Of a stretch of DNA of 34,596 bases, positions 1 through 34,596 are shown in pieces; the stretch's first letter is position 1; each line of letters begins with the position of its first letter. The stretch is from assembly GCA_016934315.1 (NCBI GenBank), contig JAFGSY010000034.1:1-34596 (forward strand), written 5' to 3'. Position numbers and translations under genes: made by a program. The notes beneath the pieces are model-generated. The model did not search any database, was not told the DNA's origin, and saw nothing but the letters and a program-made list of their open reading frames with translations. The DNA comes from Candidatus Anaeroferrophillus wilburensis (lineage in GTDB: Bacteria > Desulfobacterota > Anaeroferrophillalia > Anaeroferrophillales > Anaeroferrophillaceae).

Positions 1-149
1 CCCGCATTGCCGGTGATCGTCACCCCGGGCAGGTTGAAAAGCTTTTGCCAGAGAGGCAGGTTGTAGACCGTTGCCAAGGCGAGGGCTGCAAGCATGGCGA
101 TGAGGGTGCTATTGTTCTTGAAAACGAGTGCTGCAGAGCAAGTCTGCAG
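1..149 (-). CDS. Probable phosphoethanolamine transferase (EptA-like), N-terminal fragment
   Basis: The reverse strand carries an open frame that leaves the window at base 1. It encodes one hydrophobic membrane segment (LIAMLAALALATVYNLPLW) followed by QKLFNLPGVTITGN. This resembles the start of the DUF1705 membrane domain of EptA-type lipid A phosphoethanolamine transferases, inner-membrane enzymes that decorate lipopolysaccharide. The start is unclear: the frame is closed by a TAA at 156-158, and the only starts before the membrane helix are non-ATG (a CTG at 147-149); the first ATG (93-95) lies inside the helix. No ribosome-binding site is visible. A terminator-like hairpin sits directly at this 5' end. 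The gene may therefore be 5'-truncated or use an unusual start. Identity rests on about 45 residues and is moderate; any polytopic membrane protein is an alternative. Confidence 0.45.
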   Translation of the reverse strand, partial: MQTCSAALVFKNNSTLIAMLAALALATVYNLPLWQKLFNLPGVTITGNA

Positions 150-157
150 CTTTTTTT
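130..157 (+). terminator. Terminator-like hairpin with T-run
   Basis: A perfect 8-bp inverted repeat (GCTGCAGA at 130-137, TCTGCAGC at 143-150) with a 5-base loop is followed by seven T residues (151-157). This is the form of a Rho-independent terminator read on the + strand. It lies at the 5' end of the leftward EptA-like fragment, so no rightward gene is visible for it to end; it could block antisense transcription or mark an old junction. Confidence 0.45.
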
Positions 158-436
158 AACAGGCTGAAAAAAGGGAAGAGCGTTTCGTTCATGTTTCAGG
201 TCGCTGGTTCAAAGGTGAACTTTTTAAGCTTGGATTGTTCAGTGGAATTTTGTTCTAGCATGGGTTTTATGAAGGGATTGAGAAGGGGAACAGTTTTTTC
301 GGGGCCGGGATTTGGCTTGACACCCAAGGTCAATTTCTCCTACAGTTCCTCAGTGAGAAGTATTGTTTGAGCAAACAAGCCTGCTTTCCAGGATATTACT
401 TCCTGCAGCCGGGCAATGGTGTGAATTGGGGATAAT
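158..436. other. Intergenic region with a possible promoter for the downstream ligase
   Basis: No convincing gene is seen. A sigma-70-like promoter can be read as TTGACA at 317-322, an 18-base spacer and TACAGT at 341-346, pointing to the ligase at 437. The 80-residue open frame from 128 has no ribosome-binding site or recognisable sequence and is treated as chance. Confidence 0.35.
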
Positions 437-1936
437 GTGACAGTGTCAGATATCGAACTCATCAAGCTGGCCCGAACGCATGGCAGCTCGGTGGCGGTGC
501 GTACCGGTTCCGCCGAACATACGTATGCAGACCTCCTGTTTCGCTCCGGGCAGGTTGCCCTGCGCCTGCTGGGCGATGATGGCGAGGATCTGCGCGAGGT
601 CCGGGTTGCGTATCTTATGCCAGCTGGTTTTGATTACATCGCTGTCCAATGGGGAATCTGGCGTGCCGGTGGCATCGCCGTTCCGCTTTCCCTTTCCGCA
701 ACGGAATCGGAACTCGAATACACCTTGACCGATTCGCAGGCAGGGTATGTCGTCGTTACCCGGGAGCTTGCCCAGAAACTCAGGGGATTGTGCGATCGGC
801 TCGCCATCCCTTTGCTCATCGTTGATGAAATGTCCGCCCAACCGGCCGCGCAATCTCTGCCTGCACTTGCCGCGCATCGCCGCGCGATGATCCTTTACAC
901 CAGCGGCACAACCAGCAAACCCAAAGGCGTCGTCTCGACGCATGTGAATATCCAGGCGCAAATCGAAACATTAGTTGCCGCCTGGTCCTGGCAGGCAGCA
1001 GACTGCATTCCTTTGTTCCTGCCACTGCACCATATCCACGGCATTATCAACGTGATGTCCTGCGCGTTGTGGGCCGGGGCGACAATTGAACCGTTCACGC
1101 ACTTTGACATGCAGACGATGTTGCGCCGCGTTGCTGATGGCGCGTACACGGTGTTTATGGCGGTGCCGACGATCTACGTGAAACTTATTCAGGAGCTTGA
1201 ATCGCTTGCCGCTGCTGAGCGGGAACCGATTGTCGCCGGATTCGGCGGCATGCGATTGATGGTTTCCGGGTCCGCTGCGCTTCCGGCCAGTGTGCACGAT
1301 GCCTGGACAGCGCTGACCGGGCAAAAACTGCTGGAGCGCTACGGGATGACCGAAATCGGCATGGGGTTGTCGAATCCCTACGACGGTGAGCGGCGGCCGG
1401 GTGCGGTGGGGCAGCCCCTGCCGGGCGTTCAGGTTCGGTTGAAGATGGAAAAGGGTGAGGTGGTTGCCGGCGAAGGCGAGCCCGGTGAAATTCAGGTGCG
1501 TGGTCCATCGGTGTTTCTGGAGTACTGGAATCGGCCGAAGGTCACGGCGGCTTCCTTTGACGATGGTTGGTTTTGCACTGGTGATATGGCGATTGTCGAG
1601 GACCGTTATTATCGCATCATGGGCCGGCAGTCGGTCGACATCATCAAAAGTGGAGGCTATAAGCTGTCAGCTTTGGAAATCGAAGCGGCGCTGCTCGACC
1701 ATCCGGCTATTTGCGAATGTGCAGTTGTTGGGATTGCGGATGACCTGTGGGGGGAGACGGTGGCGGTGGCGGCGGTGCTCAACAGCGGCTGTGAGCTCGA
1801 TCCGGAAACACTCCGAACCTGGTGTGCAGAACGGCTGTCCAAGTACAAGATTCCCAAGAAATTCCTGCAGGTCGACAGCCTGCCCCGAAACGCAATGGGC
1901 AAAGTGACCAAGCCTGCCGTCCGAGACTTCTTCTGA
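437..1936 (+). CDS. Malonyl-CoA synthetase-like acyl-CoA ligase (MatB/ACSF3 type)
   Basis: A 499-residue member of the ANL adenylate-forming superfamily. These enzymes activate a carboxylic acid with ATP to an acyl-adenylate and transfer it to coenzyme A. Visible motifs in order: the phosphate-binding loop YTSGTTSKPKG (about 154-164), LPLHHIHGIIN (about 195-205), typical of the malonyl/methylmalonyl-CoA synthetase branch, the ERYGMTEIG aromatic-binding motif, FCTGD, and the C-terminal PRNAMGKV lysine motif. Length is normal and all core motifs are intact. The start is GTG at 437, preceded by GGGGA at 428-432; the ATG at 435 is followed at once by TGA. The gene stands alone and its codons are richer in G/C than its neighbours', which suggests recent acquisition. 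The substrate (malonate or methylmalonate) is inferred from the family only. Confidence 0.85.
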   Translation: MTVSDIELIKLARTHGSSVAVRTGSAEHTYADLLFRSGQVALRLLGDDGEDLREVRVAYLMPAGFDYIAVQWGIWRAGGIAVPLSLSATESELEYTLTDSQAGYVVVTRELAQKLRGLCDRLAIPLLIVDEMSAQPAAQSLPALAAHRRAMILYTSGTTSKPKGVVSTHVNIQAQIETLVAAWSWQAADCIPLFLPLHHIHGIINVMSCALWAGATIEPFTHFDMQTMLRRVADGAYTVFMAVPTIYVKLIQELESLAAAEREPIVAGFGGMRLMVSGSAALPASVHDAWTALTGQKLLERYGMTEIGMGLSNPYDGERRPGAVGQPLPGVQVRLKMEKGEVVAGEGEPGEIQVRGPSVFLEYWNRPKVTAASFDDGWFCTGDMAIVEDRYYRIMGRQSVDIIKSGGYKLSALEIEAALLDHPAICECAVVGIADDLWGETVAVAAVLNSGCELDPETLRTWCAERLSKYKIPKKFLQVDSLPRNAMGKVTKPAVRDFF

Positions 1937-2236
1937 CCCAGGCTCATGCGGTTAACGGCAACGAGATTCGGCCCTGTGCGGTATGGCCTTTCCCGTGCTA
2001 TCTTTTGGGGTTTCCCAACAAGTACATTGCGGACAGGATAGTACTGTTGCTTCAACTGAGCGATTCCTGAGCTGGGAAGCTGTCGGGGGTCTGGTTCCCG
2101 CTCATTCTCGCCGGCTCCGAGGAGTCCGCTGCGAATCACCATCCGGGTGATTCGTTCGGCGCCCAAAGCCGCTCAGAACCAGCCCCCCGACAGCTTCGAG
2201 CAGTTTGCATCGTTTAGCTACGGTGTTGGTCCAACT
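1937..2236. other. 300-base gap between convergent genes, mostly structured DNA
   Basis: No gene could be supported. The main content is a nested inverted repeat (2076-2197), listed separately. The open frames that cross it have no ribosome-binding sites and no family resemblance I can see. No T-run follows the repeat on either strand, so it is not an ordinary terminator for either flanking gene. Confidence 0.5.
2076..2197. repeat. Nested imperfect inverted repeat (22-bp arms with an inner hairpin)
   Basis: The arms at 2076-2097 and 2176-2197 are reverse complements over 22 bases with a single mismatch. Inside the 78-base interior a second perfect 9-bp stem (CGAATCACC at 2132-2140, GGTGATTCG at 2146-2154) forms a small hairpin. 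As single-stranded DNA or RNA the whole would fold into a long stem carrying an inner stem-loop. It could be a remnant of a mobile element, a bidirectional transcription barrier between convergent genes, or a structured RNA. The function is unknown. Confidence 0.65.
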
Positions 2237-4072
2237 TCAGTCTGCAGCTTGTATCAGGCCCAGTTCCGCCAGCTTTTCCTTGGTTGGGATGCCGTTTCGA
2301 TCCCAGCCCCTCAGGGTATAATAGCGGTCCAGCATGGCATCCAGATCTTCCTGGGGACAGTATCTTCCTGCCGCCGGGCCATCCGGAATCGGGTCATGCA
2401 TGACCCGATAGGGGAGCGTGTCATCTTGCCGGTTTCTGCCGCGCCTGACATTGATTAACCGTTCCAGGTTGTAGATGCGTTCCCCGGCCTTCTCAAGTTC
2501 CCCAACCGTGAAGTCCCAGCCGGTCACCAGATTGACCATGGTTGCCAGCTGGTCACTGATCAGGGCTCCCAGGCCTTTTTCGACCGTGAAACGGCAGATG
2601 ATCAGCGAATCGGCCACGGCGCAGGAAGCCTGACTCTTGATCATGTAGGCCGGCTGGGGCTCAAATCCCGGATCACTATCTGCGGGCAGCGCATAATTCG
2701 GTCTGCCATCCTGGTGGCTGCCGCCCCTGGTGGAGGTGGCGTAGGCCAGCGACATCTCCCGCAAGCCCCGGGCGGAATGGCCGGCGCATTCAAGCCCCTG
2801 GCTGGTGTACAGGTATTTGTATGCATCCCGGCCGAACTTTTCCGCCAGCCGCCGGGAACCCAGGGCGAGATGTTTGCCAACTCCTTCCATCAGTGCCGTT
2901 TTCCGGATCAGATCGACCATCGCCTCACCGTCATCAAAGGCTACCTGGCCGCCAAGTTCTGCGGTTGAGATGATGCCTCTCTCCAGGCATTCGGCCACAA
3001 ATGCCAGGGTGACCCCCATGGAAATGGTATCAATGCCCATCAGGTCGCACAGGTGATTGCCGTTGACGATGGAGGCAAGATCACCGTTGTCCATCATGGT
3101 GCCCAGGGCGTAGAGGGTTTCGTATTCGGGCATTTTGACGCTTTCCCCCGCGTAGGCCCCCGCCGGAACCCGGACATGCTTCCCGCAGGCGACCGGACAG
3201 CCGAAACAGGCGGTGTCTTTTTCCGTGTAGTTTTCTTTGATTAGTTTACCGCTGATGGCATCGGCATGGGCGAAGGTCTCCCGGGTATTATTGCGGCTGC
3301 AGAGGACGCCCCTTTCATTGACCATCGTCAGGATGGAGGGGGTCCCCTGGGAGGAGAGGAGGGCCGTATTCTTTTTTAAAACCGCGGCCTGCTCTTTGAG
3401 GAAGTTCCGGAGGGCTTCAGGGTTGGCAATGCTGGTTTTTTTTGTTCCCTTGACGATAATGGCCTTCAGGTTCTTGGCCCCCATGACGGTGCCCATGCCG
3501 CCCCGGCCGGCGGTTCCGAACCTGCTGCCGCCCCCGAAAATGATATTGGCAAAGAGGACGCCGTTTTCAGCTGCCGGCCCGATAGCCGCGCAAACCGATC
3601 CCTTGCCCGTTTCCTTTGCCAATGCCTGTATGGTTTCCTCGGTATTTTTTCCCCATAAAGCCGAGCAGTCTTTCAGCTCGCCACCCTTTTCAGTCACCAG
3701 AAGGGCAACCGGTTTTGGTGATTTTCCGGTGATATGGATGGCATCGAAACCGGTTCTTTTCTGGACAACGGCGAAATTGCCGCCATAATTGGAGTCAGCA
3801 AAACGGTTGGTGTACGGGGAAATCGTCGCCACATGCCCCCGGCTGCTGCCCCAGACCGGGGTGTCCGTCACGGGTCCGGTGGTGAAGACAAGGGCATTTT
3901 CCGGAGCATCGGGACTGAGGTCGCCGGGGACCGTTTCATAAATCAGCTTTGCCGCCAGACCATTGCCGCCGAGAAACATTTTTGCAAACGTTTCATCGTA
4001 AGATTCCGTCCTTATTGCGCCCGTGCTTAGATTCACCTTGATAATGCGGCCATGCTGTCCGGATAGTTTCAT
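2237..4072 (-). CDS. Aldehyde ferredoxin oxidoreductase family protein (tungsten/molybdenum)
   Basis: A 611-residue AOR-family enzyme, colinear with the family and of usual length. Such enzymes carry a bis-pterin W or Mo cofactor and one [4Fe-4S] cluster, oxidise aldehydes to acids and pass electrons to ferredoxin in the cytoplasm. The four cluster cysteines are visible: C289, C292 and C296 in CFGCPVAC, and C493 in IICRF, matching the known spacing of the archaeal enzyme. The N-terminal pterin-binding domain begins GRIIKVNLSTG and includes the GGSRFGTAGRGGMGTVMGAK region. It is the last gene of a leftward cluster with the aconitase X genes, but is separated from the YdhR-like gene by 268 bases holding a MITE-like repeat, so it may have its own promoter. 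The natural substrate cannot be told from sequence. Confidence 0.95.
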   Translation of the reverse strand: MKLSGQHGRIIKVNLSTGAIRTESYDETFAKMFLGGNGLAAKLIYETVPGDLSPDAPENALVFTTGPVTDTPVWGSSRGHVATISPYTNRFADSNYGGNFAVVQKRTGFDAIHITGKSPKPVALLVTEKGGELKDCSALWGKNTEETIQALAKETGKGSVCAAIGPAAENGVLFANIIFGGGSRFGTAGRGGMGTVMGAKNLKAIIVKGTKKTSIANPEALRNFLKEQAAVLKKNTALLSSQGTPSILTMVNERGVLCSRNNTRETFAHADAISGKLIKENYTEKDTACFGCPVACGKHVRVPAGAYAGESVKMPEYETLYALGTMMDNGDLASIVNGNHLCDLMGIDTISMGVTLAFVAECLERGIISTAELGGQVAFDDGEAMVDLIRKTALMEGVGKHLALGSRRLAEKFGRDAYKYLYTSQGLECAGHSARGLREMSLAYATSTRGGSHQDGRPNYALPADSDPGFEPQPAYMIKSQASCAVADSLIICRFTVEKGLGALISDQLATMVNLVTGWDFTVGELEKAGERIYNLERLINVRRGRNRQDDTLPYRVMHDPIPDGPAAGRYCPQEDLDAMLDRYYTLRGWDRNGIPTKEKLAELGLIQAAD

Positions 4073-4110
4073 GTCTCACACTCGTTACTGTTTTTTTCGG
4101 AAGATATTTA

Positions 4111-4281
4111 CGTTGATGAACTCGTAACAACTGGCAAAGAGCTTTGAAAACCGGATGGCACAGTAACGGCTCCAGATTCGAGGCAAGCAAAACCTGAGGA
4201 ATGAGGCATACCTATAAGTGCAACCCCGTGACGAAGGTTGCAGCTTAACGAAGAAGGTGGAGTTGTTACGAAGCCATCAGC
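4111..4281 (-). repeat. MITE-like dispersed repeat, copy A
   Basis: About 170 bp that match, in opposite orientation, the region 18426-18593. The two copies share CTCCACCTTCTTCGTTAAGC (as reverse complement within 4243-4264 here) and a second block covering TCGAATCTGGAGCCG (reverse complement near 4167-4185), with weaker similarity between. The ends are 21-base imperfect terminal inverted repeats, 17 of 21 matching and including an 11-base perfect stretch TCGTAACAACT. Small size, terminal inverted repeats and no coding capacity fit a miniature inverted-repeat transposable element or a mobile intergenic hairpin. A short open frame that starts inside it and runs into the AOR gene on another frame is treated as spurious. 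Confidence 0.8.
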
Positions 4282-4340
4282 GTTGGGGGCAACTCAATAA
4301 GAGAGCTTCCCATGGTCAACGGTCATGCTTCTGCTGACTG

Positions 4341-4682
4341 CTAATCGCTCATCCAGGAATCATCAGCGCTGGTAATCTCTTTTTTTGAAAGTATCAGGCC
4401 CGTTTCGACTATGTCCCAGGTTGGCACGCAGCCATATTTTTCAGGAACGACTTTCAGCCAGACATCCGACTTCACGTACTCCTCCACCGCTTCCGCGGAC
4501 TTGAATATGTACAGGGCACCCCATTCCTGCTTCTCCTGATTGCACCACCAGCACTTGAATTCAAGCGATTCCATTGCCATAAACTTGGGATAACTGCCCA
4601 TGAACCATTCCCGCATCTCTGCGGTCGTTTTCATTTTTCCGGGTTTAAATACACACCTTAAAGCACGTTTTTCAGTTTTCAT
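4341..4682 (-). CDS. YdhR-like small protein, dimeric alpha/beta-barrel (ABM) fold
   Basis: A 113-residue protein. The region EWGALYIFKSAEAVEEY followed by VVPEKYGCVPTWDIVETG matches the pattern of YdhR and related antibiotic-biosynthesis-monooxygenase-fold proteins: a strand ending in a G-x-Y-x-F turn, an amphipathic helix, then a last strand. Such proteins form dimers, and some oxidise or rearrange aromatic or polyketide-like compounds without a cofactor, but most are uncharacterised. There is an unusual CWWCNQ stretch near residue 47. The start at 4682 is chosen because AAGAGG lies about nine bases upstream; another ATG at 4697 would include that site in the coding region. It lies 68 bases downstream of the aconitase X small-subunit gene, on the same strand, so co-transcription is likely. 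Function unknown. Confidence 0.65.
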   Translation of the reverse strand: MKTEKRALRCVFKPGKMKTTAEMREWFMGSYPKFMAMESLEFKCWWCNQEKQEWGALYIFKSAEAVEEYVKSDVWLKVVPEKYGCVPTWDIVETGLILSKKEITSADDSWMSD

Positions 4683-4750
4683 TGTCAACCTCTTCATTCA
4701 GGGTAATAGTTTGTTTGTCTCAACCCCAACATTGCCGTGGTAAAAAGCGG

Positions 4751-5149
4751 CTAGGCTATTTCAATAAGCCCTTTTGTGCCAAAGACCTTGATCTGGTCGC
4801 CGGTCTTGATCACGGCGACGATGTCCTCGACAAAAGAGTCCATCATCGGAATGTTACTGACCATGGCACATTCAACCGTTATCGGGTCGGCTTTTGGACA
4901 GAGAATGGCCGCCGGTGCGTTGCCCATTTTTTTGGCGTGATACATGGTTATCGCCGCGGTTACCGCTCCCTTGGCGGCCGGGATCACCAATACTTTATCA
5001 CCGATTTTTTCCCCATAGAGGGGATGTCCCTTGATCCCCAGAGTGCCGGTCTTGGAATCAAAATCAGTGGTGAAATTAAAGGGTTCCTGCAACACAAACG
5101 CCTCAGCTTCCACATTGCCGCTATTTATTGTTCTTCCTTTCAGCTCCAT
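4751..5149 (-). CDS. Aconitase X small (swivel) subunit, DUF126
   Basis: A 132-residue protein with the DUF126 swivel-domain pattern: an N-terminal strand pair, FDSKTGTLGIKGHPLYGEKI, then KVLVIPAAKGAVTAA and APAAILCPKADP. It pairs with the large subunit encoded just upstream to form aconitase X, a [Fe-S] dehydratase family that includes cis-3-hydroxyproline dehydratase and archaeal phosphomevalonate dehydratase. The start at 5149 is fixed by GGAGG six bases upstream and by a TGATG overlap with the stop of the large-subunit gene, indicating translational coupling. The loop that in family members I know reads roughly G-S-S/C-x-G-S, and holds the catalytic serine, here reads G-A-V-T-A-A (about 61-66). 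Activity may therefore differ from the characterised enzymes. Confidence 0.85.
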   Translation of the reverse strand: MELKGRTINSGNVEAEAFVLQEPFNFTTDFDSKTGTLGIKGHPLYGEKIGDKVLVIPAAKGAVTAAITMYHAKKMGNAPAAILCPKADPITVECAMVSNIPMMDSFVEDIVAVIKTGDQIKVFGTKGLIEIA

Positions 5150-6399
5150 CAAGATCCTCCCTGCCAATTTCCGCTTATGGCCGCATTGATGCAATGTTCA
5201 ATTTCACCGACTACCACTCTTATTCTGCCTTTTGAAATGATCGAAATATAGTGGGCTGTTTTGAAGGAATTGGTTGCCACGGTTTGAACAGCATCTGGAA
5301 TGGGACAGTCAGGGATGGCTGCCATGCACGCCCGTGAGATAACCCCCCCGGCCTTCTCAATGGTTGTGGTGCAACCCATCGTCTCAGCCAGATCATACAA
5401 CTGATGAGCGGTGCCGATCCATAACCCTTGATTTGCGCCAACTTGTCTGTTCTCCAGTATATCTGCGACCTTTTTCAGTTCCTGGATGCTGCAATGGGGG
5501 CAACCTAAGATGACCAGATCGATCTGTTCCGTTTCTTGATAGAATTTTCCCCGAGTTTTTTTAATTTCTTTGCTGCCGATCTGGACCACTTCTTTGGGCT
5601 GCTTATCTCCCAGGGCGGTTTGCACGTTCGGTGCTTCGGGTGTAATGCCGACTAGATGGCACATACTGACGGCGCCTGAAGTTGAAATCGGATGCAGAAG
5701 ATATTTCAACCGGTCGAAGACAATGTCACGGCTCAGGCCGGTGATCGCAACATTTCTTTCCTGGGCAATACCGCCGATGTAGTATCCTATAGCCCCGTAA
5801 TCAGAGGTCGTCAGCGAAGCCGTGTCCAGATCTTTAATATCAAACAAGATTTCGGCATACCGGTTTTCATCTAAAAACAGCCCCCAATCGGGAGCTCGCC
5901 CGGTGATGGCGATCGCCATATTGACCACCGCACCGTCTCGGTTTTGCCTTGCGCCAACGATAGAATTGACAAATAACTGCGTACTGCTGCCGAACCAGGA
6001 AACATAGTCGTCCTTTCTCGGGAAATTCCCGGTGTACATCGGCACACAGGTAAAGGTTTGGAAAAAACCGAGGCGGGAATAGATTGCCATTCTTCTTTCA
6101 TGATCGCCATTTCGCGGGATGCAATGTTCCTTTGCGATGCCCATCTTCTCATAAGCCAAAGGATCACAAAGTGACATGAACGGATGTATCGTCGTGAACG
6201 TTTTTGCCTGATCCACCCCTTCGGTCAAATCTTCCAGCAGGTCCAGGGGAAAAGCATTAAAAACGTGTGCGCTGGCAACCTTAACCAGTCTGTCGGCACC
6301 AAAGGCTTTGCCATACTTGATGAGAAAGGTGATGCATTTTTCCATGCCAGGACCATGTTTCCCCGTGGCCATGGCCTCTTCTTCCCTTGTCAAAATCAT
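5149..6399 (-). CDS. Aconitase X catalytic subunit, DUF521
   Basis: A 416-residue protein covering the whole DUF521 catalytic domain of aconitase X. It starts MILTREEEAM, a common beginning in the family, and contains FVNSIVGARQNRDG (about 143-156), SYG-type substrate loops and cysteines at GCPHCS (C300, C303) and in RACMAAIPDC that are candidates for iron-sulfur ligands. Enzymes of this family remove water from 3-hydroxyproline or phosphomevalonate; the substrate here is unknown. The start at 6399 is preferred because GGAGGAGGG precedes it; the frame stays open to 6465 and would overlap the HTH gene. It overlaps the small-subunit gene by one base. With the AOR and YdhR-like genes it suggests a dehydration-then-aldehyde-oxidation catabolic route, which is inference. 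Confidence 0.9.
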   Translation of the reverse strand: MILTREEEAMATGKHGPGMEKCITFLIKYGKAFGADRLVKVASAHVFNAFPLDLLEDLTEGVDQAKTFTTIHPFMSLCDPLAYEKMGIAKEHCIPRNGDHERRMAIYSRLGFFQTFTCVPMYTGNFPRKDDYVSWFGSSTQLFVNSIVGARQNRDGAVVNMAIAITGRAPDWGLFLDENRYAEILFDIKDLDTASLTTSDYGAIGYYIGGIAQERNVAITGLSRDIVFDRLKYLLHPISTSGAVSMCHLVGITPEAPNVQTALGDKQPKEVVQIGSKEIKKTRGKFYQETEQIDLVILGCPHCSIQELKKVADILENRQVGANQGLWIGTAHQLYDLAETMGCTTTIEKAGGVISRACMAAIPDCPIPDAVQTVATNSFKTAHYISIISKGRIRVVVGEIEHCINAAISGNWQGGS

Positions 6400-6457
6400 T
6401 GACAACCCTCCTCCCCCTTTTTTTACGTTCCATAATGCCCCCAATTTCTGTTCCTTG

Positions 6458-6667
6458 TCAGGCATGTTGTTTCTTGTTCTTGGTCTGATCAGTGGCCGCT
6501 AGCCACTGATCAATACAATTCTTTCTGAAACGCCAGTGCTTGCCAATCTTCTGGCCCGGGATGGTCCCTTTCCGGGCTAATTGATAACGGATTGACTTGG
6601 AGATCTTCAGGTAGGATGACAGCTCATCAATGGCCAGTCTACTGTCATACTTTTCGGTCATTATCAT
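6458..6667 (-). CDS. Small helix-turn-helix (excisionase/MerR-like) DNA-binding protein
   Basis: A 69-residue protein with the compact winged-HTH of the excisionase (HTH_17) type: LAIDELSSYLKISKSIRYQLARKG, then the wing GQKIGKHWRFRK, then a helix NCIDQWLA. Such domains bind DNA as local regulators or recombination directionality factors. It is the first gene of the leftward aconitase X cluster, ending 58 bases before the large-subunit start, so a local regulator is likely. A perfect 14-base palindrome (6707-6720) lies between it and a possible -10 box, and may be its operator. No integrase is nearby, which argues against a phage excisionase. ATGs exist at 6667 and 6661; neither has a clear ribosome-binding site. 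Confidence 0.75.
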   Translation of the reverse strand: MIMTEKYDSRLAIDELSSYLKISKSIRYQLARKGTIPGQKIGKHWRFRKNCIDQWLAATDQTKNKKQHA

Positions 6668-6706
6668 GTACTCTGCGCGGAGACAGGCTGCAATCTGTAT
6701 CAGTTC

Positions 6707-6782
6707 CTAGCAGTTGCTAGACGCTTTGGTCAAGGAGTTTCACTATAAAAAATATGGGTATTTCCACATGGGGAAGCATGTG
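6707..6782 (-). promoter_or_regulatory. Promoter/operator region of the aconitase X cluster
   Basis: On the reverse strand a TATAGT box (6747-6742) is followed by a perfect inverted repeat CTAGCA-GT-TGCTAG (6707-6720) about 22 bases further on, where a repressor would overlap the transcription start. A second inverted repeat, CACATG (6765-6770) and CATGTG (6777-6782), lies where the -35 box would be, which is otherwise poor. The arrangement fits control by the small HTH protein or an outside regulator. This is inference from spacing and symmetry. Confidence 0.4.
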
Positions 6783-6821
6783 CGAAGGGAGGCCTCAGTC
6801 AAAGGAATGTGTTGGACTGTC

Positions 6822-6862
6822 TGCAAATAAAAAACCCCGAAATCCTTGCTAGGACTCGGGGT
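6822..6862 (-). terminator. Rho-independent terminator of tRNA-Met
   Basis: On the reverse strand the stem ACCCCGA/TCGGGGT (arms at 6856-6862 and 6834-6840) with an inner TCCT/AGGA stem is followed by TTTTTTATTTG. It lies 35 bases downstream of the tRNA 3' end on the same strand. Confidence 0.9.
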
Positions 6863-6896
6863 CTCGGAAGTAACCGGACGTTGCCGGAATGGTTGT

Positions 6897-6973
6897 TGGT
6901 GGCGGTGCAGGGATTTGAACCCCGGACACTACGGATATGAGCCGTATGCTCTGACCACCTGAGCTACACCGCC
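6897..6973 (-). tRNA. tRNA-Met (CAT), elongator type
   Basis: The reverse strand folds as a 77-base cloverleaf with an encoded CCA end. The acceptor stem is GGCGGTG/CACCGCC followed by A and CCA. The D arm is GCTC...GAGC, the anticodon stem TACGG/CCGTA closes the loop CTCATAT with anticodon CAT, and the T arm holds TTCAAAT. A CAT anticodon can also be tRNA-Ile2 after lysidine modification. The general sequence resembles elongator tRNA-Met genes of related bacteria, and the first acceptor pair G-C with a standard D arm excludes initiator tRNA. The choice between Met and Ile2 is probable, not proven. Confidence 0.93.
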
Positions 6974-7003
6974 TTCTCTAATGAATTCAAGCGAAAGAGG
7001 GCC

Positions 7004-7034
7004 GTTATATATCGATTTTCCCCCCCTTTGTCAA
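7004..7034 (-). promoter_or_regulatory. Strong sigma-70 promoter for tRNA-Met
   Basis: On the reverse strand a consensus TTGACA (7034-7029), a 17-base spacer and TATATA (7011-7006) are followed by the GC-rich stretch CGGCCC near the expected start. A GC-rich discriminator is typical of stable-RNA promoters under growth-rate control. The mature tRNA begins about 25 bases downstream. Confidence 0.8.
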
Positions 7035-7078
7035 CCAGTTTCAACAATTGCTGGCATCTCTTCAAAGAGTTTTTCCTG

Positions 7079-7594
7079 TTAGAGGGAGAGGAGCGAAAAG
7101 ACTGCTTCACCGGCCAGACGGGTTCTGCCCTTTAGAGCTGCGAGTTCGGCCAGGAAGGCGCATTCGATAATGTTTCCCTGCATTTTTTTCACCAGTTTGA
7201 TGACCGCTTCCACCGTGCCGCCGGTGGCCAGGATATCATCGGCGATCAGGACCCGCTGGCCGGGTTTGATGGCATCTTTGTGGATTTCGAGGATATCGGT
7301 GCCGTACTCCAGGGTATAGCTTTCCTGAAACGTTTCATGGGGTAGTTTGCCGGGTTTGCGCACCAGCACGACGCCGGTGTTAAGCTTATAGGCTAGGGCG
7401 GCACCCATAATAAACCCCCGGGCTTCAATGCCCACTACCACGTCAATCTTTTTGTCAAGGTAGCGGTGTCCCATCAGGTCCACCACCCGCTGGAAAGCCG
7501 TGGCGTCGGCCAGCAAGGTGGTGATATCCTTGAAAACAATGCCGGTTTTAGGGAAGTCGGGGATGTTGCGAATGACTTTTTTAAGATCTTCCAT
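7079..7594 (-). CDS. apt: Adenine phosphoribosyltransferase
   Basis: A 171-residue cytoplasmic purine-salvage enzyme that converts adenine and PRPP to AMP. Family features: the start [21 protein letters not shown], the [12 protein letters not shown] loop, RKPGKLP, and the PRPP-binding motif [13 protein letters not shown]. Length is typical and the sequence is complete. It lies upstream of the tRNA gene on the same strand, but the tRNA has its own promoter in the gap. The start at 7594 is the only reasonable ATG; the ribosome-binding site is weak. Confidence 0.97.
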
Positions 7595-7927
7595 TGCCGT
7601 CTCAGAAGGATTGAACGAGGTTGAAATCCCTCACTGTATATCGTAATTTTTTTCCTTGAGGCAAGCTATTTTTCCCTGGCTACCCCGATGAAGTTCTTTG
7701 TAAACAGGCAATGATCTGATTAAGCGGTTGACAGGAGGAAAAGCCAGAGTGTACATAAGCCCATTGGGAAACCGTCATTTGCCGGATCAACGATGGCAAA
7801 GGCCATTTCGACACTATCGAACAGCCATCCGGTTATGGTTGATTATTACTACTGGCAGGCAGCTGCCCTGCGGATATTCCTCTGATGTTTCCGGTGGGGA
7901 TTACTTTTCTACCAATAGTTTCTGACC
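7595..7927. other. Intergenic region between divergent apt and transpeptidase genes
   Basis: No recognisable gene. An AGGAGG at 7733-7738 precedes a GTG at 7749 that opens a 58-codon frame ending at 7925, three bases before the transpeptidase start. The product (begins MYISPLGNRHLPDQRW) resembles nothing I know, and the spacing is long, so it is not called as a gene. A leader peptide coupled to the next gene remains possible. Confidence 0.35.
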
Positions 7928-9313
7928 TTGCTGAAAAATAACTATCTGATAATTTTCTGGTCCCGTTGTCTGAGGCTTGGCAGCAGAGGATCATATTTCT
8001 CCTGGTGCCGCCGCTTCCGGCTGCCTATCCTGATGGTTTTGGCAGGTATGGTGCTGGTTTTCATGTTCCGCTGGCCCCAGGTTCGCTCCCACCGTTTCCC
8101 GGTCTTGGAAAGCAGTTCCTGCTGTACCGTTGACCAGCGGGAACAGTATGTTCAGCAACCTGAGGTAGAATTTTCGCTGGCCGCCCTCTTTCCGGCTGAC
8201 TTTTTTTCCCAACCTTCGCCGCCGGTACAGTTCTGCTCGACTCAGCGGAATGCTCAGGTGACCGTCTACACCACCTTGGAGTCTGCTATTCAGGAGCGGC
8301 TGCTGACTCTCCTGCGGCGTTATGCCCCCCTAGCAGGCGCCGGTGTGGTTATCGAGCCGCAAACCGGGGCGGTGCTGGCGATGGTCAGTTACCGGAACAG
8401 CGAACAGCAGCCTCCGGTGCTGGCGGCGGGAAAGGATAATTATTGTCTTTATGCCGGGTTTCCGGCTGCGTCGTTGATAAAAATTGTCACTGCCGGGGCG
8501 GTGCTTGAAAAAAAGGGTTTTACCAGTAGCAAGACGTTGCCGGTTGCCGGTCGCTTCCATACCCTTTATAAACATCAGATAGGCCTCAAACGTCCCCGTT
8601 TCAAACCTCAGTCGGTCTCCCTTGAAAAAGCTTTTTCCCTCAGTGTTAATCCCTATTTTGGCAAACTTGGGATCGAGGTACTGGGCGAGCAGGAGCTGCA
8701 GGAAACGGCCCAGGAATTTTTATTTGACATGCCGATGGTTTTTGATTTGCCGCTGGCGGCCAGCCAGATTATGGTGCCTGAATCGGCCTATGAACGGGCT
8801 GAACTGGCCTGCGGTTTCAATACGGAGACCACCATCTCCCCTTTGCATGCAGCGATGATTGCTGCCGTGCCGGTGAATGGCGGCAAGATTATGCGTCCGT
8901 ACCTGGTGGAGCGTCTGGTGGCCGATTCGGGTGAGGAGGTTTTCTTTCGTCATCCTGAAACCTTGACCCAACCGTTGCAGGGCAAAAGCCTTCAGGATCT
9001 GCAGCGTCTTATGCGGGCAACGGTTCGTTATGGGACAGCAAAAAAAGCATTTGCCCATCTTCGTCGGGTGCGGGGTTCGCGCGACTGGCTGCTGGGCGGT
9101 AAAACGGGAACCATCGATTTGCCTTCCCGCGAGGGGCGTTGCGAGTGGTTTGCCGGCTATGGTCAGAACGGTGAACGACAGGTGGGGATCTCCCTGGTTC
9201 TGGTGCATGGGAAAAACCGGACCATCAGCTCCTCTTACCTGGCGGCTGAAATCATCAAGTCAGCCTTGCAGAAAAAACCGCTGAAGACGGTGCTGGAGGA
9301 GCATCGCGGATGA
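7928..9313 (+). CDS. Penicillin-binding transpeptidase, class B-like, short form
   Basis: A 461-residue membrane-anchored D,D-transpeptidase that would cross-link peptidoglycan in the periplasm. An N-terminal helix (about 32-48, LPILMVLAGMVLVFMF) anchors it. The catalytic domain holds the three penicillin-binding motifs: S182-L-I-K185, S239-V-N241 and K392-T-G-T395. The usual class B dimerisation/pedestal domain is missing, since only about 70 residues separate the membrane helix from the transpeptidase domain, and there is no glycosyltransferase domain. A PbpA/FtsI-like relative is the best description. The start is uncertain: a stop at 7916-7918 leaves TTG 7928 as the first usual start, without a clear ribosome-binding site; ATG at 8033 lies inside the anchor helix. 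The stop overlaps the start of the next gene (ATGA). Confidence 0.85.
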   Translation: MLKNNYLIIFWSRCLRLGSRGSYFSWCRRFRLPILMVLAGMVLVFMFRWPQVRSHRFPVLESSSCCTVDQREQYVQQPEVEFSLAALFPADFFSQPSPPVQFCSTQRNAQVTVYTTLESAIQERLLTLLRRYAPLAGAGVVIEPQTGAVLAMVSYRNSEQQPPVLAAGKDNYCLYAGFPAASLIKIVTAGAVLEKKGFTSSKTLPVAGRFHTLYKHQIGLKRPRFKPQSVSLEKAFSLSVNPYFGKLGIEVLGEQELQETAQEFLFDMPMVFDLPLAASQIMVPESAYERAELACGFNTETTISPLHAAMIAAVPVNGGKIMRPYLVERLVADSGEEVFFRHPETLTQPLQGKSLQDLQRLMRATVRYGTAKKAFAHLRRVRGSRDWLLGGKTGTIDLPSREGRCEWFAGYGQNGERQVGISLVLVHGKNRTISSSYLAAEIIKSALQKKPLKTVLEEHRG

Positions 9314-10266
9314 AAAAAAAGGCCATTCACCATCCCTTGTGGGTTTCCGGCAAGCGCTACTATGACCTGAAGAGCTATTTTGCCAACCGCTTTGGTGATC
9401 GGGTATACAAAATTTCTCTGGATGCCGGCTTTACCTGTCCGAATCGTGATGGCAGCCGTGCCCATGGCGGCTGTACCTATTGTGATGGTCGGGGATCGGT
9501 GCTGCGTCAGCAGGGAGCATTGCCTTCGGTTACGGAACAGTTGGAGAACGGCAAGGTTCTTTATGCCCGGCTGCGAAAAGCCATGAAGTTTATCGCTTAT
9601 TTTCAGACGTTTACCAATACGTATGCACCGGTAGAACGCCTGCAGGCGCTCTACGATGAAGCGCTGGCGGTCCCTAATGTGGTTGGTCTGGCGATTGGGA
9701 CCCGTCCTGATGCCGTAAGCCGGGAGGTGATGGATCTCTTGGCCGGATATGCCGAGGGTTCTGAGGTCTGGCTTGAGTACGGTTTGCAGTCGATGCATGA
9801 TCAGACCCTGGCCAGCATAAATCGTGGCCATGATAGACGGACGTTTGAGGAGGCCGTGCAACTGGCGTCAGAGTATGGCATCAAGCTCTGTGTCCATGTC
9901 ATCCTTGGTCTGCCCGGAGAGAGCCCGGAGATGATGCTTGAAACAGCAGCGTATGTTGCCCGGCTGCCGATCCAGGGGATCAAGCTGCATTCGTTGCTCC
10001 TGCTCAAGGGAACGCCGCTCTATGAAACCTACCGCAGCAGCCCTTTTCCTTTTTTGAACCGGGCTGAATACGCCAGGTTGGTGGTCCGCTTTCTGGAAAA
10101 GCTGCCGCCCCGGGTGGTTGTGCAGCGCTTAACCGCCGAAGGGTATCGTGATATCTTTACCGCCCCCGCCTGGGCCAGGAACAAACTCCAGGTGCTGCAG
10201 TCTATTTTTGACCTTCTTGAAGAGGAGGATACCTGGCAGGGTAAATTGACCGCTGATCATGAATGA
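9310..10266 (+). CDS. Radical SAM protein, YhcC family (TIGR01212)
   Basis: A 318-residue radical SAM protein. The cluster cysteines are C43, C55 and C58 in CPNRDG...GGCTYC, the widened C-x11-C-x2-C spacing typical of the YhcC family rather than the usual C-x3-C-x2-C. Further family features are FQTFTNTYAP, IGTRPDAV, WLEYGLQSMHD, HVILGLPGE and KLHSLLLLKGT. Members cleave S-adenosylmethionine to start radical chemistry, but the physiological reaction of YhcC is not established. The ATG overlaps the transpeptidase stop, so the two are co-translated. No functional link between them is known. Confidence 0.92.
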   Translation: MKKKAIHHPLWVSGKRYYDLKSYFANRFGDRVYKISLDAGFTCPNRDGSRAHGGCTYCDGRGSVLRQQGALPSVTEQLENGKVLYARLRKAMKFIAYFQTFTNTYAPVERLQALYDEALAVPNVVGLAIGTRPDAVSREVMDLLAGYAEGSEVWLEYGLQSMHDQTLASINRGHDRRTFEEAVQLASEYGIKLCVHVILGLPGESPEMMLETAAYVARLPIQGIKLHSLLLLKGTPLYETYRSSPFPFLNRAEYARLVVRFLEKLPPRVVVQRLTAEGYRDIFTAPAWARNKLQVLQSIFDLLEEEDTWQGKLTADHE

Positions 10267-10410
10267 TATTGACAGGTACCGCGGGGCTATGCTAGGTTTG
10301 TTCACAGATCGTACTCTTTGATGACGTGCTGATTAAAGGTATGGATAATCTTCTCTTCATTTGTGACTGACTGGAAATTGCAGGGTTAAAGATTGCGTGC
10401 TGATGCGGGT

Positions 10411-10593
10411 ATGGCCCCGGCTGCCAGTCGGGATGATTGTGAGCCGGGAAGAAAGTATGGGTGTCGCGAGTATTCCCTTGAAATGCAGCTGTATCAGTTG
10501 ACGAAAAAAATGGCTCGCTCTGACCTGCCACACGAGGAGCGGAGCCGCATAGAGCGGCGGATTGCCGAAATTGAGAAGACCCTTGATTTCTAA
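10411..10593 (+). CDS. Small charged helical protein, unknown function
   Basis: About 60 residues. The second half (LYQLTKKMARSDLPHEER then SRIERRIAEIEKTLDF) is strongly helical and charged. Not recognised. It precedes the zapB-like and zapA genes by 35 bases on the same strand and ends cleanly before them, so it may belong to the same transcript. The start is doubtful: TTG 10393, ATG 10411 and ATG 10483 are all in frame and none has a good ribosome-binding site. Confidence 0.5.
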   Translation: MAPAASRDDCEPGRKYGCREYSLEMQLYQLTKKMARSDLPHEERSRIERRIAEIEKTLDF

Positions 10594-10628
10594 TGTTTTT
10601 CCGGCTTTGCTGATGCAGGAGTCAGTTG

Positions 10629-10892
10629 ATGGGCAACGGCATGGATAATCTGGCGGCTTTGGAAGACCGGGTGATTGGCCTGCTGGACAGACACCGTGAT
10701 CTACAGGATGAAAACCGGGCCTTGCAGGAGCAGGTGGCCAGCCACCGCGACCGGGTGGCCCAGCTTGAACATGAAGCTAAACGGAAAGAGGAGCTACTGG
10801 CTGTGGTTGAAGGCCGGATTGATCTCCTGCTGCAGAAGTTGTCCGATGTCAGTTTTCCTAATACTCCCCTGCTGCCGGGAGGGCTTGGTTGA
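10629..10892 (+). CDS. zapB: ZapB-like coiled-coil division protein
   Basis: An 87-residue, almost wholly coiled-coil protein with heptads from LAALEDRVIGLLDRHRDL to LLQKLSDV. ZapB-type proteins interact with ZapA at the Z-ring. Identity rests on size, coiled coil and position directly before zapA. The start at ATG 10629 follows GGAG by about eight bases; a further ATG at 10641 is possible. Confidence 0.65.
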   Translation: MGNGMDNLAALEDRVIGLLDRHRDLQDENRALQEQVASHRDRVAQLEHEAKRKEELLAVVEGRIDLLLQKLSDVSFPNTPLLPGGLG

Positions 10893-10947
10893 GTCGAAGG
10901 CAGTGCGTGCTGTTGCTCTCAGTCAGTGATTGAGGATTCTTGAGTTC

Positions 10948-11214
10948 ATGCTGGAAAAAAAAAGTGTTACGGTAGCGATCAAGGGACAGGAATATACCAT
11001 TAAGACCGAGGCCGATGAAGTCCATGTGCATTCGGTTGCCGAGGAAGTCAATGGCCGTCTGCGTTCTCTGGATCAGAAAACGCAGACAATAAATACGATA
11101 AATCTGATGGTTCTGGCACTGATGAACATTACCAGTGATTATTTGCAGGTAAAATCGGAGCTGGATTCTTTGACAAGTAGGTTGGAACAGCTCAACAGGA
11201 AGTTTCCTGCCTGA
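10948..11214 (+). CDS. zapA: Cell division protein ZapA
   Basis: An 88-residue ZapA: it begins KKSVTVAIKGQEYTIK, the beta-hairpin typical of the family, has VAEEVNGRLRSL, then NLMVLALMNITSDYL and a C-terminal coiled coil. It binds FtsZ and stabilises the Z-ring in the cytoplasm. ATG 10948 is preferred as the start; an in-frame TTG at 10930 would add six residues, and the GAGG at 10932-10935 could serve either. The gene is followed within ten bases by 6S RNA, the same neighbour as in enterobacteria. Confidence 0.88.
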   Translation: MLEKKSVTVAIKGQEYTIKTEADEVHVHSVAEEVNGRLRSLDQKTQTINTINLMVLALMNITSDYLQVKSELDSLTSRLEQLNRKFPA

Positions 11215-11221
11215 TAATGGA

Positions 11222-11410
11222 CGAGAAGCCCCTGTGCTACGCGTGATAGGTGAATTTTTTTTGAGCCAACACTTTTGCCATTGGTGGTCTTGCTCACTCT
11301 GGTGTGCATGCCCTGTTCGCAGGGAAGCCTGAAAGGGTGATAAACCGCCAAACCTGGTATCAAAGGTTCAAAAGAAGCGCTTACACGGTAAGCATGGGGG
11401 CACTTGTACT
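11222..11410 (+). ncRNA. ssrS: 6S RNA (RNA polymerase-sigma70 regulator)
   Basis: Directly after zapA lies a sequence that folds into a long closed hairpin. The closing stem pairs 11228-11245 with 11383-11401 through about 17 pairs including two wobble pairs and bulges. The middle is colinear with E. coli 6S RNA: GAGCC at 11263, GGTGTGCATGCCC followed by GAAGCCTGAAA at 11301-11333, and a late AAAGGTTCAAAAG segment corresponding to the E. coli ...AAGGGTTCAAGGG... part. A small CCCTG-TTCG-CAGGG hairpin forms the terminal arm. 6S RNA imitates an open promoter and sequesters sigma-70 polymerase in stationary phase. The zapA-ssrS order is conserved in many proteobacteria. Exact ends are estimates. 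Confidence 0.85.
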
Positions 11411-12033
11411 GTTTTTAAGACTCTGGGGCCGGTGTCTCGGGGGTTATATATAGATGGAGAGGATCTGATCGGGTTACGACGTCAAGCTGGAATACGGTTT
11501 GGCGGTTATGGAACAAGCCGCTGGAAGTACAATATCTGGAATGAAAACCGATGATTCAGGGTGAATAACATTCTATCATGATGGAGGGGTTCTTTCTTCC
11601 TGTTTTATGGTTTTTGCAGGTCTGGTTTGTTATTCTGGCTTAAGCACACATGGCGCTGGTTGTTTTTTTGAGATCCAGCCCCGCAGAATTTTTGCTCTGG
11701 TGACCACAGCCGAACCAGTATTTCCCCAGGCGTAATCCTGCCAGTGTTGGCATAGCCGTACCTTGCTGTTCCTCGCTATCACCTCCTTCCACCAGCTGTC
11801 ACTCAGCATGGCCCCACTGTTGCCACATCCGGTTTCTGTTGCTCCATTTTTGTAAGTTTTGCCGGCAGCCTGCGGCAATTCGTTGAATTGTTGTCTGTCG
11901 AGGCGCTTCAGTGAACGACGGCATTGGTTGCTGAACTAAAGGACGTAAGGACATCATAATGGGCGTTGTTAGTGCTGCCCTTGTGGTGTGATACTAATAC
12001 CCCCTGCAGGGGAAGAGCGGGAAGGAACATATA
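11411..12033. other. Gap of about 620 bases between 6S RNA and rny
   Basis: No gene could be supported. The 5-formyltetrahydrofolate cyclo-ligase gene that often follows 6S RNA is absent here. A reverse-strand frame (11630-11878, 82 codons from TTG, with WWKEVIARNSKVRLCQHW) is tryptophan-rich and unlike anything I know; it has no ribosome-binding site and is not called. The region may carry the promoter of rny and possibly decayed coding sequence. Confidence 0.4.
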
Positions 12034-13599
12034 ATGAGTATCTATGTCAGTATTATTATTGCTGTGGTGGTGGCCATGGTCGTTGGCCTGGGGGTGGGTT
12101 ATGTCCTGCGCAAGAAAACCGCAGAACGGGAGGTGGAAAGTCTTGCCAGTGAAGGGCAGAAGATCATTGCTGAGGCTTATAAGGAAGCTGAACTGCTGAA
12201 AAAAGAGGCAACGATCCAGGCCAAGGATATTATTTTTAAAGCAAAAACCGAATTTGAACAGGAAACGAGCGAAAGACGGAAAGAGATCCAGTCCCTTGAA
12301 AAACGTCTCCTGACCAAAGAGGAGAATCTGGAACGCCGTTCAGATAATCTGGACAATAAAGAGGAGGAGCATCAACGGCGTGAGCAGAGCCTGCAGCAGC
12401 GTGAAAAGAATATGGCGGCCAAGGAAAAGGAATATCATGCTCTGGTTGCCAAGGAGAAAGAGAAACTGGAAAGTATTGCCGGTATGACTTCGCAACAGGC
12501 GAAAGACACCCTGATGGATATTATGGTTGATGAGGCCAAGCATGAATCGGCCAAGCGGATCAAGCAGGTGGAGGATGAAGCAAAGGAGGTTGCTGAAAAG
12601 AAAGCCGTCAATATTATCAGCCAGGCAATTCAGCGATATGCCGGGGATTATGCCACTGAACGGACCATATCGGTAGTTAACCTTCCCGGGGATGAAATGA
12701 AGGGACGTATTATCGGCCGTGAAGGACGGAATATCCGCTCTATTGAGGCTGCCACCGGTGTTGATTTGATTATTGATGACACCCCTGAAGCCGTGATTAT
12801 TTCCTCATTTGATCCGGTACGACGTGAAATTGCCAGTTTGAGTCTTAATCGCCTGATTGCCGATGGCCGGATTCATCCCGCCCATATCGAAGAGGTGGTG
12901 GACAAGGTCAAGGCTGAAGTGGAGCAAAGCATCAAAGAAGCTGGTGAGAAAGCAATCTTTGACCTCGATCTCCATGGCATGCACCCGGAACTTATTCGCC
13001 TGGTTGGCCGGCTCAAATACCGGACAAGTTATACCCAGAATATTTATGAGCATTCCATTGAAGTTGCTTTTATCTGCGGTATTATGGCCGCCGAGTTGAA
13101 ACTGCCCATGAAGCAGGCACGCCGGGCCGGATTGCTGCATGATATTGGAAAGGCTGTGGATCATGAAATTGAAGGGTCACACGCGGTGATAGGTGCTGAT
13201 CTGGCCCGCCGCTATGGCGAAGCGCCGGAAATTGTTCATGCCATTGAAGCGCACCATAATGATGTGGAAGTGAACCAGGTTCTTGATGTACTGGTCCAGG
13301 CCGGTGATGCCCTGTCCGGTGCCCGTCCCGGCGCCCGGAAAGAGATGCTAGATGCTTATATCAAGCGTCTTGAGGCACTGGAGAACATCGGCAACTCTTT
13401 CAAAGGGGTTGACAAAACGTTTGCCATCCAGGCCGGCCGTGAGATTCGCGTGATTGTCAACCATGAAAAGATCAGTGATGAAGATGCCGTCGTTTTGTCG
13501 CGGGATATCGCCAAGGAGATTGAGAAAGAATTGACCTATCCCGGTCAGATCAGGGTTACCGTAGTGCGGGAAACCCGGGCGGTGGACTACGCCAAATGA
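12034..13599 (+). CDS. rny: Ribonuclease Y
   Basis: A 521-residue membrane-anchored endoribonuclease that starts mRNA decay. It has an N-terminal helix (about 3-24), a long charged coiled coil (about 28-195), the KH RNA-binding motif [12 protein letters not shown], and an HD domain with LLHDIGKA. The length and order match the family exactly. GGAAGGAAC lies about seven bases before ATG 12034. The stop overlaps the start of the phosphodiesterase gene (ATGA), and that rny-ymdB order is widely conserved. Confidence 0.97.
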
Positions 13600-14384
13600 T
13601 TCGCATAGCGATTATCGGCGATATTGTCGGACGGCCCGGCCGGCGGGCGCTCAAGGAGCTGGTGCCCGGGCTGGTTAAAGATCATCGACTGGATATGGTT
13701 ATTGCCAATGGTGAAAATGCCGCCGGTGGATTCGGTATAACCGCAGACATTGCGGAAGAATTGCTGCAGTCCGGGGTTGACGTCATCACGTCGGGCAATC
13801 ATATCTGGGACCGCAAGGAGATAGAACAGTACTTTGATACCCAGCCCCGCCTGCTGCGGCCGGCAAATTTCCCGATTCAGGATTACGGCCACGGTCATGT
13901 TGTCGTGTCCTGCCGCACAGCACCGGCGGTACAGGTTGGGGTTATCAATATTTCCGGCAGGGTTTTCATGGGTTCCCTTGACTGCCCCTTTCAGACGGTG
14001 GTTCCTCTTATTGACCAGATCCACGAACAGACCAATATTGTTATTGTTGATTTTCATGCCGAAGCCACTTCAGAGAAAATGGCCATGGGTTGGTATCTGG
14101 ATGGCCGGATTTCGTGTCTGGTGGGCACCCATACCCATGTTCAGACTGCCGATGAGCAGATCCTTCCCGGTGGGACGGCCTATATTTCCGATTTGGGGAT
14201 GACCGGCGCAATGGATTCAGTGATTGGCATGAAACCGGATCGGGTAATTGCCAAGTTCCTTACCAGTATGCCGCAACGCTATGAAGTGGCGACCAATAAC
14301 GTTCAGCTGCATGGGGTGTTGTTGGAGGTAGAGAAAAAAACCGGGACCGCCCGGAGAATAGAGCGTCTGAAAATCAAGCTTTAG
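13596..14384 (+). CDS. ymdB: YmdB-type metallophosphoesterase
   Basis: A 262-residue calcineurin-like phosphoesterase of the TIGR00282/YmdB family. Metal-binding motifs are visible: GDIVG (D9), GENAAGG (E40, N41), GNHIWD, DFHAE and GTHTHV. The B. subtilis relative hydrolyses 2',3'- and 3',5'-cyclic nucleotides and affects biofilm genes. It overlaps the rny stop by four bases, so the two are translationally coupled; a role in RNA turnover or signalling with RNase Y is plausible. Confidence 0.95.
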
Positions 14385-14401
14385 CTGCCAATTACCTTAT
14401 C

Positions 14402-14419
14402 TTCGTCGAGGACGACGAA
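14402..14419 (+). promoter_or_regulatory. Short hairpin after ymdB
   Basis: A perfect 7-bp stem TTCGTCG/CGACGAA with loop AGGA lies 18 bases after the ymdB stop. No T-run follows directly, so it is more likely an RNA-stabilising or processing hairpin than a terminator. Confidence 0.45.
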
Positions 14420-14432
14420 ACGGTCAAGTTTT

Positions 14433-14479
14433 TATCTCCTTCTGCCGATAAGTAAGAAAAGCCAGAAGGAGATATTTTT
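14433..14479 (+). promoter_or_regulatory. Hairpin that includes the ribosome-binding site of the 14480 gene
   Basis: A perfect 12-bp inverted repeat (TATCTCCTTCTG at 14433-14444, CAGAAGGAGATA at 14463-14474) is followed by TTTTT. The right arm contains the only ribosome-binding site, AGAAGGAG, eight bases before ATG 14480. The structure could act as a terminator for rny-ymdB and at the same time hide the ribosome-binding site of read-through mRNA. Confidence 0.6.
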
Positions 14480-14806
14480 ATGGTACGTGCTGTTGATATG
14501 CAGCAGATGCTGTTGCAGTTGCCGCTGGTCAGCAAGGTCCAGCATCAAAGTGCCCATGGTGCCGAAGTCGAGCAAAGCAAACTGGTGCAGCAGCAACTTA
14601 TGAAAGAAGAGCAGCAGCAGCGGGATATTAAAGAGATCAATGAGGCGGATCGCCCGCTACTGGATAACAACCCGCGAAAAGAGAAGGAACAGCCGGACCG
14701 CAAGTTCTCCCAGAAAAGACAGTCATCATCTCCTGCTGAGTCTGGTGAGGCGGAAGAAGCCGGACAGCTTCGCAAGGGAGGAGCCTTTATTAATATTACT
14801 GCCTGA
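14480..14806 (+). CDS. Small glutamine/charge-rich protein, unknown function
   Basis: A 108-residue hydrophilic protein. It begins MVRAVDMQQMLLQLPLVSKV, continues with a QQ- and E/K-rich coiled-coil-like middle (about 31-53), a disordered PRKEKEQPDRKF...SSSPAESGEAEEA section, and ends GGAFINITA. Proteins with this start and a short conserved hydrophobic C-terminus are, from memory, common in Desulfobacterota, but I know no function. The start is firm: AGAAGGAG eight bases upstream. That site is locked in a hairpin (see the regulatory feature), suggesting translational control. Confidence 0.75.
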   Translation: MVRAVDMQQMLLQLPLVSKVQHQSAHGAEVEQSKLVQQQLMKEEQQQRDIKEINEADRPLLDNNPRKEKEQPDRKFSQKRQSSSPAESGEAEEAGQLRKGGAFINITA

Positions 14807-14907
14807 TGTGCTGCCAGTGCTGCATAATGTTCAGTCAAAAACCGGCTGATCTGCATTGCTACAGCTTCCTGTCCTTCCCCTCCGCCAGCTAAAGCACGAC
14901 ATTTTCC

Positions 14908-16167
14908 TCAAACCAGCTTTTCAATCCTGCCGCCAACCATCACCATGGTGATATGGTTATTATCCGTATGTCTAATGAGCTTTTTTAGCTCAAGTAGAGG
15001 TTCAGAATCCTCAATCTGAACAGCAATGATGTCCGCCTGAAAACCAGCCTCAAGCTTACCGGTTTCTGTAGCCATACCCAGGGCTGCCGCGCCGTTAATG
15101 GTAGCCATGGAAAGGATCTCGGCTCCGGTAATTGTCGGAAATGTCGCCGCCAGAAAACGCATTTCGTCCCAGAGACTGAGGGTGCTGACACTGGTCAGGC
15201 TGTCGGTTCCCATGGCCGGCTTAAGTCCCAGTGAGAGCATGAGCGGCAAATCGGCAAGCGGATTCCCCAGGGTATGGTTGCTGCGCAGGCAGACAACCGG
15301 GATAATTCTCTTGATGAACTGCTGCAGCTGCTGTTTTGTTGCGTTTCCCAGGTGCACTGCACTTGTGGTGTGGGGGAGTTTCTGTTTCAGGAGCAGGTCA
15401 ATAGAATCCTCTTCCGTAGGAGGGGGCAGGTCTATCTCCTGCCAGCCCACAAAAGGATAGAGCCGCTCCGCAATGGCCCCCTTTCTCGCCTTAAAAAAGG
15501 CTGTTTCGGCAACCGATTCTCCCACATGTATAGTGGTCGGCAGATTGTTGCGGCCTGCAAGCGCAAGCAGTTGGCGCAGGTGGAAAAGGGATACCGTATA
15601 AGGTGTATGTGGGGCGATTCCCGGCCGGGTAAGCATGGGGTCAGGAGGATGGTAGGCGGTAATGCTCTCCTGCACCGCTCTCTCAAGCTGCTGCTTTTGG
15701 TCGATACCGATAGCTTCAAGAAAATGAACGGCCCTCAGCCTGCTTGTCTGGGTTTCAGGTGCGGCAAAAATCAAGGGACTGCGAAGATCACCAACTCCGG
15801 TTGTGCCGCTGTCCAGAAGCAGCTCTTCGCCGTGCACAATGCCTTTGATGAAGGTTTCAGGAGCGGCCTTTTTTTTTGCGCTGATGATGTCGATGATCCA
15901 GGAGACGAAGTCAGTGCTTCCAACAGCGGGGCAGAGATGATGGAAGCCGCTCAGCTCAAGGTGGCAATGGGCGTTGATCAGGCCGGGCATGATAAGGGAA
16001 TGTTTCCGGCGAAGATGCACATCGCCGGTTCGGGTCAGGGGAGTCAGCTCATTGGCCGGAGCCGCTGCCAGAATACGATTGCCTTCGATAAGGACTGCAC
16101 CCTCGGCAATAATGTTGTCGGGGGCCACCATTACCCAGGGAGCTGTGAGCAGGTAGCGGCCGGGCAT
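14908..16167 (-). CDS. Amidohydrolase, probable aminodeoxyfutalosine deaminase type
   Basis: A 419-residue metal-dependent amidohydrolase of the TRZ/ATZ/SsnA branch. Metal ligands are visible: H67 and H69 in NAHCHLELS, the histidine in APHTPYT, the histidine in TIHVGES, and the aspartate in MGTDSLTS. The NAHxHLExS signature and GTDSLxS followed by LSLWDEMRF are features of MqnX-type deaminases, which deaminate 6-amino-6-deoxyfutalosine in the futalosine route to menaquinone. That specific role is inferred; other deaminases in the family share the core. It is translationally coupled to the dynamin-like GTPase gene upstream through a TGATG overlap at 16165-16169. Confidence 0.8.
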   Translation of the reverse strand: MPGRYLLTAPWVMVAPDNIIAEGAVLIEGNRILAAAPANELTPLTRTGDVHLRRKHSLIMPGLINAHCHLELSGFHHLCPAVGSTDFVSWIIDIISAKKKAAPETFIKGIVHGEELLLDSGTTGVGDLRSPLIFAAPETQTSRLRAVHFLEAIGIDQKQQLERAVQESITAYHPPDPMLTRPGIAPHTPYTVSLFHLRQLLALAGRNNLPTTIHVGESVAETAFFKARKGAIAERLYPFVGWQEIDLPPPTEEDSIDLLLKQKLPHTTSAVHLGNATKQQLQQFIKRIIPVVCLRSNHTLGNPLADLPLMLSLGLKPAMGTDSLTSVSTLSLWDEMRFLAATFPTITGAEILSMATINGAAALGMATETGKLEAGFQADIIAVQIEDSEPLLELKKLIRHTDNNHITMVMVGGRIEKLV

Positions 16168-18329
16168 CAGCTTGATGATTGGGAGACTGCGTGGGGAAGC
16201 TCGGCCAAAATACGCTGCAGCTGATGGTCAAGATCGTTGAGGATGGCCAATAATTCTTCCTGATGAAGATTTTCTTCCAGCAGGCCATCTTGCTTACGGG
16301 CCATGTCCGTAGTGCTCAGATGGAGAAAGTCGGTAAAAAAATCTTTCAGCAGTTGGGCATATTTTTGCAGGTAAGGCCGCAGGAAAAGAAACTTTATCTG
16401 TTCCTGATAATCCAGCAGCCGCCCTTTTAACTCTTCTTTGGCATGATCCTGGAGCTGGGCGCGGATGGACTCGGACCAGGATGATTTTTTGCGCAGCCGG
16501 CGAATTTTGTCGAGCAGAATTTTACCAACCAGTGATATCTTGGCTACGGCTGCAAAGCGTTCGGTAATGGGCAGGGTGAAACTGAATGACGGCATGGTGG
16601 CAACCCAGTTGATCGGCGCCGGCAGGTTTTGCTGTTCCTGATGGCTGATTGTTCTGCCGGTTGCCTTTTCCAGCAGGAAGAACAGCGGTGCACACTGTTC
16701 ATCCACGGCCGTATTGAGCTTTTTCTCCATCCCGCTCCACTGTTGTCTGACGGTGATTTCCAGTTTTTCCTGTAGCCGCTGGTGAACGGACTGTTGAAAA
16801 TGACGTTCGAGAATTTTTACCGGCAACAAGGGGTTTTTGGTCTTGTCGGGCAGCAGATCTTTCGGTGTCTCGTAGTTGTTGATAATATCTTCAAGGGCTG
16901 TGATGATGCTTTCTGAGCTGTTTTTAGAAAACCACGACTCGGTTTTTTTAAAATACTCTTTCTCCAGTTGCAGGGTGATAGTTGTCAGGGTGCTGGTCAG
17001 TTGTTCTTCCACCTGTGCCAGCTGCTCCCGGCTTTCCTCATAATCATCTACCGTTGCGCCGATCTCCTGACGGTGGTTGGCAATCAGCTGCTTCCTGGCC
17101 CTGACCAGGGCCTGGCTTTGGGTGGCAATATGGGTTATCCTGCTGTTCAGGTGGTGCGTGAGTGACTGACTTGCCTCCTGGCTGACGATTTCATGGAGAT
17201 GCCGGAGAAAGGTTTCCCGGGCGGCTGACGACTGCGCTTTTTTTGCTGTTTCCTCCTGCCAGAGAGCCCAGCGCTGCTCTTCAACCTTTCCCAGGGAAGA
17301 CGCCTGCCGCTGTTGATCATACAGGTGGTAGAGGGCGGAAAAGGCATAACATGGCTGGCTGAATCCCAATTCCGCCAGTTCCTCCTCACAGCGTTTTAAG
17401 ATGGCATTCATGTTATCAACGGATTGGTGTTCCATGAAGTCGCAGTTGAGGACGAAAAACAGCCGTGTATCAAGCCCAAGCTGCCTTAGATGTTCAAAGA
17501 GATAATAGTCTGCCTGGCGGAGGCCCATGCGGCTGCTGATAACGTAGATCAAAAGGGGGCTGCTGGCCAACTGCTGAATGGCAACTGCCTGTTGTCCGGG
17601 GCTCGGGGTGTCGAGACCCTGGCAATCCTGGAGGACGACATACTCAGGAAACGAACTGAAGGGACAGGTAAGGTGTGCCTGTTCAAGATAGGTGGAAAGA
17701 GGTTCATTGGTAATAAAGCTGGTGAACTGAGGCAACTGGTCGGGGGTAAATGTTTTGCTGAGCTGTTCAGCCTCATAGTAGGAGTTGATAGTGGCAAAAG
17801 CAGCCAGCAGGTTTTTTAATTGCCGGTAATGTTCGTTGAAACTTCCGTATCTGGTTACCGTTGTTGTGCGGGAATAGTTTTGCAGAAGTGTCTCAATATG
17901 TTGGCGATGCTCAGCGGTGAAAAGGGAGATGGCGGCATCTTCAAGTTCTTCCCCCAGCAGATAGTAGCAGCTGTTCTGGAACAGGGTGTTTATTTGGTCC
18001 GGTGGAATGAGGGTTATTTCCCCCTGCAGCTGACCATGACTGACGGTGGTCAGAAAGGTAGTGGTTATACCGGCTCCCATCGGCAGGAGAGGCTGTCCGA
18101 TGAGCATATTCAAAAGGGTGCTCTTCCCCGATTTTATCGGTCCGATCACCGTTATCGGCAGCGTAAACTGACTGGTCAAATGCAAGAGCTCGTTGGTGGT
18201 TGCCGTCCATTTATCCACCCGCTGATGTTTATCCGGCATGCTTACCGCCATACTGCGGAGGGTGTCTTTTAGGGTTGTGAGGCAGTGGCGCAAGCCGGCA
18301 AGCTGTTTGTTGGCCGCATCTGAGAGCAT
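16167..18329 (-). CDS. Bacterial dynamin-like GTPase
   Basis: A 720-residue protein of the dynamin superfamily. The GTP-binding motifs are G1 GPIKSGKST (about 63-71), a G2 threonine in GAGITTTFLT, G3 DCQGLDTP and a G4-like NCDF in place of the usual NKxD. The rest is helical, with long stalk-like coiled coils, and a hydrophobic patch (SFSFTLPITERFAAVAKISLVGKILL) near residue 600 that could insert in a membrane. Such proteins remodel membranes or form part of stress and defence responses in bacteria, but this one is uncharacterised. It is the first gene of a two-gene leftward unit. Start at ATG 18329; the ribosome-binding site (GGAGAAAAAG) is good. Confidence 0.82.
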   Translation of the reverse strand: MLSDAANKQLAGLRHCLTTLKDTLRSMAVSMPDKHQRVDKWTATTNELLHLTSQFTLPITVIGPIKSGKSTLLNMLIGQPLLPMGAGITTTFLTTVSHGQLQGEITLIPPDQINTLFQNSCYYLLGEELEDAAISLFTAEHRQHIETLLQNYSRTTTVTRYGSFNEHYRQLKNLLAAFATINSYYEAEQLSKTFTPDQLPQFTSFITNEPLSTYLEQAHLTCPFSSFPEYVVLQDCQGLDTPSPGQQAVAIQQLASSPLLIYVISSRMGLRQADYYLFEHLRQLGLDTRLFFVLNCDFMEHQSVDNMNAILKRCEEELAELGFSQPCYAFSALYHLYDQQRQASSLGKVEEQRWALWQEETAKKAQSSAARETFLRHLHEIVSQEASQSLTHHLNSRITHIATQSQALVRARKQLIANHRQEIGATVDDYEESREQLAQVEEQLTSTLTTITLQLEKEYFKKTESWFSKNSSESIITALEDIINNYETPKDLLPDKTKNPLLPVKILERHFQQSVHQRLQEKLEITVRQQWSGMEKKLNTAVDEQCAPLFFLLEKATGRTISHQEQQNLPAPINWVATMPSFSFTLPITERFAAVAKISLVGKILLDKIRRLRKKSSWSESIRAQLQDHAKEELKGRLLDYQEQIKFLFLRPYLQKYAQLLKDFFTDFLHLSTTDMARKQDGLLEENLHQEELLAILNDLDHQLQRILAELPHAVSQSSS

Positions 18330-18397
18330 TGCTTTTTCTCCGGAATGTTTCTTGATGTTTGCGGCTGTACCGGGCCGCTATGTGTCAGTAACTGGTC

Positions 18398-18409
18398 CGT
18401 TGATGAACT
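18398..18409. repeat. Fragment of the MITE terminal repeat
   Basis: Twelve bases, CGTTGATGAACT, identical to the end of copy A (4111-4122), 17 bases before copy B. It may be a leftover end of an older insertion or part of an extended terminal repeat. Twelve bases alone is weak evidence. Confidence 0.4.
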
Positions 18410-18425
18410 GCTTGCGAATCCATGG

Positions 18426-18593
18426 CTTGATGGTTTCCCGGCAACTCCACCTTCTTCGTTAAGCGGCAACCTTCATTACTGCGTCGTACATACAGTACGC
18501 TTCACTTCTCATATTTTGCTTGCTTCGAATCTGGAGCCGCTGCTGAGCCATCCGATTTTTGAGGATTAAGCCGATTGTTGCGAGTCCATCAAT
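18426..18593 (+). repeat. MITE-like dispersed repeat, copy B
   Basis: The partner of the repeat at 4111-4281, in the opposite orientation. Identical blocks lie at 18443-18464 and 18514-18539, and the ends carry TTGATGG and CCATCAA as short terminal inverted repeats. The middle contains a GTAC-centred dyad (GCGTCGTACATACAGTACGC). This copy lies between two divergent genes, the other between two co-directional genes, so both are intergenic, as expected of a MITE. Confidence 0.8.
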
Positions 18594-18772
18594 CTTTGTA
18601 AAATAAAACAGGACAATTGTAAAGGTGCTAGTTTCCTGCCGGCGCTTTAAACTATGACCATCTTATTTTTTTCCCTTGGAAAACCACCATGGTTATGGTA
18701 GAAAATTGCACCTAATCAGCTCAGTTTCATTTCTTTTCTTTCCAGATTTTCCTTTGATTTCCCTATGTTATC

Positions 18773-21700
18773 ATGAAACACTCAAATTTTGTCCATCTTC
18801 ACCTGCATACCATGTACAGTTTGCTTGATGGTGCTATCCGTTTGGAACACCTGATGAAGAGAGCCAGCGAGTTTAAAATGCCGGCGGTCGCCATCACTGA
18901 CCATGGTAATATGTTCGGAGCAGTTGATTTTTATCAGACAGCCGAAAAATATGGCATCAAACCGATTATTGGTTGTGAAATCTACGTTGCTCCCGGCAGT
19001 CGTCATGAAAAACGGGCCGGAAAAGATCATGATGTTGGCCATCATCTGGTCCTTTTGGCGAAAAACCGGCAAGGCTACCAGAACCTCTGCCAGCTGGTTA
19101 CCAAAGGCTATTTTGAGGGATTTTATTATCGGCCAAGGATTGACAAGGAGCTGCTTACCCTACACCATGAAGGTCTGATTGCCCTGAGTGCCTGCCTCCA
19201 TGGGGTGGTTGCCGTGCATCTCGGCCGCGGGGAGCGGCAGAAGGCCGAAGATGAGCTCAGGTTTTACCGTGATTTATTTACCAACCGCCGTTTTTTTCTT
19301 GAACTTCAGGATAATGGTATCGCGGATCAGTACCAGGTCAATGAACAACTGCTTGATCTGGCTGAGACGTTTAAACTGCCGCTGGTGGCCACCAACGACT
19401 GCCATTACCTGATGGCTGATGATGCCCGGGCTCATGAAGTGCTTCTCTGTATTCAGACCGGGAAACATATGGATGATCCGAGCCGCATGCAGTATGGTAC
19501 CGATCAGCTCTATTTTAAGTCGCCCGAGGAGATGGCTGCCAGTTTTGCCGACTATCCCGAGGCAATCGCCAATACCATTGAGATTGCCGAACGGTGCAAC
19601 TACAAGTTTGAATTTGGCCATTATCATCCACCCCATTATGTCCCCCCTAAAGGACAGAGCCTGAACCAATACCTGGAGCACCAGAGCCGCGACGGGTTTG
19701 GCCAGCGGTTGCCGAAGATCAAGCAGTTTTATGGTGCGGATTTTACCGCTGAGCTTGAAGAACACTACCGCATGAGGCTTGAGTCCGAGCTGGCCATGAT
19801 CAATAAGATGGGTTTCGCCGGTTATTTCCTCATCGTTGCTGATTTTGTCAATTATGCCCGGCAGCGAGGTATCCCCGTTGGCCCCGGCCGAGGGTCAGCG
19901 GCCGGTTCTCTGGTGGCCTATGCTCTGAAAATTACCGATATTGATCCGCTGCCCTACGGCCTGCTTTTTGAGCGCTTTCTCAATCCTGAACGGGTCTCCA
20001 TGCCGGATATTGATATGGATTTCTGCATCAGGGGCCGTGAAGAGGTTATCCGCTATGTGACGGAAAAATATGGTGCCGATCGGGTTGCCCAGATTATTAC
20101 CTTTGGTAAAATGCAGGCCAAGGGGGTTATCCGGGATGTGGGGCGCGGTCTCAATATGCCTTATGCCGAGGTTGATAAAATAGCCAAGCTTATTCCCTCG
20201 ATCCTCAATATCTCTCTCGATCAGGCGATGGCGATGGAAAAGCGGCTGGCTGACCTTAAAAAGGGGTCGGCCCAGGAGCAGCAGCTGCTGAAAATCGCCC
20301 ATGCCTTGGAGGGGCTGAATCGCCATGCCTCCATTCACGCCGCCGGGGTTGTGGTTACCAACCACCCACTGGTTGAGTATCTGCCCCTATATAGCGGTCA
20401 GAATGGTGAAATCGTCACCCAGTATGACATGAAAAAGGTTGAGGAACTGGGACTGATAAAATTTGATTTTCTCGGCCTGAAAACCCTGACGGTGATCAAT
20501 AACGCGGTGCGGCTGATCAACCGTGATCAGGAAGCAGGGTATTTCGATCTTGGTGATATTCCCCTTGATGATCAGCAGACCTATGAACTGCTGGCTTCCG
20601 GAGCGACGACCGGGGTGTTCCAGCTGGAAAGCAGCGGCATGCAGTCCCTGATCCGGCGCCTGGTACCCAGCTGTTTTGAGGACATTATCGCCCTGGTGGC
20701 TCTTTATCGACCAGGACCCCTGAACAGCGGCATGATTGACGACTTCATCGATCGCAAACACGGCCGGCAGAAAAATGAATACCTCCTGCCCGAGCTGGAG
20801 CCGATCCTGAAAGACACCTATGGCGTCATTGTTTACCAGGAACAGGTGATGAAGATTGCCCAGGTGCTGGCCGGCTATTCCCTGGGCGAGGCGGATATCC
20901 TGCGCCGGGCAATGGGTAAAAAGAAGCCTGAAGAGATGGCGAAGCAGCGGGAACGGTTTATGTCCGGGGCAAAAGCCAATAAAATCCGTGAAAAGGAAGC
21001 GGGTGATATTTTTGATTTGATGGCCATGTTTGCCGAATATGGCTTCAATAAATCACATTCCGCGGCCTACGCTTATATCTCCTATCAGACCGCCTATCTG
21101 AAAGCTCATTATCCGGTTGAATTCATGGCCGCCCTCCTGATGGAGGATATGCAGAATTCGGATAAGGTCATTAAAAATATTGCTGAATGCAAGGAGATGA
21201 AGATTAAGGTACTCCCCCCTGATGTTAACGAAAGCAGCATTTCGTTTACGGTTGTGGATGAGGGGATTCGCTTCGGCCTGGCAGCGATCAAAAATGTCGG
21301 TGGTAAAGCTGCAGAGGAGCTGATTCGTGAGCGGGATGAGAATGGCATGTTCAGCTCTATTTTTGATTTTTGCCAGCGGGTTGATCTCCAGAAGGTGAAT
21401 AAAAGGGTGATTGAAAGCCTCATTAAGGCGGGGGCTTTTGATTCCACTGGTGTCAGCCGGGCTAAAATGGCTGCTGTTGTTGAGGATGCCATCGATGCCG
21501 GTCAGCGGATCATGCGGGATAAACAGCGGGGACAGCTTTCCCTTTTTGATCTGGTTGGCGATGGCCATGAAGAGGTTGACAATGGCTATAGCTATCCGGA
21601 TATTGATGAGTGGTCCGGTAAAATAAAATTGGCTAATGAACGGGAAGCGCTCGGTTTCTATATTACCGGCCACCCGCTCCAGCAGCGGGTGGCGGAGATG

Positions 21701-22255
21701 CGCCGCTGCGGCACGGTGGAGATAGTCAAATTGACCGGCTTCCGTGATCAGTCACGGGTTCGTATTGGCGGTCTGGTCGCGGCCGTTAAGGAAAAACGGA
21801 CGGCTAAAGGAAAACTGATGGGCTTTATAAATCTGGAAGATGTCACGGGAACGGTTGACGTGACCTTGTTTCCCGATGCCTTTCAGCTTGCCACCCCCTA
21901 TATTGACAGCCAGGAGCCGTTGGTTATCGAAGGCCGGGTTGAAGTGGATGATGAAAAGGCAAATGCAAAGGTCGTGGCGACAACAGTTCTGAGCCTTAAG
22001 GAAGCGACGGAAAAAATGGTCAACCGGGTAGTGTTCACCTTGCAGCATAAACAGCTGACCACGTTGCAGCTGTCGCGGCTGCAGAAAATTTTGTCCCGCC
22101 ACCGGGGGAATTGTCCCGGTTATGTAACGGTTCGCATGTCCCATTGCGAGGCCGTATTATCATTGTCCGAACAGTACAATATCCAGCCATCCACAGAGCT
22201 GCTGCAGGAGGTGAACGACCTGTTTGGTTACAGTGTGGTGGAATTTCAAAATTGA
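18773..22255 (+). CDS. dnaE: DNA polymerase III alpha subunit
   Basis: A 1160-residue replicative polymerase of the DnaE1 type. In order: the PHP domain (FVHLHLHTMYSLLDG, ITDHGNMFG), the C-family palm with GPGRGSAAGSLVAY and the catalytic aspartates D412, D414 and D416 in PDIDMDF and a third in KFDFLGLKTL, the fingers (RHASIHAAGVVVT, GVIVYQEQVM), the helix-hairpin-helix region and a C-terminal OB fold (VRIGGLVAAVKEKRT...GFINLEDVTG). It synthesises both strands at the replication fork. The ATG at 18773 begins the PHP domain correctly but no ribosome-binding site precedes it; a pyrimidine-rich tract lies there. The next gene starts 54 bases downstream. Confidence 0.98.
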   Translation: MKHSNFVHLHLHTMYSLLDGAIRLEHLMKRASEFKMPAVAITDHGNMFGAVDFYQTAEKYGIKPIIGCEIYVAPGSRHEKRAGKDHDVGHHLVLLAKNRQGYQNLCQLVTKGYFEGFYYRPRIDKELLTLHHEGLIALSACLHGVVAVHLGRGERQKAEDELRFYRDLFTNRRFFLELQDNGIADQYQVNEQLLDLAETFKLPLVATNDCHYLMADDARAHEVLLCIQTGKHMDDPSRMQYGTDQLYFKSPEEMAASFADYPEAIANTIEIAERCNYKFEFGHYHPPHYVPPKGQSLNQYLEHQSRDGFGQRLPKIKQFYGADFTAELEEHYRMRLESELAMINKMGFAGYFLIVADFVNYARQRGIPVGPGRGSAAGSLVAYALKITDIDPLPYGLLFERFLNPERVSMPDIDMDFCIRGREEVIRYVTEKYGADRVAQIITFGKMQAKGVIRDVGRGLNMPYAEVDKIAKLIPSILNISLDQAMAMEKRLADLKKGSAQEQQLLKIAHALEGLNRHASIHAAGVVVTNHPLVEYLPLYSGQNGEIVTQYDMKKVEELGLIKFDFLGLKTLTVINNAVRLINRDQEAGYFDLGDIPLDDQQTYELLASGATTGVFQLESSGMQSLIRRLVPSCFEDIIALVALYRPGPLNSGMIDDFIDRKHGRQKNEYLLPELEPILKDTYGVIVYQEQVMKIAQVLAGYSLGEADILRRAMGKKKPEEMAKQRERFMSGAKANKIREKEAGDIFDLMAMFAEYGFNKSHSAAYAYISYQTAYLKAHYPVEFMAALLMEDMQNSDKVIKNIAECKEMKIKVLPPDVNESSISFTVVDEGIRFGLAAIKNVGGKAAEELIRERDENGMFSSIFDFCQRVDLQKVNKRVIESLIKAGAFDSTGVSRAKMAAVVEDAIDAGQRIMRDKQRGQLSLFDLVGDGHEEVDNGYSYPDIDEWSGKIKLANEREALGFYITGHPLQQRVAEMRRCGTVEIVKLTGFRDQSRVRIGGLVAAVKEKRTAKGKLMGFINLEDVTGTVDVTLFPDAFQLATPYIDSQEPLVIEGRVEVDDEKANAKVVATTVLSLKEATEKMVNRVVFTLQHKQLTTLQLSRLQKILSRHRGNCPGYVTVRMSHCEAVLSLSEQYNIQPSTELLQEVNDLFGYSVVEFQN

Positions 22256-22309
22256 GCGTTTTTGGGATGGTATGAAGATGCGCAAACCTGACAGCCGGAG
22301 GAACAGAGG

Positions 22310-24613
22310 ATGAAAAAAGACAGCCGTAAGTTGACGTTAGTTATGGTGATGATACTTTTGGTTTTTGCGGGATTCGTCCTGCTGTCCGGCTGTGGAAAAT
22401 CGGCTGAGCAGAAGAAGGCTGACCATCTGCAGCGGGCTGAAGCGTATGTCAAGGGAGAAAAATATAAAGAGGCACGAATTGAATATCTCAATGTGGTGCA
22501 AATAGATCCGCAGGATGCGGAAGCCCACTATCAGCTTGGCGAGATTTACTTGAAACTCCAGGAACCCCGGCAGGCAGCCAAGGAGTTTTACAATGCTGCA
22601 ACCCTCAATCCTGAACTCCTGGCAGCACAGATCAAACTGGCGGGATTCTATCTCCTGAGTAAAAAATATGATGAGGCGTGGGAAAAAATTCAGCTGGTAC
22701 TGGAAAAGGAGCCTGATAATCTCGAAGCACTGATGATCCTTGGCCATCTCAATGTCCATAATAAAGCTTTTTCAGAAGCGGAAGCGGCGTATCTGCAGGC
22801 GCTCAATCAAGACCCGCAGCGTGTCAGTACGCACATTATTTTAGGTAATTTTTATGGCCAGCAGGGAAATTTTGAGAAGGCACTAGTTCATCTTAAAAAG
22901 GCCGTTTCTCTTGATGAACAAGATATTGGCGCGGCCTTGTCATTAGGGCGTCTCTATCTGGGAATGGGTGACAAGGTGATGGCCCGGCAGGTGTATGAGT
23001 CACTGGTGGCTAAAAATTCTGAGAATAAAAGCTTGCGGGTTGTTCTCGTTGATTTTTACATGTCCCAGTTAGGCGACCAGCAAAAGGCTGAAGCAACACT
23101 GTTGGACATGGCGCAAGCTTCCCCTGAGGATGTGGATGCGAAGCTTATGCTTGGCGATTTTTACCGGCGAACCGGCATGACCGAAAAGGCATTGCAGACC
23201 TACAAAGATGCCATGAAGGTAGATGCTCACTCGGAGTCGGCAAAATTGAGGTTGGCCGAGTTATACCTTGATCAGGAGCAGGCTGGTCAAGCTTCTAGCC
23301 TGGTTGATGATATTTTGGCTGGCAATGATAAGAGTACAAAAGCCCTCTATCTTCGTGGGCGGCTGTTTTTGCGCGATAAAAAGCTTGAAGAGGCTATAGC
23401 CGACTTTAACAAGGTGACTGAAGATTGGCCGAATTTTGCCCCGGTTCATTATTATGCGGGCCTGGCCTTATCGGCCAGTGGTAATCTTAATCAGGCATTG
23501 ATGGAACTTGAAAAAGCCAGGGAGCTGGCGCCTGGCAACCTCAATGCTAGTTTTCAGCTGGCCCGCCTGCATTATCTGCGGCAGCAGTATGCTGACGCCC
23601 TGGGTCTGGTGGATGCGGTGCTGGCCAGCCGGCCTGATGATTATCAGGCAATGGATTTGCGGGGTAAGATTTTGGTGGCCCAGCGTCAAGGTGATGGGGC
23701 GCTGGAGATGTTCACCAGGATGATTGCCCTGCAGCCTGACAATCCCAGTGGCTATGCTCAGCGGGGCCTGCTTTATCGCCTGCAGAAAAAATATGCCCTG
23801 GCTTTGGCTGACTACCATAAAGCCCTGGAACTGAATCCACAGCTGAAAGACGTGGCCGCTGAGGTGGTGGCGGTGTATATGCTCGAGAAAAAATCCGATA
23901 AAGCGCTGGAATTCTGCCATTCATTGCTACAACAGGATGCCACTGATGCTTTCGCCGATAATCTGCTGGGCAGGATCTATTTGGCTACGGGCAAGCTGCC
24001 CCAGGCACAGCAGGCTTTTGAAACCGCAATCGGTAAAAATAAAAATCTGCTTTCCTCCTATATGTATCTGGCGGGATTGTATCGTCGGATGGGAAAACTT
24101 GATGAAGCGGAGCAAAAATACGAGCAGGTCATAGCGGTGAATCCCAAGGTGCTGGCTCCTTACATGCTGCTGGGAATTATCAGGGAGCAGGGTCAGCGTT
24201 ATCAGGAGGCGATGACGATTTATGAAAAGGCTCTGGAGGTCGATGCCGAATTTGTGCCGGCTATGAATAACCTCGCCTGGCTGTATGCCGAGCAGGGGGG
24301 CAATATTGACCGTGCTTTGTCCATTGCTGAAGACGCCAAGCGCCTGCGGCCGGAGGATCCAAGGATTACCGATACTCTGGGCTGGATCTATTATAAGAAG
24401 AATGTTTTTTCCCGGGCGGCCGCCTATCTGCGGGAAGCTGCGGAACAGTTGGGAGATAATCCGGTGGTTCACTATCACCTGGGGCTGGCCCTCGTCAAAG
24501 GGGGTGAAACGGCGGCTGGTGCTCGGTCTCTGCAGCAGGCCTTGTCATTGTCCGCCGATTTTCCCGGATCTCAGGAAGCAAAAAAAGTATTGGCGGAATT
24601 GGATAAAAATTGA
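22310..24613 (+). CDS. TPR-repeat lipoprotein
   Basis: A 767-residue lipoprotein made almost wholly of tetratricopeptide repeats. The signal peptide ends in the lipobox LLSGC with the lipidated cysteine at 28. About 20 repeats of roughly 34 residues follow, with the W/G/Y/A/P pattern (for example AHYQLGEIYLKLQEPRQAAKEF). It is probably anchored in a membrane facing the periplasm and acts as a scaffold. The overall design resembles PrsT lipoproteins of PEP-CTERM/exopolysaccharide systems, but no such genes are nearby, so that name is not given. It lies 54 bases after dnaE, with GAGGAACAGAGG before its ATG. Confidence 0.88.
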   Translation: MKKDSRKLTLVMVMILLVFAGFVLLSGCGKSAEQKKADHLQRAEAYVKGEKYKEARIEYLNVVQIDPQDAEAHYQLGEIYLKLQEPRQAAKEFYNAATLNPELLAAQIKLAGFYLLSKKYDEAWEKIQLVLEKEPDNLEALMILGHLNVHNKAFSEAEAAYLQALNQDPQRVSTHIILGNFYGQQGNFEKALVHLKKAVSLDEQDIGAALSLGRLYLGMGDKVMARQVYESLVAKNSENKSLRVVLVDFYMSQLGDQQKAEATLLDMAQASPEDVDAKLMLGDFYRRTGMTEKALQTYKDAMKVDAHSESAKLRLAELYLDQEQAGQASSLVDDILAGNDKSTKALYLRGRLFLRDKKLEEAIADFNKVTEDWPNFAPVHYYAGLALSASGNLNQALMELEKARELAPGNLNASFQLARLHYLRQQYADALGLVDAVLASRPDDYQAMDLRGKILVAQRQGDGALEMFTRMIALQPDNPSGYAQRGLLYRLQKKYALALADYHKALELNPQLKDVAAEVVAVYMLEKKSDKALEFCHSLLQQDATDAFADNLLGRIYLATGKLPQAQQAFETAIGKNKNLLSSYMYLAGLYRRMGKLDEAEQKYEQVIAVNPKVLAPYMLLGIIREQGQRYQEAMTIYEKALEVDAEFVPAMNNLAWLYAEQGGNIDRALSIAEDAKRLRPEDPRITDTLGWIYYKKNVFSRAAAYLREAAEQLGDNPVVHYHLGLALVKGGETAAGARSLQQALSLSADFPGSQEAKKVLAELDKN

Positions 24614-24722
24614 TATGAGCTTTGGCGGATAAAGTCTGTCTAGGGGAGGGTGTAAAATTTTTCCTGGTCAACGGCGATAAATATGTGAAATTTTGTGCAA
24701 AACAGAGAAGGAGAAACAGGGT

Positions 24723-26366
24723 ATGAATTTGCAGGCTGAAGTAACGACCATGTTGAGCAAGCATCCTGCCGTCAGGGAGAATCCTGATCGGCAGAGTTTA
24801 ATCCGGGCAACGGTGGAGAACCGGGAGGTTATTGTCGCTGCCAACGGGGCGGTGGCAACCTGGACGCCGCCGGAATCCACCGGCAGAAGTCCCAAGGATA
24901 CGGTGACGGTCAAAAGGCCGGTCAGCGAGCACAATATCGACTGGGATTCCCCCAACAATATTCCCATTGATGAAGAAACCTTTGACATGCTTTTTGCCGA
25001 TGCGCTGCAGGTTCTGGCCGGTAAAAAGACCCTTTATGTCACCGATCGGGTGCTGGGGGCCGATGTTTCCTATGCCTTGCCCACCAGGACCATCTCTGAT
25101 TATGCTCTGTCGGCACTCTTTACTGACAATATGTTTCGACCGGTGCCGGATACCATTGCCCAGAGTATTTTTGCCAATCGTGGATTTACCCTGCTGGTGC
25201 TGCCCTACGATAAGCTGGATCGTGAGCGCTATAAGGGTCGATTGCGGACGTTGCCCGGTGGTTTGACCAGCAATATGGCTGTGGCCATGGATATGGATCG
25301 GTCCCTGGGAATTGTCTACGGTTCTGCCTATTGCGGCAGCATCAAAAAGCTGATGTTTACGGTGATGAACTATCTGCTTCCTGCCGAGGGCATTCTGCCG
25401 CTCCATTGTTCGGCCAACGAGGGGCCGGATGGCGATATTGCTCTGCTGCTCGGTTTGTCAGGGACTGGCAAAACGACCCTGTCGGCCGATCCTGAAAGGG
25501 CATTGCTTGGTGATGATGAACATGCCTGGGGTGACGGTGGTGTTGCCAATTTTGAGAATGGCTGCTACGCCAAGCTGATCAATCTTGATCCCCGCAAGGA
25601 ACCGGAAATTTACCAGGCAATTATGTTTGAGGCACCTTTTGAGGAGCATGGCTCGATTGTTGAAAATGCCATGATCTATCCCGATGGGGTGTTTGACTTT
25701 GATGATGACCGGATGACCCCGAACTCCCGTGGGTCGTATCTGCTTTCCTGCCTGAAAAATATCAAGCCGTCTTCGGTGGGCACCCATCCTTCGACGATTT
25801 TGTTTTTGACTGCCGATGCCAATGGCGTTCTGCCGCCGATTGCCAAGTTGACCCCCGAACAGGCCATGCTCTGGTTCCTGATGGGTTATACCAGTAAGCT
25901 GGCAGGAACAGAAACCGGCATTGTTGAACCGGTGACAACATTTTCCCGGTTTTTTGGCGAGCCGTTCATGCCCCGGAACCCTGATGTGTATGCCGGCATG
26001 CTTGGCGAGCGGATGAAAGCTCATGGAACCGACGTCTACCTGGTGAATACCGGCTGGAGCGGCGGATCCTACGGGATTGGTAGTCGGATGGATATTGATG
26101 TGACCAGAAGTCTGGTGCGTGCAGCTCTCAACGGCAGTTTGAAAAATGTTGCTTATACCGAAGACAGCCTGTTCCATATTCTTCTGCCCCAGAGTTGCCC
26201 GGGAGTGCCGTCCAAGATCCTTAATCCAAGGGAGACCTGGACTGACAAAAAGGCCTATGATGCCCGCAGCGCTAAACTGGCAGCTGAATTTGCCGCCCAT
26301 TTTGACAAAGCGTATGGCAGTAAAAATATTGCGCCAGAAGTTGCAGGACAGTGTCCGGGAAAGTAG
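24723..26366 (+). CDS. pckA: Phosphoenolpyruvate carboxykinase (ATP)
   Basis: A 547-residue ATP-dependent PEP carboxykinase, which converts oxaloacetate and ATP to phosphoenolpyruvate, ADP and CO2 for gluconeogenesis (or the reverse in anaerobes). The kinase loop GLSGTGKTTLS (G244-S254) is followed by DDEHAWGDGGVANFENGCYAK, then RGSYLLSCLKNI, TPEQAMLWFLMGYTSKLAGTE and NTGWSGGSYG. Length is normal and all active-site elements are present. ATG 24723 is preferred because AAGGAG precedes it; the frame extends to 24693 without another good site. A strong terminator follows. Confidence 0.97.
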   Translation: MNLQAEVTTMLSKHPAVRENPDRQSLIRATVENREVIVAANGAVATWTPPESTGRSPKDTVTVKRPVSEHNIDWDSPNNIPIDEETFDMLFADALQVLAGKKTLYVTDRVLGADVSYALPTRTISDYALSALFTDNMFRPVPDTIAQSIFANRGFTLLVLPYDKLDRERYKGRLRTLPGGLTSNMAVAMDMDRSLGIVYGSAYCGSIKKLMFTVMNYLLPAEGILPLHCSANEGPDGDIALLLGLSGTGKTTLSADPERALLGDDEHAWGDGGVANFENGCYAKLINLDPRKEPEIYQAIMFEAPFEEHGSIVENAMIYPDGVFDFDDDRMTPNSRGSYLLSCLKNIKPSSVGTHPSTILFLTADANGVLPPIAKLTPEQAMLWFLMGYTSKLAGTETGIVEPVTTFSRFFGEPFMPRNPDVYAGMLGERMKAHGTDVYLVNTGWSGGSYGIGSRMDIDVTRSLVRAALNGSLKNVAYTEDSLFHILLPQSCPGVPSKILNPRETWTDKKAYDARSAKLAAEFAAHFDKAYGSKNIAPEVAGQCPGK

Positions 26367-26392
26367 CTGATTGTTTTAGCTGCAGGAATGAT

Positions 26393-26430
26393 GTCAGGGC
26401 CGGGGATTTCCCCGGCCCTGACTTGTTTTT
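26393..26430 (+). terminator. Rho-independent terminator after pckA
   Basis: A perfect 13-bp stem (GTCAGGGCCGGGG at 26393-26405 with CCCCGGCCCTGAC at 26410-26422) and a 4-base loop are followed by TTGTTTTT. No T-run follows on the reverse strand, but the stem lies 22 bases past the DedA stop and may also help there. Confidence 0.93.
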
Positions 26431-26451
26431 GGATAGGATAAAAGAGAGATC

Positions 26452-27069
26452 TCAGGAAGTTTTTCTGGCACTCCTGTGACGCCATATATAGATGCCGCAC
26501 GCAATAACGATGGCTGGCAGCAGGTAGTAGAATGACCTGTGGGCGTATGCTTGCACCAGTTCCTGGTTGTTGCCGACCAGATAGCCGATCGCCGCCAGGA
26601 TAATAATCCAGATGCCGGCTCCGAGGCCGGTGGAAACAATAAACGGCATCAACGGCATCCGCGCCAGGCCGGCGGGAAAGGAGATGTACTGACGGACTCC
26701 GGGAATCAACCGGCCGATAAAGGTGCTGAATAGACCATGCTCACGGAACATGTGTTCAACCCGCTGGAATTTTGCCTCGCTCATGCCGAAGGTGCTGCCG
26801 ATTTTCAAAATTGCCGGCCTTCCCAGTTTTACCGCCAGCCAGTAGTTGAACAGGGCTCCGAAAATACTTCCCAGGATGCCGGCGGCAATCGCCAGATACA
26901 GGTTCATTTTACCGATGCTGGCCAGATAGCCGGCCGGTGGAATGACCACTTCACTGGGAAAGGGGAAAAAAGAGCTTTCAAGGAACATCATAATAATAAT
27001 GCCGCCATATCCCAGTTTGCCGACGATGGCGACAATTGTAGCTATGGCTGAAGTAAGGAGATGTTTCAT
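26452..27069 (-). CDS. DedA family membrane protein
   Basis: A 205-residue DedA/SNARE-associated family protein with about five membrane helices. Family motifs: FLESSFFPFPSEVVIPPAGYLA near the N-terminus (re-entrant region), and FIGRLIPGVRQYISFPAGLARMP. DedA proteins support membrane homeostasis, and some recycle undecaprenyl phosphate across the inner membrane. It follows uppP by 12 bases on the same strand, so the two are surely co-transcribed, which favours an undecaprenyl-phosphate carrier role. That is inference from context. The start at ATG 27069 is supported by AGGAG upstream (reverse strand, CTTACTTCAGCC...; site moderate). Confidence 0.92.
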   Translation of the reverse strand: MKHLLTSAIATIVAIVGKLGYGGIIIMMFLESSFFPFPSEVVIPPAGYLASIGKMNLYLAIAAGILGSIFGALFNYWLAVKLGRPAILKIGSTFGMSEAKFQRVEHMFREHGLFSTFIGRLIPGVRQYISFPAGLARMPLMPFIVSTGLGAGIWIIILAAIGYLVGNNQELVQAYAHRSFYYLLPAIVIACGIYIWRHRSARKTS

Positions 27070-27081
27070 CTGTCCGGCAAT

Positions 27082-27876
27082 TTATCTGAAAGCTGCAAGA
27101 GTTATCAGCCCAAGGGCAAAGCAGTACCAGGCAAAAGCTTTCAGCCGGTGTCTGGTAATGGTGATCAGCAGGATTTTGAGGGCTGCAACCCCGGTGATGA
27201 ACGCTGCGGTCGCTCCGGCCAGGTAGGCGGGCAGGTCAGATATGGGAACAATAGTCAAATCACCATAGCTGAGAACAACGGCACCGATGATTGCCGGTAT
27301 TGACAGCAGGAAGGAAAACCGGGCTGCTTCACGGCCGTCGATGCCCCGCAGAATAGCCGTGGCAATGGTTGAGCCGGAGCGGGAAATTCCCGGAATAATG
27401 GCCAGGCCTTGGACGGTGCCGATCATCAGGGCGTCTTTCCAGTTGATCTCGCCAATGAATTTTCGATTGTTACGGATAGTATTGGCTACCCAGAGCAGCA
27501 GGCCGGTGACCAGCAGCATGATACCCACCATCTTCACCTGTTCGAAAAGTGCGACAAACAGATCTCTGCCCAGGAAGCCGATGAGTCCCGTTGGCAGCGT
27601 GGCAAGCAGCAGCAGCCCAAACATCAGGCGTTTCTGGCGGGCAAGATCACGGTCATGGGAAAACAAACCGCCTGCCAATGCCCTGATATCCTGTTGAAAA
27701 TAGATGATAACTGCCAGCAGCGTGGCACAGTGCAGGGTGACGTCAAAAGCAACCCCCGGCTGCTGGAAATCCGGCAAAAGATGTTGAGTGATGACCAGAT
27801 GTCCGGAGCTGCTCACCGGCAGAAACTCGGTCAGTCCCTGGATAATACCCAGCATGACGGCTTTCAGGATGGACAT
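27082..27876 (-). CDS. uppP: Undecaprenyl-diphosphatase (BacA/UppP)
   Basis: A 264-residue polytopic inner-membrane phosphatase that turns undecaprenyl diphosphate, released by peptidoglycan and O-antigen synthesis, into the monophosphate carrier. Both active-site motifs are present: GLTEFLPVSSSGHLV at the N-terminus and PGISRSGSTIA in the middle. Length is standard. It heads a two-gene leftward unit with dedA. Confidence 0.97.
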   Translation of the reverse strand: MSILKAVMLGIIQGLTEFLPVSSSGHLVITQHLLPDFQQPGVAFDVTLHCATLLAVIIYFQQDIRALAGGLFSHDRDLARQKRLMFGLLLLATLPTGLIGFLGRDLFVALFEQVKMVGIMLLVTGLLLWVANTIRNNRKFIGEINWKDALMIGTVQGLAIIPGISRSGSTIATAILRGIDGREAARFSFLLSIPAIIGAVVLSYGDLTIVPISDLPAYLAGATAAFITGVAALKILLITITRHRLKAFAWYCFALGLITLAAFR

Positions 27877-28473
27877 GGGGAGCCCTTTTCTTTTGCTGGC
27901 CGGTTGTTTTTATCTGGTATCCGGTTTGGAGATGGCAGATTAACCCCTCAGGGCAAAATCCATCGATTACCAACTATCATTTTTAGGCGGGGAAAGGTCA
28001 TTTTCCCCTGGGTACTATTTCAGCTCTGTGCAAACCCTAGTTCGCTAACAGAGCAGCAGCTCTTTGTCAATAGCAATATCCAAGCTTTCTTTTTAGCCGG
28101 TTTCGTACCGCATAGCTGCCGTACCGGCAGCTATGCGGTGCATGATGGGATGCCTTGAGTAGCCACCGGAAGTGCCTGCAAACGTGTGTCTGATGGAAAA
28201 GTTATCAACAATTTCATGGCTCTTTTAGTGATAGCAGCTAATTTCCTTTATGGGGCTAGAGATAAGTGGCTACCGTCCTGTAACATATTGAAAATAAAGG
28301 AGAAAAATTAATTAAATAATTTCGGTGGCTTATGGAACGTATGTGGTTTCTCTAATGATTGCGGGGGTTTCCTGTTTTTATCCACAAGTTACTAACAGCC
28401 CTTTCCCGGGGTGTGGTCAGGGGGAATTTTGTGAAAAATTTCGTCAAACCGCAGCCTGTTATACCTGCGATGA
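27877..28473. other. 597-base gap between uppP and the macrodomain gene
   Basis: No gene can be called with confidence. It holds a 15-bp perfect palindrome (28107-28139), an AT-rich stretch (28290-28325) and a small cysteine-rich frame (28355-28489) noted in the findings. Both flanking genes read leftward, so the uppP promoter should lie here, but I cannot pick it out. Confidence 0.4.
28107..28139. repeat. Perfect 15-bp inverted repeat
   Basis: ACCGCATAGCTGCCG (28107-28121) and its reverse complement (28125-28139) are separated by three bases. No T-run follows on either strand, so a plain terminator is unlikely. It could be a protein-binding site, a REP-like element or the terminator stem of the leftward macrodomain gene working with a Rho-type mechanism. 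Confidence 0.6.
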
Positions 28474-29007
28474 CTACTGCCTCCGATGATGGGCAAGGAG
28501 CTGTTCATAGATCTCATGCACCTGCTCATTATAGCAGACCAGGATAACCTGCTCAATGATTGTCAGTTCGGTCAGGGTGGCGGCGATCGCCTCCAGCGCC
28601 AATGGTGCTGCCAGTTTAAGCGGAAAGCGATAGACGCCGGTGCTGATTGCCGGGAAGGCGATGGTTTTGAGGTTATGGGTGGCGGCCAGCCGCAATGAAT
28701 TGCTGTAGCATTGCTGTAACAGTGCCGGTTCCCCTTTGCTGCCATCGCGCCATATCGGTCCCACCGTGTGGATAACGTAGGCGGCAGGGAGCTGGTAGCC
28801 CTTGGTTATTTTTGCTTCGCCGGTTGGGCAGCCATGCAGCGTCCGGCATTCCACCAGCAGCTGAGGGCCGGCAGCCCGGTGAATCGCTCCATCCACCCCA
28901 CCGCCGCCAAGGAGGCTGCTGTTGGCAGCATTGACAATGGCGTCTACCTGAAAAGTGGTGATATCCCCCCGGGCCAGACTGATTTTATCAAGTATTTTTC
29001 TATCCAT
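28474..29007 (-). CDS. Macrodomain protein, probable O-acetyl-ADP-ribose deacetylase
   Basis: A 177-residue MacroD-type macrodomain. Motifs: [34 protein letters not shown], the ADP-ribose-binding and catalytic core, then HTVGPIW and [12 protein letters not shown]. These enzymes hydrolyse O-acetyl-ADP-ribose or remove ADP-ribose from proteins or RNA. The start at ATG 29007 (MDRKIL) follows AGGAG by eight bases; an upstream ATG at 29061 lacks such a site. It is a single gene with no evident operon. Confidence 0.95.
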
Positions 29008-29092
29008 AACGGTAACTCCTGCACAGTGTAGACGTGAGCGTATCATAGCGCCCTTTGGCAAAAAAGGAAAGCGTCGGCGACCAGCGGATAAG

Positions 29093-29121
29093 TTGACATT
29101 TGGTTCCAGGTGTCATAAAGG
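29093..29121 (+). promoter_or_regulatory. Possible promoter for the iron-sulfur flavoprotein
   Basis: TTGACA at 29093-29098 is followed after 17 bases by TAAAGG (29116-29121), a weak -10. The position between divergent genes fits a promoter for the gene at 29257, leaving a leader of about 130 bases. Confidence 0.3.
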
Positions 29122-29256
29122 TGAACAACTGAGGCATGGTTGTAACTGCTTGTTAACGGCACAATTGTTTGTGCAAAAAAATGGCATTCGCTTGCCAGCC
29201 GGAAAGCAGGGATTTCCGGCATGTCATTCATTTGTGGGAAGAGGAGCGGGTTTCTT

Positions 29257-30102
29257 ATGGATACGGCTAAAAAAACTATTCTCGGGTTGATTGCTTCGCC
29301 AAGAAAACTGGGAAATTGCGAAATTCTTACCAAGGAGATCTGCCGCAACCTGCCGGATGGCTATCAGCTGAAGCTCATTCGTCTGCCGGCCAAAAATATC
29401 AAAACCTGCCGGGCCTGTTACGCCTGTCTTGACAACGGCGAATGTCCTCTTGATGATGATTTTCAGGCGATTATGAGCCAGATGGCTGCTGCTGATGGCA
29501 TTATCCTTGCCTCTCCCTGCTATTTTATGGGCCAAAACGGCATTCTGAAGGTCTTCCTCGATCGTTGTCTGCAGATGTATCCCCATCTGACATCTCTGCG
29601 GGACAAGCCGGTCATAACGTTGGTTACTGCCGGCATCAAAGGGGAAGCCGGCTACACCGAAGCTGCCTTGCAAAGTTTCAGCCTTATTTTCGGTCTGAAG
29701 ATACAGGCTTCAGCAGTATTCTATGGCGCCTTGCCGGGTGAATCGTTGTGGCAGAATCCTGCGCAGCAGGAGCGGATCAAACAATTGGCCGGGAGGTTTT
29801 TTTCCCCTGAACCAAGGCCATTCGAGGCCTGGTGCTGTCCTTTGTGTGGCAGCGATTCGGTGCAGCTGCTGGGTGGCAATCGGGTGCAGTGTCAGGTCTG
29901 CCGCAATTTTGGCACCCTTGCTTTACAGGACGACCGGGTTGTCCTGGATATCGTTTTGAAACCGGAAAATATTTTCTTCACTGTCGACCAAGCCAATCAC
30001 CATCGTCAGTGGCTGCAGGGGATGAAACAGAGGTTTTTGCAGGTTCGGCGGCAGTTAGCTGAATTCCAGCAGAACTATGCTGATGACGGCGAGTGGCTGT
30101 AG
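29257..30102 (+). CDS. Iron-sulfur flavoprotein / NADPH-dependent FMN reductase family, with C-terminal zinc ribbon
   Basis: A 281-residue protein. The N-terminal flavodoxin-like domain has the FMN phosphate loop SPRKLGNCE, the cysteine motif CRACYACLDNGECPLDDDF of iron-sulfur flavoproteins, and SPCYFMGQNGILKVFLDR. The C-terminus (about 190-215) has two CxxC pairs, CPLC and CQVC, that look like a zinc ribbon or a second metal site. Members shuttle electrons in anaerobes, often against oxidative stress. ATG 29257 is preferred because GAGGAG lies upstream; the frame extends to 29221. The next gene ends 50 bases away on the other strand. Confidence 0.85.
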   Translation: MDTAKKTILGLIASPRKLGNCEILTKEICRNLPDGYQLKLIRLPAKNIKTCRACYACLDNGECPLDDDFQAIMSQMAAADGIILASPCYFMGQNGILKVFLDRCLQMYPHLTSLRDKPVITLVTAGIKGEAGYTEAALQSFSLIFGLKIQASAVFYGALPGESLWQNPAQQERIKQLAGRFFSPEPRPFEAWCCPLCGSDSVQLLGGNRVQCQVCRNFGTLALQDDRVVLDIVLKPENIFFTVDQANHHRQWLQGMKQRFLQVRRQLAEFQQNYADDGEWL

Positions 30103-30151
30103 GAACGGTCTGCCGGTGAGTTGGTCTCGGAGTCAATAGCTAGAAAAGGTG

Positions 30152-31180
30152 CTATTGGATATCGGCCAGGACCTTGTTGTAGGTGGCAATAAAAGCATCG
30201 ACGACGATCGGATCGAACTGGCTGCCGGCGCCGTTTTTAATCTCCTGCAATGCAGCTTTCTTATCCAGTGCTTCCCGGTATGAGCGGGTTGAGGTCATGG
30301 CATCGTAGGCATCACAGGTTGAGATGATCCGGGACAACAGGGGGATCTGGTCATGCATAAGGCCCTTTGTTGGATATCCTCTGCCATCATGGCGTTCGTG
30401 ATGGGCCTCGATGATGGGCAGAATGTTTTTTAGGAAACTCAAAGGTTCAAGGATTTTAACCCCTTTGCTCGGGTGGCTCTTGATAATTTCATATTCAACA
30501 TTATTGAGCTTCCCCGGTTTATTGAGTATTTGTTCGCTGATCCCGATTTTGCCCACATCATGAAGGAGGGCGGCGTATTCCAGCTCCTTTTTATCTTCTG
30601 TTGAAAAATTCATGTTCTGGGCAACCATGGATGAATAAAAAGCGACCCGGTGGGAATGACCCCGGGTGTAGACATCTTTTTCTTCAATGGCCATAATCAG
30701 GGAGCCTACTGATTGGACGACACTGTTGTTAAGTTCGGCTGTTACTTCTTTAACCCTGGCTTCCAACTGTTCCTGATAGCGTTCCTGCTCCTCTTTCAGC
30801 TTGCGGTAATCCAGGGCCCGCTTGAGCGTCACAGCCAGCTCCTTGACCTTGAACGGTTTGGTCATGTAGTCAAAGGCGCCCATGCGGATATGGTCAAGAG
30901 CCATGTCCAGCTGAGCAAAACCGGTGAGGATGATGATCGGGATAATGGGGTAGGTGCTGGCAAGATATTGGACCACCTGTTCGCCTGAAATCTTCGGCAT
31001 TTTCAGGTCACAAATGACCGCGGCAATAGTATCATGCTCCTTGTCGATAACTTTTATTGCCTGTTCACCATCTGTTGCGGTGTCGGTCCGGTAGCCAAGA
31101 CTATCTAAAGCGTCGGCAAGAATCTCCCGAATGTCTGCTTCATCATCAACGACAAGAATCTTTTTTTCAAATAAATCCAT
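30152..31180 (-). CDS. Response regulator with HD-GYP phosphodiesterase domain
   Basis: A 342-residue signalling protein. The receiver domain (1-120) has D12, D13, phospho-acceptor D58 and K108. A coiled-coil linker (about 125-155) leads to an HD-GYP domain with H207-D208 (LLHDVGKIG) and HHERHDGRGYP (260-270), the catalytic set of cyclic-di-GMP phosphodiesterases. It would lower cyclic-di-GMP when phosphorylated by an unseen histidine kinase. No cognate kinase lies in this window. Confidence 0.96.
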   Translation of the reverse strand: MDLFEKKILVVDDEADIREILADALDSLGYRTDTATDGEQAIKVIDKEHDTIAAVICDLKMPKISGEQVVQYLASTYPIIPIIILTGFAQLDMALDHIRMGAFDYMTKPFKVKELAVTLKRALDYRKLKEEQERYQEQLEARVKEVTAELNNSVVQSVGSLIMAIEEKDVYTRGHSHRVAFYSSMVAQNMNFSTEDKKELEYAALLHDVGKIGISEQILNKPGKLNNVEYEIIKSHPSKGVKILEPLSFLKNILPIIEAHHERHDGRGYPTKGLMHDQIPLLSRIISTCDAYDAMTSTRSYREALDKKAALQEIKNGAGSQFDPIVVDAFIATYNKVLADIQ

Positions 31181-31238
31181 AACAGATACCTTTTAGTAAC
31201 AAGTCCTCGTTGTTTATACTCTTTTGGAAAGGCCTCCC

Positions 31239-31739
31239 ATGAAAACCCTGGAAAGCCATATACTATCGGCCGAACAGTTGAAAGAACATCTTGATCGGCT
31301 ACGCCATGAAGGTAAAAAAGTTGTGTTTACCAATGGTTGCTTTGATCTCCTCCATCCGGGGCATGTTACCTATCTGGAACAAGCCAGGGGGCTAGGCGAC
31401 CTTTTGGTTGTAGCGATTAACTCTGATCAATCGGTGCGGCGCCTCAAGGGGAATAGCCGTCCGATTCTGAATCAGCAGGTACGGAGCATCATGCTGGCGG
31501 CCCTGCGCAGTGTCGATTTTGTGACTATTTTTGATGATTCGGATCCCCTCCGTTTGATTACGCTGCTGGAGCCTGATATCCTGGTAAAAGGTGGAGACTG
31601 GCCGGTGGAAGAGATTGTCGGCCATCAACTGGTGGCAAGCCGCGGTGGACAGGTTTACAGCCTGCCGTTCGTTGGCTCCTATTCCACCAGCAGCATCATT
31701 CATGATATCCTTTCCCGTTACCGCTGTTCCCCTGAGTAA
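31239..31739 (+). CDS. rfaE2: D-glycero-beta-D-manno-heptose 1-phosphate adenylyltransferase
   Basis: A 166-residue nucleotidyltransferase, the stand-alone second domain of HldE/RfaE. The signature TNGCFDLLHPGHVTYL (HxGH motif), INSDQSVRRLKG, RSVDFVTIFDD and the GGDW and GSYSTSSII motifs are all visible. It makes ADP-heptose for the lipopolysaccharide inner core, which implies a Gram-negative outer membrane. The ATG at 31239 follows GGAAAGG; the TTG at 31224 is less likely. Its last 44 bases overlap the 3' end of the converging gene. Confidence 0.95.
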   Translation: MKTLESHILSAEQLKEHLDRLRHEGKKVVFTNGCFDLLHPGHVTYLEQARGLGDLLVVAINSDQSVRRLKGNSRPILNQQVRSIMLAALRSVDFVTIFDDSDPLRLITLLEPDILVKGGDWPVEEIVGHQLVASRGGQVYSLPFVGSYSTSSIIHDILSRYRCSPE

Positions 31740-32946
31740 CAGCCTTCCTGTTGTCCAGGAAAACCACTTGTTGTTTGGTGAATTCAGCCATTGTCCGGGC
31801 AAAGAGATTGGTGTTGTACGGCATCAGAATAACCGACTGGCGATCTGCGGCTTTCAGCAGCTGGAGAAAACCAGTCAACGTCCTGACCGTTTCCGGTTTC
31901 TGCTGGTGCCAATCAACCGCCTGCAGTTTGAAGATGACCCGTTGCCGGCCTTTTTCCAATCTTTCGCCGGCCTTAAACAGGCGGGCCATGATCTCATGCA
32001 ACTCTTTTTCTGAACCAAGGGCAAGCTCCTGGTAAATCTGCTGCTGGTAGGCCATGATAAAAAAGTAGTCGGCGGTGGAACTGCCCAGAGCCTCGCAGGT
32101 CTGGGAAAACCATGCCTGTCCCCATTGGGGAGTGAGGAGAACCTCATAATTGATATTCTGAGCAAACTGCAGCTCGGGATTAACCTGCCGGCAAGCGGCC
32201 ATGAGGGCATTGGCCAGGGACTGCAACCCCCTGGCCTTTTTTTCAGTCCATTGCCAGAATGACGGTTGGTAACCGGCAATTTTTGTTCCGTGGTCGTTGA
32301 ATTGGTAGAGTGACTGCGGCTTTGGCAGAAAATTTTTCCCTGAAGAGTCCGGCAGAAAGCCTACGGTATGACGCGAGGTCAGATCATCCTGAAAGAGGAT
32401 GCCATCAATGGGATTGGCGGCCAGGTCCTGAAACAGTGCGGTGAGGAAGTTCTGGTTGCAGCGGGCGCCGGGATCAAGGGCACCGGTAGCCTGGTATTGT
32501 CCACTGCTAGGGTTGTATGCATGACTCTGCGGCAGCTCGGGGTGGTTGTAATTGGCATGCAACGTCGTCATCCAGGCAAAAACACGAAGCCCTTCGGCAT
32601 GGGCGTCTGCGCAGACGCTGGGCAGCAGATCATTGACTACCGGAACCAGGGAAGTCTGGAAATAGACCCCTGCTGATGGTGGTGATGACTGCGAATCGGG
32701 GAACTGATGATGCCGGTCAGTGGAATTCTGGAAGACTCTCAGGATGATGGTGTTAAAGCCGCTGGTGCGCAATTGGGCAAAGAGGTAGCGGCGGTCCTCC
32801 TCGCTCTGCTGCTCCAGCAACGTGATCTGGGCACCAATAATGACTGATTGACCCATCGCCGCGTTGCACGGGAAACCCGGCAAAAAGGTCATGCCTCCGC
32901 AGACAAGAAGAACGATGGCTGACCTGATAAGGATCTTGTGAATCAT
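31696..32946 (-). CDS. Secreted glycoside hydrolase-like protein (PgaB C-terminal, GHL13 type)
   Basis: A 416-residue exported protein. The signal peptide is about 1-30, ending CNAA. The rest is a TIM-barrel-like domain: LRTSGFNTIILRVFQ, HAEGLRVFAWMTTL, the DPGA segment, and DGILFQDDLTS with candidate acidic residues D187 and D188. This resembles the C-terminal hydrolase domain of PgaB, which cleaves poly-N-acetylglucosamine, without the N-terminal deacetylase domain. The substrate is likely an exopolysaccharide but is not proven. It converges with rfaE2 and overlaps it by 44 bases. Confidence 0.75.
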   Translation of the reverse strand: MIHKILIRSAIVLLVCGGMTFLPGFPCNAAMGQSVIIGAQITLLEQQSEEDRRYLFAQLRTSGFNTIILRVFQNSTDRHHQFPDSQSSPPSAGVYFQTSLVPVVNDLLPSVCADAHAEGLRVFAWMTTLHANYNHPELPQSHAYNPSSGQYQATGALDPGARCNQNFLTALFQDLAANPIDGILFQDDLTSRHTVGFLPDSSGKNFLPKPQSLYQFNDHGTKIAGYQPSFWQWTEKKARGLQSLANALMAACRQVNPELQFAQNINYEVLLTPQWGQAWFSQTCEALGSSTADYFFIMAYQQQIYQELALGSEKELHEIMARLFKAGERLEKGRQRVIFKLQAVDWHQQKPETVRTLTGFLQLLKAADRQSVILMPYNTNLFARTMAEFTKQQVVFLDNRKAVTQGNSGNGKGYHE

Positions 32947-33125
32947 GGGGAGTTCCTAGGGTGCAGTGCCTTGCGGGCACGTTGTTTGCTGCTTGGTGGT
33001 TTTTAAAAGAAGGTCCTTTACTCCTTTGTTCCGCTGACCATCACCAGTGCTTGTTCACCTGGGCTTGGATGAAATCCGTTCATGGTAAACGGGGGATTGC
33101 TCGCTGGTCGCAGGCAGTTGCCATG

Positions 33126-34499
33126 CTACGGAAAGAGAACAGCAGGAAGTTCCCTAATGCTGCTGATTTCTTCCAGGGCTACGTTATGCTTATCGGTCCG
33201 TTTTAAATTATTTTTAGGAATTATTACCTTTTGAAAACCGAATTTTTCTGCTTCCAGCAGGCGTTGCTCCAGCAGGTTTGCCCGCCTGATTTCACCGGTT
33301 AAACCAACCTCTCCCAAAACCATGGTCGTTGGGGCAATTGGCTTGTCGAGATAACTGGAAAGCATGACCGCCACCAGACCAAGATCGATCGCCGGCTCAA
33401 TAATTTTCAAGCCGCCAATAACGTTGAGGAAAATATCTTTGTCGCCAAGCAGCATATTAAGCCGTTTCTCCATTACCGCAATCATCAGTGAAGCCCGTCC
33501 TTTGTCAATCCCCAGCATGGTTCGTCGGGGAATTCCGGTAGCCACCGAGGTGGATACCAGGGCCTGAATTTCCGTCAGAATAGGCCTTGAACCCTCCATG
33601 GTTGCGGTAACCAGGGAGCCGGCCAAATTGGCCGGCCGTTCAGCGAGAAAAATATGGGAGGGACTGTCGACACCCTGCAAACCCCTGCCGGTCATCTCAA
33701 AAACACCGATCTCGTTGGTGGAGCCAAAGCGGTTTTTCACTGCCCTCAGAATGCGATAGGGGTGCTGGGTTCCTGATTCAAAATAAAGTACCGTATCAAC
33801 CATGTGTTCCAGTACCCGGGGGCCGGCGATGGCTCCCTCCTTGGTGACATGGCCAATCAGAAACAACGGGATATTGGTTGCTTTGGCAAGGCTGATCAGG
33901 TGGGCGGTTGCCTGGCGGATTTGGGTTACCGACCCTGGAGGTGAATTGTGCTCCGGTGTGGTGACTGTCTGAATCGAATCAATGACCAGGGCTTGTGGCT
34001 GCAGTTCGTTGCAGTGGGCAATAATGTTGCTGATATCCGTTGTTGCCAGCAGGTAGAGGGACGGTGCTGCAATATCCATCCGCTGGCTGCGCAATTTTAC
34101 CTGCCCCGGAGATTCTTCGCCGGTGACGTAGAGCGTCAGTTGGCCGGCGGTGGAAAGATTTCCCAGAACCTGCAGCAGCAATGTGGATTTACCAATCCCC
34201 GGGTCGCCTCCCACCAGGGTCACCGACCCGGGAACAATGCCGCCGCCCAACACCCGGTCAAACTCAGCAATGCGGGTCTGCCCCTGCATCGGCGAGAGTT
34301 CACGGATTTTGTTCAGAGGCATGGGGCGTGCAACTGTCTGGATGCTTGCCAGTTCGGGTAGTATAGCCGGGTCATTGGTTGGCAGCCGTTCTTCTTCAAA
34401 CGTATTCCAGGATTCGCAGGCAGGGCATTTACCAAGCCATTTTGGTGACTGGTGGCCACAGGCGGAGCAGGCAAAAAAAGTTTTTTGTTTTTTTCTCAT
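33126..34499 (-). CDS. radA: DNA repair protein RadA
   Basis: A 457-residue RadA (Sms), a RecA-like helicase that extends recombination intermediates. In order: a zinc finger (C11, C14, C25, C28), Walker A GGDPGIGKST (K104), the family-specific KNRFGSTNEIG motif, and a Lon-protease-like C-terminal domain (GGLKI...VAVMLSSYLDKP...GEVGLTGEIR). Length and motif order are standard. The start is ATG 34499. Nothing recognisable follows within the remaining 97 bases at the right edge. Confidence 0.97.
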   Translation of the reverse strand: MRKKQKTFFACSACGHQSPKWLGKCPACESWNTFEEERLPTNDPAILPELASIQTVARPMPLNKIRELSPMQGQTRIAEFDRVLGGGIVPGSVTLVGGDPGIGKSTLLLQVLGNLSTAGQLTLYVTGEESPGQVKLRSQRMDIAAPSLYLLATTDISNIIAHCNELQPQALVIDSIQTVTTPEHNSPPGSVTQIRQATAHLISLAKATNIPLFLIGHVTKEGAIAGPRVLEHMVDTVLYFESGTQHPYRILRAVKNRFGSTNEIGVFEMTGRGLQGVDSPSHIFLAERPANLAGSLVTATMEGSRPILTEIQALVSTSVATGIPRRTMLGIDKGRASLMIAVMEKRLNMLLGDKDIFLNVIGGLKIIEPAIDLGLVAVMLSSYLDKPIAPTTMVLGEVGLTGEIRRANLLEQRLLEAEKFGFQKVIIPKNNLKRTDKHNVALEEISSIRELPAVLFP

Positions 34500-34596
34500 G
34501 ATTTAAAAGTCTTGACAGTCTAAAGTTTTTAGAGGGTTAAGCCGCTATTTTCACTAAATCAGGCTTGATTTTACTGCGTTTGTTACGAATTATTCG

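Follow-up and report, generated by a model that had tools for sequence, protein, structure and literature searches.

A divergent aconitase X pair without the catalytic Ser and Glu of the characterized enzymes, from a clade linked to UxaA-type dehydratase genes, beside an apparently unrelated aldehyde:ferredoxin oxidoreductase gene

The window analyzed here, a stretch of 34,596 nucleotides from Candidatus Anaeroferrophillus wilburensis, encodes a two-subunit aconitase X (AcnX), most likely an Fe-S enzyme that binds a carboxylate and acts in a hydroxy-acid route not yet described. Judging from its residues, this AcnX probably does not perform the dehydration known for the family. We favor, as a reasonably likely reading, that the AcnX and UxaA-type genes, which are uncoupled in this genome, are parts of an undescribed acid-degradation route and that the neighboring aldehyde:ferredoxin oxidoreductase (AOR) gene is separate from it. 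More tentatively, and with rather less confidence, we suggest that an operon of TRAP transporter, split UxaA and AcnX genes has been widely transferred and that its AcnX, in which the general-base Ser and the hydroxyl-binding Glu are replaced, catalyzes something different from the 2 dehydrations established for the family.

The AcnX genes are part of a small unit at 4341–6667 with the order HTH_17, AcnX large subunit, AcnX small subunit and YdhR-like gene (Table 1). All genes named in the first-pass annotation, i.e., these 4 and the AOR gene, were borne out, each on the minus strand and with an intact frame. The start of the large-subunit gene was corrected to the ATG at 6399, rather than 6465, based on the ribosome-binding site and the alignment with relatives, which leaves no overlap with the HTH gene. 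Translation of the small subunit begins at the ATG at 5149, which overlaps the large-subunit stop codon (TGATG); as read from the sequence, the 2 genes are translationally coupled. The YdhR-like gene (open reading frame 4341–4697, with the start placed at the ATG at 4682) follows on the same strand approximately 68 bp behind the small-subunit gene and is separated from the AOR gene by 268 bp of non-coding DNA holding a dispersed repeat. Relatives of AcnX were collected by an alignment-based search of genome contigs, and the best 80 of 533 loci were analyzed. The HTH_17 protein is a possible regulator; it is not conserved with AcnX, with a match in only 1 of these 80 loci (L090), approximately 6.6 kb away. 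The contig ends at base 1 of the window, so that the far border lies outside the sequence.

Table 1. Features of the AcnX locus and its surroundings, in window coordinates.
Feature	Coordinates	Strand	Evidence
Small HTH_17/excisionase-type DNA-binding protein, 69 aa	6458..6667	-	PF12728 45.1 bits; TIGR01764 44 bits
AcnX large subunit, 416 aa	5149..6399	-	PF04412; phmmer to TkAcnX large subunit 6.6e-53
AcnX small (swivel) subunit, 132 aa	4751..5149	-	PF01989; phmmer to TK1248 1.5e-17
YdhR-like dimeric alpha+beta barrel protein (predicted), 113 aa	4341..4682	-	PF08803 sub-threshold; AlphaFold2 model
Dispersed ~167-bp repeat copy, MITE-like	4113..4279	-	Genome matches and alignment
Aldehyde:ferredoxin oxidoreductase (AFOR family)	2237..4072	-	Pfam; PDB 1aor
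tRNA-Met(CAT), upstream border	6897..6973	-	ARAGORN

Of the earlier description as a dehydratase of the aconitase X family, the family assignment was confirmed, with both domains scoring over the curated cut-offs (PF04412, 352.7 bits vs 31.5; PF01989, 82.2 bits vs 27), but the dehydratase part is doubtful, the catalytic Ser and Glu being replaced. The large subunit keeps the 3 Fe-S cysteines (C118, C300, and C358, corresponding to residues 110, 283, and 342 of TkAcnX) as well as K380, Y384, and S138. Comparison of the active-site columns places G137 at the position of the catalytic, hydroxyl-binding Glu129, and alignment of the small subunit to TK1248 places Ala62 at the general-base Ser62 and Val at Thr63, an Ala-Val combination found in none of the other sequences among 77 aligned small subunits. 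The residues marking the known dehydratases (Ser62/Ser70 together with Glu129/Glu292) are thus absent, and with Ser62 and Glu129 gone, the known AcnX dehydration is improbable. PMC8184944 reports the roles of the Ser and Glu in the 2 characterized AcnX enzymes and the near inactivity of the S70A mutant of the hydroxyproline-type enzyme. An isomerization or another lyase step relying on a different base would be expected for the window AcnX. By homology to the solved AcnX enzymes, the 2 subunits would form a heterodimer, with an Fe-S cluster held on Cys118, Cys300, and Cys358 and the substrate carboxylate gripped by Ser138, Lys380, and Tyr384.

The AcnX phylogeny, which the first-pass annotation had proposed as a check, set the window large subunit apart from the hydroxyproline and phosphomevalonate dehydratases. 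It grouped with 7 UxaA-linked AcnX sequences at 100/97 support, within a wider clade of 10 sequences, 8 of them UxaA-linked (99/98), and TkAcnX and AtAcnX fell on the opposite side of the latter branch. In 8 of the 9 clade relatives fetched (44–50% identity), genes for a UxaA-type protein and a SAF protein lie directly upstream of AcnX, whereas none of the 71 other loci within the best 80 of 533 has UxaA and SAF beside AcnX. The partner enzyme comprises the GD_AH second and C-terminal domains, with SAF as a separate protein. Most of these operons, from Bacillota, Thermodesulfobacteriota, Pseudomonadota, and one Thermoplasmatota metagenome-assembled genome, include a TRAP transporter, with AcnX mostly preceding the TRAP genes. 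Across the clade, Gly occupies both the general-base Ser and the Glu129 positions, and the loss of the serine therefore predates this genome. The clade AcnX may serve one step in the uptake and breakdown of a hydroxylated carboxylic acid, together with a UxaA-type dehydratase. The UxaA/GarD family also includes the (R)-sulfolactate sulfo-lyase SuyAB. We considered this identity for the UxaA pair, but the sole NCBIfam match was a weak one to galactarate dehydratase. In 2 loci only, corrinoid/URO-D genes adjoin the UxaA-AcnX operon, a hint of demethylation. An operon of AcnX with UxaA-type enzymes is not mentioned in the available sections of PMC8184944, and a full-text search of the accessible literature returned no paper joining the terms aconitase X, UxaA/altronate dehydratase and TRAP transporter.

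At the window locus, adjacent UxaA large, SAF small and TRAP genes are absent; the UxaA and SAF pair of this genome lies on another contig (C21), where neither TRAP genes nor AcnX were seen in the surrounding 19.5 kb. Among 395 genomes of the phylum, a UxaA-type protein (E ≤ 1e-100) occurs in 2, this genome and G210, both of which also carry this AcnX clade, a co-occurrence that rests on very few genomes; in G174, a member of the AcnX clade is present but UxaA is not. In this organism, the UxaA pair on C21 would be the partner of the window AcnX. The UxaA protein is 89.6% identical to the UBA6078 copy, whereas the AcnX large subunit is only 48% identical to that of UBA6078, and this unequal divergence from the UBA6078 operon indicates that separate origins may apply. 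A clade uniting the window and UBA6078 AcnX was not rejected (p-AU 0.088).

The same data bear on whether AcnX is a decaying or recruited remnant of a UxaA-AcnX-TRAP operon, either inactive or an Fe-S scaffold now used for sensing or binding. No other member of its clade has a terminal branch as long as that of the window AcnX; together with the unique Ala-Val at the base and carboxylate positions, this suggests that the protein may be losing function, and both its separation from the UxaA and TRAP genes and its lower identity to the UBA6078 operon fit a remnant. Nevertheless, both frames are intact, the coupling is retained, the ribosome-binding site is strong, all 3 cysteines, the Lys and the Tyr are kept, and the clade-wide Gly puts the loss of the base before this genome. 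Hence, we regard decay or recruitment as rather unlikely.

The YdhR-like protein scores 26.1 bits against PF08803, just under the cut-off of 27.1. Its AlphaFold2 model (mean pLDDT 79) has ABM/YdhR-type barrels as the nearest folds, including the putative monooxygenase JW1657 of Escherichia coli (PDB 1wd6; TM 0.62/0.74), so that a dimeric alpha+beta barrel (ABM) fold is predicted. The homologs found, which are 50–59% identical, all come from genomes of the same phylum, and several Lys, Cys, Trp, Glu, and Tyr positions are invariant across the YdhR-like family; a scan of viral contigs did not find the protein. The 7 YdhR contexts are acid/acyl-CoA clusters with a xanthine-dehydrogenase-type enzyme, acyl-CoA ligases or TRAP genes, and without AcnX. 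The AOR (PF01314, 398 bits; PF02730, 224 bits; AFOR_N and AFOR_C both over the cut-off) has a readable CxxCxxxC motif and matches Pyrococcus AOR (PDB 1aor) over its full length (E 6.6e-118). It is an ordinary member of the tungsten/molybdenum aldehyde:ferredoxin oxidoreductase family, apparently of the tungsten type, with a putative role in aldehyde oxidation. Orthologs 72–81% identical are present in 4 genomes that share its family or order, without AcnX or YdhR nearby, and the genome contains 7 AFOR_C matches, one of them the window AOR. We judge the AOR to be a lineage-native gene apart from the AcnX unit and its neighbor by chance. The repeat in front of it, of approximately 167 bp, has imperfect terminal inverted repeats of approximately 22 bp and 40 matches in the genome including the window copy (best 80–91% identity); its alignment has sharp ends, TTGATGGCTTCGTAACAACT...AGTTGTTACGAGTTCATCAA, and it has no Rfam match. 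An Rfam search of positions 1–7800 for regulatory RNAs, such as a Moco riboswitch before the AOR, returned only the tRNA and a chance match.

The first-pass annotation had seen in these genes a plausible catabolic route, in which AcnX dehydrates a hydroxy acid and the AOR oxidizes an aldehyde to an acid with ferredoxin reduction; in its full form, as one operon, YdhR would aid and the HTH protein would regulate. The shared strand and order, the intact frames and an AcnX-YdhR spacing that allows cotranscription are compatible with such a route. However, the proposed combination of DUF521, DUF126, YdhR, and AOR was unseen, and neither YdhR nor this AOR was found, in the best 80 of 533 AcnX loci; in relatives the genes are scattered, as the YdhR contexts and the AOR orthologs show, which is the outcome that the first-pass annotation had named as refuting its reading. 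In addition, the 7 AFOR_C matches make chance adjacency easy, the repeat and the 268-bp gap intervene before the AOR, and the dehydratase residues are gone. The route is therefore very unlikely, and the AcnX pair and YdhR appear to stand beside the AOR by chance. A narrower alternative, a new enzyme of 2 components in which AcnX works with YdhR and the small barrel protein provides the proton transfer that AcnX lacks, draws on their close spacing and shared strand, the invariant residues of the YdhR-like family and its recurrence in acid/acyl-CoA catabolic clusters. Yet those clusters lack AcnX, and no second AcnX-YdhR pair occurs in the best 80 of 533 loci; we consider this pairing highly improbable.

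As regards the history of the locus, the DNA downstream of tRNA-Met is variable between members of the family, as seen from the gene order in 4 relatives (G001–G004), and AcnX was not found in 21 genomes belonging to its family or order. Neither the window nor the G004 locus contains a second copy of the tRNA 3′ end, as an integration scar would show, leaving a tRNA-targeting integrase without support. The GC/GC3 contents of AcnX (49/54%) and the AOR (58/68%) differ, but native genes of the window span 50–55/53–66%, and the contrast is therefore given little weight.

According to PMC8184944, only 2 AcnX reactions have been shown, the dehydration of hydroxyproline and of phosphomevalonate, and the subclasses without their landmarks are uncharacterized. 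The clade described here supplies a testable hypothesis, with a UxaA-type partner, a TRAP transporter and defined missing active-site residues. It also calls for caution: such AcnX genes should not be annotated as dehydratases, nor should a pathway be built from the neighborhood in one genome.

Among known systems, TkAcnX, the type IIb mevalonate-5-phosphate dehydratase of Thermococcus kodakarensis (PDB 7cnr/7cns), resembles the window AcnX in having separate subunits, in a large subunit that aligns over almost the whole length, and in its 3 cluster cysteines, Lys361, Tyr365, and Ser130, all present in the window protein; it differs in Glu129, replaced by Gly, in Ser62/Thr63, replaced by Ala/Val, and in belonging to a separate clade. 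The cis-3-hydroxyproline dehydratase shares the domains and an alignable large subunit, but the window AcnX is unfused, has both Glu292 and Ser70 replaced, naturally bearing the Ala of the S70A mutant, and scores 205 bits against the NCBIfam equivalog of this type (cut-off 700). The YdhR-like protein has the fold of the YdhR family yet lies 1 bit below the PF08803 cut-off. The UxaA/GarD family (altronate and galactarate dehydratases) shares the GD_AH second and C-terminal domains and SAF with the clade partner which, unlike galactarate dehydratase, is shorter and split in two (152.6 bits vs a cut-off of 730.85). The uncharacterized AcnX types IIc–IIf, named in PMC8184944, are, like the window pair, two-subunit bacterial proteins without the landmark residues of either known dehydratase, and the window AcnX may belong to one of these subclasses.

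The window spans the whole of contig C34 (34,596 bp); the genome that it belongs to comprises 52 contigs, totals 2.7 Mb and is 98% complete. The gene set of the first-pass annotation is confirmed: genes for a helix-turn-helix (HTH) protein, both subunits of aconitase X (AcnX), a YdhR-like protein and an aldehyde:ferredoxin oxidoreductase of the AFOR family (AOR) lie together leftward, in this order and with intact frames, and all exceed the Pfam cut-offs except the YdhR-like protein, which falls just short (26.1 versus 27.1 bits). The start of the AcnX large subunit was corrected on the basis of a strong GGGGGAGGAGGG box and the same first residue in relatives; the corrected start of the small subunit overlaps the stop of the large one (TGATG), and that of the YdhR-like protein was also revised. 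Both AcnX genes and the YdhR-like gene may share one transcript. Models of the excisionase type as well as general HTH models match the HTH protein, which showed no sign of a tie to AcnX in the best 80 of 533 loci encoding an AcnX relative. Convergent with AOR is an AMP-forming acyl-CoA synthetase gene, the top NCBIfam scores of which are to acyl-CoA/malonyl-CoA synthetases, under the cut-offs; genes for acyl-CoA ligases are likewise found close to several of the more distant AcnX loci.

Features of the window and of loci fetched from other organisms (L-numbers)
Feature	Locus	Position	Strand	Remark
Acyl-CoA synthetase	window	437-1936	+
AOR	window		-
Repeat, ~167 bp	window	4113-4279	-	MITE-like; imperfect ~22-bp terminal inverted repeats; between YdhR-like gene and AOR
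YdhR-like	window	start 4682	-	corrected
AcnX small	window	start 5149	-	corrected
AcnX large	window	start 6399	-	corrected
HTH_17 protein	window		-	69 aa
tRNA-Met	window	6897-6973		AcnX unit just downstream
Second repeat copy	window	18428-18592	+
CGGC-domain gene	L071	2119-2565
CGGC-domain gene	L072	10404-10850
CGGC-domain gene	L070	6238-6774
Molybdenum hydroxylase/YdhR-like	L047	343-4413
AcnX pairs flanking UxaA genes	L078	4605-6247; 9001-10643
Corrinoid/RACo/URO-D genes	L079	13847-17663
Corrinoid/RACo/URO-D genes	L031	13992-15014
Vibrio plasmid AcnX region	L181	9001-14288

The proposal that AcnX, the YdhR-like protein and AOR form one functional cluster did not survive comparison with relatives, because homologues of the three are unlinked in the loci compared, the genome holds seven AFOR_C matches and a repeat lies in the YdhR-AOR gap; scattered genes in relatives were the outcome that the first-pass annotation had named as refuting it. 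Orthologues of AOR (72-81% identical) are present in four genomes, two from its own family and two others from the order, with neither AcnX nor YdhR around them; in three of the four, AOR adjoins a CGGC-domain gene, which is missing next to the window AOR. AcnX itself was not detected at E<=1e-20 in 21 genomes of the same family or order. Among the best 80 of 533 AcnX loci, none carries a YdhR-like gene, making the AcnX-YdhR pairing particular to the window in this comparison, and two have an AFOR homologue nearby, distant in sequence (28%) and 3-5 kb off. With seven AFOR_C matches in the genome, an AOR beside any given operon is unsurprising. The 268-bp gap between the YdhR-like gene and AOR includes the 167-bp repeat, which has about 40 matches over the genome (best copies 80-91% identical) and no Rfam match. 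The neighbourhood is mostly a product of chance.

The genes lie downstream of tRNA-Met at a variable spot, running from window 6897 to 1 and including the start of contig C28, that is occupied by different DNA in family members. In four genomes of the family the tRNA keeps its synteny with apt, and the next conserved gene, a response regulator, follows immediately in two (G001 and G002) and past other DNA in two (G003 and G004), with about 8.7 kb intervening in G004. The window genome's own regulator, 75% identical, lies at the start of C28, where a frame-broken sulfatase/phosphoglycerol-transferase-like sequence precedes it. The simplest reading of the window segment is an insertion at least 8 kb long, with its far border beyond C34; no duplicated tRNA end was found as an integration scar.

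The modelled YdhR-like protein is an alpha+beta barrel (mean pLDDT 79) matching ABM/YdhR-type structures, including E. coli JW1657. Since many family residues are invariant (K10, R11, K48, W50, W51, E55, W59, E86, K87, Y88 and C90; 118-aa numbering), a binding or catalytic role is probable for it, but mono-oxygenase is a family name only. Homologues in six other genomes (50-59%) occupy varied contexts: directly after a three-subunit molybdenum hydroxylase of the xanthine-dehydrogenase type with LIV transporter genes, alongside a nitroreductase and an acyl-CoA ligase, or in the vicinity of genes for acyl-CoA dehydrogenase or thiolase. A more distant homologue stands behind TRAP genes on a Desulfolutivibrio plasmid.

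The real interest lies in the AcnX clade, which has a UxaA partner and lacks the dehydratase residues. In a 58-row large-subunit tree (LG+C20+F+G4), the window protein groups with seven others at 100/97, inside ten rows at 99/98. A 99/98 branch separates it from both the cis-3-hydroxyproline dehydratase AtAcnX and the Thermococcus kodakarensis mevalonate-5-phosphate dehydratase TkAcnX. In 8 of 9 fetched clade relatives, two genes lie directly upstream of AcnX, one encoding a large protein of the UxaA/GarD type with GD_AH second and C-terminal domains, the other a small protein with a SAF domain. This pair was found at none of the 71 more distant loci among the best 80 of 533; TRAP transporter genes are near most of the eight, and an FCD/GntR regulator is common. 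The window genome's pair is on contig C21, with neither AcnX nor TRAP adjacent, and is 89.6% identical to that of Syntrophaceae UBA6078. Exactly 2 of 395 phylum genomes, the window's and G210, encode a UxaA-type protein at E<=1e-100, and both have the AcnX clade, itself present in three; the chance expectation of overlap is about 2/394 (focal genome excluded), which, with so small a sample and G210 also being an operon example (L103), is suggestive, not proof. Relative to UBA6078, UxaA is 90% and AcnX 48% identical; therefore, AcnX is either fast-evolving here or separately acquired, a joint origin with UBA6078 not being rejected (p-AU 0.088). In UBA6078, two different AcnX large/small pairs flank the UxaA genes. 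Elsewhere, genes for a corrinoid protein, a RACo-like activator and a URO-D-type methyltransferase adjoin the UxaA-AcnX-TRAP operon, a hint that the substrate may be methylated in some hosts.

A 44% relative on Vibrio europaeus plasmid pVEu, with no UxaA within 9 kb, also has the clade's Gly substitution (KGGT); a second enolase gene and an AzlCD exporter lie beside it, as does a 561-aa protein whose UGSC match is sub-threshold.

According to PMC8184944, Ser62(S)/Ser70 acts as general base in solved AcnX enzymes, while the leaving hydroxyl is bound by Glu129(L)/Glu292 together with Lys361(L)/Lys530; the cluster ligands of TkAcnX are Cys110, Cys283 and Cys342. The window AcnX shares the three cysteines (118, 300 and 358), Lys380, Tyr384 and Ser138 but differs from TkAcnX in having Gly137 for Glu129 and Ala62-Val63 for Ser62-Thr63. 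All fetched clade relatives have Gly at both the Glu and the Ser site, and Ser occupies the general-base column in 65 of 77 aligned small subunits. Because these residues are replaced and, in that account, the S70A substitution leaves AtAcnX with almost no activity, the name "dehydratase" should not be transferred to the window protein. The UxaA-linked clade represents a variant, so far uncharacterised, within a known family and is presumably one of subclasses IIc-IIf, described in PMC8184944 as being without the landmark residues of either known activity.
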